Below are positions 1-64,000 of a DNA stretch of 64,000 nucleotides, in pieces. The notes under the pieces were generated by a model that was given only the letters and a program-made list of their open reading frames with translations, did no database searches and was not told where the DNA came from. Numbering within the stretch: position 1 is the first letter of the stretch; each line of letters starts with the position of its first letter. This DNA comes from Myxococcales bacterium 68-20. GTDB taxonomy: Bacteria > Myxococcota_A > Polyangia > Polyangiales > Polyangiaceae. The translations under genes and the position numbers were made by a program. The DNA is taken from the NCBI GenBank assembly GCA_001899635.1, contig MKVQ01000027.1, positions 1 through 64,000 of the forward strand, given 5' to 3'.

Positions 1-39
1 GGGACCGGACTCTCACCGGTTGGAGAAGCGCAGCTGGAA

Positions 40-77
40 GATGGACGTTTGTCCGCATACGCGGACGAACGTCCATC
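40..77. terminator. 17-bp stem-loop, possible terminator
   Basis: Positions 40-56 pair with 61-77 around an ATAC loop. The 17-bp stem has one G-T wobble and no mismatch. No strong T-tract follows on either strand, so it is either a GC-type terminator or another structured element. It lies about 150 bp beyond the stop of the esterase lipoprotein gene (minus strand) and could also serve a gene to the left of the window. Confidence 0.5.
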
Positions 78-227
78 CTCTTCACGGCGCACCATGGGGC
101 CGAGTATAGCGGTCGAAGGCCGGCGCGCCCCGCGCCAGGCCTCGCCAATCAGAGCCGGACCGCGGCACGAGCGTACCGAGCTCGTTCAGCCCTGCAGCTC
201 AGGCGCGCGGCCCCCTTCGACCTGCTG

Positions 228-1460
228 CTACTCCCAGCCGACGTCCTTTCGGATCAACGCGCCGATCTCGTTCGCGATGCGCTGCTGCCACGCAGGTGTG
301 CCGTGGCCGTTGCAGGCGGTCACCTCGTCCCATGTCCACGGCTTCGCCATGAACGCGTGCATCTTGAAGTCACCGACCGCGGCGCGTTCGGCGACGATGC
401 TCTGAGAGATGTCCGCAACGGCCTCACGATTGCCGGCGCTGACGATGCCCATGTAGATGTGCGTGTTCGGACCGCGCGCTCGAAGTCGGTTGATGATGAA
501 GTCGCGATACGCCGCCCGGAAGTCCGAGCCGCCGCCGTCGCCCGATCCCTGCGTCATCACGATGACGTCCGGGACCCACGACGTGAGATCGAAGAGCGGC
601 GGGTTCGAGTTGGCGATCTGCGGGTTCGGATCCGCCCGGTCGTAGTAGTCGCGAAGCGGGTCGGTATCCGTCTCCCAGTCGTTGTGGATGAGGCCCTTGG
701 CGGAATAGACGATCCCGTGGACCTCGGCGTTGAAGGTCTCCCCGAGAATGGCGCCCCACGACTTGCGGAAGTTCTGCCACCTCCCGCTCCAGTCGTTCCC
801 CTCACAATCCGTGTCGGGCGCGGTGATGTTCTCGATGCCGAAGCCGCTCGCGAAGGAATCGCCCAACACCTCGATCTTCCGCAGCAGGCGCTCTGGTGAC
901 GGGAGCGACTTGCCGCCGTGGAAGTCGTAACCGAGGAACTGCGTGATCCCGTTCTGGGTCTCGCTCCGTTTGTAGATCTCGACCTGGTGAGGTCCAGGGG
1001 TAAGGTTCGAGGCAAGCTCGAAGTCGTGCGGCTGATCGTCGGCGATCATCGCGATCGACTTCCACGGGTCCTTGTCGATCCGCACCTCCCAGTAGCTCGG
1101 AGCGCCGTCCATCCAGGTCTCGGCGTGCTCCTTGAGCTTCACCGAGACCTTCGTGCCATCGAAGCGCGCGATGATGCGGGTACCGGGCCAGGAAGCCCTG
1201 GGGCCAGCGGGATCCGTCGTATCGAAGCGACCGACGAAGAGCGGCTGGTAGACCGTACCAGGCGATTCAGGCGTTGGCGTCGGCTTGGCCGTCTCGGAGC
1301 CGGGCGGAGCCGGCGGCCCATCCGTCCCATCGGGGGTTTCGCTCGGTCCCGACCGGTGACTCGAAGACGCACTCTTGTTCGAGCTCGAGCATGAGCTCGA
1401 TCCCACTGCGACGAGGAGGAAGATGGCCGGCCAGGCCAGGGAGCTGGAAGACGAACTCAT
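228..1460 (-). CDS. SGNH/GDSL-family esterase lipoprotein (CE2-like)
   Basis: 410 aa, probably an exported acyl or acetyl esterase acting on carbohydrate. The N-terminus has a hydrophobic segment ending in a Ser-rich stretch and a Cys (near residue 20), so it is a likely though non-ideal lipoprotein. A Pro/Ser/Thr linker follows. Residues about 65-175 look like the jelly-roll domain of carbohydrate esterase family 2, with the short motif 'VGRFDTTDPAGPRASWPG'. The SGNH hydrolase domain has the nucleophile block VLGDSFASG (Ser202) and a C-terminal catalytic His386 in CNGHGTP. CE2 enzymes use such a Ser-His arrangement. The frame stays open upstream to 1763, but the start at 1460 is the one that gives a signal sequence. 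Substrate is unknown. Confidence 0.82.
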   Translation of the reverse strand: MSSSSSSLAWPAIFLLVAVGSSSCSSSNKSASSSHRSGPSETPDGTDGPPAPPGSETAKPTPTPESPGTVYQPLFVGRFDTTDPAGPRASWPGTRIIARFDGTKVSVKLKEHAETWMDGAPSYWEVRIDKDPWKSIAMIADDQPHDFELASNLTPGPHQVEIYKRSETQNGITQFLGYDFHGGKSLPSPERLLRKIEVLGDSFASGFGIENITAPDTDCEGNDWSGRWQNFRKSWGAILGETFNAEVHGIVYSAKGLIHNDWETDTDPLRDYYDRADPNPQIANSNPPLFDLTSWVPDVIVMTQGSGDGGGSDFRAAYRDFIINRLRARGPNTHIYMGIVSAGNREAVADISQSIVAERAAVGDFKMHAFMAKPWTWDEVTACNGHGTPAWQQRIANEIGALIRKDVGWE

Positions 1461-1769
1461 GGAGGCGCGCTGATGCAACCGCAAAGCCGAACCGCAACGT
1501 GTGCCGCCGCCGATTCCTGACTCGGCCAAGCCCGCGTCGAGACACCTCTTTGCGCGCACGCGCGATCGAACGGACGAGTACGAGCGTCGTTCCACGGCGC
1601 GCCGCTCCTCTACTTGGTGCGGAAGGCGCCAGCTCACCGAGCACGGTGTGGCTCGCGCGATCCATCGACGCCGGCGAGGGAGGCACGCTGGCGTGCCCCT
1701 CCGCTTCGCGGAGCCGCTCGGCGATCTCGATGATCGCGTCGCTCTACACGACCGAAGACGCACCGATCG
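1461..1769. other. Intergenic stretch with no supported gene
   Basis: 309 bp between two minus-strand genes. Open frames here have no recognisable domain and overlap each other. It presumably holds the promoter of the esterase lipoprotein gene. I see no hairpin or repeat worth naming. Confidence 0.5.
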
Positions 1770-2150
1770 CTACTGATCGAGAGCTCTCTGTCGCCATACG
1801 GCGACGTCGGCGGCGAGCTTCTCGCGATCGCCAAGATACGTGACGAAGCGACCAAGATCGCGATCGAGATGGCATACGGCGATCGCCTTCGTGAGCTCGA
1901 AGTTCTCGTCCTCGCCGTTCGGAGCAGAGAGAAAGTGGTGCATGCAACGTCGGGTGTCGGGATGCAGCTTGTCCTGCAGGAGCTGGAGAACGGCGCACCG
2001 CTCATCCCACGTCCCCACGCGGTCGTAGAGCGCGACGAGCGGGGCGACGTGCTCTGGACGAACGCGCGGACGCCAGGACTCGATCGCCTCCCAATCCCGC
2101 GCATGCACGAGGTTCTCGAAGCTGCGAAGGTCGTTCTCGGGGTTGCTCAT
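1770..2150 (-). CDS. Small protein of unknown function
   Basis: 126 aa from the ATG at 2150; in-frame ATGs at 2159 and 2162 are alternatives. It is soluble, charged and helical in character, with many Arg, Asp and Leu residues, and has no signal peptide or membrane segment. The pattern 'WEAIESWRPRVRPEHVAPLVALYDR' broken into helical stretches is reminiscent of HEAT/TPR-like helical repeat proteins, but I do not recognise a family. Codon use looks normal for the window. The next gene upstream is divergent, so this is probably a single-gene unit. Confidence 0.5.
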   Translation of the reverse strand: MSNPENDLRSFENLVHARDWEAIESWRPRVRPEHVAPLVALYDRVGTWDERCAVLQLLQDKLHPDTRRCMHHFLSAPNGEDENFELTKAIAVCHLDRDLGRFVTYLGDREKLAADVAVWRQRALDQ

Positions 2151-2421
2151 GACGCGCATCATACGCTGCGAGCGGCCGAGACTGCTCAGGCCTCGCGTTC
2201 TTCCTGTCGGCGAGAGCAGCACGCCTGCTGCTGCTCGGGGCATGGCTCGGCGAAATGGGCGCTGCAGAGAAGCCGGGCACCACGGGAAGCACCGTCCTGA
2301 TGCGCCGTTCACGCCGCGTCGCGATCGCCTTCGAACGCTCCGAGGCGATGGCGAGGCTCGCGGCGTTCCAGCGTGAAGCCGAGACCGGCGGAGGCGAGGC
2401 GCTCCTCGTTACATTCCGCTA

Positions 2422-2736
2422 GTGTCCCACCCTCGCACGACCATGCCGAACCTCGATGCTTCGTCGCCTTTCGTCCGTTTCCTGGTCGGCGCCTATGCCA
2501 TCGGCAGCGTCATCACGTTCGTTGCCTTCGGGGTCGACAAATGGCGCGCAGCACGGAAGGGCCGGCGCGTTCCCGAGCGGACTCTCCATCTCCTCACCTT
2601 CGCGTTCGGCTTTCCTGGTGCGCTCCTTGGGATGCTCGCGTTTCGCCACAAGACGCGAAAGCCGGCGTTCATCGTGGTGACGGCGCTGCTGGTCGCGGTG
2701 CACGTCGCGCTCGCGGGCTTCGCGCTAGCTTCCTGA
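2422..2736 (+). CDS. DUF1294 family small membrane protein
   Basis: 104 aa from the GTG at 2422, or 97 aa from the ATG at 2443; the two starts cannot be separated by ribosome binding sites. It has about three hydrophobic helices. The central block 'DKWRAARKGRRVPERTLH' followed by 'GFPGALLGMLAFRHKTRK' is the signature of DUF1294, a family of about 90-aa inner-membrane proteins of unknown function, often seen alone or fused to cold-shock domains. No cold-shock domain is present here. It converges on the RCC1 lipoprotein gene 65 bp further on. Confidence 0.85.
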   Translation: MSHPRTTMPNLDASSPFVRFLVGAYAIGSVITFVAFGVDKWRAARKGRRVPERTLHLLTFAFGFPGALLGMLAFRHKTRKPAFIVVTALLVAVHVALAGFALAS

Positions 2737-2801
2737 TGTCACGATGGCATCGAGGACGATGCGCAGCATGCGGTCCTGATCTTCGTCGGACGTCTGCCGC
2801 T

Positions 2802-4511
2802 TCAGTCGAATCCGTGTCGCTTGTATGCCGGCGTGGCGAGCTGACCACGGTGATTGGCCCCGAAGCACGCGACCTTCCCGCCGTCATGGATGACGCAGGC
2901 ATGCTTGCCGCCGGTAGCGCCCGCGGTCGGCTGAAGTAGCTCGGAGGCCCCGCCTACCCCTTCGCAAGAAGTGCGGTTGGCCACGGAATGACACCGAGCC
3001 TCGCCGCCCGCGAAGATGCCCGTGACCGGCGAAGCTGGTAGATGCGCGATCGCGGTCGGCGTCGTGGCCTCCTTCCCGTCGCGGTCGATGCCCCAGCACG
3101 AGATGGTGCCGGCCTGTGCGAGGGCGCATGTCTCTGCCGCTCCGGCGGCGATCTGCTTCGCGTCGACGAAGACTTCGACCGGGAGGGGACGGTCGGACTT
3201 CGTGCCGTCACCGACCCGCCCGCCGAGCCCCCAGCACGCGACGGTGCCGTCGTGGCGACGAGCACAGCGGTGCGACTCTCCGATGACGACCTGCTCCACG
3301 TCCGCGAGAGCCTCAACGCGTGCTGGCAACGTTCCGACGTTGCCGGCCCAGTCGCTGCCCCAGCAGGCGACCGTCTCGTCCTCGAGGATCGCACACGTCG
3401 CTTCTCCATGTGCGAACACCGACCGTGCACCCGCCGGGAGCGCGACCGCAGTCGGCGAGAACAAGAGCTCGTCGGATCGGAGCGGGTCGACCTGGCCGGC
3501 GTGATTCGCGCCCCAGCATGACACTGCAGCGCTCCTCACGGCGCACGTGTGATAGCGGCCGGCGGCGACGGACGTGACGTCGGAGTCCAGCACGCGAAGG
3601 GCGTCGTGAGAGAACTCCGCAGGCAACGTCGGGACGCTCGCACGTCCGAGCTGACCGTAGGTGTTGTCGCCCCAGCAGTAGAGTGCGCCTCGCGCGCCGA
3701 TCGCGCAGGTGTGCTCCGCTCCGGCCGCGATCGCCGTCGCTCGGTCCGAGCTACGACCGGTAACCGCGATCGCATGTGGCTCGGGGAGCGGCTTCGACGA
3801 GCAGCGCGACCCCATGAGCGTGAGCTCCCCGGACACGTCCTCGCCGAGCTGCGTGGAGGCGGATGTCGAGAGCTCGTAGTTCACGCGGACGTGTGTCGAG
3901 GGTCCCGGAGCGGGGGCGCTCGGGCTACCCGGTTGCCTGCCGAGCGCGGGAGCCAGGACGACCCGCTCACGCAGCTGAAAGGGCCCGCCCGGCAGGATAT
4001 CCACGGGCACGTCGTACGCGGTCGGGTTCTCGACGGTGATGCCCCCCGGGCTCTTGCCGATCGTCGGCTCTACGACCTGGACGGGCCTGAGCACGCGGAC
4101 GTCGACTTCCACGGTGATCTCGATCATCGTCCTCACGGGACGCTGCCCCTCGACGATCGTCGTCAGGAGTGCGCCGCCGGCCAGCTTGTACGGCGAGAGC
4201 GTGATCTCGAGCGTCTCGTTTGGGGAGAGCGTTCCGATACCTCCGGAAGGAAACAACGAGACGTCCCCTCGCAGAGAATACTGCGCGGTCGCGGAGGTCG
4301 GGTTGTGCAGCGTGAGCGTTCCCACCGCCCTTCCCGGCCCGTCGGCGCAGAGCCGGAGCGCGCCGTCGGTGAGGCCGCTGACGATGACGCTGTCCTGCGA
4401 CTCGACGGGCCGGGCGTCTTCGCCTCCGCCGCGGCACGCGAAGGTCGTCGTGCACAGGAGCAAAACATGCGCGCCGCGTCGAACGGAGGAGCTCCATGCG
4501 GGGGAAGTCAT
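2802..4511 (-). CDS. RCC1-repeat lipoprotein with N-terminal Ig-like region
   Basis: 569 aa. The signal peptide ends in a TFAC lipobox. Residues about 40-250 look like two immunoglobulin/ASH-type beta-sandwich domains ('LTLHNPTSATAQYSL', 'ITVENPTAYDVPVDI'). The rest is seven RCC1-type blades of the form 'AAGxxHTCAxxxxGxxxCWGxNxxGQLG', enough for a closed seven-bladed propeller. Most blades carry a Cys about nine residues before the CWG Cys, so intrablade disulfides are plausible outside the cytoplasm. Bacterial RCC1 proteins of this type have no known enzymatic role and may bind ligands. The frame continues upstream to 5795, but only the start at 4511 gives a signal sequence. It is divergent from the family H gene at 4807. 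Confidence 0.85.
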   Translation of the reverse strand: MTSPAWSSSVRRGAHVLLLCTTTFACRGGGEDARPVESQDSVIVSGLTDGALRLCADGPGRAVGTLTLHNPTSATAQYSLRGDVSLFPSGGIGTLSPNETLEITLSPYKLAGGALLTTIVEGQRPVRTMIEITVEVDVRVLRPVQVVEPTIGKSPGGITVENPTAYDVPVDILPGGPFQLRERVVLAPALGRQPGSPSAPAPGPSTHVRVNYELSTSASTQLGEDVSGELTLMGSRCSSKPLPEPHAIAVTGRSSDRATAIAAGAEHTCAIGARGALYCWGDNTYGQLGRASVPTLPAEFSHDALRVLDSDVTSVAAGRYHTCAVRSAAVSCWGANHAGQVDPLRSDELLFSPTAVALPAGARSVFAHGEATCAILEDETVACWGSDWAGNVGTLPARVEALADVEQVVIGESHRCARRHDGTVACWGLGGRVGDGTKSDRPLPVEVFVDAKQIAAGAAETCALAQAGTISCWGIDRDGKEATTPTAIAHLPASPVTGIFAGGEARCHSVANRTSCEGVGGASELLQPTAGATGGKHACVIHDGGKVACFGANHRGQLATPAYKRHGFD

Positions 4512-4806
4512 CGCGCAGAAGGATACGCGTTTTTCGCGATTATGCAGAATGGGCCGTTTCCAGAGACCTGCGCCCCTCTGCCAAGCCTGCAACGCATTCG
4601 CGTCCCGCGCCTCGGAGACGATGGCAAGGATCGCGGCGTTCACTCGGGAGCCGAGGCGGCGCAGGAGGAGCGACCTCGAGCAACCGGACGTGTCTCGAGC
4701 GAGGCACCATCGCTCCTCGCTCGAGCACTCTCGCAGGGCGATCACCGGAGCGGTCGGGCGCTCGCGAACGACGCGCTTTCGTGCTCTGATCGGGCTTCGG
4801 CCTTGG

Positions 4807-5886
4807 ATGTGCGGCTCGGCAACACCACGTGACGCGAACGTCGCTCGGATCTGCGCGTTCCTTACCGTCACGGCGCTCGTCGGTGCGAGCGAAACTGCGC
4901 GGGCCGAAGACCGTCCCGACATCCCGGTGCGCGTCACCGAGGAGGTCCACGAGGGGTGCCCGCGGAGCCCGACGATGCTGGGGCGTGTACGCGCGCGCCT
5001 TGCACGTGTTCGTCCAGCAGCGGAAGGCGAGCCGGCGATCGACATCGACGTCCGTGTGGAGCGTCGCGACGGCGTGAGCCACGGTACGGTCGCGCTCGTC
5101 GGCGGAGGCGAGCGCGCGGAGCGCACGGCGTCGTCCGCGTCGTGCGAGCGCGTTCTCGCGGCCCTCGCCGTCATGGCCGCGATCGGACTCGACGAGCGGC
5201 ACGTGCCGGAGTCTCCCGCTCCCGCTCCGTCTCCCCCGCCCGCTCCCGACGAGAGCGCAACGGTGCCGGCGCCGCCGGCCGGCGAGCCTCCTCTGATCGC
5301 GCCGTCGCCGCGTGCCGGCGCCCGGCCGAAGACCGCGCCGGAGCACGCCGCCCCTCCGACTCCTCCACGCCCGACGCACTTCGGCGTCGCGATGGGAACG
5401 AGCCTCGAGGCGTCGGCGAATCGAGCCGCGGTCGTCACCCCCGCGGTCTTCGGGCAGATCGTGCTCCCTCTCCGCTTCGAGCCGTTTCTTCGTCTGGGGT
5501 TCGCGCGAAGCTTCCAGCAGAAGGCCGTCTCGGCGCGAGGGATCGCCGCGCTCGCGTGGACCGAAGCGACCATCGCCGGATGCGGCGATCTCGTTCGCCA
5601 CGCGACGCTGCGCGCCGGGCCCTGTGTGAACGCCGAGGCAGGTGCCCTCGAAGCCGTCGTCGTCGAGCCGTTGCCCGCGCGGGGGCGCTCGCGGCTCTGG
5701 CTCAGCGCCGGCGCGTCGGCGCGGGTCGCGTGGAGGCCGCTCCGAGCGCTCTCGTTCGAGATCATCGCGGGTGCGCGGGTGCCGCTCATCCGCAATGAGC
5801 TCTTCTTCGAGCCGCTGACGCTCGTGTATGAGGCGCCTTTCGTCGTCCCGTTCGTCGGAACGGCGGTGCTTGCTCACCTCCCCTGA
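4807..5886 (+). CDS. Exported family H protein, probable outer-membrane protein
   Basis: 359 aa. The N-terminus has a signal peptide with a TARA-type cleavage site. Residues about 40-130 form a globular domain with conserved Cys residues ('EGCPRSPTM', 'SSASCERVLAALAVM'). A Pro/Ala linker (about 140-190) follows, then a C-terminal region of alternating hydrophobic strands ('FGVAMGTSLEASANR', 'FLRLGFARSF') typical of a beta-barrel. It shares this layout with the 319-aa protein at 47523, so I treat them as one family ('H'). It sits 125 bp upstream of an ECF sigma gene; a family H remnant lies in the same place relative to the second sigma gene. Function is unknown. The divergent gap to the RCC1 gene (4512-4806) probably holds both promoters. 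Confidence 0.7.
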   Translation: MCGSATPRDANVARICAFLTVTALVGASETARAEDRPDIPVRVTEEVHEGCPRSPTMLGRVRARLARVRPAAEGEPAIDIDVRVERRDGVSHGTVALVGGGERAERTASSASCERVLAALAVMAAIGLDERHVPESPAPAPSPPPAPDESATVPAPPAGEPPLIAPSPRAGARPKTAPEHAAPPTPPRPTHFGVAMGTSLEASANRAAVVTPAVFGQIVLPLRFEPFLRLGFARSFQQKAVSARGIAALAWTEATIAGCGDLVRHATLRAGPCVNAEAGALEAVVVEPLPARGRSRLWLSAGASARVAWRPLRALSFEIIAGARVPLIRNELFFEPLTLVYEAPFVVPFVGTAVLAHLP

Positions 5887-6011
5887 GCGGCTGGAGCAGA
5901 CGGCTGAGCTCGCGCGGAGCTCTACCGAGGTCGAATCGGCTCGCGCGCCGGTGCTCTTTTCTTAAAGAATTTGGCTCCTCGTCGACATCGCGCGTCTGGA
6001 AGTAGTTCGTC

Positions 6012-6587
6012 GTGTTCGCCGCGCATGCAGCAAAGCTAACGACCGATGCGGTCGCCCGAGACCCGGCGCTCGACGCCCGCCTTCGGCAGCTCGCGATCGA
6101 TCACTACGACTTCGTGTGGCGCTCGCTCCGCCGTCTGGGCGTGACGCCGCCCGAGACCGACGATGCTGCTCAGCGCGTGTTCCTGACGCTCGCGCAGAAG
6201 CTCCCGAGCGTAGAGGGCGGCAAGGAGCGGAGCTTCGTCTTCGGCATCGTGATGCGCGTTGCGGCGAATGTGCGCCGCGATCGGGCGACTGCGCGGCTGC
6301 GCGAGGTACCCGAGAGCGACGCAACCTCGTCGCTCTCGCACGATGCGACCGCAGAGACGGCACTCGCTCATGCGGAGGAGCGTGCGACGCTCGACGAGAT
6401 CCTCGCGAGCATCCCGGAGGAGCGTCGCATCGCGTTCGTGCTCTTCGAGATCGAGGAGCTCACGTTGGTGGAGATCGCAGAGATGCTCGGCATTCCGCAG
6501 GGCACGGTCACCTCACGCGTCAGGCGGGCTCGCGAAGAGTTCAGAGCCGCCGTCACCCGGCATCGCGCACGGAACAAAGGAGTCTGA
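6012..6587 (+). CDS. ECF sigma factor heading cassette A
   Basis: 191 aa, GTG start. Region 2 spans about residues 30-95 ('DFVWRSLRRLGV', 'TDDAAQRVFLTLAQKL', then an 'RSFVFGIVMRVAAN' segment for -10 recognition). Region 4 spans about 130-185 ('IPEERRIAFVLFEIEELTLVEIAEMLGIPQGTVTSRVRRAREEF') as a helix-turn-helix for the -35 element. No region 3 and no C-terminal extension are present, as expected for an ECF sigma. It is the first gene of a same-strand block. The next gene begins 1 nt after its stop and encodes a membrane protein, the usual position of an anti-sigma factor. It probably drives the downstream surface-protein genes, and perhaps itself. It is paralogous to the sigma gene at 50910. 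Confidence 0.9.
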   Translation: MFAAHAAKLTTDAVARDPALDARLRQLAIDHYDFVWRSLRRLGVTPPETDDAAQRVFLTLAQKLPSVEGGKERSFVFGIVMRVAANVRRDRATARLREVPESDATSSLSHDATAETALAHAEERATLDEILASIPEERRIAFVLFEIEELTLVEIAEMLGIPQGTVTSRVRRAREEFRAAVTRHRARNKGV

Positions 6588-6588
6588 C

Positions 6589-7377
6589 GTGGAGACCCCC
6601 GATCTCGAACCGCTCCTACACGGCGAGGCCACCGAAGACGAGCGGAGCCTTCTCCAAACGGCAAAGCGCGATGCAGCCCGGCCCGGCGCGCGCGACGAGA
6701 TGCTCGCGGCGCTCGGCGTCCCCGTCGTGGCCGCCCCCGAGCGCTTCGCCGTTCGCTTCGGCAGCTCGGGCGGATCGCTTCTACACGGCGTCTTGCTCGC
6801 CGTCTTCATCGGGACAGTCACCGGCGCCGCCGTGATGTTCGGGAGCTCCTCCGAAAGTGCATCGGAGCCGTCCCTCCCGAGCGACGTGCGGGAGAGCTCG
6901 CTCCGTGCGCCGTCACCCGCCGAAGGCAGCGGCCAAGCCGACGACCTCGCGAGCACGCCCGTCGTCACGCCGGACTCGTTGCCGAGCGCGCCTGCCGTCG
7001 CGTCCACGGCGCCGGCAAAGGCGGGCGCCGTCACCGGATCGCTGCCATCGACCGATACACTTGCCCGCGAGATCTCGCGCGTCGAAGCGGCTCGCACCGC
7101 CCTGGAACGCAACGAAGCGGCTCGCGCGATGGCGCTCCTGGATGCGTACGAGCGCGAGTTCTCGCGCGGCGCATTCGCGGTCGAGGTCTCCGTGCTGCGT
7201 ATCGAGGCGCTGGCTCAGGCCGGAAAGACAGACGAAGCGCGCCGACTCGGTGCGCGATTTCTCGCCGAGCATCGTCAGGGCGCGTTCGCGCGCCGTGTCG
7301 GCGCCACGCTCGATGCGCTGCCCGGTGCCGCGCCGCCATCGAGCGCGGAGCGAGCGCTGCGTTCCCCCGATGAGTGA
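6589..7377 (+). CDS. Membrane-anchored sigma-partner protein with TPR-like C-terminus
   Basis: 262 aa from a GTG preceded by AAAGGAG, 1 nt after the sigma stop. About 60 cytoplasmic residues come first, then one membrane helix ('LLHGVLLAVFIGTVTGAAVMF' region, about 65-85) and a long Ser/Pro/Ala-rich periplasmic linker. A helical C-terminus (about 165-250) follows, with a TPR-like pattern ('ALERNEAARAMALLDAYEREF', 'ALAQAGKTDEARRLGARFL') resembling BamD/YfiO-type repeats. The position suggests an anti-sigma or sensor. However, I find no HxxxCxxC zinc motif in the N-terminal part, so it would be a non-canonical one. The equivalent gene in cassette B (51489) has the same architecture with little sequence identity. 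Confidence 0.7.
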   Translation: METPDLEPLLHGEATEDERSLLQTAKRDAARPGARDEMLAALGVPVVAAPERFAVRFGSSGGSLLHGVLLAVFIGTVTGAAVMFGSSSESASEPSLPSDVRESSLRAPSPAEGSGQADDLASTPVVTPDSLPSAPAVASTAPAKAGAVTGSLPSTDTLAREISRVEAARTALERNEAARAMALLDAYEREFSRGAFAVEVSVLRIEALAQAGKTDEARRLGARFLAEHRQGAFARRVGATLDALPGAAPPSSAERALRSPDE

Positions 7378-7446
7378 GAGCGGGCGGCTCCGGCCGTAGA
7401 CGCCGCCATCGCATACCCGTCCGAAGGATTCGAAGGAGAACCATTC

Positions 7447-8643
7447 GTGAAACGTCGCATCATTGGACTCGCGTCCGCGCTCGGCCTCGCCAGCATCGCC
7501 GTGCAGTCGTGCGCCGACGCGACCTCGCTCGGACGAGGCTTCGACGACGACGCAGGACTCACCCCCATACCGTCGCTCACGAGTCCCGACGCCGGCGATG
7601 CATCGAGCTTCGAGGACGGAGGACCACTGCTGGCGTGCATCGCCACCGACTGCCCGGCCCCATGGGCGACGTGCTCCTCGGAAGGCAAGCCCGCGTACAA
7701 GTGCGAGTCCGATCTCCAGCACGACTCGAACCACTGCGGCGCATGCGGGAACAAGTGCCTCACGTACGAGCCGATCCACATGACCTCGCGCTGTGTGGAC
7801 GGCGCGTGCCAGCCCGAGTGCTACACCAAGCCGGAGCGCTCTGGTGACGAGGACTGGCGCAACTGCGACGCCCTCCTCGACAACGGCTGCGAGGTCGACG
7901 TCCTGGTCGATCCGAACCATTGCGGCGCGTGCGGGAACGAGTGCCCGGCCGGGACGCCTTGCATCCTGGGGCAGTGCGGTTGCCCCTCGGGCTTCATTCT
8001 GTGCGCCGGGGTTTGCGTCGACCCGATGACGAGCGACTTGCACTGCGGCGCTTGCGACAACGTCTGCACCCCGCCGTCCGATGCATGCAGCACCCCGCAG
8101 CCCAACACCGGCTACGGCTGCAAGGCGGGCCAGTGCATGAAGAAGTGCATCAACAACGCGGCGGACTGCAACGGCGACATGGAGCAGTCGACCTGTGACG
8201 GAGATGGCTGCGAGGTCGTTGGGCTCGACACGAACGAGAACTGCGGCGGTTGCGGCATCAGGTGCACCAAGCCGGGCGAGGAGTGCATCGACGAAGGCAA
8301 CGGCTACGTGTGCGCGGTGCCTTGCGCGAAGGTCGGCCAGACCATGTGCCGAGGCGAGTGCGTCGACCTTCTCAACGACGTGTCCTCTTGCGGCGCTTGC
8401 GGCGACAAGTGCGATGCGCCGGGCCCGAACCAGGTCAGCTCGTGCAGCAAGGGTGTTTGCGTTTACGCGTGTGCGCCCGGCTTCGGGGACTGCAACGGCA
8501 ATGCTGCAGACGGCTGCGAGACGAACCTCCGCCAGCATCCAGGCAATTGCGGAGCGTGCGGGAATGCATGTGACTTGGCCGCGGGCCAGCCATGCATCGA
8601 AGGCGCGTGTCTCATGAAGGAGTGTGAGGAGGTGCCGAATTGA
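7447..8643 (+). CDS. Cys-rich repeat lipoprotein (HCGACGN repeats)
   Basis: 398 aa, GTG start with AAGGAG 8 nt upstream. A signal peptide ends at a Cys in AVQSC, then comes an Asp/Ser/Pro linker. The body holds six repeats of the type 'NHCGACGNxC', each followed by Cys/Gly-rich loops ('CVDGACQPEC', 'DNGCEVDV'). In many myxobacterial genomes such proteins carry misleading automatic names, but the repeat is an extracellular disulfide-rich module of unknown role. The C-terminal segment 'AGQPCIEG' is shared with the protein at 52337, which also has six repeats. The stop overlaps the next start by 4 nt (TTGA), so translation is probably coupled. Confidence 0.8.
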   Translation: MKRRIIGLASALGLASIAVQSCADATSLGRGFDDDAGLTPIPSLTSPDAGDASSFEDGGPLLACIATDCPAPWATCSSEGKPAYKCESDLQHDSNHCGACGNKCLTYEPIHMTSRCVDGACQPECYTKPERSGDEDWRNCDALLDNGCEVDVLVDPNHCGACGNECPAGTPCILGQCGCPSGFILCAGVCVDPMTSDLHCGACDNVCTPPSDACSTPQPNTGYGCKAGQCMKKCINNAADCNGDMEQSTCDGDGCEVVGLDTNENCGGCGIRCTKPGEECIDEGNGYVCAVPCAKVGQTMCRGECVDLLNDVSSCGACGDKCDAPGPNQVSSCSKGVCVYACAPGFGDCNGNAADGCETNLRQHPGNCGACGNACDLAAGQPCIEGACLMKECEEVPN

Positions 8644-9869
8644 AGCGCTCGAGTTGCACGACGAAGGCAGTCCTCGCCGGGCTCGCGCTCGCAGGGGCGC
8701 TGCCGTGGGCACTCGCGAGCTGCGCGACGACCGAGGAAGGCAGCAGCCGCGATGACACGCCTAGGACCGTTCTCGAGGCAGGAACGTCGGACGGAAACGA
8801 CGCGGGGCTCTCGGACGGCGGCGTGGACGCCGACTGCCCTCCCTCCGACCCGATGTGCGTGCCGAAGCCGATCTCGTGCGAGGAGGCTGCGTGGTGTCCG
8901 GTCCCGACCAAGGTGAGCTCGCTCTACGCGCTGACGGCGATCTGGGGCTCGGGCAAGGACGACGTCTGGGCATCGGGCTCCGGAGGGACGGTGATCCATT
9001 GGGACGGCTCCACGTGGACACCGACACCGCTGCCGACCGAGTCGGGGCTGCCGCTCAAGAACACCTTCCACGCGCTCTGGGGAAGCGGCCCGAACGACAT
9101 CTGGGTCGCGAGCGCGACGAACCTGATCTTCCACACCGACGGATTCAAGAACGGAACGGCGACGTGGACGCAATTGCCCAACGCGGTGCAGGCGCTCCCG
9201 GTGCCCCTCTACGCCGCGTGGGGAACGGGCCCCGACGACCTCCGCTTCGGCGGACGGCCGTATTACTTCTCCGACCCGGATCATGGGCTGCTCGTCGCCA
9301 ATCAGATCATCAAGAAGCGCTCGGAGGCAGGCGTCGAATGGACCCCCGCCAGAGGGGCCGCCACGATTCACGGCCTCTGGGGCTCTTCCCCCGACGACGT
9401 CTGGCTGATCGGTGACAACCGCGCGGAGCTCGCTTGGCAGATCGGCCTCGCGATGCACGGCACGCGACAGGGCGACGACTTCATCTGGACCGAGGTCGAC
9501 AGCCGAGCGTCGGTCGTCCTCCGCGGGATCTGGGGCAGCTCGGCGAGCGACGTCTGGGCCGTCGGCGACCGGGGGACGATTCGACGGTTCGGACCGAAGG
9601 CGACCGAATGGGAGATCATCGAGTCGCCCACGACGGAAACGCTCCACGCGGTGTGGGGGACAGCCGCAGACGACGTCTGGGCCGTCGGTGAGTCAGGCAC
9701 CATCCTGCACTGGGATGGCGCCTCGTGGACGACGTCGGTGGCGGCGTTCTCGGTCAACCCAAAGAGGCCGCATCTCTATGGCATCTGGGGAAGCGGTCCC
9801 ACCGACGTGTGGATCGTCGGTGAGGGCATCGCGCTCCGCTACACGGGAAAGACGGGAGGTTCGAAGTGA
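8640..9869 (+). CDS. Seven-bladed WGSGPxDVWAVG propeller lipoprotein, first of pair A
   Basis: 409 aa. It starts with TTG inside a TTGA overlap with the previous stop. The rare start is supported because the equivalent gene in cassette B starts with ATG at the same position relative to its neighbour. The signal peptide ends in LASC. I count seven repeats of the type 'LhaIWGSGPDDVWAVGxxGTIlHWDG', consistent with a seven-bladed beta-propeller on the cell surface. Such proteins occur in multiple copies in myxobacteria and their ligands are unknown. The stop overlaps the next gene by 4 nt (GTGA). Confidence 0.8.
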   Translation: MKRSSCTTKAVLAGLALAGALPWALASCATTEEGSSRDDTPRTVLEAGTSDGNDAGLSDGGVDADCPPSDPMCVPKPISCEEAAWCPVPTKVSSLYALTAIWGSGKDDVWASGSGGTVIHWDGSTWTPTPLPTESGLPLKNTFHALWGSGPNDIWVASATNLIFHTDGFKNGTATWTQLPNAVQALPVPLYAAWGTGPDDLRFGGRPYYFSDPDHGLLVANQIIKKRSEAGVEWTPARGAATIHGLWGSSPDDVWLIGDNRAELAWQIGLAMHGTRQGDDFIWTEVDSRASVVLRGIWGSSASDVWAVGDRGTIRRFGPKATEWEIIESPTTETLHAVWGTAADDVWAVGESGTILHWDGASWTTSVAAFSVNPKRPHLYGIWGSGPTDVWIVGEGIALRYTGKTGGSK

Positions 9870-11080
9870 AACGCTCGCTCGCCCGCACGAGCGCGCTCGC
9901 GCTCGCGTTCGCATCGCTCGGAGGCCTCTGCGCGTCGGCGTGCGCAGACTCCGAGGTAGCGCCGCCTATGTCGTCGCATGTCGACGCGGGGGACGCAGCC
10001 TCTCCGAACAACACCAGCGACGCCGCCGAATCGATGCCCGAGGCGTCGATCGATGCAGGACCGAGGGTGTGCTCGTACCACGGGTTCTGCCCGACGACTC
10101 TTCCCGCCGCGCAGACGCTCGTCAGCGTCTGGGGTGACGGGACGGGCGTCGCCTGGGCGGTGAGCACGGAGGGTAACGTCCTTCGGTGGGACGGCTCTCA
10201 GTGGATGGTCCACGCCTCCAAGCTCGGACCGCTCGCCGCCGTGTGGGGCAGCGGACCGACCGACGTGTGGATCGGCGGAGAGAACGGGCTTCACCACGGG
10301 ACCGGCTCGAGCTCGGCTGCGCTCACGTTCACGACGGTGCGTTTGGCCGACACGCCGACTCGAATCGCGTCGATCTGGGGTCTGTCTTCGAGCGACATCT
10401 GGGCGGTCGGAACGATGGACGACCCCGATACGGGAAGGCTCGTCGGCGGAGCGTTCCACTTCACCGCCGGAAGCTGGGCGCTCGTTCCCGTCTCTTCGGA
10501 GATCGGCGCCTACTCGCACGTGTGGGGAAGCGCGGGGAGCGGCGTGTGGCTCGCAGGGCAACGTCCGATGCCTGATGCGCCGTGGCTCATGGAGCTCGTC
10601 GTCCTCCGAAAGAGCGGTGGCGATGACTTCACCGACATCGCCTTGCCAGCCGATCCGCACATCCCGCCGCCGATCGGAGCACCGGGATCTCTTCGTGGTG
10701 GGGCCGCCGTGTCCGACACCTCGATCTGGCTCCACGGCGCAAGCGCCGGCTCATGGCCGATCACCTGGCGAGGGACGAGCACGGACAACGGCAAGACGTT
10801 CACGTTCACCGCGGAGCGCGACGGCACCCCCAATGCACCGCAGATCAACGCTCTCTTCGGTACCTCGGCGAACGACGTCTGGACGGTGGGTGACTACGGC
10901 CAGGTGCGCCACTGGAACGGCACGAAGTGGGCGGGCACGGCGATCACGACCACGGACCTTCCCGTGATCAACCCCTTCTTCGCCGTCTGGGCTCGCCCGT
11001 CGTCGGAGGTGTGGCTCGTCGGCAAGGACATCGCGCTCCGGTACGACCCGGCGCACGAGAAGGATGGAGGCGTGCAATGA
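9866..11080 (+). CDS. WGSG-type propeller lipoprotein, second of pair A
   Basis: 404 aa, GTG start in a GTGA overlap. A hydrophobic signal ends near CASAC. A short Asp/Ala linker is followed by 'GPRVCSYHGFC', which introduces the propeller. Six to seven WG repeats are visible ('AAVWGSGPTDVWIGGENG', 'IASIWGLSSSDIWAVG', 'ALFGTSANDVWTVGDYG'), with a less regular region around residues 215-300. It is more diverged than the first propeller of the pair but matches the protein at 54807 in order of blades and in the 'GPRxCS' introduction. It probably acts in the same surface complex as its neighbours. The stop overlaps the RCC1 gene by 4 nt (ATGA). Confidence 0.78.
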   Translation: MKRSLARTSALALAFASLGGLCASACADSEVAPPMSSHVDAGDAASPNNTSDAAESMPEASIDAGPRVCSYHGFCPTTLPAAQTLVSVWGDGTGVAWAVSTEGNVLRWDGSQWMVHASKLGPLAAVWGSGPTDVWIGGENGLHHGTGSSSAALTFTTVRLADTPTRIASIWGLSSSDIWAVGTMDDPDTGRLVGGAFHFTAGSWALVPVSSEIGAYSHVWGSAGSGVWLAGQRPMPDAPWLMELVVLRKSGGDDFTDIALPADPHIPPPIGAPGSLRGGAAVSDTSIWLHGASAGSWPITWRGTSTDNGKTFTFTAERDGTPNAPQINALFGTSANDVWTVGDYGQVRHWNGTKWAGTAITTTDLPVINPFFAVWARPSSEVWLVGKDIALRYDPAHEKDGGVQ

Positions 11081-12594
11081 GCTTGTTTGGATCGATGCCC
11101 GCTGACCATGAACGACGGCTCGCATCGAATGGGCGGTCACGCGTTCAGTCCGTGCTCGTGCTCGCGAGCGTGCTCGGGACGACGCTGAGCATCCTGTCGG
11201 CCGCATGCTCGGACTACGACGGCACGCTGGCGAACGATGCTGCCGACGCGACGGCGGATGCTCCGAACGCGCCGCTCGACGACGCATCCCACGCTCCCGA
11301 CAGCGGCGCCCGCCCCGACCCCCGGGGGCCTTACGACCCCGCCGACGTTCCGGTCGTCTGCGACGGCTCACCGTGCGCCACGCAAATCGTCGCGGGCGGC
11401 GATCACTTCTGCGTACGCATCAGCGACGGCACGGTCCGTTGCTGGGGAGACGATGCGTTCGGCGTCCTCGGGACGATCCCCGAGCCGGACTGGGGCGATG
11501 GCGACGGCGACAGTGATGCCGGATCCACCGTGCACACCATTGCCGATCTCTCCGGTGTCACTCACTTGAGCGCAGCGGGCGCCACCACGTGCGCCCTCCT
11601 CGACGACGGGAGCGTCAAGTGCTGGGGCGACAACCGACGTGCGCAGCTCGGGCTCGAGCTCGACTGGCCGCGCGCCGACGAGGAGCCGCACCCTACGCCC
11701 TCGCGCGTTCCACTCGAGTCTGCCGCGACAAAGGTCGACGTCGGACACGGAGTCGTCTGCGCGCACCTCGCGTCAGGCAAGCTCTGGTGCTGGGGCAGAG
11801 ACCACCAGGGGCAGCTCGTACGCGCCGGCGACGACATGGAGCTCTATCCGGATCTAGTGCGTAGCCCCGGCCTCGCCGCGATCGATCCGCTCTCGTTCGT
11901 GCGCATCGCCGCCAGCACTCACACCGCGCTCGGTCTCGCCGCCGACGGAACGGTGTGGAGCTGGGGCGCGCTGGCGGGTGAGCTCGGGACCGTCTCCGCT
12001 CGGATCGGCTCGATCACGCCGAGCCGGACCCCGAAGCGCCTGGACTCTCTGTCGAAGGTGACGAGCGTCGTCGCGAGCGCCTGGATCGAACGGCTGGCGG
12101 ACACGACGGTGTCCAGGCCGTCGCCGGGCGGGGACCCGCCCAAGCTGCCACCGCAAGCTCACGCATGTGCGCTCGCGGACGGCGAGGTCCATTGTTGGGG
12201 CCGCAGCTACAATGGTGCACTCTGCACGGGTTTGCGCGACGTCGAACAAGAGCCTGCACACGCGCCGCTTCCGATCTCGGCGAAGACCTGGCCCCAGCAG
12301 CTCGCGGTCGCCGACGAGATCACGTGCGCGCGCATGACCGACGGAAGCGTGTACTGCTGTGGAAGCGACACGCGCGGGAGGCTCGGGACGGGCACCGTGG
12401 GCCTCCTCTCGCCGTCCTTCACGAAGGCCGAAGCGTTCAGGCGGCACGCGGTACAGGTCGCTACGACCGACCGCGCCGTATGTGCCCTCGTGGTGGACGG
12501 TACCGTCGAGTGCTGGGGGAGCAACGAGAAGGGTGAGCTCGGGCAGTCGCCTGACGACGCGGATCATCCTTCTCCCGTGAGGGTCGCCCTCTGA
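11077..12594 (+). CDS. RCC1-repeat propeller lipoprotein of cassette A
   Basis: 505 aa; the ATG at 11077 lies in an ATGA overlap. The signal sequence runs to a LSAAC lipobox (Cys44), preceded by an unusually long charged N-terminus. After an Asp/Ala/Pro linker there are seven RCC1-like blades ('IVAGGDHFCVRISDGTVRCWG' type). Blade 4 lacks the Cys pair and blade 6 has CCG instead of CWG. The RCC1 protein at 56110 shows the same two deviations, which supports direct paralogy. An extra loop of about 60 residues sits between blades 4 and 5. It is the last gene of the overlapping run; a 122-nt gap follows before the IgGFc-binding gene. Confidence 0.83.
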   Translation: MSLFGSMPADHERRLASNGRSRVQSVLVLASVLGTTLSILSAACSDYDGTLANDAADATADAPNAPLDDASHAPDSGARPDPRGPYDPADVPVVCDGSPCATQIVAGGDHFCVRISDGTVRCWGDDAFGVLGTIPEPDWGDGDGDSDAGSTVHTIADLSGVTHLSAAGATTCALLDDGSVKCWGDNRRAQLGLELDWPRADEEPHPTPSRVPLESAATKVDVGHGVVCAHLASGKLWCWGRDHQGQLVRAGDDMELYPDLVRSPGLAAIDPLSFVRIAASTHTALGLAADGTVWSWGALAGELGTVSARIGSITPSRTPKRLDSLSKVTSVVASAWIERLADTTVSRPSPGGDPPKLPPQAHACALADGEVHCWGRSYNGALCTGLRDVEQEPAHAPLPISAKTWPQQLAVADEITCARMTDGSVYCCGSDTRGRLGTGTVGLLSPSFTKAEAFRRHAVQVATTDRAVCALVVDGTVECWGSNEKGELGQSPDDADHPSPVRVAL

Positions 12595-12716
12595 ATCACC
12601 TCGCTCGAGCGTGAATCAGGCTCGGCCCGTCCCGCGCGTCGGGTTTCCTTCCATCCCAGGCGTGCTTCGCACGCAGATCGGCGTTCGAGAATGACGCCGG
12701 TGCAGAGAGGTCGATC

Positions 12717-14543
12717 ATGTCCCGCCTACTGGCTTCGGTCTTCGCGCTCATCGTCGTAGGAGCGTCTGCCGCCTCCGGATGCAGCTCCGACCGCGACGGC
12801 TTCGACGACAAGACGCCGCCGCCTTTCGATCCTCCCGACGGTGGTGATGTCCCGGACGCTCCGCAGTGCGGTTTCCGCTGTTCGCGCGATCTCAAGAAGG
12901 TGCTCCAGGAATGCGATGGTGACGAAGGCAAGGTCCTGACGGAGTGCCCGGAGGGAACGGGCTGCGGGGTCAACACCTGCGTCGATGCGTGCACGAGCGC
13001 TGCACTCTCGAAGGGCTCGATCGGCTGCTCGTTCTGGACCCTCCCGCCCGACGACTCCCGCTACGGAGCGGGGTCGTGCTTTGCTGCAATGGTCGCGAAC
13101 ACGTGGGACGTGCCGGTCACGATCAAGGCGGGATTCGGCGCCGAGCCGCTCGACATCTCGAAGTCGGTCTACACGGTCTCGCGGCCCGACCCGAACGCGG
13201 ACCCCGTCTACACCCGAGTCGACGGTCCACTCGCCCCCGGACAGGTGGCCATCATCTTCCTCGCACAGTCCGAAGATTGGTTGGCCCCCGGCGCGGTGCT
13301 CTGCCCGAAGGGGACCGTCGCTGCTCTGACCACGGATCCCATTCGCCGCGGCACGACGAAGACGAAGGCGTTCCATCTCGAGACCGACGTCCCCATCGCG
13401 GCGTACTCGATGTTCCCCTACGGCGGAGCGTCGAGCAAAATCCCGACCGCGACTCTGCTCTTGCCGGTGGCATCGTGGGACGAGCAGTACATCGCCGTTT
13501 CGACGGCGAAGTTCGGTAGCGCCGCCCCCTCGGGGTTCGACCCCGCGGAGTACGATCGAAGGACGCTTCAGATCGTCGCAAACGAAGACGACACGAAGGT
13601 CGCCATGCGCCCGACCGTCGACATCGTACGAGGAGATGGCGTCGAGCCGGGGGCAGCCGGCGAGGTCGTCCAGTGGACGCTCTCGAAGGGGCAAGCGCTC
13701 CAGGTCACGCAGCTCCACTCGACCTCCGGCAGTCCCATCGTGGCGAACAAGCCTGTGGCGGTGTTCGGCGGCTCGCCCTGCACGTTCCTGCCGCTCGGCA
13801 GGGAGTATTGCGACCTCACCCAGCAGCAGATCGCGCCCTTTGCCCAGTGGGGCACCTCGTACGCACTGGTGCCATACCAATCGCGCATCGAGGCCCTCGC
13901 TGGCGCGGCTCGGGAGACGGTGCTGTGGAGCTTCGTCGGCGCGGTCGACGGCACCATCCTGACGTACGATCCCGCGAAGCCTGCGGGCGCGCCCACCACG
14001 CTCGCCGCCGGAGAGGTCGTGACCTTCCAGACGGACCAGCTCGTGACCGTAAGGAGCCAGGACTCGAAGCACCCGTTCCAGGCGTCGGTCTACATGAGCG
14101 GTTCGATGAACGGCGGCGGCTCGCCGACGGGTGGCAGGACGCTCGGCGATCCGGACTTCGTGACGATGGTTCCGACGGACCAGTTCCTCGATCGCTACGT
14201 GTTCTTCGCCGACTACACCTTTCCCGAGACCTCGCTGACGCTCGTGCGCCACAAGACCCCGACGGGCTTCAAGCCGGTGACGCTCGAGTGTGCCGGGGAG
14301 ATCACCGGGTGGGAGCCGCTCGGAACGACCGGCGAGCTCGAGTTCACATGGGTGCGCTTGACGTCGGGCAGCCGACCTCAGACGTTCACGGGCGGGAGCT
14401 GCGGCTACGGCCGTCACGAAGCCTCGAGCGAGGGCCCGTTCTCCGTCACCGTCTGGGGGATCGGCCGGGACGCCAGCTACGGCTACGCCGGCGGCATGGG
14501 CAGCCGCCCGATCAACGACGCACCGCCGCCTAGGGTGCAGTGA
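12717..14543 (+). CDS. IgGFc-binding domain lipoprotein of cassette A
   Basis: 608 aa. The signal peptide ends in AASGC. Residues about 45-110 form a Cys-rich module ('CGFRCSRDLKKV', 'GCGVNTCVDAC') that also leads the paralogue at 57501. Most of the rest matches the IgGFc-binding protein N-terminal domain family in bacteria: 'GSCFAAMVANTWDVPV', 'AYSMFPYGG', 'ASWDEQYIAV', 'VAVFGGSPC' and 'DRYVFFADYTFPET'. The vertebrate relatives are mucus and IgG-associated proteins; in bacteria the domain is thought to be adhesive, which is not proven. It is separated from the overlapping run by 122 nt, so it may also have its own promoter. Confidence 0.85.
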   Translation: MSRLLASVFALIVVGASAASGCSSDRDGFDDKTPPPFDPPDGGDVPDAPQCGFRCSRDLKKVLQECDGDEGKVLTECPEGTGCGVNTCVDACTSAALSKGSIGCSFWTLPPDDSRYGAGSCFAAMVANTWDVPVTIKAGFGAEPLDISKSVYTVSRPDPNADPVYTRVDGPLAPGQVAIIFLAQSEDWLAPGAVLCPKGTVAALTTDPIRRGTTKTKAFHLETDVPIAAYSMFPYGGASSKIPTATLLLPVASWDEQYIAVSTAKFGSAAPSGFDPAEYDRRTLQIVANEDDTKVAMRPTVDIVRGDGVEPGAAGEVVQWTLSKGQALQVTQLHSTSGSPIVANKPVAVFGGSPCTFLPLGREYCDLTQQQIAPFAQWGTSYALVPYQSRIEALAGAARETVLWSFVGAVDGTILTYDPAKPAGAPTTLAAGEVVTFQTDQLVTVRSQDSKHPFQASVYMSGSMNGGGSPTGGRTLGDPDFVTMVPTDQFLDRYVFFADYTFPETSLTLVRHKTPTGFKPVTLECAGEITGWEPLGTTGELEFTWVRLTSGSRPQTFTGGSCGYGRHEASSEGPFSVTVWGIGRDASYGYAGGMGSRPINDAPPPRVQ

Positions 14544-14716
14544 CGCGCGCCCCCGGCGACGAGGCTCACGGGGACAGGCCAAGTGTCGAAGGCGTGAAGG
14601 CGATCGCGGCGCGTGCCGATTGAGAGTCTCGACAGCCTCGCCCTCGCCATCGGCTCGGAGCACCCTTTGCGCTAGATCGCACGAGCCGCCATTGCGGAGC
14701 TATCCTCCGTCGGGGG

Positions 14717-15808
14717 ATGAAGCTCCGACTGGATCGAGACCTCGCTCGTGCACTCGATGAAGCCCTCGCCGCGGCACGTCGCGCACGACACGCCGCGGTG
14801 ACGCGGGAGCACGTCCTCGAGGCGCTGCTCGGCTTCAGGGTCCTCTGGCGCGACGTTCTCCCGCTTCGCGCCTCGCAACGCGAGCTGGCGTCACTCATCG
14901 AGATCCGCCTCGCCGAGCTCCCTACGACCGCACCGTACCGCGACGCGATCGCCTCGGTGCCTTTCTCCGAAGAGCTTCAAGCGGATCTGAATGCGGCTCA
15001 GCGGGCCTTCTTCTTCCCGAGGAAAATCGGTGTCGAAGAGCTGCTCGACGTCCTCCTCGATGCCCCGGAGATCGCTCGACTCGTCGCCGACGCCAGGCTC
15101 GATCTCGACGTGCTCGACAACAGCATCTCCGAGGCAAGACGGATCGCATTCGAGCATCGGCATGCGGCCCTCTCCCCGGAGCACCTCTTCCGAGTCTTCG
15201 CAGACGAGCGCTGGTTTGCTCGCGCACTCCTCGATGCCGGCGGCGAGGCCGATGCGTTCCGACTGCGCCTCGATGAGAGGCTGGCCGCCGTTGGAGCGGT
15301 CCCGCAGCGGGACCACGAGATCCTCCCGACGAGGGCGCTCGGCGGCTTGATCCAGCGTGCCGGGGCCCACGGCCGAATGCTCGGGCGACCGACGACCAGC
15401 GAGATCTTCGTTGCCATCGCCCTCCTCGACGCGGAGCCATCACACATCATCGAGGACACGGGAGTCGACCGGATGACGTTCCTCTCGAGCATCGTGCACG
15501 GGTTCGTGCCATCCCTCGATACGAACGGGGGCGCTGGCCTCGCCGAGGTCGTCTTCCACAACGACGACTTCACGACGCAGGAGCTCGTGATCGCCACTCT
15601 CGAGGAGCAGTTCGGTCTCGCGGACGTCTTGGCAGTCGACGTGATGCTGCGGATCCACCAGAACGGTGAAGCGGTCGTCGGCGTCTATCACGAGGCCGAC
15701 GCTCGCGAGCGGGCACGGGACGCGACCGAGCGGGCACGGAGCGCAGCATTCCCTCTCCGGATCGAGGTTCGCCCCATCCGAGGCGGCCACGACGACATCG
15801 AATCGTGA
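14717..15808 (+). CDS. Clp_N double repeat fused to a ClpS domain
   Basis: 363 aa. Residues about 1-140 and 140-260 resemble two Clp N-terminal repeat regions ('ALAAARRARHAAVTREHVLEALL', 'EARRIAFEHRHAALSPEHLFRVF'). Residues about 275-358 form a ClpS adaptor domain. It keeps Asn282, Asp283, Asp284 and His314 with exactly the 32-residue spacing of E. coli ClpS Asn34 and His66, which hold the N-terminal amine of N-degron substrates. The gate residue equivalent to Met40 is Gln288. There is no AAA+ ATPase domain. ClpS normally docks on the ClpA N-domain, so here adaptor and docking domain are covalently joined. Role in N-end-rule proteolysis is inferred only. Single gene, convergent with the LytTR operon. 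Confidence 0.8.
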   Translation: MKLRLDRDLARALDEALAAARRARHAAVTREHVLEALLGFRVLWRDVLPLRASQRELASLIEIRLAELPTTAPYRDAIASVPFSEELQADLNAAQRAFFFPRKIGVEELLDVLLDAPEIARLVADARLDLDVLDNSISEARRIAFEHRHAALSPEHLFRVFADERWFARALLDAGGEADAFRLRLDERLAAVGAVPQRDHEILPTRALGGLIQRAGAHGRMLGRPTTSEIFVAIALLDAEPSHIIEDTGVDRMTFLSSIVHGFVPSLDTNGGAGLAEVVFHNDDFTTQELVIATLEEQFGLADVLAVDVMLRIHQNGEAVVGVYHEADARERARDATERARSAAFPLRIEVRPIRGGHDDIES

Positions 15809-15853
15809 GCGTCGACGCCTATGGCGCGTTCGCTCGTTGTGTCGATCGCGTGC

Positions 15854-16657
15854 TCAGCCGTCCTGACGGAGACCGATGGCGTTCGTCAGGAGGCGCTCGC
15901 GCACGTTCGCCGCGCGATCCCGGGCAACGTGGATCCGGAGAGGCGGGTCGTTTGATCCGACGAGGAGCACGGCCTCGCCGTCGACGCGTTCCATCGAGCG
16001 TACGCTGGTGGTCGAGACCAGCCAGTTGCGATGAACGCGCAGGAAGCTCGGCGCGAGCATCGCCTCGAGCGAGTTGAGCGAGAGGTCGACGTCGAGCCGG
16101 CCCTGCGCCGTATGCACGTAGCAAAGGCGCCCCTCCGCCTCGAACGCGAACGCATCCGAGACGGCCAAGAACACGATCGCGCGCCCGTTCCGGGCGGCGA
16201 TGCGCGTGTCTCCGGCGCTCCGCGCCCGCGCCTGCGCTGGGGCATGGGTGCTCGCAACGATTCGCTCGAGACTCGCACGCACGCGACGCTCCGTGAACGG
16301 CTTCAAGAGATAGTCGACGACGCCGAGCTCGAACGCGCGCATGGCGTGCTCGCTCGAGGCTGTCGTGAGGACGATACGTGGAGGCGTGACGTTCCGCCCT
16401 GCCACCGGCGACCCCTGGTGCAGGGACTCGATCCACGTCAAGCCGGCACGTGCCGGGTGGCGCTCTCCTGCGAGATGGATGTCGACGAACGCCAGGTCGA
16501 CGGAGGTGGGCGAGGCGGCGAGCGCCTCGCTGGCGAGCGCCGGGCTGGAGACCGCCGCCACGACATGCGCCAGCTTCGACCGCTCGACGAGCTGCACGAG
16601 GTAGTTGCGCGCCGGCCACTCGTCCTCCAGCACCAGTACACCGAGCGATTCAGGCAT
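15854..16657 (-). CDS. LytTR-family response regulator
   Basis: 267 aa. The receiver domain (about 5-135) has the acidic pair in VLEDE, the phosphoacceptor Asp59 in AFVDIHL, a Thr in VLTTAS and the Lys in YLLKPF. The C-terminal LytTR DNA-binding domain (about 165-260) shows 'IVFLAVSDAFAFEAEGRLCYVHT' in pieces and 'SFLRVHRNWLVS', which is diagnostic. It is the last gene of a five-gene operon; its start overlaps the kinase stop by 8 nt. It most likely activates or represses the efflux operon itself, though no binding site could be assigned. The family binds imperfect direct repeats upstream of promoters. Confidence 0.92.
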   Translation of the reverse strand: MPESLGVLVLEDEWPARNYLVQLVERSKLAHVVAAVSSPALASEALAASPTSVDLAFVDIHLAGERHPARAGLTWIESLHQGSPVAGRNVTPPRIVLTTASSEHAMRAFELGVVDYLLKPFTERRVRASLERIVASTHAPAQARARSAGDTRIAARNGRAIVFLAVSDAFAFEAEGRLCYVHTAQGRLDVDLSLNSLEAMLAPSFLRVHRNWLVSTTSVRSMERVDGEAVLLVGSNDPPLRIHVARDRAANVRERLLTNAIGLRQDG

Positions 16658-17717
16658 GGGCACCTCGCAAGCTAGCCGGCAGCCGGACACGAGCAACCGT
16701 GCGTGCTCCCTCCCGGACGAGCTCGAACGCGCTCGTCTTCACGCTCTCGAGCTCGAGGCGCCGCTTCACGATCGTGAGACCTCGGCCGCCGGCGCGCGGA
16801 GAGCCGAGCTCGGGGCCGTCGTCTTCGACCGTCAGCGTGAGCGTGCCCTGCTCGAGCGCCGACCGAACGAGAAGGTGGCCCCCTCCACGCAGCGCACCGT
16901 GCTTCACGGCATTCTCGACGAGCGGCTGCAGGATGAGCGCAGGGCAGCTCAGCTCGAGAGTGTCGGGGTCGACGTCCCACGTCGCGCGGAGCACGTCGGG
17001 ATGGCGCAGCTCGTGGATCGTGACGTATCGCTTCAGCCACTCGATCTCGTCCTCGACGCGGTGAACCGAATGGAACGCCGAAGCCTCACGGAAGAGGTCG
17101 CCGAGCGCCGCCAACAGCTCGCGTGCCTGTGGAGGGTCCTCCTCCACGAGGCCCGCCACCGCGTTGAGCGAGTTCAAGACGAAGTGGGGCTCGAGGTGCG
17201 CGCGGAAGCGGAGCAGCTCCGCTTCGCGCGAGACACGCTCCAGCTCGTAGATGCGCTCCTTGTGTGCGCGTGCGAACGCGGGAAGGAAGACGACCGCAGC
17301 GAGGAATGCCGCGATGGCGACCGAGTCGACCAGCGCCGTTGCCAGCGCGTAGCTCAGGGTACGGGGCTCTTCGGGGCGCAGGAGCGAGAGCGACGGGTCC
17401 CAGAGTGCGACCTCGAGATCGATGAAGTACGAGACCATCATCGCCGGCACGGTGGCCGCGAGCGAGAGCATGCTCGCGACCTTGAGCGAGATCCCTCGCG
17501 CTCGCGCCGCCCGATGCACCACCCAGATCGTGGAGAGCGCGAGCGCGTAGAGGAGCGCGATCCAGAGGGCGTGATAGACGACCAGTCGGATGCTCATGCT
17601 CGAGAGCACCCAACGGACGATCACCGGAACGACCCAGAGGACGTACCCGAACACGAACGCCTGCACGAGCGAGAGCTTCGAAAGCGCCGGACTCGAGCTG
17701 CGATCGTCGGTCTTCAC
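16650..17717 (-). CDS. LytS-type membrane sensor histidine kinase
   Basis: 355 aa. It starts with GTG at 17717 inside a GTGA overlap with the stop of the RND pump gene. About four membrane helices occupy residues 15-160. A coiled linker leads to the His_kinase domain with His178 in 'LEPHFVLNSLNAVAGL', and then an HATPase domain ('LVENAVKHG', 'VEDDGPEL', 'GRGLTIVKRRL'). This is the LytS/YehU class that pairs with LytTR regulators. It has no recognisable extracellular sensor domain, so the signal is probably sensed in the membrane. Translational coupling to the pump suggests that it monitors pump substrates or envelope stress. Confidence 0.9.
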   Translation of the reverse strand: MKTDDRSSSPALSKLSLVQAFVFGYVLWVVPVIVRWVLSSMSIRLVVYHALWIALLYALALSTIWVVHRAARARGISLKVASMLSLAATVPAMMVSYFIDLEVALWDPSLSLLRPEEPRTLSYALATALVDSVAIAAFLAAVVFLPAFARAHKERIYELERVSREAELLRFRAHLEPHFVLNSLNAVAGLVEEDPPQARELLAALGDLFREASAFHSVHRVEDEIEWLKRYVTIHELRHPDVLRATWDVDPDTLELSCPALILQPLVENAVKHGALRGGGHLLVRSALEQGTLTLTVEDDGPELGSPRAGGRGLTIVKRRLELESVKTSAFELVREGARTVARVRLPASLRGAHA

Positions 17718-20700
17718 GCTGCCATCGCTCCCTCGCGCTCGGGCGTGTCCTTCTTTCGGCGGCGATCCCGCAGGCGTCGAACCCATCCTTGCACGTCGTC
17801 GAACCAAGTGTAGGCCACCGGGGTCGCAAGCAACGTCAAGATCAGCGACAGGCTCTGCCCACCCATGATGCCGACGGCGATGGCGCGGTTCGTCGCTGCG
17901 CCGGCGCCCGACGAGATCACGAGCGGGAGCATTCCGGCGACGAACGCGAGCGTGGTCATGAGGATCGGCCGGAGCCGGTCACGGCACGCATCGATGACCG
18001 CGTCGACGCGCGCGTGGCCCGCGGCTCGCAGCTGGATGATCCGATCGACCTGCAGGATGGAGTTCTTCTTCACGACCCCGAACAGCACCAGGAAGCCGAG
18101 CGCCGAGAAGATGTTCAGGCTCTGACCGCCGAGGAGGAGTGAGAGCAGACCGAATGGGATCGTGAGTGGGAGGGAGAGCAAGATCGTCACGGGGTGTACC
18201 CAGCTCTCGAACTGCGCTGCCAGCACCAGGTACATGAAGACGAACGACAGGACGATGGCCACGAGGAACGCCGTGGCGGCCTTCGCCATCTCCTTGGCGT
18301 TGCCGATGACCTCGCCGCGATAGCGACCCGTGGGCTCGATCTCCTTCAGCTTCGCCTCGAGCGCGGAGACGACCACGGCGTCCGACGTCCCGGGCAGCGT
18401 GTTCATGAACAGGGTAATCTGTCGCTGCCTCCCGACGCGCCGGATCATGCCTGGCCCCTCGGCGCGCTCGAACGTGGCGATCTCGGCGAGCGGGATCAGC
18501 GCGCCGCTCGCAGACCGCACTGTGATCGCGCGGACGAGGTCTTCATGCGCGAGCGTGTCGGACTCGACCCGAAGATGGACCTTCAGCGAGAGCTCGCTGC
18601 GGCTTCGAGGATCGCGCACGGTGCCGAGCTCGATACCCTTGCGGTCGACCAGCGCGAGCGCGCTGCCGAGCTCCGCGTGGGACACGCCGAGCTTGCTCGC
18701 GTGGGCGCGGTCGACGCGCACGTTCAGCTCCGGCTTTCCGCCGCTGCTCGTGATGCCGTGGTCGACGGTCCCCGGGATCTTCTTCGCCTCCTCGAGCAGG
18801 CGCGAGGCGACGCCTTGGAGCTCGTCGAGGTCCGAGCCTCGGATGACGAACTGGATCGGCGCGCCGTCGGGCCCCGGCGGGGCGAGATCGTCCGTAGGGC
18901 CGACCATGGTGAGGACTCCCTCCGGCACCGACTCGGCTGTGAGTGCGCGGACACGTTGGATCATCGCCTCTTGCACCCCGCGCTTGTCGAGGAAGACGGT
19001 GACGGTCGCCTCACGCGCGCTCAGCGTCATCAGAACGGTGTCGCTCACGCTTTTCTCGCCGCGGATCCGTGCGGCGAGCTCCTCGGCGACCTGGCTCGTG
19101 CGCTCGACGCTCGCCTTCTCGGGCAGGCGGACGTACACCGCAAACCGGCTCATGTCCTCGATCGGCAGGAAGTTGGCCGGCAGAGACGCGGCGATCGGTA
19201 CGGTGGAGACGATCGTGACGGCGACACCGATGCCGACGACCCAGCGCCTGCGGAGCGACCAGCGGAGGGCGCGACTGTAGAGCCGCTCGAAGACACCGTC
19301 GTGCGTCTCGTGACCGTGGCCGCGGGCGTCGTGCCCACCGGAGGCGTGTCCCGGTGGCTTCTTCAGCCAGCGCGCACAGAGCATCGGCGTCAGCGTGAAC
19401 GCGACGCCCATCGAGAGGAGGATCGAGGCCGACATCGTCAAGCCGAACGGCGCCAGGTAGCGCCCGACGACGCCCTCCATCGTCGCGACCGGTAGGAAGA
19501 CGGCGACGAGCGAGAGCGTCGTCGCAAGGACCGCGAGGCCGATCTCCTGCGTTGCTTCGACGGCGGCCTCGCGCGCCGAGAGCTTCTTCGCAGCCATCAC
19601 GCGGACGATGTTCTCGAGGACGACGATCGCGTCGTCGATGACGATACCGACCGCGAGCGTGAGCCCGAGGAGCGACAGCAGGTTGAGCGTCATCCCGAGC
19701 GCGTTCGCCGCAGCGAACGCCGCGATGATCGACGACGGGATCGCGAGCCCGGCGATCAGCGTGGCGCGCCAGCTCTTGAGGAACAGCAGAACCACGACCG
19801 CAGCGAGGATCGCGCCGATGACGAGGTGTTCGGTCACGGCGCCTACGGCCGCGCGCACGTCTGCGCTGTTGTCCTGAACGACGCGCGCCTCGACGCCGTC
19901 GGGCAGGAACACCTTGGCGGCCTCGAGGCGCTCCCGCACCTCGTCGGCGACGCCGACGGTGTTGGCGCCGGGCTGTTTCGTCACGGCGACGATGACCGCG
20001 GGCGTGCCGGAGAGCGCGGCCTGCGACTCGGAGACCGTCGCGCCGTCGACGACGTAACCGAGATCGGAGATGCGTACGGCGAGCGAGCCGCGCTTCGCTA
20101 CGACGACCTGGGAGAGCTCCGCCGCCGTCTTGGCCTTCGCCGACAGCCGTACGCCGAGCGACGCGTCGCCGTCGGCTAGGCTCCCGCCTGGGGCTTCGAG
20201 GTTCTCGCTCTCGAGGGCACGCTGCACCTCTTGCGCGCTCAGGTCGAGCGCCTGCAGCTTGAGCGGGTCGAGCACGATCGACAGCGCCCGCGTCTCTCCG
20301 CCGACGAGCTTCACGTCTCCGACTCCGCGAATGGTCTGGAGCTCGCGCCGGATCGTCGTGTCGGCGAGCTCCGTGAGCTCGAGCGGCGTGCGCGCACCGT
20401 TCGGTGCGTGGACCGTCACCAGCACGATCGGGGAGGAGTTCGCGTTGAACGTCTCGATGCGCGGCGGGCGCGCCGCGCGCGGGAGCTCGTCCGCGAGGCG
20501 CGAGACGCGGTCGCGTACGTCGTTCGCGGCGTCGGCGGAGTTCCGATCGAGCGTGAACTGCGCCCAGACCATCGCAACCCCCTCCTGCGAGAACGAGTCG
20601 AGGCGCTCGAGTCCGCTCACGGTGCCGAGCGCGTTCTCGATGCGCGTCGAGATCTCGCTCTCCACCTGCTCTGCCGACATACCCGGCGCCGGAACGGTGA

Positions 20701-20842
20701 CGGAGACGAAGGGAAAGTCGACGTTCGGGAAGCGCTCGACGGGCATCTTGCCGAGCGCGTTGAGCCCGAGCACGACCATGGCCGCCACGAGCACCCACGT
20801 GAACACGGGGCGCCGGACGCACAACGCAGCGAGTGCCCTCAT
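17714..20842 (-). CDS. RND efflux transporter, HAE1/AcrB type
   Basis: 1042 aa, full length for the family. It is the inner-membrane proton-driven pump of a tripartite exporter. Visible are the N-terminal helix and signature 'RPVFTWVLVAAMVVLG', two large periplasmic loops, and the charged TM4 pair in 'GIVIDDAIVVLENI' (equivalent to AcrB Asp407/Asp408). The TM10 Lys is in 'GVVKKNSILQVD'. A His/Gly-rich stretch ('GHASGGHDARGHGHETHD', about residue 500) in the central cytoplasmic loop is unusual. The start overlaps the outer-membrane channel stop by 4 nt. Class HAE1 suggests hydrophobic or amphiphilic drugs rather than metals, although the His-rich loop leaves metals open. Confidence 0.95.
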   Translation of the reverse strand: MRALAALCVRRPVFTWVLVAAMVVLGLNALGKMPVERFPNVDFPFVSVTVPAPGMSAEQVESEISTRIENALGTVSGLERLDSFSQEGVAMVWAQFTLDRNSADAANDVRDRVSRLADELPRAARPPRIETFNANSSPIVLVTVHAPNGARTPLELTELADTTIRRELQTIRGVGDVKLVGGETRALSIVLDPLKLQALDLSAQEVQRALESENLEAPGGSLADGDASLGVRLSAKAKTAAELSQVVVAKRGSLAVRISDLGYVVDGATVSESQAALSGTPAVIVAVTKQPGANTVGVADEVRERLEAAKVFLPDGVEARVVQDNSADVRAAVGAVTEHLVIGAILAAVVVLLFLKSWRATLIAGLAIPSSIIAAFAAANALGMTLNLLSLLGLTLAVGIVIDDAIVVLENIVRVMAAKKLSAREAAVEATQEIGLAVLATTLSLVAVFLPVATMEGVVGRYLAPFGLTMSASILLSMGVAFTLTPMLCARWLKKPPGHASGGHDARGHGHETHDGVFERLYSRALRWSLRRRWVVGIGVAVTIVSTVPIAASLPANFLPIEDMSRFAVYVRLPEKASVERTSQVAEELAARIRGEKSVSDTVLMTLSAREATVTVFLDKRGVQEAMIQRVRALTAESVPEGVLTMVGPTDDLAPPGPDGAPIQFVIRGSDLDELQGVASRLLEEAKKIPGTVDHGITSSGGKPELNVRVDRAHASKLGVSHAELGSALALVDRKGIELGTVRDPRSRSELSLKVHLRVESDTLAHEDLVRAITVRSASGALIPLAEIATFERAEGPGMIRRVGRQRQITLFMNTLPGTSDAVVVSALEAKLKEIEPTGRYRGEVIGNAKEMAKAATAFLVAIVLSFVFMYLVLAAQFESWVHPVTILLSLPLTIPFGLLSLLLGGQSLNIFSALGFLVLFGVVKKNSILQVDRIIQLRAAGHARVDAVIDACRDRLRPILMTTLAFVAGMLPLVISSGAGAATNRAIAVGIMGGQSLSLILTLLATPVAYTWFDDVQGWVRRLRDRRRKKDTPEREGAMAA

Positions 20843-22215
20843 CGCATTCCTCCATCCGAAGGCGCGGTGCGGCCGTCGACGAAATCGAGCTTCGCCATCG
20901 ACAGTGCCCGCGCGACCACTGCCGCGACATGCTCGTTCTTCGCCCGCGCGAGGTCGGCCTCGGCCAGGACGACGTTGAGGGGCAACGCCGTCCCGGCGTC
21001 GAGCTCGCCGCGTCGCGCCTTGGCGAGCGCGGATGCGCGCTCGACGCGCTCACGCGCTCTCTGGACGCGGGTATCGGTCAGGTTCAAGACGCCGATCGCG
21101 CCGGTGCGCTCGGCCTCGAGCTTGCGCTTCGCGTCGGCAAGGCGCGCGAGGAGGATCGCATGCTCGGATCGAGCCTGCGTCGCGCGCGCGCCTCCCACGG
21201 TGAGCTGAGAGAGCGACCATTCGAGCCTCACACCCACCTCCCACGTCGGGATCGCCACGAGTCTGGTGAGCACGAAGACGCGCGGGCTCGGCGCGCTCAC
21301 GTCGCCTGCCGCGTAGGCGGCAAGGGTCGGGAGGCGCGCCAACGTCGCATTGTCGGCGCGCGCCTCTGCTGCCCGGCTCTGCGCCTCGATGCTCGCGAGC
21401 TGCGGTGGCGACGCCGGCGCTGGCAGCGGCCGCGGGCCCGGGCGATCTCCCCGATCGAGCTCGGCGGAGACCTTCAGCTTCTGGTCTGCTAGGCGTGGAA
21501 GGAACGTGCGCAGGGTCGCTTCGGCGGAGACCAGCTCCGCCTCGGCGGCCTGGCGGCTCATGACGGCCGCGTCGAGGGCGACCTCGAACTCGAGCACGTC
21601 GTTCTGCGCCACCGTCCCTGCCGCTTTGCGGTTCCGCTGATCGATCGCGTTCGACTCCGCTGCGCGGACGAGCTCGTCCGCGTTCTCGAGCGCAAGCTTC
21701 ATGCTCCAGTACTGAAGAAACGCGACGCGCGCCTCGTAGGTGACCTGAGCGCGTGTGCTCACGATCTCGATCTCGCGCGCTTCGGCCTCTCTTCCCGCAG
21801 CGCGTGCGGCAGCCGCCAGTCCGAGGAAGGCATTGCTGAGCGGCACGGACAGCTCCGCACGAGCCCCGAGCTGATCGAGCAGCTGCGGGAACGTGAATCC
21901 GTCGAAGCTCCGGTACCGCGCCGGGATGCTGCTGAGCCGTGCGTACCGTGCGCTCACGCTCAGGTCGGGGATACGCGCGCGCTGCGCGGCGTCGTAGCCG
22001 GCCTCCGCCGCGCGCTTCGCTTCGATGGCGGCCTGGATCGTCGGATGGTCCGCAAGGGCGAGCTCGACCACGCGGCGCTCGTCGATGAGCGTCTCCGGGC
22101 GCGAGTCGGTCGGCTGGGCCGGGCTAGCCTCGACGGTCTCAGCGGCGCTCTGCGGAGCGGCATCTGCCAGTCGAGCTGCCAGCATCACGGCCGAGAAGAT
22201 GGCGGCACGACGCAT
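20839..22215 (-). CDS. TolC-family outer-membrane efflux channel
   Basis: 458 aa from the ATG at 22215. The signal peptide cleaves after ADA. The body is long alpha-helical heptads with the internal duplication of the outer-membrane factor family ('ALADHPTIQAAIEAKRAAEAGYD', 'YDAAQRARIPDLSVSARYARL', 'ALSMAKLDFVDG' near the end). It forms the outer-membrane exit duct of the RND pump next to it. Its start shares one base with the stop of the adaptor gene (TGATG), and its stop overlaps the pump start (ATGA), so the three parts are made in a coupled way. Confidence 0.9.
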   Translation of the reverse strand: MRRAAIFSAVMLAARLADAAPQSAAETVEASPAQPTDSRPETLIDERRVVELALADHPTIQAAIEAKRAAEAGYDAAQRARIPDLSVSARYARLSSIPARYRSFDGFTFPQLLDQLGARAELSVPLSNAFLGLAAAARAAGREAEAREIEIVSTRAQVTYEARVAFLQYWSMKLALENADELVRAAESNAIDQRNRKAAGTVAQNDVLEFEVALDAAVMSRQAAEAELVSAEATLRTFLPRLADQKLKVSAELDRGDRPGPRPLPAPASPPQLASIEAQSRAAEARADNATLARLPTLAAYAAGDVSAPSPRVFVLTRLVAIPTWEVGVRLEWSLSQLTVGGARATQARSEHAILLARLADAKRKLEAERTGAIGVLNLTDTRVQRARERVERASALAKARRGELDAGTALPLNVVLAEADLARAKNEHVAAVVARALSMAKLDFVDGRTAPSDGGMR

Positions 22216-23402
22216 CACTTTGCGTCTCCTGCGCGCGCGGCGACCGGCTCGCCGAGACGGAAGTCGGGCTCCGGCGTCTTGACCAGCCGTTCGCCGCCTC
22301 GCAAGCCGCCTCGTACGAGGACGCGCTCGCCCTCGAACCTCGCCACGCTGAGGAGCCGTTCGCGGAGGCGCCCGTCTTCGACGACCCAGGCTCGAAGCAG
22401 TCCCGCGGTCGAGGTCGTGGACGAGAGCGGAACGTCGACGAGCTCCTCCGTGCCGCCAATCTCGAGCCACGCGGGATAGCGCGCGCCCGGGAGCAGCGCG
22501 GGGGCACCTGCGTCGCCGTCTCCGCCAACATCGATCGTGGCTTCGACGAGCCGCGAGTTCGATTCACCGACGAGGCCCGGCGTCGAGCGAACGACGCTCG
22601 CCGTACGCATGGTGCCGTCCGCTAGGACCGTGACCTTGCGCCCGAGCGCGACCTTTTCCGCGTCGAACTGCGGCACGTCGAAGCGAATGCGCAGCTCGGT
22701 GAGATCGATCACGCGCACGAGCGGTGCATTCGGCGCCGCCATCTGTCCGATCTCGACGAAGCGCTCCAGCACGATGCCCGAGAACGGGGCCCGAACGGCC
22801 TGGTCACCCAGCGCTGCCCGTGCCTGGCCCGCCGTCGCCATGAGCTCCTTGAGCCGCCCGAACTCCGCCTGCGCCTCGGCGAGCGCGCCGTCGTACTGCG
22901 CCTTGGCGGATGCCTCGTTTGCGCGCGCGCGCGTGAGCTCTTGCTCGCTGAGCGAGCCCTGCGCATGCAGCTTCTCGGCGCGCCGCGCGGCGTCGGCTGC
23001 GACCTCGTACGAAGCCTTGGCCGCTTGAGCGCTCGGCAAGCTCGCCGGATCCTTCGCGCCGCCGATGCGCGCCGCTGCCTGCGTCGCGCTCGCAGCGGCC
23101 GCCTGGGAAGCGAACGCGAGCTCGGTCGCACCGAGCTTGACGAGTAGGGCCCCCGACTCCACCGACTGCCCTACCTCGTAGGCGTACCCGTCGACCCGTC
23201 CGCCGCGGGTCGAGGCGATGATCGCATCGCGAGGCGCGACGACGGTGCCGACGTACGAAAGCGTCTTCGGCACCGTGCGCGCTTCGAGCACGATCGTCTC
23301 GGGTACAGGGCGCACGGTGGGCGGCGCCTTCTCGGCCCCGTCGCGTTGGCACCCTGCCGTCGCGCACAGGGCGACGACGACGAGCATTCCCCTGTTCAAC
23401 AT
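22215..23402 (-). CDS. RND periplasmic adaptor (membrane fusion protein)
   Basis: 395 aa, first gene of the operon. The signal peptide ends in a TAGC lipobox, so it is a lipoprotein adaptor like AcrA. The half-lipoyl motif 'GGRVDGYAYEVGQSVESGALLVKL' is split by a helical hairpin (about 95-190), followed by 'VRAPFSGIVLERFVEIGQ'. Beta-barrel and membrane-proximal domains come next. It bridges the pump and the TolC-like channel. The 254-bp gap to the divergent amidohydrolase gene must hold the operon promoter; I could not assign -35/-10 elements with confidence. Confidence 0.93.
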   Translation of the reverse strand: MLNRGMLVVVALCATAGCQRDGAEKAPPTVRPVPETIVLEARTVPKTLSYVGTVVAPRDAIIASTRGGRVDGYAYEVGQSVESGALLVKLGATELAFASQAAAASATQAAARIGGAKDPASLPSAQAAKASYEVAADAARRAEKLHAQGSLSEQELTRARANEASAKAQYDGALAEAQAEFGRLKELMATAGQARAALGDQAVRAPFSGIVLERFVEIGQMAAPNAPLVRVIDLTELRIRFDVPQFDAEKVALGRKVTVLADGTMRTASVVRSTPGLVGESNSRLVEATIDVGGDGDAGAPALLPGARYPAWLEIGGTEELVDVPLSSTTSTAGLLRAWVVEDGRLRERLLSVARFEGERVLVRGGLRGGERLVKTPEPDFRLGEPVAARAGDAK

Positions 23403-23656
23403 GCACGCACGGTAGGGCGCGTCGATTCGGCGTCGCGCCGGAGGCCTGACGACGGCCACCTCTCCGGGGACGAGTCGGGGATCGGCGGCGACGACTCGCA
23501 GGCCGACGTCGACGAACGGTGGAGGGACGTCGACCAACCTCTCCCGATTCGGGGACGAGCCGTTACGGGTCACGAGCTCGAGCGGAGCCCCTCGACCCGC
23601 ACGAAAGTTGCACGCTCGGCGCGAGGCGGAACCAACGATGCCAAAAGGAGCAGGTG

Positions 23657-24709
23657 ATGCTGGAGAAGATCGCGCTCGAGGAGCACTGGGAATCGGCAGA
23701 GTTCCCGGCCACCGGCAGTCATGACTTCACCGCGCATGACTACTTCGCCGACGTACAGCGACGATTGCGTGAGGTCGATCAGCGTGTCGAGGACATGGAC
23801 CGCAACGGGATCGGTGTATCGATCCTCTCGCTGACCCAGCCCGGCATCGAAGGCATCACCGATAGCCGCAAGGCCGTCGAGATGGCGCGCAGGATGAACG
23901 ACCACGCAGCAGAGAAGCTCGTGGCCCGCCACCCGCGCCGGTTGCGCGCGTTCGCTGCCGTCCCGCTCCAGGAACCGGAGCGCGCGGCCGACGAGCTCGA
24001 GCGCGCGGTCAAGGACCTCGGCTTCGTCGGTGCTCTCGTCAACGGGTACAGCAACATCGGCGACGAGAACACCGCGCGATACCTCGACGAGCCGGAGGTC
24101 GAGCCCTTCTGGGAGCGTGTGGAGGCCCTCAGCGTGCCCGTCTACCTGCACCCTCGCATCCCGTTGCCCAACCAGCAGCGAATGTACCGCGAATACGAGG
24201 GCCTGCTCGGCTCGGCGTGGGGATTCGGCGTAGAGACCGCGACCCATGCCATGCGCCTCATGCTGAGCGGTCTCTTCGACCGTCACCCGAAGCTCACGGT
24301 CATCCTGGGACACCTGGGAGAAGGACTGCCGTTCACGCTGCCGCGGACCGAGCACCGGCTGCGTCACCAGCGTCCGGAGACGCATGGCAAACATCAGAGG
24401 CGCCCTACCGAGTACCTGAGAGAGAACTTCTAGGTCACCACGAGCGGCGTCTTCCGTACGCAGACTCTGCTGGACACGCTCCTCGAGCTCGGTTCCGACC
24501 GCATCCTCTTCTCGGTCGATTACCCCTACGAGTCGATGTACGAGCTCGCGCCGTGGTTCGACGAATGTCCGATCAGCGAGAACGACCGCCTGAAGATCGG
24601 GAAGACGAACGCCCGGCAGCTCTTCGACCTCGAGCCGCGAGCGCCGAAGCGTGCGATCGCGACCGCGGGCGAGACGGCGGCGGTCGCCTCTTCGGCGCGA
24701 GCCCCGTGA
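23657..24709 (+). pseudogene. Amidohydrolase-2 family gene split by an in-frame amber codon
   Basis: The ATG at 23657 follows AAAGGAG. The frame encodes an enzyme of the resorcylate/dihydroxybenzoate decarboxylase branch of the amidohydrolase superfamily, but TAG at 24431-24433 stops it after 258 residues. The same frame continues without any other defect for 91 more codons to TGA at 24709. Metal-ligand candidates are Glu8 and His10 (ALEEH), His165 (YLHPR) and Asp288 (SVDYP). The last one lies beyond the stop, so the short product should be inactive. Relatives have 'NFYxTTSG' here, so a single change of a Tyr codon (TAC or TAT) to TAG explains the break. It could be a recent pseudogene, a sequencing error or a readthrough site. 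Confidence 0.85.
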
Positions 24710-24721
24710 CGGAGGGCGACC

Positions 24722-26335
24722 TCAGGGAAGCTGGACGACGTAGATGCCCGGCGTCGCACCAGCGCGCGTGTAGATGAACGTCTTGCCGATGAAGTCCCAG
24801 GCGTTTGGGATGACGTCGTCGGAGATCGCCCGCGCGGTAGCCGACACTGCATCGACGTGCTCGAGGACGAGGACGAAGTTGCCGTCACCGTCATCCTTGA
24901 TGCTCGCGGCGTTGACGACGCCCGTGCTCCCCGCAACGGGGAGGCCGCCGAGCGAGCCAGTGGCGAGCTGTACGGCCGTGCCGCCGCCAATCGGCTTCGC
25001 CTCGAGCTTGCCGAGCAGGGCTTCCGAGGAGGGATCCTCGGCGAGGTTCGAGCGGTAGAGGACGTGGGACCCGCCGTTGAGAAGCGCCTCGAGCGAGACC
25101 GAAGCGGTCGGAACCAGATCGGTAGCAGCCTGGTTGTCCGTCGACGTGTCGATCGTGCGAAGGTCGTGGAGCCCGTATTCGCCCGCCGGATCGAGCGAAC
25201 GGAACAACAGACGATCCCCTCCCGCCGAGCGCGAGAGAAATGCCTTCACGGCGGCCGTCGTCAGAGTCTTGGCGGCGCCGCTCCCATTCCCTCGCTTGAT
25301 GACCGTTCCGGTGGTGTAGACCGCGCTGCCGTCATCGAGAAGGAAGCCGTCCGTCACGCCGCTCTCGAGGACGACCGTGCTCGCAGCCGCCGGCGCCGTC
25401 GCCACGTCGATGATGCGCCCCTCCGCGCTCGCGCCGCTGCCGATCACGAAGAGCTTCGTGCCGGTCTTGTTCGCGTGCCAGAGCGACCTATCGAGCGAGA
25501 GAGCGATGGTGTTGTTGGCATTGCCGGTTGCATCCAGTCGCTTGACCGTTCCGGACGCATCGACCGCAACGATCCGTGCCGCCGTCGAGTTGGGCGAACC
25601 GGCCGTCTGAACGGAACAGAACGCGGCAAAGAGCGTGGTGCCGACGAAGCCGACGTCCGGGAGGCACTCGTTCGTCGGAAAATCGAGAGCGTAGTTGTCG
25701 GTCAAGACGGCCGTGGCCGACGGGGCCGCGGAGCTCGTCACCGCCACACGGGTCGTCTTGGCCGCGCCGTTGACCGAGAAGGCGACGCGTGTGCCGTCTT
25801 CGGACGCCCAGAAGTAGCCGTCGATGGAGCCGGTGGCGACCGCCGTCTTCGCGCCGCTCGCCTTCGTCCAGAAGTTGACCGTGCCGAGCCCGGCCTCGTT
25901 CACGCCCGTGTACCACCAGACGGCGCCACCGTTGACGCCGATGTCTTCTTCGCCCGTGAGGTCCGTGGCGATGACCGTCGGCGTGCCGCCGGTGGGCGCG
26001 ATGGCTTCGAGCGACAGCGCCTGGTTCTGCACCGCGAGGTACACGACCATCGGCGAGCTGCCGGTCGTGACACCGATCAGCTGCGCGTCACCGGCCTTCA
26101 GGGCCGTGGAGGTGAGCCCACCCGACGGCTTCGTGCCGGCGTCCTTCTTGCCGGGCGTGGAATCGTCGTCGTCGTCCCCCGTCCATTCCCCGGAGCTGCT
26201 GCCCTTCTTCTTCCCGGAGTCGACGCCAGCATCGACCTGAGAGACGTCGTCGGACGCGTCCGAGCTGCCGCACCCCGAGACCCAGGAGAGAAGACCGAAG
26301 ATGGAAATGGAGGAAGCGAGCACCGCCAGACGCAT
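24722..26335 (-). CDS. Beta-propeller-like lipoprotein of unknown function
   Basis: 537 aa. The signal peptide ends in a VSGC lipobox, followed by an Asp/Ser/Lys-rich linker with a 'DDDDD'-like acidic run. The body has many short beta-strand repeats ('GSIDGYFWASEDGTRVAFSVNG', 'LDATGNANNTIALSL', 'AEGRIIDVATAP'), in the manner of TolB/WD40-like propellers, but without a clean repeat consensus. It converges with the broken amidohydrolase gene 12 bp away and is divergent from the GNAT gene at 26456. Monocistronic. Secreted or outer-membrane surface location is likely; no function can be read. Confidence 0.65.
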   Translation of the reverse strand: MRLAVLASSISIFGLLSWVSGCGSSDASDDVSQVDAGVDSGKKKGSSSGEWTGDDDDDSTPGKKDAGTKPSGGLTSTALKAGDAQLIGVTTGSSPMVVYLAVQNQALSLEAIAPTGGTPTVIATDLTGEEDIGVNGGAVWWYTGVNEAGLGTVNFWTKASGAKTAVATGSIDGYFWASEDGTRVAFSVNGAAKTTRVAVTSSAAPSATAVLTDNYALDFPTNECLPDVGFVGTTLFAAFCSVQTAGSPNSTAARIVAVDASGTVKRLDATGNANNTIALSLDRSLWHANKTGTKLFVIGSGASAEGRIIDVATAPAAASTVVLESGVTDGFLLDDGSAVYTTGTVIKRGNGSGAAKTLTTAAVKAFLSRSAGGDRLLFRSLDPAGEYGLHDLRTIDTSTDNQAATDLVPTASVSLEALLNGGSHVLYRSNLAEDPSSEALLGKLEAKPIGGGTAVQLATGSLGGLPVAGSTGVVNAASIKDDGDGNFVLVLEHVDAVSATARAISDDVIPNAWDFIGKTFIYTRAGATPGIYVVQLP

Positions 26336-26455
26336 CCAGCTGCTCTCCCTGATCGCCGGGGCATCCGCAAGCACCTTTGGTTCGAGACACGGAAAGGAGA
26401 CGCACGCCCCCCGAGGGGCTTGATTCTGGCCGACAACGAGTCGAGACCACTCTCC

Positions 26456-26974
26456 ATGGCTCTTCAGCTCCGTCGCTACCGTACTGATGACGATCTAGAT
26501 GCGGTCGTCCGCACCTTCACGGAGTCCGTTCACGCGCTCGCGGCTCCGTTCTACGACGAGTCGCAGCGCGCCGCGTGGGCACCCGAGAATGCGGACCTCG
26601 ACGGATGGCGTGCGCGCCTCGAGAGCGTGAACGTGCTCGTTGCCGAAGACGAAGGCGTCCTCTGCGGGTTCCTCGGCTACGAACCGAACGGACACGTGGA
26701 CCTCCTCTACACCGCAAGTCATGCCGCTCGACGAGGGGTGGCCTCGAAGCTGTACGCACAGGTAGAAACGGAATTGAGGGCCGCCGGCGTTCGTCGCGTC
26801 TTCGCGGAAGTGAGCCTCGCGGCGCGCGCCTTCTTCGAACGGCAGGGGTTCGTCATCGTCGTCGAGGAGCGTGTCGAGCGAAGAGGTGTAACCTTCACCC
26901 GATTTGCGATGGAGAAATGGCTGACTCCTACCAGGAGCTCGGAGGTACCGGACGCACGCACGACTGGCGTCTGA
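26456..26974 (+). CDS. GNAT family N-acetyltransferase
   Basis: 172 aa. It has the GNAT fold with the acetyl-CoA loop in 'SHAARRGVASKLYAQVE' and the C-terminal 'AARAFFERQGFVIVVEE'. It resembles the small stand-alone GNAT group that ends in 'FxMEK'. Here about 15 extra residues follow MEK, and they are read from a trpF remnant in another frame. This implies that a deletion joined the two genes and the acetyltransferase acquired a new tail. Substrate is unknown. It is divergent from the lipoprotein at 24722, with about 120 bp between the starts. Confidence 0.85.
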   Translation: MALQLRRYRTDDDLDAVVRTFTESVHALAAPFYDESQRAAWAPENADLDGWRARLESVNVLVAEDEGVLCGFLGYEPNGHVDLLYTASHAARRGVASKLYAQVETELRAAGVRRVFAEVSLAARAFFERQGFVIVVEERVERRGVTFTRFAMEKWLTPTRSSEVPDARTTGV

Positions 26975-27186
26975 GCCGCCGCATTCGCGCCGGCGTCGAG
27001 ATCCCGGTCTTCCTCACCGGAGGGCTCAGTGCCCGGAACGTGTCGGAGGCGATCGCGAACGTCGCCCCCTTCGGTCTCGACCTCTGCAGCGGTGTTCGCA
27101 CCGAAGGGCGGCTCGACGAGACCGAGCTGCGCGCATTCTTCGCCGCCGCGCGGAGAGAGCGCACGGAACGACATCTCGCGGAGTGA
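26917..27186 (+). pseudogene. trpF: C-terminal remnant of phosphoribosylanthranilate isomerase
   Basis: About 89 codons remain. They match the last 40% of TrpF: 'GGTGRTHDW' (phosphate-binding loop), 'VFLTGGLSARNVSEAI' and 'GLDLCSGVRTEGRLDE'. The N-terminal half of the (beta/alpha)8 barrel, including the catalytic Cys on strand 1, is missing. The fragment overlaps the GNAT 3' end by 58 nt in another frame. No other tryptophan genes are nearby. It is therefore a deletion remnant and almost certainly non-functional. A complete trpF should exist elsewhere in the genome if the organism makes tryptophan. Confidence 0.85.
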
Positions 27187-27190
27187 CGCG

Positions 27191-28675
27191 CTACGACGCC
27201 TCGCGCACGAGCGTGGCGAGCTGCTCGGCGGCCCTGCGAAGCATGCTCTCTGGATGAGCGCCAATCCCGAGCACGAGCCCTCGACCGATGTTGCGAGGGC
27301 CGCCGGCTCCAACGCCGAGCGGAAGGACATCCACCCCGGCGGCCGCAAGCCTCGCAGCGAGCGCGACGTCGTCGATGTGATCGGGCAGGTCGATCGTGAG
27401 GGTCGCTCCACCGGCCGGAGAACGTGGCGCGAGTCCCTTCGGAAGCAACCGACGGAGCTCTGCGACGACGAGCTCGCGGCGTCGTCGGGTGGCCTGTTTG
27501 AGTCGCCGCATGTGGCGTGCCCAGTGCCCCTCCTCGATGAAGTCGGCGAGCGCCGCTTGCATGGCATGGGGCGATGACCGCGTCGATGCCGCCCGCACGC
27601 GCGCAAACGGACGGATCAACGATCGAGGCACGATCACGAACCCGAGGCGAAGCGCCGGAAACAGGCTTCGGCTGAAGCTGCCCACGTGAATCACACAGTC
27701 GTTCGCCCCGTCGAAATCGAGACCGAGCAGAGAGGTGGCTGACGCGCCGTCACCGCTCAGCTCTCCCTCGTAGTCGATCTCGACGATCGCCGCGCCGCTC
27801 CTTGTCGCCCACTCGAGCAGCTTCATGCGACGCGAGAGTGACAGTCGGGCCCCCGAGGGGAACGCATACGCAGGGGAGACGAATCCCACGCGTGCCCGCG
27901 GAGCATGGCGGATCGCGTGCTCGACCCTCATTCCATTGGCATCCACCGGGACGCCGATGACCTTCGCGCCCGTCATCTCGATCGCCGCGGCGAGGGCGAG
28001 CGGTCCTGGACGCTCCATCCACGCAGTGTGAGTCGCGTCGAGCAAGGAGCGACAGCACAGATCGAGGCCTCCCTGCGCCCCTTCGGTGATGAACACCTGA
28101 TCGACCGTGGTGCGGATCCCTCGGCCGGGAACGATGTGGCGGAGGACGGCACGCCGGAGCGAGAGGTCGCCCCGCGGATCGTCGTGGAGCGCATCGGCGC
28201 TCGACATCGCGCGCCAGCGACGGACGAGACAGCGCTCGAAGGCGCGCATGGGAAAGAGCTCGAGGTCGGGTAGCCCCGCACCGAACGGCCGCGAGCGCGC
28301 GCGGCGTCCGATGAGCGCGTCGAGCCTCGCATCAGGTATCGTCGCTGCCAGTCGGCGAGCGGTTCGGGACGGAACTTGGGCCGGCGCTGCAGCTGATGAC
28401 GGCGCCGAAGGGCGCCGATGGAGCCTTGCCACACGTGGTCCTTTGCGCGGCTGCACGACGAGCGTGCCGTCGGCGGCGAGGGCGTCGTAGGCCGCAACGA
28501 CCGTGTTTCTGGAGACTCGAAGGCGACGCGCGAGGTCACGCGTCGAGGGAAGACGATCCTCGGCGGACAGAGTTCCGTCGAGGACCGCTTCGCGGATCTG
28601 GTGGATGAGCTGGGACGTCAGGGACGTCGAGGCATCGCGACGAATACCGAGAAGGAGCGGCGAAACTGGCACCAT
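27191..28675 (-). CDS. MocR/PdxR-like transcriptional regulator lacking the PLP lysine
   Basis: 494 aa. The N-terminal GntR-type winged helix (about 15-85: 'LIHQIREAVLDGTLSAEDRLPSTRDLARRL', 'SRNTVVAAYDALAADG') is joined by a linker to an aminotransferase class I fold (about 130-490). The fold keeps 'SPAYAFPSGARLSLSRR' and the cofactor-side Asp in 'EIDYEGEL'. The Schiff-base Lys of the usual 'GTFSKxLxPxLRLG' motif is Arg336 here (CGA at 27668-27670), so PLP could bind only non-covalently, if at all. It is divergent from the HisZ-like gene with 52 bp between the GTG and ATG starts, so it probably controls that promoter and its own. Confidence 0.87.
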   Translation of the reverse strand: MVPVSPLLLGIRRDASTSLTSQLIHQIREAVLDGTLSAEDRLPSTRDLARRLRVSRNTVVAAYDALAADGTLVVQPRKGPRVARLHRRPSAPSSAAAPAQVPSRTARRLAATIPDARLDALIGRRARSRPFGAGLPDLELFPMRAFERCLVRRWRAMSSADALHDDPRGDLSLRRAVLRHIVPGRGIRTTVDQVFITEGAQGGLDLCCRSLLDATHTAWMERPGPLALAAAIEMTGAKVIGVPVDANGMRVEHAIRHAPRARVGFVSPAYAFPSGARLSLSRRMKLLEWATRSGAAIVEIDYEGELSGDGASATSLLGLDFDGANDCVIHVGSFSRSLFPALRLGFVIVPRSLIRPFARVRAASTRSSPHAMQAALADFIEEGHWARHMRRLKQATRRRRELVVAELRRLLPKGLAPRSPAGGATLTIDLPDHIDDVALAARLAAAGVDVLPLGVGAGGPRNIGRGLVLGIGAHPESMLRRAAEQLATLVREAS

Positions 28676-28727
28676 GGAAGACAGCCGATCTGGATCTATC
28701 GACAGTGCCAGATTTGCGCAACGATGA

Positions 28728-29942
28728 GTGGCCTGCGTGAAGGCTCGAATGACGGAGGTCGAGGACACCACCACGAGGCTCGCGGCGCGCATCGGCTCGC
28801 GCATGCCCCTGACGGACGGGCGCACGCTCGACCGTGTGCTCGCCGAGGACCTGCCCGGCAATGAGCTCACCACGCTGCTGCTCCATTGCCTGCGACGACG
28901 GGCTCATTCGCGAGGCCTCGTGGACGTGCTCGAGCACGCGCGGCGCACGCCGATGTTCGCAGCCTCGACCGCAGACGTCCGCCGCCTGCGCGCCTTCGAT
29001 GACCTCGCCTTCGAGGCGGCAGCTGCATTTCAGGCCGTCGAGCTCGCTCCGGTAGTGCCGCTCGGGGTGACCGCGTGTGCGGGGATCGATCCGAACAATG
29101 TCCTCGGGGCCGTGCGCTTCGCCGAAGCCGCCGCCGACCCCGGAGTCGGGCTCGCGCTTCACGCGGCGCAGTCGCGCCGACCGACGCCCGACGGCCTGCA
29201 ACGGTGGTGCACGACTCAACGTGTCCTCCGGCTACAGCCCACGAGCGTTCCCGGATTCACCCCCCACTTCCGACTCTTCGCCCTGCTCACCGCAGCACGC
29301 TCGAGGAGCCGTGGCGCCGACTTGGCGTGCGAGCACGAAGCCCTCCTCGAACACCTCATCGTCTGGGCGCACCTCGTCGAGTCGCTCGCCTCGGCTCGGT
29401 TTCGCGTCGCCGGGCTCCGCGTCGTGCTGTCGGATACCGTCCTCGTGCGTGCCTGCCTGAACGCACACGGCGTCGATGCGCAGCGGCTCTCCCGCACGGC
29501 TCGGGCCCACGTGCCTGGCTCCACGGAGTCCGCGCTCCAGCGCGCCGGGATCGAGCTGCCGCGCGCCGTCGACGATCTGGTCGGAGCCGTCGAGGCGCTC
29601 GGCCTTGCCAAGCCCCTCCGCATCCGCGCGGCGCGTCTGGTCGAAGCCGTGGGCGCACCGCTGCAGCGAGCGCGCCCCGAACTCCGAGTCGTCTTCGATC
29701 TGGGACGACTCCAGGGACTCGGTTACTACGAAGGCCCCTTCGTCCAGCTCGTCCTGCGACGCGACGACGGTCTCGAGATCCCCATCGGCGACGGTGGAGC
29801 GCTCCCGTGGATCGGCGCCATGCTCTCGGACCGACGGGAGCGCACCATCGTGACCGGTATGGGAACCGAGGCCTGCGTGAAGCTGTTCGACGGCGACGGC
29901 TTTCCTTCGAGCGCCATCACAACTAATGAGGCAACACGATGA
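28728..29942 (+). CDS. HisZ/HisS-like class II synthetase-fold protein
   Basis: 404 aa from the GTG at 28728, or 397 aa from the ATG at 28749. The C-terminal half resembles class II aminoacyl-tRNA synthetase catalytic cores of the HisRS/HisZ branch: 'VFDLGRLQGLGYYEGPFVQL' parallels 'DxxxxRGLxYYTGxxFE', and 'IGDGGALPW' parallels the 'GGGRYD' loop. 'PGFTPHFRLFALLTAARS' may be motif 2. No anticodon-binding domain is present, as in HisZ, the regulatory subunit of ATP phosphoribosyltransferase. No hisG lies nearby, so the role may have changed. It overlaps the following acetyltransferase gene by 4 nt (ATGA). The family assignment is moderate. Confidence 0.6.
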   Translation: MACVKARMTEVEDTTTRLAARIGSRMPLTDGRTLDRVLAEDLPGNELTTLLLHCLRRRAHSRGLVDVLEHARRTPMFAASTADVRRLRAFDDLAFEAAAAFQAVELAPVVPLGVTACAGIDPNNVLGAVRFAEAAADPGVGLALHAAQSRRPTPDGLQRWCTTQRVLRLQPTSVPGFTPHFRLFALLTAARSRSRGADLACEHEALLEHLIVWAHLVESLASARFRVAGLRVVLSDTVLVRACLNAHGVDAQRLSRTARAHVPGSTESALQRAGIELPRAVDDLVGAVEALGLAKPLRIRAARLVEAVGAPLQRARPELRVVFDLGRLQGLGYYEGPFVQLVLRRDDGLEIPIGDGGALPWIGAMLSDRRERTIVTGMGTEACVKLFDGDGFPSSAITTNEATR

Positions 29943-30466
29943 CGGTACTTCACACCCCCTCCGTGACGTTGCGTCCCTGGCGAGCGACCGATGCGGACGC
30001 GCTCATCCAACACGCGAACGATCGGCGAATCTCGAAGAACCTTCGTGATCGATTCCCACATCCGTATGGGCGAGCCGACGCAGAGGGATGGATTGCCTTC
30101 GCTACGTCGCAGGCGCCGCTTCGCTACCTCGCCCTCACGCTGAACGACGAGCCGATCGGCAGCGTTGGTCTCGACGCCTTCGACGACGTTCATCGACACA
30201 CCGCGGAGCTCGGCTACTGGATCGGCGCCGCCCACTGGGGCCGTGGCTACGCGACCGACGCCGCGATCGCGATGACGGCGTACGGATTCGCGGAGCTCGG
30301 TCTGGAACGCATTCAGGCCGGCGTGTACGACTGGAACCCTGGATCGGAGCGCGTCCTCGTGAAGGCAGGATTCCAGCTCGAAGGCCGATTGCGGCGACAC
30401 GCATTCAAGGACGGCGTGTTCGGCGATGTGCTGATGTACGCGACCGTTCGTGCTCCTCGCGTGTGA
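29939..30466 (+). CDS. GNAT acetyltransferase, RimJ/RimL type
   Basis: 175 aa. It shows the family opening 'VTLRPWRATDADALIQHANDRR', the 'ELGYWIGAAHWGRGYATDA' acetyl-CoA loop and 'LERIQAGVYDWNPGSERVLVKAGFQLEGRLRRHAFKDG' in pieces. These are typical of protein N-terminal or small-molecule acetylases. It is translationally coupled to the HisZ-like gene, which suggests a joint task such as modification of an aminoacyl or peptidyl product; that is inference. Confidence 0.9.
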   Translation: MTVLHTPSVTLRPWRATDADALIQHANDRRISKNLRDRFPHPYGRADAEGWIAFATSQAPLRYLALTLNDEPIGSVGLDAFDDVHRHTAELGYWIGAAHWGRGYATDAAIAMTAYGFAELGLERIQAGVYDWNPGSERVLVKAGFQLEGRLRRHAFKDGVFGDVLMYATVRAPRV

Positions 30467-30730
30467 CGGTCGAGACGCCCAGGCAGCCGTAGCGCCTGAC
30501 GGACACGGCGCGCTCGACTCGTCGCGCTGGGAGCCACAAGCTCGGCCGAGCCTTCGACTTGCGCGGCCATCGTGACGTCGTTAGAGATGGTGTCGGGTTC
30601 TGCAGGGGCGCCCTTCCGCCGAAAAGAAGTCTTCACCCTGCGTAGCTACGTTCGTTCGTTTGCTGCGGTCACGCACGTCACTTTCCTCCGGCCATGAGGA
30701 GCGGGTTGGCCAACGAGAGAGGTGCGTTCC

Positions 30731-31279
30731 ATGATCGATCCGGTAGACGAGCTGAAGACGCAGGCGGAAATCCTGCACAAGCGCATCGCGACGGGAGACG
30801 CCGCGAGCCGGGCACGACTGCGCAGGCTGACCGAGCTCGCGAAGGCCGACGACGTCGCGATCACCGCCGCCGCCCCCAGCATCCGCCGCAAGCACTGCCT
30901 CACGGTCTGCGCGCGCGAGCACGGCTTCTCGACCTGGGAGCATGCTCAGCGCGTGCTGCGAGGCTGGGAGGACGAGACCGACTTCGGCGCACTTCTCTAC
31001 GACCGTCAGAGCAGCGGCCTTCTGAACGTCTGGTTTGCCAGCTACGTAGAGGCCCGCGAGCAACTCGTCGCGATGCGTCGCGACGGGCAGGCGCGCTACC
31101 TGCTCGCGTACAGGCGGCAGTTCTTCGTAGCGGAGGCGCAATTCATCGAAGCGCTCGGGATGGATCCCAGCGATGCCGATTGGGAACGCCTCGACTTCGA
31201 TTGGGCGCGTCCACGCGATCCACTCGCCCGGCGGCGCCTCTACGGCCAGCGGCTCCAGGCTTTGCGGGGGCGCGCATGA
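30731..31279 (+). CDS. Uncharacterised protein with STWEHA-type helical domain
   Basis: 182 aa from the ATG at 30731; a GTG at 30722 is possible. It is soluble. The N-terminal 80 residues ('LHKRIATGDAASRARLRRL', 'KHCLTVCAREHGFSTWEHAQRVL') resemble the helical domain found in front of ankyrin-repeat and other proteins ('AxxxIAREYGFxSWxxLKxHV'). The rest ('LLNVWFASYVEAREQLVAMR', 'YRRQFFVAEAQFIEALGMDP') is a family I know only as hypothetical. Its stop overlaps the start of the kinase-fold gene by 4 nt (ATGA). Confidence 0.65.
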   Translation: MIDPVDELKTQAEILHKRIATGDAASRARLRRLTELAKADDVAITAAAPSIRRKHCLTVCAREHGFSTWEHAQRVLRGWEDETDFGALLYDRQSSGLLNVWFASYVEAREQLVAMRRDGQARYLLAYRRQFFVAEAQFIEALGMDPSDADWERLDFDWARPRDPLARRRLYGQRLQALRGRA

Positions 31280-32274
31280 GCCCCTCTCGGCAGGTGAACC
31301 CCACCACTGGCATCGCGCCGACCGAAGACGTCGTGCGTGCCCTCCGCGACGCGTTCGGCGATCTTCCGATCGAGGAGCTCTCGGTGCTCCAAGGCGGTCG
31401 CTCGGGCGCCACGCTCTTCGCCTTCGTGGTGCAGGGCGAGCGCTACGTCTTGCGGCGGCCGGATCCCGCGCGGCCGATGCACCGCGCTCGAAGCGAGCTA
31501 CAGATCGCGTGCACACGAATCGCCGCAGCACGCGGGATCGCGCCAGCGCTTCGCCATGTCGATGCCGGCACCGGAATCACGATCGAGGCGAAGATCGACG
31601 GAGCGCCGTTCCGGCGCGGGACGCCGGGCGCGACCGAGCGCATCGCGCAGGCGCTCCGCTTGCTGCACGAGGGTCCTTCATTCCCGTCGTCGAAGATGAC
31701 CACCAACGACCTCGTGCGGCACTTCGACGGCGAGGTCCGTGCGCGAGCGACGAACGGCGCCGGGCTTCCGGGCTCGCTCGTTCATGCGGTCTTCGAGGTG
31801 TCGAGAGCCACGGCGCGCTTCGCAGAGACGGCGCCGTGCCACAACGATTTGAATCCCGGAAACATCCTCGATGCGTCGGGTCGAATCTACTTCATCGACT
31901 GGGATACCGCCTGCGCCGGTGACCCGTTCATCGACCTCGCCCAGCTCGGGGTCTTCTCGTTCTCGACACCCGAGGCACGCGCGGAGCTGCTCGAAGCGTA
32001 CCTCGGACGAACGCCATCGGAGAGCGAGCGTGCGCGTTCGACGCTCGCACGCGTGCTGGCCCTCGCGTTCTACACCGCCGCCTTCATCTCCTCGACGGTG
32101 GCGGCGGGCGGATCGCTCGACATGGAAGTGACGCCTCTCCCGCTGCCCGAGCTCCTTCCAAAGCTCGGGCGCGGCGAGGCTGGGCCTGCGCTCGTCGCAG
32201 CGTCGCTTCATCGTGAGATGCAGGCGGAGCAAGCGCTCGAAACCTTCGCGGCGGCGATGCACCTCTTCGGTTGA
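31276..32274 (+). CDS. Aminoglycoside phosphotransferase (APH) family protein
   Basis: 332 aa. It has the kinase-like APH fold with the catalytic loop 'CHNDLNPGNIL' and the metal-binding 'FIDWDTACAGDPFIDLA'. These match the choline/aminoglycoside/ homoserine kinase group ('HxDxxxxN...IDWE'). The N-lobe has 'LQGGRSGATLFAFVVQGERYVLRR', where the last Arg takes the place next to the usual Lys. The real substrate is unknown; most family members outside mobile resistance elements are not antibiotic kinases. It forms a two-gene unit with the upstream gene. Confidence 0.85.
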   Translation: MSPSRQVNPTTGIAPTEDVVRALRDAFGDLPIEELSVLQGGRSGATLFAFVVQGERYVLRRPDPARPMHRARSELQIACTRIAAARGIAPALRHVDAGTGITIEAKIDGAPFRRGTPGATERIAQALRLLHEGPSFPSSKMTTNDLVRHFDGEVRARATNGAGLPGSLVHAVFEVSRATARFAETAPCHNDLNPGNILDASGRIYFIDWDTACAGDPFIDLAQLGVFSFSTPEARAELLEAYLGRTPSESERARSTLARVLALAFYTAAFISSTVAAGGSLDMEVTPLPLPELLPKLGRGEAGPALVAASLHREMQAEQALETFAAAMHLFG

Positions 32275-32626
32275 TCGCAGTGCCTACCGGCAGCGGCCCC
32301 GCTCGTTCGGGGCCGTCGTCGGTGTGGTCCGGAACGAACGCGCGGAGTCGATGACTGACGCGCAGCTGGCCCTCGATCACGGAGGACGACACAGTCGTGT
32401 TCTGCGCATGTGCACGAGGGCGAGCTGCCGATGCGTCTCTCCCTCGAGCTCAGCCGACTGCGGCGAGCACGCGGGATGGACCGGCGAAATGAGGGCGCCG
32501 AGATCGCTCGTGCTTCGAAGCGTAGCTCGTGCTTCGAAGCGTAGCTCGTGCGCGTGCATCAGCGATTGACGGCGACCACTACGGCCAAACGCGGAGAGGT
32601 ACACGGTTTGCGTGGGGACAGTGGGC
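32275..32626. other. Intergenic region with a short direct repeat
   Basis: 352 bp without a supported gene between the APH gene and the phosphatidyltransferase gene. The only structure I see is the 19-bp tandem repeat at 32506-32551. It must contain the promoter of the downstream gene. Confidence 0.5.
32506..32551. repeat. 19-bp direct repeat, 2.4 copies
   Basis: The unit GCTCGTGCTTCGAAGCGTA occurs at 32506-32524 and again at 32525-32543, followed by the first eight bases of a third copy. Each unit contains the palindrome GCTTCGAAGC, so adjacent dyads are 19 bp apart. It lies 76-121 bp upstream of the phosphatidyltransferase start and could be slippage or a tandem operator. Confidence 0.7.
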
Positions 32627-33235
32627 ATGGCGAATCTTGGCTCCCGGGAAGGGCACGTCCCCCGCCGCCGCGCTCCGTGGCGCGTGTACGAAGGCCTGTC
32701 CGCACGCGACCTCGTGCGGGTGCCCGGGCTCCTCAGCCTTTCGCGTGTCCCGCTGGCAGCCCTCTTTCCGTTCACCGTCGCACGTCCGGCATGGGCGATC
32801 GGCACCCTGCTGGTCGCAGGCGCCACCGATGTGCTCGACGGATGGTATGCGCGACACTTCCACCAGCAAACACGCACCGGCGCCGCGCTCGACGGCCTCA
32901 CGGACAAGATCTTCATCCTCACCGTGGTCGCCTCGCTCCTGCTCTCCGGCATCCTCTCGCCGATTGAGGTCGTGCTCCTGGCAACACGCGAGCTCGGTGA
33001 GCTCGCCCTCACCGTCCGCCTGGCAGCTGATCGCGAGCGCCGCCGTCACGTGAGGCTTCGCCCGGCCAACGTCGGGGGCAAGCTCGCAACGGGCCTCCAA
33101 TACGCAGCGACGATCGCGGTCATCGCCGGCAGCGAGCAACGCGTGCTCTTCATCGGCGCCGCCGCGATCGCTGGCGTCTTCGCAGCCGCGTCCTACTGGA
33201 ACCGGACGATCGAAGCTACCCGTGCTCGAGCCTAG
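32627..33235 (+). CDS. CDP-alcohol phosphatidyltransferase family protein
   Basis: 202 aa from the ATG at 32627; a GTG at 32612 is possible. It carries the complete family signature D-x2-DG-x2-AR-x8-G-x3-D-x3-D in 'DVLDGWYARHFHQQTRTG' followed by 'AALDGLTD'. Several membrane helices follow. The enzyme transfers a phosphatidyl group from CDP-diacylglycerol to an alcohol. Length and spacing fit PgsA/Crd-type enzymes, but the alcohol substrate cannot be told. It acts in the inner membrane in phospholipid synthesis. Convergent with phnA. Confidence 0.9.
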   Translation: MANLGSREGHVPRRRAPWRVYEGLSARDLVRVPGLLSLSRVPLAALFPFTVARPAWAIGTLLVAGATDVLDGWYARHFHQQTRTGAALDGLTDKIFILTVVASLLLSGILSPIEVVLLATRELGELALTVRLAADRERRRHVRLRPANVGGKLATGLQYAATIAVIAGSEQRVLFIGAAAIAGVFAAASYWNRTIEATRARA

Positions 33236-33316
33236 CTCTCGCACGAAGCTCCACTCTCGGCTGCTCGTGGATGTTGCGGCGCTGGATGTCGAGGTCTCCG
33301 GACCGGCTGGCAGGCC

Positions 33317-33347
33317 AGGCGGATCGGAGCACCGCTTCGATCCGCCT
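33317..33347. terminator. Bidirectional hairpin between convergent genes
   Basis: AGGCGGATCG (33317-33326) pairs perfectly with CGATCCGCCT (33338-33347) around an 11-nt loop. It begins right at the last base of the phnA stop and lies 81 nt beyond the phosphatidyltransferase stop. No T-tract, so a GC-rich terminator is the best reading. Confidence 0.6.
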
Positions 33348-33700
33348 CAGCTCTTCTTCACGAACTCCGACTTCAGCTTCATGGCGCCGATGCCGTCAAT
33401 CCTGCAGTCGATGTCGTGGTCGCCCTCCACCAGGCGGATGTTCTTGACCTTGGTCCCGACCTTCACGACTAGCGACGACCCCTTCAGCTTCAAGTCCTTG
33501 ATCACGGTGACGCTGTCACCGTCCTGAAGCACGTTGCCGTTGGCATCCTTGAATACGCGCTGCCCCTCGTCGCTCGCCTCGCCGTGCGCTTCCGCCGCCG
33601 CTTTCGGCCACTCGTGCGCGCACTCGGGACAGACGAACATGTCGCGGTCTTCGTAGGTGTACTCGGAGCTGCACTTCGGGCATTTCGGCAGATTGCTCAT
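33347..33700 (-). CDS. phnA: PhnA/YjdM-like zinc-ribbon protein
   Basis: 117 aa. The N-terminal zinc ribbon has CPKC and CPEC pairs ('[17 protein letters not shown]', '[10 protein letters not shown]'), followed by the PhnA C-terminal SH3-like domain ('[16 protein letters not shown]', '[21 protein letters not shown]'). Despite the name, the family is not needed for phosphonate breakdown and its role is unclear. Full length for the family. Monocistronic, with a hairpin right after its stop. Confidence 0.95.
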
Positions 33701-33791
33701 CGGCTTTCCTCGTCGTCGTCATCGCTCCCCCCGCGCCAAGCCCCCGATATAGACGTGGGGGCCCGACGCTGGGGAACAAACCGACGCCTCG

Positions 33792-35027
<1,236 letters not shown>

Positions 35028-35069
35028 GGCGGTCTCCGATGTTGGGGTGAGGATCGCGAAGCAGACGCG

Positions 35070-35579
35070 CTAGTCCGAGCGCTTCCGCGCCTGGAAAGCT
35101 TCGAGACGGGCGCGCCGTTCGGCGGCGAAGGTCTTGCCGAAAGATGCGCGCAAATCAGCGTTCGTACAGGGCTCACCGCACGAAGGGCAGATCATCGCCG
35201 CTTCGACGGGAGCACCGCACGAGGCATGAACGAGCGAGAGGGCCGGTTCCTCCTTCGACGACCGAGCATGCCACTTCGCGCCCCATGAGCGGAGCGCGAA
35301 CATGACCGGCTGTAGGTCGCGACCTTTCGGCGTCAGCGTGTACTCGTAGCGAGGCGGCCGATCGTTGTACTGCCGTCGCGCAACGACGCCGTCCTCCTCC
35401 AGGCGCCGGAGGCGCGTCGCGAGCAAGTGAGACGACGCGCCGGTGAGCGCTTGGAGGTCGTCGAAGCGATGCGTGCCGAAGAAGAGCTCGCGCAAGATGA
35501 GCAGGGTCCAGCGATCGCCGACGACGGCGAGCGCCCTCGCGACCGGGCATGCGCTGTCGTCGACCTCGTCCCAGCCCAT
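35070..35579 (-). CDS. HxlR-family transcriptional regulator upstream of the thiolase gene
   Basis: 169 aa. The winged helix of the family is clear: 'CPVARALAVVGDRWTLLILREL' (with the conserved N-terminal Cys), 'SHLLATRLRRLEEDGVV' and 'YEYTLTPKGRDLQPVMFAL'. The C-terminus adds a Cys-rich tail ('HASCGAP', 'MICPSCGEPC') that looks like a small zinc ribbon, present in some HxlR members. A perfect 9-bp inverted repeat lies 15 bp upstream of the start, so it probably controls its own promoter and the thiolase gene. Confidence 0.93.
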   Translation of the reverse strand: MGWDEVDDSACPVARALAVVGDRWTLLILRELFFGTHRFDDLQALTGASSHLLATRLRRLEEDGVVARRQYNDRPPRYEYTLTPKGRDLQPVMFALRSWGAKWHARSSKEEPALSLVHASCGAPVEAAMICPSCGEPCTNADLRASFGKTFAAERRARLEAFQARKRSD

Positions 35580-35593
35580 GGCACCAAGCGTAG

Positions 35594-35614
35594 TGACTTC
35601 AATTTTTGAAGTCA
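35594..35614. promoter_or_regulatory. Perfect inverted repeat, probable HxlR operator
   Basis: TGACTTCAA (35594-35602), a TTT spacer, then TTGAAGTCA (35606-35614). The 21-bp palindrome is AT-rich in a GC-rich region and lies 15 bp upstream of the regulator's ATG, in the divergent gap to the lipoprotein gene. A further half-site TGACTTC occurs at about 35658. Dimeric winged-helix repressors bind sites of this shape. Confidence 0.75.
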
Positions 35615-35734
35615 ATGACACCACCGCTCGATTCGAGGTCGAGCTCGACCTTGGTCGTGACTTCGACTTCAGCAGGCGGCGACCCCCGACGCGCGTGGTG
35701 GACAACGGCATCGAGCCCTGCGTATGGTGCGCCG

Positions 35735-36682
35735 GTGCGGCGATGGGCCTCGATGATCAGCATCTTCGCTGTCGTCGCGTGCGAGTCGTTCGGTGCGGGG
35801 TCTCCGCCCGACGATTCCGGAACGCTTGACGGCGGCATCACTCCCGACGCGGCGGTCGCCGACAGAGACGCTTCGAGCGCGGTCCCGGCCTGCGATCGGT
35901 CGAAGCCCTTCGGTGCACCGAGACTCGTCGAGGCGATCGCAAGCGACTCCATCGAAGGAGGCGGCAGCCTCTCCCCGGACGGTCGTCTTCTGCTCTACCA
36001 CTCGAACCGGAACACCGGCGACGAGAGGCGCGAGCTCTTCGTAGCCGAGCGGCCGAGTCCGGACGCGCCTTTCGAAGCAGGGAAGCCGATCGTCGTCATG
36101 GAGCGGATGCAGTCGATGAACGATCCGCACCTCCTCCCGGACGGGACGCTCCTGTTCTCGGTGGCAGCGGCTTCAGGACTGCTGCACATCGAGTCCGCCA
36201 CGCTGACGGCCGAGCGCACGCTCGCAAACCGCGCGACCCTCCCCGCGCTGGAGTCGAGCATCGGCGAGACGGTCCAGCCATACGTGACCGGCAGCCGGCT
36301 CTACGTCGCGTCCAATCGCGGCGACGGCTACCACATCTACGCGTCGGAGCGACGAACGGACGGCGAGCTCGGTCCTCCGGCGCGCGTCGAGGAGCTCGTC
36401 GGGTCCGGCTGGGACTGGCGGCCGGTCGTGACGCCCGACGATCTGACGATCTACTTCTCCCGCTCTCCCTCCGCAGACATGAGCGGGCTGGATGTCTACG
36501 TCGCGCGGCGGACCTCGCCGAACGACAAGTTCGGCCCCCCCGAGCGCGTCGCGGAGCTCAGCGCCCCGGGAGTATCCGACAGCCCGACATGGGTGAGCGC
36601 CGACGAGTGCACGATCTACTTCGAGAGCAAGCGGCGGCCGAACTCCAACGGCGACGTGTGGATGGCTGAACGTCTCCGCTGA
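35735..36682 (+). CDS. TolB/PD40-type beta-propeller lipoprotein
   Basis: About 315 aa from the GTG at 35735, which gives an 'RRW' n-region; the ATG at 35753 is the alternative. The signal peptide ends in a VVAC lipobox, followed by an Asp/Gly/Ser linker. The propeller has WD40-like PD40 repeats: 'GGGSLSPDGRLLLYHSNR', 'MNDPHLLPDGTLLFSV', 'WDWRPVVTPDDLTIYFSRS' and 'VSDSPTWVSADECTIYFESKR'. Such proteins sit on the outer membrane or in the periplasm and bind peptides or glycans. It is divergent from the HxlR/thiolase genes and may share their operator. Confidence 0.85.
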   Translation: MRRWASMISIFAVVACESFGAGSPPDDSGTLDGGITPDAAVADRDASSAVPACDRSKPFGAPRLVEAIASDSIEGGGSLSPDGRLLLYHSNRNTGDERRELFVAERPSPDAPFEAGKPIVVMERMQSMNDPHLLPDGTLLFSVAAASGLLHIESATLTAERTLANRATLPALESSIGETVQPYVTGSRLYVASNRGDGYHIYASERRTDGELGPPARVEELVGSGWDWRPVVTPDDLTIYFSRSPSADMSGLDVYVARRTSPNDKFGPPERVAELSAPGVSDSPTWVSADECTIYFESKRRPNSNGDVWMAERLR

Positions 36683-36760
36683 CCCGGTGCCCCCCGTGCG
36701 GGCGTTCATCGGCGCCGCAACCTCCACGATCGAAAGCACGCGCCCCGAGGACGTGCTCGC

Positions 36761-37216
36761 TCACCGGACCGCCCCCGTGCGCTTCTTGACGACGGCGTCG
36801 TTCGGACCGAGGACGCGCCCGTCGAGCGCGCGCAGCTCGAGTCTGCGAACGCGGCGTCCGGTCTTTTTGTCGACCATCACCGAGTGCTGCTCGCCGGGCC
36901 CGAAGAAGTAGTCTTCGCCCCACTGGCGGAGCCCGACCACGACGTGGAAGAGCCCGCGCCCCTTCTCGGTGAGGGCGTACTCCTGGTAGGCGCTGCCGTC
37001 GGAGGCCGGCACGAGCTCGAGGATGTCGTGCGCGAGCAGCGTGCGTAGGCGCGCGGCGAGGATGTTCTTCGCCACGCCGAGGCTCTTCTGGAGCTCGCCG
37101 AACCTCCTCGGCCCGTCGAAGGCGTCGCGCACGATGAGGAGCGACCACCAATCGCCGATCGCGTCGAGTGATCGTGCGACGGGACACTCGGCATCCGAAA
37201 GGCTCGTCCGTCTCAT
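36761..37216 (-). CDS. HxlR-family regulator divergent from the MFS gene
   Basis: 151 aa from the ATG at 37216; an upstream start at 37243 is possible. The family motifs are clear: 'CPVARSLDAIGDWWSLLIVRDAF', 'KNILAARLRTLLAHDILE' and 'EYALTEKGRGLFHVVVGLRQWGE'. The C-terminus is extended by a charged tail but lacks the Cys cluster of the other HxlR protein. Divergent arrangement with an exporter is typical for HxlR regulators that respond to electrophiles or toxic ligands through the N-terminal Cys. Confidence 0.93.
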   Translation of the reverse strand: MRRTSLSDAECPVARSLDAIGDWWSLLIVRDAFDGPRRFGELQKSLGVAKNILAARLRTLLAHDILELVPASDGSAYQEYALTEKGRGLFHVVVGLRQWGEDYFFGPGEQHSVMVDKKTGRRVRRLELRALDGRVLGPNDAVVKKRTGAVR

Positions 37217-37287
37217 GGACCTCTCCGTGCGGTCCCGTTTCAAGCCGGCCAGGCCTGCTGCGGACCGCGGTCTGGTTGCAACATAGG

Positions 37288-37310
37288 ACTACCTGCGTTA
37301 GCTGGATAGT
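37288..37310. promoter_or_regulatory. Imperfect dyad in the HxlR-MFS divergent promoter
   Basis: ACTACCT at 37288-37294 and GGATAGT at 37304-37310 form an imperfect dyad; the outer ACTA/TAGT pairs are exact. It lies 6 bp upstream of the MFS ATG, in an AT-richer stretch. Candidate operator for the neighbouring HxlR protein. Confidence 0.4.
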
Positions 37311-37316
37311 AGTTTC

Positions 37317-38489
37317 ATGAAGCAACCAGATTTGCCACGAACGGTAGCGCTGCTCTTCGCCTTCGCGTCGGCGCTCAGCGTCGCCAACATCTACTACGCG
37401 CAGCCGCTGCTGGCCGCGATGGCCGATGACTTCGGGATCCGCCCCGCGGCGATCGGCGTGGTCGTGACCGTGACGCAAATCGGATACGCGTCAGGGCTGC
37501 TCTTCATCGTTCCCCTCGGCGATCTCCTCGATCGGCGGCGGCTCATCGTCGGGCAGGGCCTTCTGTCATCGGCCGCGCTCCTCATCGTCGCCTTCGCGCC
37601 GACGAGCGGCGTACTGCTCGCGGGGATGCTCGCGGTCGGGCTCCTCGCCGTCGTCGTCCAGATCCTCGTCGCCTTCGCGGCGACGCTCGCGTCCGAGGAC
37701 GAACGCGGTCGCGTCGTCGGCGCGGTCACGAGCGGCATCGTGCTCGGGATCCTGCTCGCGCGCTTCGTCTCCGGCGTGCTCGCGGATCTCGGTGGCTGGC
37801 GCGCGGTATACCTGGCCTCGGCAGCGCTCACGCTGCTCATGGCCGGCGTGCTCGCCCGCGTGCTCCCGAAGCACACGAAGCCACTCGATCCACCGTCCTA
37901 CCCGAGTCTATTGCGGTCGGTGTTCGTCCTGTTCATGGAGGAGCCGCTCCTCCGCGTCCGTGCGGGGTTCGCGCTCCTCATCTTCGCGACGTTCAGCATC
38001 CTCTGGACGTCGATGGTGCTGCCGCTCAGCGCGCCGCCGTTCTCGCTCTCGCATGCGGAGGTCGGCGCCTTCGGACTTGCCGGCGTGGCCGGCGCGCTCG
38101 GGGCGGCGCGCGCCGGCCGGCTCGCCGATCGCGGCCTCGGCCAATGGACGACCGGCGTCTCGCTCGTGCTGATGCTCGTCTCGTGGATCCCGATCGCGCT
38201 CTTGGGCTCGTCGCTCTGGAGCTTCGTCCTCGGAATCGTAGTGCTCGACTTCGCCATCCAGGCCGTCCACGTCACGAACCAGACCCTGATCTTCGCGGTT
38301 CGGCCGGAGGCACACAGCCGTCTCGTCGGCGGCTACATGGTCTTCTATTCGATCGGCAGCGCGACGGGCTCGCTCGCGTCGACGCTGGTCTTCGCTCGCG
38401 CAGGCTGGCTCGGCGTCTGCCTCCTCGGCGCCGCGACGAGCAGCCTCGCCTTGCTCCTCTTCGTCCTGACGCGGCGGGTCGCGAGGTAG
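37317..38489 (+). CDS. MFS transporter, probable drug exporter
   Basis: 390 aa with about 12 membrane helices. Motif A-like loop 'GDLLDRRRLIVGQG' lies between helices 2 and 3, and 'SVANIYYAQPLLAAMADDFGI' in helix 1 is typical of the YnfM/YgaY-like proton-linked efflux branch. It is probably repressed by the divergent HxlR regulator until a toxic ligand appears. Substrate is unknown. Inner membrane. Confidence 0.93.
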   Translation: MKQPDLPRTVALLFAFASALSVANIYYAQPLLAAMADDFGIRPAAIGVVVTVTQIGYASGLLFIVPLGDLLDRRRLIVGQGLLSSAALLIVAFAPTSGVLLAGMLAVGLLAVVVQILVAFAATLASEDERGRVVGAVTSGIVLGILLARFVSGVLADLGGWRAVYLASAALTLLMAGVLARVLPKHTKPLDPPSYPSLLRSVFVLFMEEPLLRVRAGFALLIFATFSILWTSMVLPLSAPPFSLSHAEVGAFGLAGVAGALGAARAGRLADRGLGQWTTGVSLVLMLVSWIPIALLGSSLWSFVLGIVVLDFAIQAVHVTNQTLIFAVRPEAHSRLVGGYMVFYSIGSATGSLASTLVFARAGWLGVCLLGAATSSLALLLFVLTRRVAR

Positions 38490-38622
38490 GCAACGATGTC
38501 CCGTGACGCAGGCGCTCGACCGAGAGCCGACCGTGGAAGGGCACCGGCCGGTGCCGGTCAAGCGCCGTCGCTCGCGGCCACGTTAGCTCTGCGCCAGGCG
38601 CCGGTTCCGCTACGCTCAGGAC

Positions 38623-39948
38623 ATGGGTGGAGGCGCATCGGGAACGACTCGGCCGCGCGGTGGGCTCCTGCTCGGGCTGCCGATGCTGGTGGCGCTCCAC
38701 GTCCTCATGGTGCTCGCTGCGCTTTGCGGCAAGGGCGGTGCGCCTCGGATCAGCGGCGCGGCGATCTTCACCATGCTCGTCTCCGCAGCGCTCTTCGGCC
38801 ATTACGCCGTGACGCGGAGAAAACACGAACGGGCATCGCGGGCCGCCGTCGGCTACGTGCTCGCGTGGGCGCCCAGCGTCGGCTTCGCCTGCATGCAGGC
38901 TCTCGAGACGCCCCTGGCGTGGGGCGATCTGCCGAGCTTCGCAATGGGCGTGACGACACGCTCCACTGCGAGCGAGGTGGCGGGGCTGCTCTTCCGCTTC
39001 CCGATCGGCCTCCTCTTCATCGTGGGAATAGGCACGGTGGCCGCCCTCCTCCTGCTGGACCGCGGGTCGGATCGGATCGTCCGTGTGGCAGCGGCGGCGA
39101 TCGCCGTCGCGAGCCTGGGGGCGACGGCGGTCGGCCTCTCCCGGATCGGGCGCCCGGACCCGGACACGTATCTCTCGACGCTCGTCCCGTCTGGCAGCCT
39201 GCGCCCCGGGGAAGAGAGGGACGTCTTGGGCACGAAGCTCCATTACGTGACGGAGCCCATCCCCCCGACTGTCTTTCCCGGAGAGCCCGTGGTTCCCGAC
39301 GCAACACCGAAGGAGTGGAGCTGCCGGGTCGTCGGGCTCGAGGCGCCGATCCACGTTGCGACGGTGGGTCTCGGCCGGACTGTTTGCCCCGACGTGCAGG
39401 TGCGCCTTGCCCCCGACGGCGGGCTCGCCACGCTGACCGTCGCGGAGCAAGAGAAGCTCGGCTGGCTTCCTCTTGCCGCGCTTCGCCCGGGAGTCCGGTG
39501 GCGCGCGACGGTGACGCCTCGGGACCTCGGCTCTTCGGTCGTCGCGCCGCCCATCGGGTGGACGTTCGGCGCGGCGTTCGGAGTCGTCGCGTCTGCACTC
39601 ACTCTGCTGCTCGCGCGCCGGCACCGTCGCGCGGCGGCATCGCTCGATGGCGAGGTCGCGCAGCACCTCGGCGCCGGCAACGTGCAGCTCGCGAGCGGCG
39701 AGGTCATGAGTGTCCAAGCAGCCGCGCTCTTGCCGCAGGGTCCCGTCACACTCGGACCTCGCAAGCACCGTATCCTCTCGTACCGCGAGTCCGCGCTTCC
39801 GAACTTCGAGACGGCGGTCGCCGGTACGTTGAAGCAGCAGCAGCGGTCGCTCCGAGATCGCGCCGCTTCGCTCGAAGCCATCGCGCTCGGCATCGTCGTG
39901 CTCGCGGCGACGCCGCTGCTGGTGGCGCGCCTCGCGGGTTTGCTCTGA
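38623..39948 (+). CDS. Polytopic membrane protein of unknown function
   Basis: 441 aa. Hydrophobic segments lie at about residues 14-35, 44-60, 75-92, 122-145, 150-168, 306-326 and 417-440. Between about 170 and 305 there is a soluble loop with a single-domain look ('DTYLSTLVPSGSLRPGEERDVLG', 'EWSCRVVGLEAPIHVATVGLG') holding two Cys residues. A second soluble part ('LASGEVMSVQAAALLPQG') precedes the last helix. I do not recognise a family. The arrangement of helices flanking a periplasmic domain could suit a sensor or envelope protein, but no motif supports this. Stand-alone gene. Confidence 0.6.
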   Translation: MGGGASGTTRPRGGLLLGLPMLVALHVLMVLAALCGKGGAPRISGAAIFTMLVSAALFGHYAVTRRKHERASRAAVGYVLAWAPSVGFACMQALETPLAWGDLPSFAMGVTTRSTASEVAGLLFRFPIGLLFIVGIGTVAALLLLDRGSDRIVRVAAAAIAVASLGATAVGLSRIGRPDPDTYLSTLVPSGSLRPGEERDVLGTKLHYVTEPIPPTVFPGEPVVPDATPKEWSCRVVGLEAPIHVATVGLGRTVCPDVQVRLAPDGGLATLTVAEQEKLGWLPLAALRPGVRWRATVTPRDLGSSVVAPPIGWTFGAAFGVVASALTLLLARRHRRAAASLDGEVAQHLGAGNVQLASGEVMSVQAAALLPQGPVTLGPRKHRILSYRESALPNFETAVAGTLKQQQRSLRDRAASLEAIALGIVVLAATPLLVARLAGLL

Positions 39949-39985
39949 TGGGCCGTGCCCGACGAACGCGCACTTCGCCCCTGAG

Positions 39986-40075
39986 CACGCCGCCTCCACG
40001 AGCCCGCTCTGGCTCCTCTCCGCCCTCGGCGCCGTCGGCATCGTCGGCGCCCGCCGTCGCTCGAAGGGGCGCTGA
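39986..40075 (+). pseudogene. Orphan C-terminal anchor-like peptide
   Basis: A 29-codon stretch ending in TGA encodes 'SPLWLLSALGAVGIVGARRR', a hydrophobic helix followed by a basic cluster. That is the shape of MYXO-CTERM or similar sorting tails. It is in a different frame from the preceding membrane protein, and no start codon or body belongs to it. It may be the last piece of a deleted exported protein. Confidence 0.3.
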
Positions 40076-40144
40076 TCGCACACGCGCTCGCGGCTCGCGG
40101 CTCGCGCCGGTATCGCATTGTCCCGTGACGCGGACGCGCGACCG

Positions 40145-40717
40145 ATGCATGCTGCGCCGATGTGCCGCCTCCGGCCCTCCGATTATCGTCGCATGCCCTG
40201 GCGCAACGGCGGCGGTACGACCACCGAGATCACGATCGCGCCCGCGGACGCCCAGCTCTCCGGCGAGCGATTCGTTCATCGCGTGAGCATCGCCGACGTC
40301 GCGTCCGACGGCCCGTTCTCACGCTTCGAAGGCTACGACCGCCACATCATGCTCCTCGACGGAGCGGGGATGACGCTCGACTGCGGCACGCACGGGCGCA
40401 TCGAGCTGAGGGCACCATTCGAACCGCGATCGTTCTCCGGTGACTGGGACGTGCAAGGCACCCTCGTCCGGGGACCGGTGCGCGACTTCAACGTCATCGT
40501 CGATCGAGCGCGAGCATCCGCGACGCTGGAAGTGCGTTCGATCTCGACCCCCGAATCCGTGCCCGTCGACTCCGGAGATACGTGCATTATCCATGTGATC
40601 TCCGGAGAGCTCACCGCGGCAGCGGCCGGCGACACGCTCATCTTCGACGCGCCGTTCGCGCTCGATCCGAAGGTCCCCACACGGATCGCGATCGCTCGGA
40701 TTGTCGCGAGGCGTTGA
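40145..40717 (+). CDS. HutD/Ves-family cupin protein
   Basis: 190 aa from the ATG at 40145 (another ATG at 40160). The family marks are 'MPWRNGGGTTTEI' near the N-terminus, 'RVSIADVASDGPFSRFEGYDR', and 'RDFNVIVDRARA' in the middle, in a bicupin fold. HutD accompanies histidine utilisation genes in other bacteria and may limit urocanate accumulation. No hut gene is nearby, so the role here is open. Monocistronic. Confidence 0.9.
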   Translation: MHAAPMCRLRPSDYRRMPWRNGGGTTTEITIAPADAQLSGERFVHRVSIADVASDGPFSRFEGYDRHIMLLDGAGMTLDCGTHGRIELRAPFEPRSFSGDWDVQGTLVRGPVRDFNVIVDRARASATLEVRSISTPESVPVDSGDTCIIHVISGELTAAAAGDTLIFDAPFALDPKVPTRIAIARIVARR

Positions 40718-40781
40718 TCGCCCGTCTTCTACCTGGAGCTCGCGCTCTAAAAGTCGATGCAGGAACGGCTAGAGTGAGGGC

Positions 40782-41789
40782 ATGAGCCTCGACCTCGGAC
40801 ATGCACGTACGCTCGGCAGTCTACTGAAGAGCCTGCTCGCGTCCTCGGTCGTGGCGGCGGCCGGGCTCTCGGCGCTCGCCGCCTGCGATGACGACGACGG
40901 CCCGGACACCTGCCGCCTAGTTCTGCATGACGGGGCGGCGGGCCAATGCGGACAGTTCGAGCTCACCATCGTCGGCAATGCATCGAGCTGCGCGCTCGAC
41001 GCGGGGCGCAACGACTGTTCGGCGCTCTGTGGGCGGAGTGTCTCCTCGTGCAGCGTCGACACCGATCGAAGCGTGCTCGTCTGTCGCGAGAGCTGCCGGG
41101 TCGACGGGAGAAGGCCGCCGGGACTCGCGCCGCCGTCGCCGAGGAACACCTCGACCCTCGGCGACCACATCGCGACGATGGCCTATCACGAGGCCGCCGC
41201 CGTGTACGCGTTCACGCAGCTCGCGCGGGAGATGCGTGAACACGGCGCTCCTGCGAGCCTCGTCCGGGCGCTCGAGCGTGCTGCGGAGGACGAGCGGCGA
41301 CATGCCATGCTCTGTCGTGCGTTCGCGGCCGCCGAGGGCGCGGATGCCGAGCTGCCCGACGTCACGCCCACGGAGGTGAGAAGCTTGTTTGCCATCGCGG
41401 AGGAGAACGCGCGCGAGGGCTGCGGGCGCGAGCTTCTCGGCTCGGTGGTCGGGTTGCACGTGAGCGAGCATGCGTCCTCAGTCGAGGCGCGCGATCTGTT
41501 CGCCTCGATCACGCGTGACGAGCTCCGCCATGCTGCCGTGTCGCTCCGCATGCAACGTTGGATACGGACACGGCTCACCCCCCAAGAGCGCGAGGCGGTC
41601 GACGCACGCATGTGCGCGGCCCTCGCCACGGGCACGACGTCGTCGATGCCCGCCGCGCTCGCGCCTCCGGCAGATGTGGTGCTCGCGACGGTCGGAGATC
41701 GGGTCGCGAAAGCCGTTCTCACCTGGTTCGATGACGGGGACTCGCGCGAGCAACTGCTCTGCGCCGCGCGCACGGGAGCCGCGACTTGA
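40782..41789 (+). CDS. Exported ferritin-like diiron lipoprotein
   Basis: 335 aa. The signal peptide ends in a LAAC lipobox followed by an Asp run. Residues about 45-105 have eight or more Cys ('CGQFELTIVGNASSC', 'CSALCGRSVSSC'). The C-terminal helical bundle carries 'YHEAAAVYAF', an ExxH in 'EDERRHAML' and a second ExxH in 'RDELRHAAV', which are the metal ligands of ferritin-like diiron proteins. An exported ferritin-like domain behind a Cys-rich module suggests iron or peroxide handling in the periplasm or at the surface. The stop overlaps the next start (TTGA). Confidence 0.75.
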   Translation: MSLDLGHARTLGSLLKSLLASSVVAAAGLSALAACDDDDGPDTCRLVLHDGAAGQCGQFELTIVGNASSCALDAGRNDCSALCGRSVSSCSVDTDRSVLVCRESCRVDGRRPPGLAPPSPRNTSTLGDHIATMAYHEAAAVYAFTQLAREMREHGAPASLVRALERAAEDERRHAMLCRAFAAAEGADAELPDVTPTEVRSLFAIAEENAREGCGRELLGSVVGLHVSEHASSVEARDLFASITRDELRHAAVSLRMQRWIRTRLTPQEREAVDARMCAALATGTTSSMPAALAPPADVVLATVGDRVAKAVLTWFDDGDSREQLLCAARTGAAT

Positions 41790-42718
41790 GCGTACGGTGG
41801 AACGCAGCTCTCCTGTTCGGGATCGTCACGGTCGGCTTGGCGTGCAGCGCATCATCGACGGACCACCCCGACGAGACCGCCGCGCGCCGCGCGTGCGAGG
41901 CCTTCACGCCGGAGGCTCAACCGCTCCGTGCCCGCGCCGTCGAGGACTGCACGCGCCATCTCACGGCGCCTGGCGTGTCACTGGACGCCCCCGCCGCGCT
42001 CACGCAGTGCGCCGAGCTACGGCGGGGACCCGAGGCTGACAACCCGTTCAACGACGGCCGCTGTGTCCTTCCGAGAGGGACGCAGCCGATCGGCACGCCC
42101 TGCGCGACGGGCCTCCAGTGCGCGAGCGGGGCGTGCTCCCTGGAAGGTAACGTGGCTTCGGCGTCGGGCGCTCAGTTCTGCGGGAGCTGTGTCCCCCCTC
42201 GCCCGGCGCAGTGCATCCAGTCGTACGAAGCTTGTGGAAGTGCCGGCGGCTGCTCCCTCAAGGCCGAGACCTGCGAGGTGCAGACACAGCGAGGCGTCGG
42301 CGAGCGATGCTCGCCAGGCGACTGCAAGCTTGGTCTCCGATGCCGAATCGAGAGCAAGGAAGGAGCGCCGGCCGGCTCGGGCTACGGCCGATGCATCGCA
42401 CCGCTCGGCCCCGGCGAGCGCTGCGCCGACGAGCTCAACTCGCATCTCCCGTGTGTCACGGGCTACGACTGCAACGGCGAGACATGCATGCCGACTTTCG
42501 GCGAGGGCGAGCCGTGCAACTGGGCCCCGACTCAGAGAAGGGCCTGTGGAAGGGACCTCCGCTGCGAAGGAGAACCTCCGCGGTGCGTACGAAACGTTCC
42601 GCTCGCGATGGGCGAGATGTGCCTGAACAAAGGGCCGTGCGCAGACGGCATCTGCGACTCCACCACGTTCCACTGTGTGCCGACGCCGCCGCTCGGTGAT
42701 CCGCGCGCCTGCCGCTGA
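41786..42718 (+). CDS. Cys-rich lipoprotein of unknown function
   Basis: 310 aa from a TTG inside a TTGA overlap. The signal peptide ends in VGLAC. The mature protein has more than 25 Cys in modules such as 'GTPCATGLQCASGACS', 'VGERCSPGDCKLGLRC' and 'CVTGYDCNGETC', a Dickkopf-like disulfide-rich repeat common in myxobacterial surface proteins. It is coupled to the ferritin-like lipoprotein gene, so the two probably work together at the cell surface. No enzymatic motif is visible. Confidence 0.75.
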   Translation: MSVRWNAALLFGIVTVGLACSASSTDHPDETAARRACEAFTPEAQPLRARAVEDCTRHLTAPGVSLDAPAALTQCAELRRGPEADNPFNDGRCVLPRGTQPIGTPCATGLQCASGACSLEGNVASASGAQFCGSCVPPRPAQCIQSYEACGSAGGCSLKAETCEVQTQRGVGERCSPGDCKLGLRCRIESKEGAPAGSGYGRCIAPLGPGERCADELNSHLPCVTGYDCNGETCMPTFGEGEPCNWAPTQRRACGRDLRCEGEPPRCVRNVPLAMGEMCLNKGPCADGICDSTTFHCVPTPPLGDPRACR

Positions 42719-42750
42719 GTCGATCCCGTGCACACCTCACCCACTCGCCG

Positions 42751-43629
42751 ATGAAGCCTCCTCACGACGCGCTGCCCGTCGTCCGAATCGCTGAGGCGCG
42801 CCCCGAAGATCTCGGTGCGCTCGAGGCGTACCTCGTCACGCGCACCGACACGTGCATGTTCCTTCGGAGCAACCTGCGCCAGGCCGGTCTCGCTTGGTCG
42901 GGGCAGCGCTATGGGGCGCAATACATGCTCGCTTGGCGCGGCGACGCCGTCGTTGGCGTCGTGGCCCACGCGTGGAGCAACATGCTCCTCGTCCAGGCGG
43001 ACGAGGCGATCGGCGAGCTTGCCTCCGCGGTGGTCGCCTCGAGCGGTCGCACGGTCGCCGGCCTTTCGGGACCGCTCGAACAAGTGATCGCGGCGCGCAA
43101 GGTGCTCGGGCTCGCCGAGCAGACGGCGCTCCTCGACTCGGCCGAAATCCTGATGTCGCTGGCGCTCGACGACCTCCAGGTCCCGCGCGCGCTCGCGGAA
43201 GGACACGTACGAGGCCGTCGCGCCATGGAGTCGGATCGCGACCGGTTGATCGCATGGCGCGCCGCCTACGTCACGGAGCTGCTTGGAAAGCAGCCGGGCG
43301 CCGAGCTCGACGCCGAGGCTGCCGACAACATCGATGCGGCGCTCGCCGCGGACCGCATCTGGGTCATCACGGACGATGACGCCATCGTCGCCATGAGCGC
43401 GTTCAATGCCGAGCTCCCCGATTGCGTTCAGATCGGCGGCGTCTACACGCCACCGGCGCTTCGCCGTCGGGGCTATGCTCGTGCGGCGGTCGCGGCCTCG
43501 CTCCTCGATGCTCGCGCTCGCGGCGTTCGGCGTGCCGTGCTGTTCACCGCGGGGACCGATGCCGAAGCTGCCTATCGCGCGCTCGGCTTCGTCGCGACCG
43601 GCCGGTTCGGTCTGATCTTCCTACGCTGA
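42751..43629 (+). CDS. GNAT acetyltransferase with tandem-like N-terminal domain
   Basis: 292 aa. The C-terminal half (about 155-290) is a GNAT domain with 'QIGGVYTPPALRRRGYARAAVAASLLDARARGVRRAVLF' in pieces and 'AAYRALGFVATGRFGLIFL'. The N-terminal half ('EDLGALEAYLVTRTDTCMFLRSNLRQAGL', 'RVSLVAHAW'-like strands) resembles the degenerate GNAT domain (DUF4081-like) seen in two-domain family members. Substrate is unknown. Monocistronic, 32 bp after the Cys-rich lipoprotein gene. Confidence 0.85.
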   Translation: MKPPHDALPVVRIAEARPEDLGALEAYLVTRTDTCMFLRSNLRQAGLAWSGQRYGAQYMLAWRGDAVVGVVAHAWSNMLLVQADEAIGELASAVVASSGRTVAGLSGPLEQVIAARKVLGLAEQTALLDSAEILMSLALDDLQVPRALAEGHVRGRRAMESDRDRLIAWRAAYVTELLGKQPGAELDAEAADNIDAALAADRIWVITDDDAIVAMSAFNAELPDCVQIGGVYTPPALRRRGYARAAVAASLLDARARGVRRAVLFTAGTDAEAAYRALGFVATGRFGLIFLR

Positions 43630-43789
43630 ATGGGGCTCCCGTGCGTGCTCGGTCGCGCCACGCGTCGCAGACGGTTGGCGCTCGACGCGCAAGGTGCCGA
43701 CGGTCCGGATATCGAGAAACCTTGCGGCGGACGGTCACGGCCGTTCGGGCGAGCGGAACCGAGTCGAGCGCTGTAACATCGAAGGTCCC

Positions 43790-44878
43790 GTGGCATCCAG
43801 TTCGCACTCGAGGGGGCTCAGGACCGAACGGATCGTCGCCTCCCCGCGCTACCGCGACGGCAGGTTTCACAACACCGAGCAGCTCGACTCGCCGATGCGC
43901 AAAGGCACGTCGGTGCTCTCGACGATGCCGGAGTTCCTCTTCGGCGGGGCGGCTCGGCGTCCGCCGGGGCAGCTCCCGATCGAGAGCCCGCGCGACACAT
44001 GGCTTCGTCCGAGCGACTCCGGCCTTCGCGTCACGTGGCTTGGTCACTCGACCGTGCTCGTCGAGATCGATGGTCGCCGCGTCTTGACCGATCCCGTGTG
44101 GGCGGATCGGATCTCGCCGTTTCCCTTCGTCGGGCCCCGCCGGTTTCATGCGACGCCGATCTCGATCGACGAGCTGCCTCCGCTCGACGCGGTGCTCGTA
44201 TCGCACGACCACTACGACCATCTCGACGCGCCGACCGTGCGCGACCTTGCGCGTCTCGACGTGCCGTTCGTGACGTCGCTCGGCGTGGGCTCGAGGCTCG
44301 AGGCGCTTGGAATCGCACCGGAGCACATCGTGGAGCTCGACTGGTGGGAAGAGACGACGCTCCCGAAGAGCGGCCTCGGCTTCACCGCGACGCCGTCACG
44401 GCACTTCTCGGGTCGAAGCCCGTTCGATCGCAACCGAACGCTCTGGTCGTCGTGGATCCTCACCGGCGAGAAGCACCGCGTGTTCTTCAGCGGCGACACC
44501 GGTCTCACCACCGAGCTCGCGACGATCGGCGAGCGGAAGGGACCGTTCGATCTCGTCATGCTCGAGGTCGGGGCCTTCCATGAAGCCTGGGGCGACATCC
44601 ATCTCGGCCCCGACAACGCGCTCATCGCTCATCGCATGCTCGGGGGCGGCACGCTCCTGCCCGTTCACTGGGGAACGTTCGACCTTGCGCTGCACGGGTG
44701 GGACGAGCCGGCCGAGACGCTGGTGTCGCGTGCCGAAGCGCTCGGCATCCATGTCATCACTCCGCGGCTCGGTCGCGCGGTCGAGCCGGTGCAGCTGGAC
44801 CGGGTCGATCCGTGGTGGCGCGAGGTCGCTCCGGCGACGCTCGAAGAGCGCCCCGTCGCTCCCGCGCGCTCGGCCTGA
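43790..44878 (+). CDS. Metallo-beta-lactamase fold hydrolase (UlaG/NAPE-PLD-like)
   Basis: 362 aa from a GTG at 43790; an upstream GTG at 43694 gives a poorer N-terminus. The MBL fold shows 'WLGHSTVLVEIDGRRVLTDPVW', the metal motif 'SHDHYDHLD', 'FTATPSRHFSGRSPFDRN', 'FFSGDTG' and 'PVHWGTF'. This is the lactamase_B_2 subgroup that includes phospholipase-like and lactonase-like enzymes; it is probably cytosolic or periplasmic. Its 3' end was copied to 47184-47362, which marks the left boundary of a tandem duplication. Confidence 0.9.
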   Translation: MASSSHSRGLRTERIVASPRYRDGRFHNTEQLDSPMRKGTSVLSTMPEFLFGGAARRPPGQLPIESPRDTWLRPSDSGLRVTWLGHSTVLVEIDGRRVLTDPVWADRISPFPFVGPRRFHATPISIDELPPLDAVLVSHDHYDHLDAPTVRDLARLDVPFVTSLGVGSRLEALGIAPEHIVELDWWEETTLPKSGLGFTATPSRHFSGRSPFDRNRTLWSSWILTGEKHRVFFSGDTGLTTELATIGERKGPFDLVMLEVGAFHEAWGDIHLGPDNALIAHRMLGGGTLLPVHWGTFDLALHGWDEPAETLVSRAEALGIHVITPRLGRAVEPVQLDRVDPWWREVAPATLEERPVAPARSA

Positions 44879-46085
44879 TCGCGATCGCGGCGTGCGCGGC
44901 AGCTCCGTGCTTGCGCGGCGCTTTCGATACGACACTCGCGACGACGGCGAGCGGGTTCGTGTCGTTGGGCGTCGTCGCCACGCCTCAGAGCTCGAGCTGA
45001 CGTTCGCCGGCCCCCAGGGGTCGAACGGCGCCTGTACCGGACGTCGTTCGTGACCGCGCTCGGCGCCGCCGAGCTCGCCGTCGATTTTTTGGGAAACGTC
45101 GCGGGAAGGCTCCACTGCTGAGACATGAGCGCCACACGGCGCTCCGCAGCCCGTACGCGGGCGTGCGAGCGACGAGCCATTGGAGTGGACTCATGACCAT
45201 TCGGAATCGAGACATGGTCGCCAACCCCCGACGATTCGCCGCCGGCGCGGTCTCCGTGGTGGCGCTCATCCTGCTGGCTGCCTGCAGCGACGATCCCTCG
45301 CCCGCCGACGTGCCTGCCCCCGGCAACGGCGACGCTGGCGCTGTTGCCCCCGGCAACGGCGACGCTGGCGCGTGCGCGGACGGGATCTGGAACAACGACG
45401 AATGCAGCGCGTGGTCCACGTGCGCGGCGGGCACTTACGTGGCCAGTGCGCCTTCGGCCAAGGCCGATCGGACGTGCGCGTCCTGCACGAGCGGGACCTT
45501 CAGCGCGGCGCCCAACGCGGAGAGCTGCACGACCTGGACCACGTGCAAGCCCGGCAGCTACGTAGCGACGCCGGGCAGCACCACCACCGATCAGGTCTGC
45601 GCGCCGTGCGCGGCAGGGACGTACTCTTCCTCGGACAACCAGGCCAACTGCGTGCCGCTCGGGGAGTGCCCGGCCGGGAGGGTGGAGAAGACGCCTGGAA
45701 CTTCGACATCGCCGCCGGTGTGCGCCGCCTGCGATGCCGGAAGCCATTGCGCTGGAGGCAAGGCGCCGATGGAGGCGTGCGCAAGCGGCACGTGGGACCA
45801 CGACAAGAATCCGGCGACGGCGTGCGTCGCGTGGACCGACGGCGTCGCGGGCCAGGCCGTCTCCGTAGAGGGGAGCGCGACCACCAATCGGACGTGCACC
45901 GCGTGCGCGGGCGGGAGCTTCAGCACGACGACGAACGCGGCGAGCTGCACGCCGATGACCGACTGCGAGCCTGGGAGCTTCGTGAGCACGGCCGGCACCG
46001 CCGTCGCGGCTCGCCAGTGCACGACCTGTCCCCCGGGTCAGACGAGCACGGCGACGAACGCCACGGCCTGCGTCGCTGAGCCGGT
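44730..46085 (+). repeat. Tandem duplication unit, left copy
   Basis: MBL gene 3' end, family H remnant, a conserved leader (about 45093-45192) and the 5' 0.9 kb of the RCC1 lipoprotein. All of these recur in the same order from 47184 to about 49430. The leader and the Cys-rich coding part are highly similar between copies, while the RCC1 parts behind them are not. Confidence 0.8.
44892..45090 (+). pseudogene. Family H remnant, copy 1 (5' and 3' ends fused)
   Basis: The first part (44892-44954) matches bases near the start of the family H gene at 47523 ('GCGCGGCAGCTCCGTGCTTG'). It then jumps to its last 110 bp ('TTCGTGTCG...GTCGTCGCCACGCCTCAG'). About 770 bp of the middle and the start codon are missing. 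The downstream leader of the RCC1 lipoprotein follows as in the intact copy. No product is expected. Confidence 0.75.
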
Positions 46086-47154
46086 CGAACCGCAGCTTGT
46101 CGCGGGCGCCCACCATACTTGCGCACTCCTGTTCGATGCCACCGTCCGTTGTTGGGGAGAGAACAGCAGCGGCCAGCTCGGCGACGGAACGACGGCAAGG
46201 AAGTCTACCCCCACCGTCGTCCTCAATCTCCCGCGTGTCACAAAGCTCGCTAGTAGCACCGGCGCTAACCACACCTGCGCGCTCCTCGAGGATCGCAGCG
46301 TCCGCTGCTGGGGCGCCAACTTCAGCGGCCAGCTCGGCGACGGAACGGACGAGCAGAAGCTGACGCCGGTCATCGTCCCCGGTCTCTCCGACGTGACCGA
46401 CCTCGCCGTGGCCGATGCCCACACGTGCGCGATCCTCGATAACCGCACCGTCCGGTGCTGGGGAGGGAACTTCAACGGCCAGCTTGGCGACGGGACGACC
46501 GAGAACAGGCCAGCGCCGACCGCCGTGCCCGGGCTCTCCAACGTCACGGGGCTCGCGGCTGGAGGCCAGAGGACCTGCGCATTCCTGGCCGACAACACGG
46601 TCCGATGCTGGGGATTGAACAACGTCGGCCAGTTCGGCGACGGAACGACGGTGTCGAGCGTCTCGCCTACGGCGATCGCCAATCTCTTCTCCGTCACCAA
46701 GCTCGCTCTGGCCTCACACCATAGCTGCGGGATCTTCGCCGGTGGCTCTGTTCGCTGCTGGGGACGGGGCAGCTGGAGTGCGCTAGGCGACGGGACGGGC
46801 GCAAACAAACCAACGCCGACCGAGGTCGTCCCCAGTCTCTCCGGCGCGGTCGAGGTTGTCGTGGGAGGCGACAGCACCCTGAGTGCTCACAGCTGCGCGC
46901 GCCTCGGCGACGGATCCGTCCGCTGCTGGGGAGATAGTCGCCGTGGTCAGCTCGGCGACGGTACGACGGACACCAAGAGCTCGCCCACCGCTGTCCTCCA
47001 GCTCTCCAACGTCACCGAGCTCGTCGCGGGGGCGTACCGCGTGTGCGCGAGAAGCGGTAACGCCTCCCTTTCTTGCTGGGGCGGCAACAGCAGCGGCCAG
47101 CTCGGTGACGGTACGACGACCGACCGGTCCTCTCCTGTTCTCGTTGCGTGGTAG
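45193..47154 (+). CDS. TNFR/GCC2-like plus RCC1 propeller lipoprotein, copy 1
   Basis: 653 aa from the ATG at 45193 (another ATG at 45214). The signal peptide ends in a LLAAC lipobox. A duplicated 'PGNGDAGA' linker follows, then about 250 residues of GCC2/GCC3 or TNFR-like Cys modules ('CAAGTYVASAPS', 'CKPGSYVATPGST'). The C-terminus is seven RCC1 blades ending in 'GQLGDGTT', each with a paired Cys. One Cys present in copy 2 ('WTDCLAGQ') is Gly here ('WTDGVAGQ'). The likely role is an outer-surface binding protein. It is preceded by a decayed family H gene. Confidence 0.83.
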   Translation: MTIRNRDMVANPRRFAAGAVSVVALILLAACSDDPSPADVPAPGNGDAGAVAPGNGDAGACADGIWNNDECSAWSTCAAGTYVASAPSAKADRTCASCTSGTFSAAPNAESCTTWTTCKPGSYVATPGSTTTDQVCAPCAAGTYSSSDNQANCVPLGECPAGRVEKTPGTSTSPPVCAACDAGSHCAGGKAPMEACASGTWDHDKNPATACVAWTDGVAGQAVSVEGSATTNRTCTACAGGSFSTTTNAASCTPMTDCEPGSFVSTAGTAVAARQCTTCPPGQTSTATNATACVAEPVEPQLVAGAHHTCALLFDATVRCWGENSSGQLGDGTTARKSTPTVVLNLPRVTKLASSTGANHTCALLEDRSVRCWGANFSGQLGDGTDEQKLTPVIVPGLSDVTDLAVADAHTCAILDNRTVRCWGGNFNGQLGDGTTENRPAPTAVPGLSNVTGLAAGGQRTCAFLADNTVRCWGLNNVGQFGDGTTVSSVSPTAIANLFSVTKLALASHHSCGIFAGGSVRCWGRGSWSALGDGTGANKPTPTEVVPSLSGAVEVVVGGDSTLSAHSCARLGDGSVRCWGDSRRGQLGDGTTDTKSSPTAVLQLSNVTELVAGAYRVCARSGNASLSCWGGNSSGQLGDGTTTDRSSPVLVAW

Positions 47155-47183
47155 ACCAACCAACACGCGTCCGCGAACGTCGC

Positions 47184-47362
47184 GTGGGACGAGCCGGGCG
47201 AGAGGCTGTTGGGTGCCGAAGCGCTCGGCATCCATGTCATCACTCCGCGGCTCGATCCCGCGGTCGAGCCGGTGCAGCTGGACCGGCTCGACCCGTGGTG
47301 GCGCGAGGTCGCCCCCGGCGACCCTCGAAGAGCGCCCCGTCGCTCCCGCGCGCTCGGCCTGA
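47184..47362 (+). pseudogene. MBL-fold hydrolase 3'-end remnant
   Basis: About 180 bp near-identical to the last part of the MBL gene (44700-44878), including 'GIHVITPRL' and the same TGA. A one-base insertion near 47315 shifts the frame relative to the parent. It lacks the metal site. It marks the junction of the tandem duplication. Confidence 0.85.
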
Positions 47363-47500
47363 TCGCGCTCGCGCTCGGTCTACGTGAGGTGGCCAAGACT
47401 CTCGACGAGGGAGCACCGACGCGAGCTGCCGGATACATGCTGTCGACGCGACGAGAGGCGGTCGACGGCCGGCGTGCATACGGTTGCCGGGCGTGTCCGG

Positions 47501-47519
47501 CGACTGCTATCGTCTCCGC
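47501..47519 (+). promoter_or_regulatory. Conserved leader upstream of family H, copy 2
   Basis: CGACTGCTATCGTCTCCGC ends 3 bp before the ATG at 47523 and is identical at 50721-50739 before the remnant ATG at 50743. The flanking bases are less conserved. It could be a promoter -10 region with TATCGT or a translation leader. Confidence 0.4.
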
Positions 47520-47522
47520 GCA

Positions 47523-48482
47523 ATGCGTGCGCGGCAGCTCCGTGCTTGCGCGGCGCTTTCAGTACTGACACTCGCGACCACGGCGAGCGGCGAGGAGCCT
47601 CGGAGAGCCCTCGTCTTCCTCGAATGGACGCGCGCTCCCGGAGCGGAGACGTGCCTGTCCGAGGAAGAGCTCGTCGAAGACGTCGAGGTGACGCTCCGAA
47701 GGCGCCCGTTCGCACCGCGGGCCGCCGCCGATCGATTCTTGCGCGCCGCGATCGCGAGGAGCGAGAGCGGGATCGGATGGACGGCACGCATTGCGCTGTC
47801 GACACGAGATGGCGAGTCGCTCGGTGCGCGTGACATCACGATCGAGAACGAGAGCTGCGCCGAGGCGTCCGAGGCGATCGTCCTCGCCTTGTCTCTCATG
47901 GTCGAGCTGCCTCTCACGGCGGCAGAGATCGAAGCACGCCGCCATGCGGAGGAGGCCTCGCGGTGGCACCTCGAAGGCCGCCTCGGCCCGGCGATCGCGG
48001 TCGACGAGACGCTGACGCCCGCCCCCGCGGCCAACCTCGGGCTGGTGTTGAGACCGGGCCAATTCTGGCCGATCGCTCTCGACGCCGTCGCGTCACTCCG
48101 TTCCGAGATGAGCTCGCAGCAGAGCCGATACTGGTTGGCGAGCACGATGCTCGGGCTTTCGGTGTGCCCGCTCTCCACGAGCTGGTCGAAGCTGCGCGTC
48201 TCGGGCTGCGCCGGCCCCGAGATCACGATGTTCACCGGCTGGGGTGGCGGCTTCGCGAAGAATCGGCTGGGCTTATCTTCGACCGTCGGGGCCTGGGTAC
48301 ACTCGGACGTGACCTACGAGCTCTCACGCCGGCTTCACGCGTTCGTCTCGCTGGGTGTCGTCGCCACACCTCAGCAGCTCGAGTTGACGTTCGCCGATCC
48401 CGAGGGGGTCGAGCAGCGCCTGTACCGGACGTCGTTCGTGACCGCCCTCGGCGCCGCCGGGCTCGCCGTTCATTTTTTTTAG
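47523..48482 (+). CDS. Exported family H protein, probable outer-membrane beta-barrel
   Basis: 319 aa. The signal peptide is short with 'TTASG' before the mature 'EEPRR'. The first domain ('GAETCLSEEELVEDVEVTLRRRPF', 'NESCAEASEAIVLALSLMVEL') parallels the protein at 4807. The second half is beta-strand rich ('GLVLRPGQFWPIALDAV', 'RLHAFVSLGVVATPQQLEL') and ends in Phe-Phe, as many outer-membrane barrels do. It lies between the MBL remnant and the second RCC1 lipoprotein. Two decayed copies flank it, at 44892 and 50743. Function is unknown. Confidence 0.72.
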   Translation: MRARQLRACAALSVLTLATTASGEEPRRALVFLEWTRAPGAETCLSEEELVEDVEVTLRRRPFAPRAAADRFLRAAIARSESGIGWTARIALSTRDGESLGARDITIENESCAEASEAIVLALSLMVELPLTAAEIEARRHAEEASRWHLEGRLGPAIAVDETLTPAPAANLGLVLRPGQFWPIALDAVASLRSEMSSQQSRYWLASTMLGLSVCPLSTSWSKLRVSGCAGPEITMFTGWGGGFAKNRLGLSSTVGAWVHSDVTYELSRRLHAFVSLGVVATPQQLELTFADPEGVEQRLYRTSFVTALGAAGLAVHFF

Positions 48483-48582
48483 GAATCGTCCCGAGAAGGC
48501 CGCACTGCAGAGACGTGAGGACCACGCGGCGCTCCGCAGCCCCTACGCAGGCGTGCGCGCGACGAGCCACTGGAGTGGAGTC

Positions 48583-50493
48583 ATGCGAGTTCGGAATCGA
48601 GACATGATGGCCAACCCCCGACGATTCGCCGCCGGCGCGGTCTCCTTGGTGGCGCTCATCCTGCTGGCTGCCTGCAGCGACGATCCCTCGACCGCGTCTG
48701 CCCCGGACAACGGCGACGCTGGCGCGTGCGCAGACGGGATCTGGAACAACGACGAATGCGGCGCGTGGTCTACGTGCGCGGCGGGCACCTACGTGGCCAG
48801 TGCGCCTTCGGCCAAGGCCGACCGGACGTGCGCGTCCTGCACGAGCGGGACCTTCAGCGCGACGGCCAACGCGGAGAGCTGCACGACCTGGACCACGTGC
48901 AAGCCCGGCAGCTACGTGGCGACGCCGGGCAGCACCACCACCGATCAGGTGTGCGCGCCCTGCGCCGAGGGCACCTACTCGTCGTCGAACAACCAGGCCA
49001 AGTGCGTACCGCTTGGCGAGTGCCCCGCCGGCTCGGTGCAGAAGACGACCGGAGGGTCGACATCGCCGCCCGTGTGCGCCGCCTGCGATGCCGGGAACCA
49101 CTGCGCTGGAGGCAAGGCGACGGCGCAGGTGTGCGCGAGCGGCACATGGGACCACGACATGAACCCGGCGACTGCGTGCGTCGCATGGACGGACTGCCTC
49201 GCGGGCCAGGCCCACTCCGAAGAGGGGAGCGCGACCACCAATCGGACGTGCACCGCGTGCGCGGTCGGCAGCTTCAGCACGACGACGAATGCGGCGAGCT
49301 GCACGCCGATGACCAACTGCGCGCCCGGCAGCTTCGTGAGCACGGCAGGGACGCCCGTTGCGGATCGCCAGTGCTCGAGCTGTCCCGCGGGTCAGGCGAG
49401 CACGACAACGAACGCGACGACGTGCATTCCCGGTAACCTCAAGGTCTCCATCAGCAGGATGCACGCATGCGCGCGCCTCACCGACGGCTCCGTCCGCTGC
49501 TGGGGATCCAATGGCAGTGGAGCGATCGGTGACGGCACCACGGACATCAGGTTGACGCCGGTCGCCGTCTCCAACCTCTCGGATGCGAGCGACGTCGCCG
49601 TGGGCGTGGGCTTCAGCTGCGCGGTCGTCACCGGTGGTGCGGTCCGGTGCTGGGGAATGAACTTCTGGGGGTCGGTCGGTGACGGCACCACCACCGACCG
49701 ACTCACCCCCACCGCTGTTCCCGGAATCGAAGGGGTCAAGAAGCTCGCGCTCGGTGGAGGCACGAGCTGTGTGATCGTCGGTGACGACAACACCCTCCGC
49801 TGCTGGGGCCGACTCGCCAAAGGCATTCCGCTCGGCGACGGAACGACGGCAGACGGGCTCACTCCAGTCGCCATCCCGGGTCTCTCCGACGTTACGGCCG
49901 TCGCGGTCGCGGACACCCACGCCTGCGCGCTCCTCGGCAATCGAACCGTCCGCTGCTGGGGAGACAACAGCTCCGGCCAGCTCGGCGATGGAACGACCAC
50001 GCAGCCCGCGACGCTCACCACGGCCGTCAGCGGCCTCTCCACAGCCGTTGGCATCTCGGCGGGCGACAGGCGCACCTGCGCGCTGCTCGACGACGGCACC
50101 GTCCGCTGCTGGGGAAACAACAGCTTCTACTCGCTCGGCGACGGAACGACCAACAACACGCGGTCGTCGCCCGTCGAGGTCCTTGGTCTCTCCGGTGTTG
50201 CGGAGATCGTCGCGACTGGTAGTTTCCACTCGTGTGCGCGCCTCACCAACGGCGGCGTCCGTTGCTGGGGCTACAACGAGTACGGGCAGGTCGGCGACGG
50301 AACGGAAGAGTTCGTCCGGCCGTCGCCCACCCCTGTCGTCGGCATCTCGACGGCGATCGGGCTCGCGGTCGGCGGTGAAATGGCCTGCGTCGTCCTCGCC
50401 AACGGCACCGTCCAATGCTGGGGCGCCTCGGAGTACGCTAGCATCGGCAACGGCACGGAGCAGAGCCTCGTGCCGGTCCCCATCCCGCTCTAG
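48583..50493 (+). CDS. TNFR/GCC2-like plus RCC1 propeller lipoprotein, copy 2
   Basis: 636 aa. Same plan as the protein at 45193: LLAAC lipobox, Cys-rich TNFR/GCC2-like modules to about residue 285, then seven RCC1 blades. The Cys-rich half is very similar to copy 1. The blades differ strongly, beginning with 'VSISRMHACARLTDGSVRCWG', so the two proteins probably bind different ligands on a shared stalk. The stop is followed after 20 nt by a very long perfect hairpin. This gene lies just upstream of cassette B, as the RCC1 gene at 2802 lies near cassette A, though with different orientation. Confidence 0.83.
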   Translation: MRVRNRDMMANPRRFAAGAVSLVALILLAACSDDPSTASAPDNGDAGACADGIWNNDECGAWSTCAAGTYVASAPSAKADRTCASCTSGTFSATANAESCTTWTTCKPGSYVATPGSTTTDQVCAPCAEGTYSSSNNQAKCVPLGECPAGSVQKTTGGSTSPPVCAACDAGNHCAGGKATAQVCASGTWDHDMNPATACVAWTDCLAGQAHSEEGSATTNRTCTACAVGSFSTTTNAASCTPMTNCAPGSFVSTAGTPVADRQCSSCPAGQASTTTNATTCIPGNLKVSISRMHACARLTDGSVRCWGSNGSGAIGDGTTDIRLTPVAVSNLSDASDVAVGVGFSCAVVTGGAVRCWGMNFWGSVGDGTTTDRLTPTAVPGIEGVKKLALGGGTSCVIVGDDNTLRCWGRLAKGIPLGDGTTADGLTPVAIPGLSDVTAVAVADTHACALLGNRTVRCWGDNSSGQLGDGTTTQPATLTTAVSGLSTAVGISAGDRRTCALLDDGTVRCWGNNSFYSLGDGTTNNTRSSPVEVLGLSGVAEIVATGSFHSCARLTNGGVRCWGYNEYGQVGDGTEEFVRPSPTPVVGISTAIGLAVGGEMACVVLANGTVQCWGASEYASIGNGTEQSLVPVPIPL

Positions 50494-50513
50494 CGAGCTC
50501 GAGCGCTGCTCGC

Positions 50514-50577
50514 CCGAAATGACCTCGCATCGCGCTCGCCCGATTGGGCGATCGAGCGCGATGCGAGGTCATTTCGG
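50514..50577. terminator. 25-bp perfect inverted repeat after the RCC1 lipoprotein gene
   Basis: Positions 50514-50538 are the exact reverse complement of 50553-50577; the 14-nt loop itself contains CCC/GGG that can pair. It starts 20 nt after the TAG. There is no T-tract behind it. As RNA it would be one of the most stable hairpins in the window. It may be a terminator, an mRNA-stabilising 3' structure or a recombination-related palindrome. Confidence 0.7.
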
Positions 50578-50720
50578 CGTGTTCTGAGCACGCTTGCTTG
50601 TCTCTCTCGATTGGCGCAACAGGGTTGCACCTTGGCGAGCGGTAGCGTGAGAGCGTGCTCTTGGCAGCTCGAAACGCGGTCTACCGTCCGCCCCCGCGCT
50701 CCGTTTCGGGGCGTGTCGCG

Positions 50721-50739
50721 CGACTGCTATCGTCTCCGC
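50721..50739 (+). promoter_or_regulatory. Conserved leader upstream of family H remnant, copy 3
   Basis: Identical over 19 bp to 47501-47519, although the gene behind it is gone. Retention of an exact match in a decayed locus suggests either recent duplication or a function for the element itself. Confidence 0.4.
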
Positions 50740-50742
50740 CCG

Positions 50743-50876
50743 ATGCTTGCGCGGCAGTTCCGTGCCTGCGCGACACTCTCATCGTCGGCCATCGATACCC
50801 GGCGAGCACCTCGTGGCGGATCTCTCGACGCGCGTAGGGCCAGGAGCGAGAGCGCAGGCGGCGTCGATTTTTTTTG
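50743..50876 (+). pseudogene. Family H remnant, copy 3
   Basis: The ATG and first ~45 bp match the gene at 47523 ('GCGCGGCAGTTCCGTGC'). Only scattered similarity follows, and the end matches its 3' end with the poly-T stretch and the 'CACTGCTGATACGTGAG' leader. The middle is deleted. It stands immediately in front of the ECF sigma gene of cassette B, the place that the intact family H gene at 4807 has in front of cassette A. Confidence 0.7.
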
Positions 50877-50909
50877 CGAATCGTCGAGAGCAACCCGCAC
50901 TGCTGATAC

Positions 50910-51473
50910 GTGAGGGCCGCGGAGCTTCCTTCGAGCGACTTCGGAACCCAGCCGCTCGCGGCATTCGACGAGCAGCCCATGGATCCGCGGCAGCTCTTCC
51001 GTGACAACGTAGCGTTCGTCTGGCGAGCGCTCCGATACCAAGGTGTCGCCGAGCGCGACCTCGAGGACGTGAGCCAGGAGGTCTTCGTCGTCCTCTTTCG
51101 AAAGCTGCCCGAGCTCGAGCGATCGACCTCGTTCCGGGCCTGGCTCTATGGAATCTGCCTCCGCGTGGCGACGGCCTACCGAAGGCGCGCGAGCGTCCGC
51201 CACGAGGTGCTCGTGGGCGAGCTCGCGGAAGAAGCGGGCGGAGTGATGAACAGCCGCGAACCGGAGCGCCTACACGCCCGGACGCAGCTGCTCAAGCTGC
51301 TCGCCCGGCTCGATGACGACAAGCGAGACGTCTTCGTCCTCTACGAGCTCGAGCAGCTCCCGATGGCGGAGGTGGCCGACATCGTCGGCTGTCAACGGGC
51401 GACGGCGTACTCGCGCCTCGCCGCGGCGAGGCAGCAGCTCATGGGAATGATCTCGAAATTGCCGAAGACGTAG
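50910..51473 (+). CDS. ECF sigma factor heading cassette B
   Basis: 187 aa from the GTG at 50910; an ATG at 50979 would remove 23 residues and leave region 2 intact. Region 2 has 'NVAFVWRALRYQGVAERDLEDVSQEVFVVLFRKL' in pieces and 'RSTSFRAWLYGICLRVATAYRRR'. Region 4 has 'DDDKRDVFVLYELEQLPMAEVADIVGC' in pieces and 'RATAYSRLAAARQQL'. It is clearly an ECF sigma with moderate similarity to the one at 6012, so target promoters may differ. The next gene starts 15 nt after its stop. Confidence 0.9.
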   Translation: MRAAELPSSDFGTQPLAAFDEQPMDPRQLFRDNVAFVWRALRYQGVAERDLEDVSQEVFVVLFRKLPELERSTSFRAWLYGICLRVATAYRRRASVRHEVLVGELAEEAGGVMNSREPERLHARTQLLKLLARLDDDKRDVFVLYELEQLPMAEVADIVGCQRATAYSRLAAARQQLMGMISKLPKT

Positions 51474-51488
51474 GAAACGAGCGGGCTC

Positions 51489-52340
51489 ATGTTGGACGAC
51501 GAGAAATTCCTCGAGACCTTGATTCACGCGGGCCGAACCGGGCCGGATGCGTCGCAGGTCGACCGGCTGGAGCAGCGCCTCGAGCCGACCTTCCTTTCGG
51601 CGCAGCCGACCAGTTCGAGCGCGCCCCGAGTCCACGGCGTGAAGTGGATGTTGGCGGTCCTCGGGATCGGCCTTTTGAGCTCGGTCACCGACACGCGTGG
51701 GCCGGCGACGGGGGACGAGCCGCAGTCCGTCGCGGTGAAGGCGGAGGCGGAGCCGGGGCCCGTCGCGATGACGGTCACCGTGTCCGAGGAGCCACCCGCG
51801 AGCATCGCGGAGCTCGAGACCGTGCCGGCCGCGGCCCCGACGACGGAACCAGTGCGCGCGGCGGTGAGCTCGCACGTCGTAGCGGCCCCGTCGATCCCGG
51901 CGCGGACGCCGACGAAGGCTCCTGTCCCGACGACGCCGCCAGCGGCTCCTTCGGAGGGCACGTCAGAAGCGCCGTCGGAGGCCGTCGCCGCCGCGGAATC
52001 GAGCACGCCGTCGAACGTCGATGACGCGATCGCGTCACCGTCGCCTGAGGAGCTCCCGAGCGCGCGTGCGCCGTCCGGTGAGTCCGAGGTGGCGTACCTT
52101 CGTCGCGCGCAGGCTGCGTTGAGCGCGAATCCGACGCGAGCGCTCGCACTCGCGGACGACCACCCGTCGCGCTTCCCCGATGGGGTGCTCGCTCAGGAAC
52201 GTGAGGTCATCGCGATCGATGCCCTCGTCAAGCTGCGACGGACGACCGAGGCGCGCGCGCGCGTGGCTGCCTTTCGCGTTCGCTATCCGAGCTCGGCGCA
52301 CCTCGCTCGCGTCCTCTCGGCTGTTGGAGATGTGCCGTGA
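51489..52340 (+). CDS. Membrane-anchored sigma-partner protein of cassette B
   Basis: 283 aa. About 50 cytoplasmic residues come first ('LDDEKFLETLIHAGRTGPD'), then one membrane helix ('WMLAVLGIGLLSSV', about 55-70). A long Ala/Pro/Ser/Thr/Glu periplasmic linker (about 75-190) and a helical C-terminus follow ('YLRRAQAALSANPTRALALADDH', 'ALVKLRRTTEARARVAAFRVRY') with TPR-like spacing. No zinc-finger anti-sigma motif is present. Same layout as the protein at 6589. The stop overlaps the Cys-rich gene by 4 nt (GTGA), which is tighter than in cassette A, where the gap is 69 nt. Confidence 0.7.
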   Translation: MLDDEKFLETLIHAGRTGPDASQVDRLEQRLEPTFLSAQPTSSSAPRVHGVKWMLAVLGIGLLSSVTDTRGPATGDEPQSVAVKAEAEPGPVAMTVTVSEEPPASIAELETVPAAAPTTEPVRAAVSSHVVAAPSIPARTPTKAPVPTTPPAAPSEGTSEAPSEAVAAAESSTPSNVDDAIASPSPEELPSARAPSGESEVAYLRRAQAALSANPTRALALADDHPSRFPDGVLAQEREVIAIDALVKLRRTTEARARVAAFRVRYPSSAHLARVLSAVGDVP

Positions 52341-53566
52341 ATAAGATCCGTCGATCGAGCACCGTAACGTTCGGGCTCGCCGCCATGACCGTCATCGGTC
52401 TCCTCGCCGCGACCCCGACCGGGTGCGCGACGAACATCCGCGTCGGGGACGACGCGCTCGACGCAGGGGGCGCGCCGGGGAGCTTTACGTCTCCGGACGC
52501 CGACGGAGCAGAGGCCTCGATCCCTCCGACGCTCGAGCTCTGCATCGCGACCGACTGTCCCGCACCGTACGCGACCTGCGCGGACGGCTTGCGGTGCGCC
52601 ACGAACCTCTCGAACGATCCGAAGAACTGTGGCTCGTGCGGGGAGGAGTGCCCGAGCGACTTCAAATACCTGAACATGACCTCCGACTGCGTGAACGGCG
52701 CGTGCGAGCCCGCGTGCGCCAGCAAGTTCATCTCCGGCGTCTTCGTCCACTTCGCCGACTGCAACACGTCGCTCGAGGACGGCTGTGAGGTCGCGCTCAC
52801 GACCGACCCGAACAACTGCGGAGCATGTGGCAACCAGTGCGCCCCCGGCGTCCGCTGCATCGACGGCAAGTGCGGATGCCCTTCGGGCATGGTGGATTGC
52901 GGGGGCAGGTGCGTCGACGTCCGAGACGACGACTACAACTGCGGAGCATGCGGCAACATCTGTCCCGACGCGCCCGCCGATGCCGGCCCCCCGCCGTCCA
53001 ACATGTATTACGGCTGCGTCGACAACAAGTGCGGCCAGCCCAAGTGCATCAACGGCCAGATCGACCGCTGGGCCGATTGCGATGGCAACCCGACGAACGG
53101 CTGCGAAGTCTACGTTGGTAGGGATTCCAAGAAGATCGATCCAAACCATTGCGGCCTCTGCGGGAACAAGTGCGCGGCCGGGCAGCAGTGCTGGGATCAG
53201 CGCGGCGGCATCGCGGAGTGCGGCTGCACCAACCCGAACGACACGCTCTGCGGGAATCTCGAGAGCTACAACTTCAGCTGTCGCGACCTCCTGAACGCCC
53301 CCACGAGCTGCGGGGGCTGTTTCAAGCAGTGTCCTGTCCCGATGGCCAACCAGGACTCGGTGTGCAGCAAGGGCGTCTGCGAGGTCGCGTGCAAGCCGGG
53401 ATGGGGCGACTGCGATGGGGATCCGGTGAACGGTTGCGAGACCAACCTCCTCATCAGCGATGCCCATTGCGGAGCGTGCAATAGCCGCTGCGATACGCAG
53501 GCCGGGCAGCCCTGCATCGAGGGTCGATGCGCGATGACGGAGTGTGAAGTCGAGGTGCCGCAATGA
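52337..53566 (+). CDS. Cys-rich repeat lipoprotein of cassette B
   Basis: 409 aa, GTG start. The signal peptide ends in PTGC. Six 'NCGACGNxC'-type repeats occur ('KNCGSCGEEC', 'NNCGACGNQC', 'YNCGACGNIC', 'NHCGLCGNKC', 'TSCGGCFKQC', 'AHCGACNSRC'), the same number as in the protein at 7447. The shared ending 'AGQPCIEG' and the 'LCIATDCPAPYATC' opening (ACIATDCPAPWATC in A) confirm orthologous position in a duplicated cassette. Disulfide-rich surface protein of unknown role. ATGA overlap with the next gene. Confidence 0.82.
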   Translation: MNKIRRSSTVTFGLAAMTVIGLLAATPTGCATNIRVGDDALDAGGAPGSFTSPDADGAEASIPPTLELCIATDCPAPYATCADGLRCATNLSNDPKNCGSCGEECPSDFKYLNMTSDCVNGACEPACASKFISGVFVHFADCNTSLEDGCEVALTTDPNNCGACGNQCAPGVRCIDGKCGCPSGMVDCGGRCVDVRDDDYNCGACGNICPDAPADAGPPPSNMYYGCVDNKCGQPKCINGQIDRWADCDGNPTNGCEVYVGRDSKKIDPNHCGLCGNKCAAGQQCWDQRGGIAECGCTNPNDTLCGNLESYNFSCRDLLNAPTSCGGCFKQCPVPMANQDSVCSKGVCEVACKPGWGDCDGDPVNGCETNLLISDAHCGACNSRCDTQAGQPCIEGRCAMTECEVEVPQ

Positions 53567-54810
53567 GGTCCGCATTCCGAAGCCTGGAGACGACGCGCGC
53601 ACGGGTTGCCTCGTCGGTCGTCGTCGGTCTCGCGATGCTCGCTTGCGCGGTCGCGAGCTGCGCCGAGTCGGACGGGGCGACCGTCACGCCCGAGGGGGTC
53701 GAGAGCACCGTGCCGGAGCTCGATCCAGGAGGTGATGCCGCAGCACCGGATGCCGACTGCGTCGACGCGGACGACGGTGGCTGCGCGACGCGCCAGCGGT
53801 CGTGCGCCGAGGCCGACTTCTGCGAGGTCCCCACCGGAGTCGATCGCCGGTTCACGCTCCTCGACGTGTGGGGCTCGTCCGAAAGAGACGTGTGGGCTGT
53901 AGGCTCCGGCGGCACGATCATCCACTGGGACGGCGCCTCCTGGACGCGCGTGCCGATCGCCTATGGCGAGACACTGCGAAGCGTGGGCGGGAGCGGCATC
54001 AGCGACGTGTGGATCGTCTCGTCGACGAGGGTGGTCCTCCACAGCACCGGGTTCGGGACGACCGCGGGCTTCGTGCCCGTGCCTCCCGTCTATGCGGCCG
54101 ACGAGAAGAGCGGTTCGGACGCGTGGTCGCTCTCGAAGGTGTGGTCCCCCGGCCCGGGCACCGTCTTCGTCGGAGGGCCCGCGAGGACCGTTGCCTTGGA
54201 CGTGCAGGACAGCCTCTGGCGCTTCCGCTTCGGCGTTGCCGCCGATCGCGCATGGGAGCCCGTCTCGACGTTCTGCCGGGTTTGGCCCTGCGGGAATGTG
54301 ACGGCGGTGTGGGGAACGAGCGCGAGCGACATCTGGGTCATCGGCCCGAAGGGCACGGCCCGACGCTCGACGGGACCGATCGGTAGCGGTGGCGCCGAGC
54401 AGTGGACCACCATGGAGACGACGCTGACGACCGCCGACCTCCACGGCATCTGGGGAAGCAGCGCCTCCGACGTGTGGATCGTCGGCGACCGCGGGACGAT
54501 CCGGCACTGGTCCGGCGACGGCTCGGGGCGCTGGGAGATCGTCCACGCGCCCACGACGGAGAACCTGCGAGCGGTGTGGGGGACCGGTCCAAACGACGCA
54601 TGGGCGGTCGGCGACGCCGGGACGATCTTGCACTGGGATGGCACGAGCTGGCGCGCGGCCACGACCACGCTCCCGGAAGGGTCGAAGCCGCGCCTGAGCG
54701 GTGTCTGGGGGAGCGGTCCCGATGACGTCTGGGTCGTGGGCGAAGCCTTCGCGCTGCACTTCGGCGCGAAGACGGCGACGGATCCGGTGACCAATGGTGG
54801 TGTGCAATGA
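53563..54810 (+). CDS. Seven-bladed WGSG propeller lipoprotein, first of pair B
   Basis: 415 aa, ATG in an ATGA overlap. The signal peptide ends in VASC. Seven repeats are visible, e.g. 'LDVWGSSERDVWAVGSGG', 'HGIWGSSASDVWIVGDRG', 'RAVWGTGPNDAWAVGDAG' and 'SGVWGSGPDDVWVVGEAF'. The last three blades resemble the protein at 8640 most closely, including 'GTILHWDG'. Blade 3 is degenerate ('SKVWSPGPGTVFVGGPA'). It is a surface propeller in the same set as its neighbours, with an unknown ligand. Confidence 0.8.
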   Translation: MRSAFRSLETTRARVASSVVVGLAMLACAVASCAESDGATVTPEGVESTVPELDPGGDAAAPDADCVDADDGGCATRQRSCAEADFCEVPTGVDRRFTLLDVWGSSERDVWAVGSGGTIIHWDGASWTRVPIAYGETLRSVGGSGISDVWIVSSTRVVLHSTGFGTTAGFVPVPPVYAADEKSGSDAWSLSKVWSPGPGTVFVGGPARTVALDVQDSLWRFRFGVAADRAWEPVSTFCRVWPCGNVTAVWGTSASDIWVIGPKGTARRSTGPIGSGGAEQWTTMETTLTTADLHGIWGSSASDVWIVGDRGTIRHWSGDGSGRWEIVHAPTTENLRAVWGTGPNDAWAVGDAGTILHWDGTSWRAATTTLPEGSKPRLSGVWGSGPDDVWVVGEAFALHFGAKTATDPVTNGGVQ

Positions 54811-56105
54811 GCTCGGTTCTTTCCAAACACGTCGTCGGGTCGATGCTGCTCGCGTCGTCGATCGCACTCGTCGGGATCGCGTGTTCGAACGGCGATAGCG
54901 GCGATAGCGAAGAGCACGTGACGCCGGACGGAGGTCACCCCGACGCGTCTCTCGACGCGGACGGACGTGACGCATCGGCCCTTGTCCCCGACGCGAGCGA
55001 CGACGCTCCCGACGCTGGCCCGCGCACCTGCTCCGACGACGACGTCTGCCATACGGCGCTGCCGCCCGACTCCTACCTTCGAGACGTCTGGAGCGCAGGC
55101 AACGGCGTGGTCTGGGCGGTCGGCTGGACGGAGGTCAAAAACCGCGTCCCGACCGGCACCGTCTTTCGGTGGGACGGCTCGGCCTGGACGGTCCACTTCG
55201 AGATGAAGGACCGACTCCATACCGTCTGGGGCAGCGGCTCGACGGACATCTGGATCGGCGGCGAAGGCGGGCTGTTCCACGGTACCGGCGCGTCCTCCGA
55301 GGCCATCACCTGGACGAAGGTACGCAGCGAATCCATCTCCTCGATCTGGGGCTCGAGCGCCACCGACATCTGGGCGGTCGGCTCGCTCTGGCAGTACACG
55401 AACCCGTATCGAGGCACGGTCCTGCACTTCAAGGGACCGAGCGCGAACGGCGGCGACGGATGGGAGGTCGACCCCCTCACGTCACGCCCGGCCGCGTATC
55501 AGAAGGTCTGGGGCACGAGCGGCTCCGACGTGTGGCTCGCCGCGGTCGAGGACAACCAGTGCACGGACCGCTACTTGTGTCGGGGGTCGCGCGGCTTCGT
55601 CCTGCGCAGTCGACCCGATGGTGCGGGCGGCTTCACGTGGAGCGAGGACGCGATGCCCGACTTCGGCCGCGTGGCCCTCGACTCCTTCGGCAGCGTGGTC
55701 ACGGGCGGCGCGTCGATCGGCGGAGGGGACACCTGGCTCTTCGGCAACAAGGCGAACCAATACGACGCGTTCTTCCGGGGGGCCCTGAAGACGGGCGGGT
55801 CCGGCGACTACGGGTGGTCCGAGGGGACGTTCGGGACGTGTCGCGACCTCGTGTCGCTCAGGGGTTGCCAGGGGCTCTGGCTCACCCGCGCGGTCTGGGG
55901 AAGAACCCCGAACGACGTCTACATCGCCGGCGACTACGGGCAGCTCCGGCACTGGAACGGGACGAGCTTCTCGCTCGTCAAGACGACGATCAAGAAGATC
56001 CCCTTGCAAGCGTCCCTCTTCGCCATGTGGGGAACATCGAGCACCGATCTCTGGATCGTCGGCGATCGGGTCGCTCTTCACAAGGTCGCTCCCGGCCAGC
56101 GCTGA
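54807..56105 (+). CDS. WGSG propeller lipoprotein, second of pair B
   Basis: 432 aa, ATG in an ATGA overlap. The signal peptide ends in GIAC, then an acidic linker leads to 'GPRTCSDDDVC', comparable to 'GPRVCSYHGFC' in the protein at 9866. Seven blades are visible, starting with 'LRDVWSAGNGVVWAVGWTE' and ending with 'FAMWGTSSTDLWIVGDR'. Extra loops with Cys pairs sit between blades 4 and 6 ('NQCTDRYLCRGS', 'GTCRDLVSLRGC'). The following RCC1 gene starts 4 nt after this stop. Confidence 0.8.
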   Translation: MSSVLSKHVVGSMLLASSIALVGIACSNGDSGDSEEHVTPDGGHPDASLDADGRDASALVPDASDDAPDAGPRTCSDDDVCHTALPPDSYLRDVWSAGNGVVWAVGWTEVKNRVPTGTVFRWDGSAWTVHFEMKDRLHTVWGSGSTDIWIGGEGGLFHGTGASSEAITWTKVRSESISSIWGSSATDIWAVGSLWQYTNPYRGTVLHFKGPSANGGDGWEVDPLTSRPAAYQKVWGTSGSDVWLAAVEDNQCTDRYLCRGSRGFVLRSRPDGAGGFTWSEDAMPDFGRVALDSFGSVVTGGASIGGGDTWLFGNKANQYDAFFRGALKTGGSGDYGWSEGTFGTCRDLVSLRGCQGLWLTRAVWGRTPNDVYIAGDYGQLRHWNGTSFSLVKTTIKKIPLQASLFAMWGTSSTDLWIVGDRVALHKVAPGQR

Positions 56106-56109
56106 ATCG

Positions 56110-57486
56110 ATGCATCTCATGAAGCACAGAGCACGAGTCTTCGTCATCGGAGCGGCGCCGATCGCCGCTGCCGTGAGCCTCTTCGCATGCAGCGAGGATC
56201 CGATACCGAGCTTCGCCGAGACTCCGGACGGAGGGAGTGACACGCCCGCCCCTTCCGTTGAAGCCGGCGCGGAGGCCGGGGATGCAGGCATCGACGCGCG
56301 CATTCCGTTCGACGGATCGGACGAGCCGGTCTCGTGCACCTCGAAGCCTTGCGTCGTCCAGCTCGTCGCGGGCCTGGACCACTTCTGCGCGCTGCTCGAG
56401 GACAAGACGGTTCGCTGCTGGGGCAACAAGCAATCCGATGCGTTCGGCCCCCTCGAAGGAGACGACGCGTCGAGCGTGCCCCGTCCGACCTCGATGGGGC
56501 TCTCGAATGTCGAGCAGATCAGCGCAGGCGGCCACATCACATGCGCGCGCCTGTCCGACGGTACCGTGAACTGCTGGGGCGGAAACTGGGGGAACGAGCT
56601 CGGGCTCGAGCCGCCGGGCGCCGATTACGGCCCTCACGCCCCTGCGCCCGTCGTCCTCGACGGAGGCGCCCTCGACGGCTTCGCGCGTGTCGACGTGGGC
56701 ACGTTCGGGACGGTCTTCGCCGTGAGAGCGTCCGGCGAGCTCTGGTCGTGGGGCGACAACAGCAAGCACGTGCTCGGCCGCCCGAGGGTGTTCGACAGCT
56801 ACATGGATGCGTGGCTCGGCCCCGGACCAGTCACGTACCTCGCGCCCGGCGTGTCGGTCGTGCGCGCAGGGGGCACCTCGTTCAGGGGGCCGGACGGCAG
56901 CGCCGCGTTCGCGATCACGAGCGACGGACGGCTCCTCACGTGGGGAACCTCGAATCATATGGTCGCCTATCCGGGCCCGGTGCCGGTCGTCGTCGACGGG
57001 CTCGAGAACGTCGGCAGCGCGGCGGTGACACAGGCCAACATCTGCGCCGTCGCGGACGGACAGCTCTACTGCTGGGGAAAGCACGGGCGCCTCGCCTGCA
57101 CGAACAGCCCTTACGCGACCACGATCCCCGTCGCGATCCGAACGCACGGAACGGCGGCCGCTCAGCAGGTCAGCCTCGGCATTTCGAATACCTGCGTGAG
57201 GCTGACCGACGGTACGGTCGAGTGCTGCGGCGACGACACGCGAGGGCAGCTTGGCAGGGTCGACGGAGACGGTGGAGCTCCGCTGGAACGTTCAGCGCCG
57301 CTCCTCACGCCGGCCAACGCCTTCACGGGACACGCCGTTCAGATCGCCGTCGCCTCCAGAACGATCTGCGCGCTCGTGCAGGGGGGAACGGTGCAGTGCT
57401 GGGGGAACAACGAAAACGGCCAGCTCGGTCAGGGAACGATCGATATCGCTCGCCATCCGACGCCCGTCACTGTCCGCTTCGAGTGA
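56110..57486 (+). CDS. RCC1-repeat propeller lipoprotein of cassette B
   Basis: 458 aa. The signal peptide ends in LFAC. Seven RCC1-like blades run from 'LVAGLDHFCALLEDKTVRCWG' to 'ALVQGGTVQCWGNNENGQLG'. Blades 3 and 4 lack the Cys pair ('ASGELWSWG', 'SDGRLLTWG') and blade 6 has CCG instead of CWG, as in the protein at 11077. That shared pattern points to descent from one ancestral cassette. It lies 4 nt after the propeller gene and 14 nt before the IgGFc-binding gene. Confidence 0.83.
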   Translation: MHLMKHRARVFVIGAAPIAAAVSLFACSEDPIPSFAETPDGGSDTPAPSVEAGAEAGDAGIDARIPFDGSDEPVSCTSKPCVVQLVAGLDHFCALLEDKTVRCWGNKQSDAFGPLEGDDASSVPRPTSMGLSNVEQISAGGHITCARLSDGTVNCWGGNWGNELGLEPPGADYGPHAPAPVVLDGGALDGFARVDVGTFGTVFAVRASGELWSWGDNSKHVLGRPRVFDSYMDAWLGPGPVTYLAPGVSVVRAGGTSFRGPDGSAAFAITSDGRLLTWGTSNHMVAYPGPVPVVVDGLENVGSAAVTQANICAVADGQLYCWGKHGRLACTNSPYATTIPVAIRTHGTAAAQQVSLGISNTCVRLTDGTVECCGDDTRGQLGRVDGDGGAPLERSAPLLTPANAFTGHAVQIAVASRTICALVQGGTVQCWGNNENGQLGQGTIDIARHPTPVTVRFE

Positions 57487-57500
57487 GCGCAGAGGACCCA

Positions 57501-59309
57501 ATGATTCGCTCGACCTCGCTCATCGCCTTCGTCTCGATCGGATTCGTCTTCGTCGTCTCCGCACTGGCTTCGTGTGGCGGAAGGGACCGAGCGTTCGTTG
57601 CCGACCCGCTCAACGAGCTCGTTCCGACCGAAGCAGGTCCGCCCGAGGCGCCGCCGTCGTGCGAAGGACTCCGCTGCTCGCGCGACCTGAAGAAGGTCGT
57701 CGACGGGTGCACCGAGGAGGTCGTCACCGAGTGCGGTCCCGACCAGGGCTGCGCGAACGGCACGTGCGTCGACGCCTGCGCTGCCGCCGCGGTCGCGAAG
57801 GGCTCGGTGGGATGCTCGTTCTCGACGTTGCCACCGGACCAGCCCATGCCCTACGCCGGCTCCTGCTTCGCGGCCATGATCGCGAACACGTGGGATCTAC
57901 CGGTGACGATCACGGCCGACTACGGATCGACACCGCTCGACCTCGGACAGTCGGTCTTCACCGCGGAGGCGGTCGGGCAGGATACGAAGTACACGAAGCT
58001 CGAAGGGCCGCTTCCCCCAGGGCAAGTCGCCCTCGTCTTCCTCTCGGAGATCCGCCCGCAGCTTCCGCCCGTCGGCTTCGTGCAGATGCACACGATCTGT
58101 CCGCCGGGCACCCTCGGCGCGCATCTGGGTGATCCAATCACCCACGGTACGAGCGTCACCAAGGCGTTCTCGATCAAGACCGATGCGCCCGTCAGCGCGT
58201 ACTCGATCTACCCCTACGGAGGAGCGAAGACGCACTTCCCGACGGCGACGCTGCTCTTGCCGACGTCGGCGTGGACGACGAACTACCTCGCAGTCAACGC
58301 ATGGCCGACCGTGCTCAATACCCAGGGCGAGGTGATCGGGGACCCGATGCTCCAGATCGTCGCGTCCGAAGACGAGACGGAGGTGCGCATCCGACCGAAC
58401 GTGAACGTCGCCGGCGGTGCCGGGGTCAAAGGCGGCGCGGCCGGAGAGACCATGTCGGTGAAGCTCGCGCGGGGCGAAGTCCTCCAGATCACCCAGCGCG
58501 AGGAGCTCACGGGGAGCCCCATCGAGTCGAGCAAGCCGGTCGGAGTCTTCGGGGGCTCGAGGTGCACCTACGTCCCGCACGATGGCATCCAGGCGTGCGA
58601 CATCCTCCATCAGCAGATCCCGCCGCTCTCGCAGTGGGGAGCCGAATACGCGTTCGTCCCGTACCGTGGGCGGTCGAGAGGCGGGGTCACTCGAACGGAG
58701 GTCGTCCCGTACCGGCTCGTCGGCGCCGTCGACGGCACCGTGCTCACCTACGATCCCGCGCCGCCACGCGGCGCCCCGACGACGCTTGGCGCGGGTGAGG
58801 TCGTCACGCTCTTGACCGACGAGCTCTTCGTCGTGAAGAGCCAGGACGCCGATCACCCGTTCTACGCGGCCGTCCTGATGACGGGGGCTCTCTACAACGC
58901 CAGCACGAATTCGATCAACGACGGCGATCCGGACTTCGTGAACCTCGTGCCGTCCGAGCAGTTCCTCGACCGCTACGTCTTCTTCACCGACCACTCGTTC
59001 CCGGAGACGAGGCTCACGATCGTGCGCCGCAAGTCGCCGCGAGGTTTCATGCCGGTGGAGATCGACTGCCTCGGCGAGGTGGGCGGCTTCCGGCCGCTCG
59101 GCAGCACCGGCGAATACGAATACGCGTGGGTGGACCTCACGACGAGCTTCGCCCCAGCGAGCGGCACGTGCCGCGCCGGTCGTCGTGAAGCGAAGAGCGA
59201 CGGACCATTCGCGCTCACCGTCTGGGGCCTGGCCTACTGCGCGAGCTACGGCTACGCGGGCGGCATGGGAAGCCGACCGCTCACGAAGGTCGAGGTACCG
59301 GTGCGCTGA
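57501..59309 (+). CDS. IgGFc-binding domain lipoprotein of cassette B
   Basis: 602 aa from the ATG at 57501, with AGAGGA upstream. The signal peptide ends in LASC. The same Cys-rich lead module as the protein at 12717 ('CEGLRCSRDLKKVVDGC', 'CANGTCVDAC') is followed by the IgGFc-binding domain: 'GSCFAAMIANTWDLPV', 'AYSIYPYGGAKTHFPTATLLLP' in pieces, 'GVFGGSRCTYVP', 'DRYVFFTDHSFPET' and 'YGYAGGMGSRPL'. The two proteins align end to end. It is the last gene of cassette B and is followed by a stable hairpin. Confidence 0.85.
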   Translation: MIRSTSLIAFVSIGFVFVVSALASCGGRDRAFVADPLNELVPTEAGPPEAPPSCEGLRCSRDLKKVVDGCTEEVVTECGPDQGCANGTCVDACAAAAVAKGSVGCSFSTLPPDQPMPYAGSCFAAMIANTWDLPVTITADYGSTPLDLGQSVFTAEAVGQDTKYTKLEGPLPPGQVALVFLSEIRPQLPPVGFVQMHTICPPGTLGAHLGDPITHGTSVTKAFSIKTDAPVSAYSIYPYGGAKTHFPTATLLLPTSAWTTNYLAVNAWPTVLNTQGEVIGDPMLQIVASEDETEVRIRPNVNVAGGAGVKGGAAGETMSVKLARGEVLQITQREELTGSPIESSKPVGVFGGSRCTYVPHDGIQACDILHQQIPPLSQWGAEYAFVPYRGRSRGGVTRTEVVPYRLVGAVDGTVLTYDPAPPRGAPTTLGAGEVVTLLTDELFVVKSQDADHPFYAAVLMTGALYNASTNSINDGDPDFVNLVPSEQFLDRYVFFTDHSFPETRLTIVRRKSPRGFMPVEIDCLGEVGGFRPLGSTGEYEYAWVDLTTSFAPASGTCRAGRREAKSDGPFALTVWGLAYCASYGYAGGMGSRPLTKVEVPVR

Positions 59310-59342
59310 GCGTCGGCATTCGGCGGACGTCGAACATCTCGA

Positions 59343-59372
59343 CGCCGCCGATGCAAGCGAGCATCGGCGGCG
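59343..59372. terminator. 12-bp GC-rich hairpin closing cassette B
   Basis: CGCCGCCGATGC (59343-59354) pairs perfectly with GCATCGGCGGCG (59361-59372) over a 6-nt loop, 34 nt after the IgGFc-binding stop. No T-tract, so a Rho-independent call is tentative, but the position fits the end of the operon. Confidence 0.6.
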
Positions 59373-59552
59373 ATCGATCGTCGAGGCATCGGTGGGCGGC
59401 CGAAGGTGTCGAACGCCTGTCACGTTCGAGCTTCACGCGAGCGGTTGCAAAGGCCCTCCCGCCCCTCGTTCGCCTTCGGCCGCCTGGTCTCCGGCTGACG
59501 CACGCCCCGGTACCTCGTCCTATTCGCTGAGCCGGAAGCGGAGTGTCACCGA

Positions 59553-60158
59553 CTAGGGCGCGCCAGCGTCGGCACCAGCAACGCTCGGTAGCGTCGGTGT
59601 CGTCGGCAGCGTCGGTGTCGTGATGGTCGGCGGCGCCGGCATGGTCGGCATCGTGATCGTCGACGACGTCGTCGGCGGCGGGATCGTCGGCGGCGTCGAA
59701 GGCGCCGGGATCGCCGGCAGCGTCGTCGAGGGCGCCGGGATCGCCGGCAGCGTCGTCGAAGGCGCCGGGATCGCCGGCAGCGTCGTCGAAGGCGCCGGGA
59801 GTGCCGGCAGCGTGGTCGAGGGCGCCGGGAGCGCCGGCAGCATGGTCGAGGGCGCCGCGAGCGGCGGCATCGCCGGCATCGCCGGCATCGCCGGCATCGT
59901 CAACGGCGGCATCGCCGGCATCGCAGGCATCGGGGGCAGCGAAAGCGGCTGCAGCGCCGGGAGCGCCGGCATCGCGGGCAACCCCGGCTGCGCCGACTTC
60001 GAGCCGGGCGCCGAGTCGTCTTCCTCCGGAGTCACGGCCGCTGAGGTCTCTCCGAGCGGAGCGGTCGAGGTCTCGTCGCTCGAACTGGAGCAGCCGCCAA
60101 GCATGAGTCCGATCACGACTCCGACCATCTTCAATGAAACTCGAGTTACGGAAAGCAT
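59553..60158 (-). CDS. Pro/Ala/Met-repeat lipoprotein
   Basis: 201 aa. A strong AGGAGGT lies 8 nt before the ATG, and the signal peptide ends in a LGGC lipobox, so this strand is the coding one. The mature protein is almost wholly low-complexity: 'PAMP' units (about 60-100), five ten-residue 'PAPSTTLPAI' units (about 103-153) and Thr/Pro tails ('TTPTLPTTPTLP'). It has no Cys after the lipid anchor. Such Pro-rich repeats act as extended spacers across cell wall or periplasm in other lipoproteins; here the function is not known. Stop codon TAG at 59553. Confidence 0.75.
   Translation of the reverse strand: MLSVTRVSLKMVGVVIGLMLGGCSSSSDETSTAPLGETSAAVTPEEDDSAPGSKSAQPGLPAMPALPALQPLSLPPMPAMPAMPPLTMPAMPAMPAMPPLAAPSTMLPALPAPSTTLPALPAPSTTLPAIPAPSTTLPAIPAPSTTLPAIPAPSTPPTIPPPTTSSTITMPTMPAPPTITTPTLPTTPTLPSVAGADAGAP
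59701..59850. repeat. Five 30-bp tandem repeats in the Pro-rich lipoprotein gene
   Basis: Units start at 59701, 59731, 59761, 59791 and 59821, each beginning GGCGCCGGGA. The first three differ by a single base; the last two have a few changes. Each encodes one ten-residue PAPSTTLPAx unit on the minus strand. Copy number is likely to vary among strains. Confidence 0.9.
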
Positions 60159-60166
60159 GTCGAGTT

Positions 60167-60173
60167 ACCTCCT
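60167..60173 (-). promoter_or_regulatory. Strong Shine-Dalgarno of the Pro-rich lipoprotein gene
   Basis: AGGAGGT on the minus strand, 8 nt before the ATG at 60158. It decides both the strand and the start of this low-complexity gene, whose complement is also an open Gly/Val-rich frame. Confidence 0.85.
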
Positions 60174-60709
60174 GTTCGGCTCCGCTCTGCATGCTCAAGG
60201 CCGCCACCGGAGCTAGAGGAGAGAATGGTCGTGGGCTGGGCTCGCTCCAGGACACCCTCGAGAAGAAGAGATCGATCTCACGCGTGACCGTCGGCCCACG
60301 ACCGCCCTCGCCCGCGTCGGCCTGGATTGTTCCCGCGCCGCGTCGACGACAGGAGCCTGCCCCGGACGGAATTGGCGCGGCCGTCGATCGGCTGATCGCA
60401 TCGACACGGCTGCGCTGCGATCAGGCTCCGGTGCAGATCTCTCCGCCATCGCCAACACGCTGCGCGCAAACACCGCCGAGCGCGGTTCACGACACGGCCG
60501 TGTGCCGCAAACTTTGCCTGACCTCATACTGCGAACGAGCTCGAGCGCCTTCGGAGGAGCTTCGCCCTCGGACGCGCTCACCCGTCGCTCGCGAAAAGCG
60601 AGCCGTAGCCTCGCCCCGTGGCGACAGGACTCACGCGGCAGTCATTAATGCAAGTGGCCCGAACGGGCCGCACCCTCCGCAGACGCGGGCCGTCGGCGCT
60701 CGAACGAGA

Positions 60710-60738
60710 AAGGGCGCGACTGGTGAAGTCGCGCCCTT
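60710..60738. terminator. 12-bp perfect stem-loop after the GYGAPQ protein gene
   Basis: AAGGGCGCGACT (60710-60721) and AGTCGCGCCCTT (60727-60738) with a 5-nt loop. It lies 38 nt beyond the stop of the gene at 60777. On that strand a short TTTCTCGTTC tract follows, so an intrinsic terminator is likely. Confidence 0.75.
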
Positions 60739-60776
60739 CCTTCAGCTCACGAACGGATGGGGACCGATCGTCGCCC

Positions 60777-61733
60777 TCAGCTGCGGTTCCACCCCTGTCC
60801 GGGCGCGGGCGGCATTCCGTAGTTCTGCGGCGCCCCTTGTTGCGGCGGCCCACCTTGCGGAGCTCCGTGGCCTTGCGGGGCGCCGTAGCCCGCCGGCGCT
60901 TGCGGGGCGCCGTAGCCCGCCGGCACTTGCGGGGCGCCGTAGCCCGCCGGCACTTGCGGGGCGCCGTAGCCTGCCGGTGCTTGCGGGGCGCCGTAGCCTG
61001 CCGGTGCTTGCGGGGCACCGTAGCCTGCCGGTGCTTGCGGGGCACCGTAGCCTGCCGGTGCTTGCGGGGCACCGTAGCCTGCCGGCGCTTGCGGCGGTCC
61101 AAAGCCGGGAGGCGCTTGCGGCGGACCAAAGCCGGGAGGCGCTTGCGGGGCGCCATGGCCTTGCGGGGCACCATACCCTTGCGACGCTCCGTATTGCGCG
61201 GCGCCATACGATGGCGCCTGAGGGTACGGGGCCGGCTGACCGAATCCTCCAGCGGGCGGCGGGGGCCCCGCAGGCTGCGGCGCGTACGGCGTCGGGCCGA
61301 AAGCGTGCGGGGGCGGTGCGTGCTGCCCCTCATCGAGCGAGCCTGGTTCCATGCCGAGCGCGGCCATGAGCTCGGCGCGCCGCGCCTCCGAGCACTTTCC
61401 GAAGAGCCATCCGACGAGGAAGAACCCTAGGAATGCGAGGATGGCGAAGCCGATGAGAACGGCGCCGTACAGGATATTCCCCTCGACGATTCCGATGACT
61501 CCTCCGATGAGAGAGCCGATTCCCGACAAGAGCGCGCCGCCACGGAGCCATCCGCACGCGGCCGCCTTGAAGCTGAACGGGAGCTTCACGGCCCTTTCCT
61601 CATCGAGCACGAATACCGTCTCGATCGGGATGAGCGGCACGAACATGATGTGCACGAAGCGACAGGCCACGTGCCCCATGCCCTCGACCGCATCGGTGTG
61701 ACCGTAGAAACGCGTTCCGTAGACGATGATCAT
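60777..61733 (-). CDS. Membrane protein with GYGAPQAPA repeat tail
   Basis: 318 aa. Residues 1-60 ('MIIVYGTRFYGHTDAVEG', 'VACRFVHIMFVPLIPIETVFVL') form a short domain found at the N-terminus of small membrane proteins in several phyla. Two membrane helices lie at about 63-84 and 88-112. After 'MEPGSLDEGQHAPPP' the remaining 170 residues are Gly/Pro/Ala/Gln/Tyr-rich, with at least seven nine-residue 'GYGAPQAPA' units. The tail is probably disordered and might phase-separate or bind a partner, which is inference. Monocistronic; a hairpin terminator follows. Confidence 0.75.
   Translation of the reverse strand: MIIVYGTRFYGHTDAVEGMGHVACRFVHIMFVPLIPIETVFVLDEERAVKLPFSFKAAACGWLRGGALLSGIGSLIGGVIGIVEGNILYGAVLIGFAILAFLGFFLVGWLFGKCSEARRAELMAALGMEPGSLDEGQHAPPPHAFGPTPYAPQPAGPPPPAGGFGQPAPYPQAPSYGAAQYGASQGYGAPQGHGAPQAPPGFGPPQAPPGFGPPQAPAGYGAPQAPAGYGAPQAPAGYGAPQAPAGYGAPQAPAGYGAPQVPAGYGAPQVPAGYGAPQAPAGYGAPQGHGAPQGGPPQQGAPQNYGMPPAPGQGWNRS
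60871..61165. repeat. 27-bp tandem repeats coding GYGAPQAPA units
   Basis: About nine 27-bp units, the core ones built on TTGCGGGGCGCCGTAGCC, run through the 3' part of the gene at 60777. Single-base variants distinguish APA from VPA units. The repeats keep the frame, as expected for selection or recent slippage. Confidence 0.85.
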
Positions 61734-62590
61734 GCCAGTGACTCCCTCGGTGAGATCACGCAGTCATGCTTGGCGAGTGACCATGATCTCGAACCATCCG
61801 GCCCCATCCTGGCACGGTTGCTCGAGCGAGCCAACGGAGGACCGCGGTGACGCGAATGCCTCACATCGGATGTGATGTGGCCCCGAACAAGACACATGGA
61901 CGGAGCACGCCGCGCCGCTGAAGCGCGATGGACATGACTTCGACTCACAGTAATGACCAATGACGTCTGTTTTGATCTCGAAAACGGATCCTTAGAGCAA
62001 CGCGACGCCTTCGACGCACTCCGAGTCATGTCTATTCACCCGTACGAGGAGGAACTCGATGCGTGAAGCCGCGCAGGCCGACCACGCAATGGTCCAAAGC
62101 CGACCGGGGGCCCTCACCATGACGAGGGCGCGAGCGTGCTCGCGGCGAAGGCCCAGGGGCGCGCAGCGACGTCCGAGGCCCCCCTCTCTACTGAGCGGGC
62201 GACGAGGCTGACGCTCGGCTACCACGCCCCCACGACCAAGCCGGCAGCGCTCGTCCGCCCTGACCGAAACGCCGGCGCCGTACCGAGCACAGGACCGACC
62301 CCTCACTCGTCGGACGGACAACGGTAGAGTTAGATAGCGACCCCGAAGGCGTCGTTCGCCGGGTTCGTGTGGCTTCGTCCCCCTCCCGCCGTCGCTTGCC
62401 CGAATTGCGCAGTCCCTGGGGGACGTCCGCCCCTCGCGCGAAGCCGCGATCCATCGCGGCGCGCTCGCGCGACCTCGCGACCAAAAATTCGCCGACCAGC
62501 ATCTTTCTACTGCCAGCGCAGTGCGGGGCGCGAAGAGCGCGGATTTCGAGGGTGGTAATTCGCGGCACATCGATTGCTGGATGCATCGCC
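61734..62590. other. Long intergenic region, AT-richer in the middle
   Basis: 857 bp between a minus-strand and a plus-strand gene. The part at about 61930-62000 is clearly less GC-rich than the surroundings and would suit promoters or a small RNA. Open frames crossing it are short, Arg-rich and without domains. I found no tRNA-like structure. Confidence 0.5.
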
Positions 62591-63583
62591 ATGCTCTCGA
62601 AGAGCCGCTCCTTCTCGCGCAAGACTCTGCGCATCTCCCTCGTCGCCCTGCTCGCTCCGGTGCTCGCCGGCGGCGTCGCGCTCGTCACCAAGAGAAGCGC
62701 CCACGCCGAAGGCGCCGAGGCCGACAAGGCCGAGGTCAACGAGCGCTGCGCGGTCCGGATCTCGATCGCGCTCGCCGGCAAGAGCCCGGACCCGGCGCTG
62801 CTCTCGGCGCCGGACCCGCGGGCGGGTGTCGACGCCCTCCTGGCGACCCCCGAGTTCGCCGATCGCTACGCACGCTTCATCAACTCCGAGTTCAGCGGTG
62901 GGCCGATCTCGAACGCGAACGACGATCCGGTCTACTACCTCGCGAAGCACGTCATCACGCAGAAGAAGCCGTGGACCGAGCTGTTCCAGGGACAGTACGA
63001 CGTCACTCCGCTCGCGACGGCCGGCGCCGGGATGGCGGTCGAGAACGACCCGGATGGCGTCGGCTTCTTCCGCACGCAGTCGTGGATGAAGCGGTACGCC
63101 GGCAACGAGGACAAGGGGTTGATGCTCGTCGCTGCGTTCCGGATCGTGCAGAACACGACCGGCCTCGAGCTCGTCCCGTCGGTCGGCGCGCCCGGCGACG
63201 ACCGCTCCGCCTTGGGGCGGAAGGCGAACGCCTGCAAGGGCTGCCACTTCGACAGCTGGTACGCGATCGACACCGTCGCGAACCTGCTTCCCGTCCGCCA
63301 GGGCCAGGGCGACACGATGACCTTCAACCCCACGAAGGCAGGGCCGCAGCAGCTCCTGGGAAAGACGATCCAGAACGACAAGCAGCTGGTCCAGGCGCTC
63401 GTCGCCTCCGACGGGTGGCGCTTCAACCAGTGCCGTCAGGTGTTCAAGTTCCTCTACGGCCGGCCGGAGAACCAGTGCGAGTCGAAGGTGTTCGACGCGT
63501 GCGTCGCCGCGCTCGACACCCAAAAGACGATCCAGGCCGCCGTCGCCGCCGTGGCGAAGGACGCGTCGTTCTGCACCAACTGA
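62591..63583 (+). CDS. Exported c-type cytochrome-like protein
   Basis: 330 aa. The signal peptide cleaves after AHA. One CXXCH heme-binding motif is visible (Cys215, Cys218, His219 in 'NACKGCHFD'). The N-terminal part ('SAPDPRAGVDALLATPEFADRYARFINSEF', 'YLAKHVITQKKPWTELFQGQYDVTP') resembles the DUF1549/1553-type proteins of myxobacteria and planctomycetes that carry a cytochrome motif. Three further Cys occur near the C-terminus. It probably acts in periplasmic electron transfer. It is followed after 11 bp by a lipoprotein gene on the same strand. Confidence 0.75.
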   Translation: MLSKSRSFSRKTLRISLVALLAPVLAGGVALVTKRSAHAEGAEADKAEVNERCAVRISIALAGKSPDPALLSAPDPRAGVDALLATPEFADRYARFINSEFSGGPISNANDDPVYYLAKHVITQKKPWTELFQGQYDVTPLATAGAGMAVENDPDGVGFFRTQSWMKRYAGNEDKGLMLVAAFRIVQNTTGLELVPSVGAPGDDRSALGRKANACKGCHFDSWYAIDTVANLLPVRQGQGDTMTFNPTKAGPQQLLGKTIQNDKQLVQALVASDGWRFNQCRQVFKFLYGRPENQCESKVFDACVAALDTQKTIQAAVAAVAKDASFCTN

Positions 63584-63594
63584 TGGAGCCCAGC

Positions 63595-64000
63595 GTGAAC
63601 TTCCCTCACATGAAGCTCGGACTCTTCTCCGCCGCCGCCCTCGTGCTCCTCACTGCGGCCTGTGAAGACCCCAACTCACTCACCGGGAACCGTCATCGGG
63701 GTGGGCCCGGCGAAGAAGGCGTCGATGGCGAGACCGGCGGCGCGGAAGCAGGGGAGCTCCCGGAGGAGCTCCAGTGCACCGTCAAGCCGCAGGGCAATTC
63801 GTACGTCCTCTTCGACGGGACCCGCCTCGAAGCGAGCCGCGTCAGCGAGAACGTCGGCGTGAACCGCGCTCGCATCAAGCCGTATGCCGTGATGGCGACC
63901 GAGTACCAGCGGGTGCTCGGCGTGGTTCCCGAGGCGATCAAGACGGCCGGCGCGTCGTTCGACGATCCGCCGGCGCGCTGGTTCGCCGAGTCGGTCTACT
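63595..64000 (+). CDS. Lipoprotein, cut by the window end
   Basis: At least 135 codons are open to the window edge. Start is GTG 63595 or ATG 63610. The signal peptide ends in LLTAAC. A Gly/Glu-rich linker ('GGPGEEGVDGETGGAEAGELPEEL') precedes a domain beginning 'QCTVKPQGNSYVLFDGTRLEASR' and 'YAVMATEYQRVLG', which I do not recognise. It is probably co-transcribed with the cytochrome-like gene 11 bp upstream and may be its partner on the membrane. Confidence 0.7.
   Translation, partial: MNFPHMKLGLFSAAALVLLTAACEDPNSLTGNRHRGGPGEEGVDGETGGAEAGELPEELQCTVKPQGNSYVLFDGTRLEASRVSENVGVNRARIKPYAVMATEYQRVLGVVPEAIKTAGASFDDPPARWFAESVY

Follow-up and report, generated by a model that had tools for sequence, protein, structure and literature searches.

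Myxococcales bacterium 68-20 encodes a protein in which two Clp N-domains are followed by a ClpS domain in a single polypeptide that lacks an ATPase, and whose relatives across the class have lost the ClpS strip used for docking on ClpA while keeping, in part, the pocket that reads N-degrons. ClpS is known for delivering N-degron proteins to ClpA or ClpC, the N-degrons of ClpAP adaptors being N-terminal Leu, Phe, Tyr or Trp. The fusion gene lies at 14717..15808 on the forward strand of the window, the 64,000-nucleotide stretch of contig MKVQ01000027.1 analyzed here, and encodes 363 residues (about 40 kDa). Its frame is unbroken from an ATG at 14717 to a stop codon that ends at 15808 (363 codons), and its GC content at the three codon positions (0.76/0.44/0.80) is as expected of a genuine gene. 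It is preceded on its own strand by genes for an RCC1-repeat protein (10927-12594) and an IgGFc_binding-domain protein (12717-14543; E 3.9e-100), the latter separated from the fusion gene by 173 bp; a LytTR response regulator and a histidine kinase are encoded downstream on the opposite strand. A scan of 14400-16000 for the sigma-70 consensus, which says little for this organism, returned zero sites.

The ClpS core spans residues 276-353 (15542..15775, forward strand), as delimited by Pfam (277-349, E 2.7e-18, above the curated cut-off) and by structural modeling. In a PDB sequence search, ClpS chains aligned to residues 275-353 and E. coli ClpA N-domain chains to residues 134-262. NCBIfam placed ClpS models at 275-353 and a ClpA model at 133-263, all under their equivalog cut-offs. 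The full-length model is poor overall (pLDDT 60.5, pTM 0.39); its ClpS part matches Caulobacter ClpS (3g3p) with a TM score by target of 0.95 and an rmsd of 0.7, bearing out the ClpS assignment for which an earlier note on this DNA had proposed structure prediction. The second Clp N-domain (N2, residues 133-263, 15113..15505, forward strand) was assigned from the NCBIfam ClpA match and from a ClpA N-domain profile made from 69 ClpA-type frames plus E. coli ClpA, which detected residues 136-263 at E 3.2e-10 (E-values refer to the set of 39 fusion sequences with filters off). The first N-domain (N1, residues 1-130, 14717..15106, forward strand) is degenerate and was assigned from profile and model. 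The same profile recognized it weakly, at residues 8-41 (E 5e-4) with a further segment at 104-138 (E 0.008), and in the relative from genome G162 both N-domains scored separately (1.1e-5 and 1.3e-5). Pfam Clp_N matched two stretches at E 4.8e-6, above the curated cut-off, the best at 140-189.

AlphaFold2 folded residues 1-132 as a Clp N-domain (pLDDT 69.6 and pTM 0.68 in the top-scoring model of five, 46-52 in the others), from an input of six rows that included ClpA N-domains and the protein's own N2 and possibly steered the model. Foldseek matched this model to the N-domains of Hsp104, ClpB, ClpC1 and ClpA, with nine matches at E <=0.001. TM scores by query were 0.71 for Hsp104, 0.72 for ClpA (1r6o_B) and 0.71 for ClpB, and ran from 0.45 to 0.72 among the 50 matches listed. 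N2 is joined to the ClpS core by a linker of 12 residues (264-275, 15506..15541, forward strand), and the model has no secondary structure at 262-274. Collectively, the profile scores, the model of residues 1-132 and its Foldseek matches indicate the order N-domain, N-domain, ClpS. The earlier note had proposed Clp_N and ClpS in one ATPase-free polypeptide, and this part stands: profile searches found Clp_N within residues 1-260 and ClpS within 275-358, a view shared by the PDB search; inspection of the sequence revealed no Walker A motif; and Pfam found no AAA+ catalytic module, the sole match being to a lid below the cut-off (E 0.13). Its count of two Clp_N repeats in residues 1-260 needs correction, as this region actually comprises two N-domains of two repeats each.

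The window's genome also encodes the ordinary system. A separate ClpS, whose presence the earlier note had left to a search, was found at G000:C13:182456-182689, directly before a ClpA frame; the fusion therefore does not replace ordinary ClpS. Further Clp-type ATPases are encoded on contigs C20, C44 and C36, and three adjacent ones on C17. The C17 genes are adjoining long frames on the reverse strand (locus L217, 3156-12463), each with AAA_2 and ClpB_D2-small, and Pfam Clp_N was unmatched on that contig. On contig C46 (locus L218, about 1091-1803, reverse strand), Clp_N-like sequence runs across several short frames and looks like the remnant of a frame-broken N-domain gene. Stand-alone ClpS paralogues that read NDDYTTKWF instead of NDDYTTMEF were seen at loci L011, L014, L031 and L032, in genomes that also have ordinary ClpS, and appear ClpS2-like by reading. 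A defence-system identity for the fusion was dropped after PADLOC returned 0 families at E <=0.01 for the fusion protein and two relatives. PHROGs matches of the fusion protein were confined to ClpS and ClpA-like protease families, plus one weak unknown, and tblastn with it for copies on plasmids and phages gave nothing at 1e-5, a weak test since ordinary ClpS was unmatched too.

The fusion recurs in other genomes, as the earlier note had suggested checking. A profile of 17 fusions, applied with an E limit of 1e-25 and up to eight candidates scored per genome, matched the whole N-domain-ClpS length (query start <=11, end >=230) at no fewer than 40 places in at least 36 of 317 genomes of the class, which is a lower bound. 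Among the matches listed for 377 genomes of the phylum (to about E 3e-24), nine were full-length and all nine fell within the class. A search of 398 Pseudomonadota genomes gave 0 at E <=1e-26, a limit tuned to strong members and used on a set with no known positive, so that the empty result shows nothing. One relative resides in record JAAFHV010000075.1, a Myxococcales MAG. The set analyzed comprised 39 uninterrupted frames, the relative in G530 being left out for a stop inside the match. All 39 have the same domain order, N-domain then ClpS. A single N-domain is present in 35, and two occur in four proteins of one family, namely the window protein and those of G025 (contig C520), G073 and G162 (contig C341). 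Pfam scored ClpS over the cut-off in seven of seven relatives and Clp_N in six, with G019 just below. Relatives are 20-33% identical to the window protein.

In slightly more than half of the fusions (21 of 39), the N-terminus includes a membrane helix, defined as a 19-residue Kyte-Doolittle mean >=1.2 with <=1 charge ahead of the N-domain; the proteins at L135 and L144 pass the hydrophobicity part of this rule and fail the charge part. Each of the 21 helices is followed by two to nine Arg/Lys within the next 15 residues. By the positive-inside rule, Arg/Lys after a helix put the following domains in the cytosol, and the domains of the anchored relatives are accordingly predicted to face that side. 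A tree computed by a quick method from 77 columns of 112 ClpS domains, with many long branches, set the 69 ordinary ClpS as a single group against the fusions (SH-aLRT 97). Recent duplication of the genome's own clpS is disfavored, as the ordinary group contains no fusions. A single clade of fusions is allowed by the data (p-AU 0.835), yet not demonstrated.

Gene neighborhoods offered little. Among the 39 loci (G530 has no scored fusion frame), no convincing neighbor common to distant relatives was found; the sole cluster common to ten loci consists of other-strand frames overlapping the fusion itself, and the other clusters listed cover three loci each, which are close relatives or, for two of the sets, scattered; kinase-like frames make up one of these two. 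In three genomes that share the window's genus, G073, G161 and G166 (loci L024, L079 and L081), 74-187 bp separate the end of the fusion frame from a downstream pilM, which pilN follows. An operon with pilM was considered and rejected: the fusion precedes pilM within roughly 1.5 kb at only 3 of 12 pilM loci and is missing from the pilM locus of the window's genome, and the arrangement was taken as incidental. At L141 in G528 (558-2133), two membrane-anchored Clp_N-ClpS genes stand in tandem, and their stop-to-stop frames overlap by 62 bases.

The N-degron pocket is complete in the window protein. Alignment with E. coli ClpS placed Asn282-Asp283 (15560..15565, forward strand) on amine-binding N34 and D35, and His314 (15656..15658, forward strand) on H66, in agreement with the exact spacing claimed in the earlier note. 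Val291, Met310 and Leu347 are also retained as pocket residues. Across the family, Asp35 and Val43 are each present in 39 of 39 fusions, His66 in 30, and Asn34 in 26, the remaining 13 having Asp at that position. An exact N34-D35-H66 triad occurs in 22 of 39 fusions, or in 30 if Asp is allowed at 34. Within the four tandem-N proteins, it is exact in the window protein and G073 only; Asp replaces Asn at 34 in both G025 and G162, and G162 also lacks the His. Because the triad is kept in only part of the fusions, the claim of pocket retention is limited to a subset of the family. From these residues, N-degron binding by the fusion protein is most likely retained.

Gln288 (15578..15580, forward strand) occupies the position of the E. 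coli gate residue Met40, as the earlier note had stated. The altered N-degron preference drawn from this substitution does not follow. The genome's ordinary ClpS, beside clpA, reads NDDYTTQEF and has the same Gln, which eliminates an altered gate as a hallmark of the fusion. Gln is also the gate residue in the stand-alone ClpS of G073, G096 and G162, making Gln288 a feature of the lineage. The 69 distinct ordinary ClpS have Met at the gate in 47 cases, Arg in 14, Gln in 4 and Lys in 4, and Arg serves as gatekeeper in Arabidopsis ClpS1, according to a review (PMC7966870).

The conspicuous change is in the docking face. Glu82 and Lys84 of ClpS form salt bridges with ClpA Arg86 and Glu23, respectively, and Glu79 hydrogen-bonds ClpA Glu28 and Thr81, as given in PMC12493166. 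The corresponding strip of the window protein (15695..15712, forward strand) has A327, R330, E331 and R332 for E. coli E79, E82, T83 and K84; none of the docking residues E79, E82 and K84 is matched, with R332 preserving charge only. Every distinct ordinary ClpS has an unaltered AE[TS]K strip (A-E82-T/S83-K84; 69 of 69), and not one fusion does (0 of 39). When the 20 positions that are >=97% invariant in ordinary ClpS were ranked by retention, 83, 82 and 84 were the least kept (4, 8 and 8 of 39), followed by 62 (25 of 39), and the 17 positions outside the strip were kept in 64-100% of fusions. By chance, both positions named for salt bridges in PMC12493166 (82 and 84) would rank among the three least kept of 20 with a probability of 3/190, to be read with the ranking being post hoc (strip loss was seen before the contacts were looked up), the sequences being related and the fusions diverging faster overall. 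Loss of the docking strip is a strong pattern in these sequences and not a clean test. Four divergent stand-alone ClpS paralogues of the NDDYTTKWF type retain the strip; this partial control indicates that being a paralogue does not alone explain the loss. A base persists at 84 in 22 of 39 fusions, including the window protein with Arg.

Changes extend to the ClpA side. Of 55 distinct ClpA rows, among them E. coli ClpA, 54 combine an acid at 23 with a base at 86. Of the fusion N-domain segments, acid at 23 was found in 9 of 42, base at 86 in 2 of the 22 that reach this column, and both in 1. In the window protein, position 23 is Ala26 in N1 and Ala150 in N2, and the Arg86 equivalent in N2 is Gly210; Glu28 has equivalents in Glu31 (N1) and Glu155 (N2), and Thr81 in Thr205 (N2). 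By this alignment, the residues that form the salt bridges differ in the ClpS core as well as in the N-domains, and loss of the ClpS-ClpA contact is incomplete at residue level, as a base at 84 (Arg) and the E28/T81 equivalents remain. Pairing of 23 with 84 in 37 fusions was canonical-like in 5, same-charge in 9 and swapped in 0, and no opposite-charge pair at 86/82 was found in the 19 fusions scored. These pairings thus give no hint of charge exchange having restored the canonical contact in cis.

ClpS delivery requires a disordered N-terminal extension that is gripped and pulled by ClpA pore loops, and blocking it stops delivery, as described in PMC9663308. No such free extension precedes the ClpS core of the fusion, its place being taken by two folded domains and the 12-residue linker. 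Tandem proline is absent from linker residues 264-275, and the first helix of the window protein begins at residue 2-5 in the models. In membrane-anchored relatives, the membrane helix lies ahead of the N-domain, where free ClpS has its tail.

A kept triad, salt-bridge changes on both sides, a missing tail and an ordinary clpS-clpA pair in the same genome fit a ClpS lineage uncoupled from ClpAP. We tentatively favor the reading that the fusions read N-degrons outside canonical ClpAP delivery and act as holders or competitors. They would represent a fast-evolving ClpS lineage of the myxobacterial class, with ClpS attached to Clp N-domains of which it is otherwise a free partner. The fusion would most likely still bind proteins through a destabilizing N-terminal residue and would not hand them over to ClpAP by the known route, because the docking strip, the free N-terminal extension and an ATPase are absent. 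N-degron proteins might then be kept from ClpS-ClpAP or brought to a partner of the fusion's N-domains, and membrane-anchored relatives would hold them at the inner membrane. We infer sequestration in that holding or competing is the simplest use of the remaining parts; evolution of some other contact, with ClpA or in cis with N2, is conceivable. More speculative is the extension to the whole class, by which N-degron readers freed from ClpAP, on ATPase-free Clp N-domains and either soluble or tethered to the inner membrane, might cause a protein with a destabilizing N-terminus to be held or localized instead of degraded.

The main rival to a holder or competitor is an adaptor that serves an unfoldase different from ClpA; its ClpS core would bind N-degrons, and its N-domains or another face would dock on another Clp-type ATPase. 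The additional ATPases on C20, C44, C36 and C17 provide candidate partners, and a changed docking face in a persisting protein fits a changed partner, but no gene neighbor ties these ATPases to the fusion and the fusion lacks the pore-feeding N-terminal extension of ClpS delivery; we rate such an adaptor less likely than a holder or competitor. We regard as unlikely a sensor or scaffold for some other ligand, in which pocket and N-domains have been re-used by analogy with mycobacterial ClpC2, an ATPase-free Clp N-domain protein with a binding role (PMC10030653). Tandem N-domains would offer extra binding sites, and 17 of 39 fusions do not have the exact triad; against this, the triad is complete in the window protein and Asp35 and Val43 are universal among the fusions.

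The earlier note had also raised a self-regulated ClpAP adaptor, with ClpS docked canonically on its own N-domain in cis and then released to ClpA. Both partners are indeed physically joined, and Arg at 84 and the E28/T81 equivalents of N2 are retained. The replacement of E23 and R86 in N2 and of E82 in the ClpS core, the lack of swapped pairs at 23/84, and a full-length model that places the domains without confidence nevertheless disfavor self-regulation through this contact, which we consider the least probable of the explanations. Hardly more probable is a decaying paralogue with little function. Fast divergence, a patchy distribution among the genomes of the class and the internal stop of the G530 relative would fit decay, but 39 open frames with constant domain order, retention of the canonical-invariant positions outside the strip and the codon-position GC of a normal gene all speak against it.

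No description of a Clp_N-ClpS protein was found in the literature searched, which included few subscription papers. The nearest accounts in print are of ClpN repeats and, separately, L12/ClpS insertions in vWA conflict proteins (PMC7159879), and of a ClpS gene in an actinobacterial operon (PMC1779556). In Myxococcus xanthus, mutations in clpA and clpS confer resistance to the toxin SitA6, according to PMC8546572, so that ClpS function can be of consequence when such bacteria compete; this is a lead on biology that comes from clpA and clpS of M. xanthus and not from the fusion. A lineage that partly keeps the reading pocket, without the delivery contacts, on its own docking-type domain and often anchored in the membrane would make non-degradative N-terminal signals testable in bacteria. 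The fusions would also serve as natural separation-of-function sequences for the ClpS pocket versus the docking face.

Compared with the ClpS adaptor (PF02617; E. coli ClpS), the fusion shares the fold, the amine-binding Asn-Asp...His and the hydrophobic pocket positions, and differs in having no free N-terminal extension, a changed docking strip and a location behind two Clp N-domains. With ClpA, ClpB and ClpC it has in common the N-domain (PF02861), present twice by profile and model, whereas it is without AAA+ modules and the ClpS-bridging residues E23 and R86 are replaced in N2, E23 also in N1. Class-wide Clp_N-ClpS proteins (e.g. G019 L025, G534 L151 and G179 L083) resemble the window protein in domain order, strip loss and lack of an ATPase, and most depart from it in their single N-domain and many in their membrane helix. 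Mycobacterial ClpC2 is not known to carry a ClpS domain. Like the fusion, it is an ATPase-free protein with a Clp N-domain, for which a sequestering role has been demonstrated (PMC10030653); the window fusion differs in its tandem N-domains. A sponge of the ClpC2 type would in addition repress itself by binding its own promoter and be induced by a ligand. A ClpS-AAA fusion of Bradyrhizobium (loci L069-L072) likewise has ClpS joined in one polypeptide and the docking strip lost (four rows), but ClpS is there joined to an AAA ATPase and Clp_N is absent among the 25 of 27 L069 Pfam families listed. These frames lie at about 5780-7700, and that of L069 matched Pfam ClpS at E 1.5e-13 and AAA ATPase at E 1.2e-19. 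The L069 genome (G590) contains a second ClpS-AAA copy elsewhere that is 61% identical over query residues 90-539.
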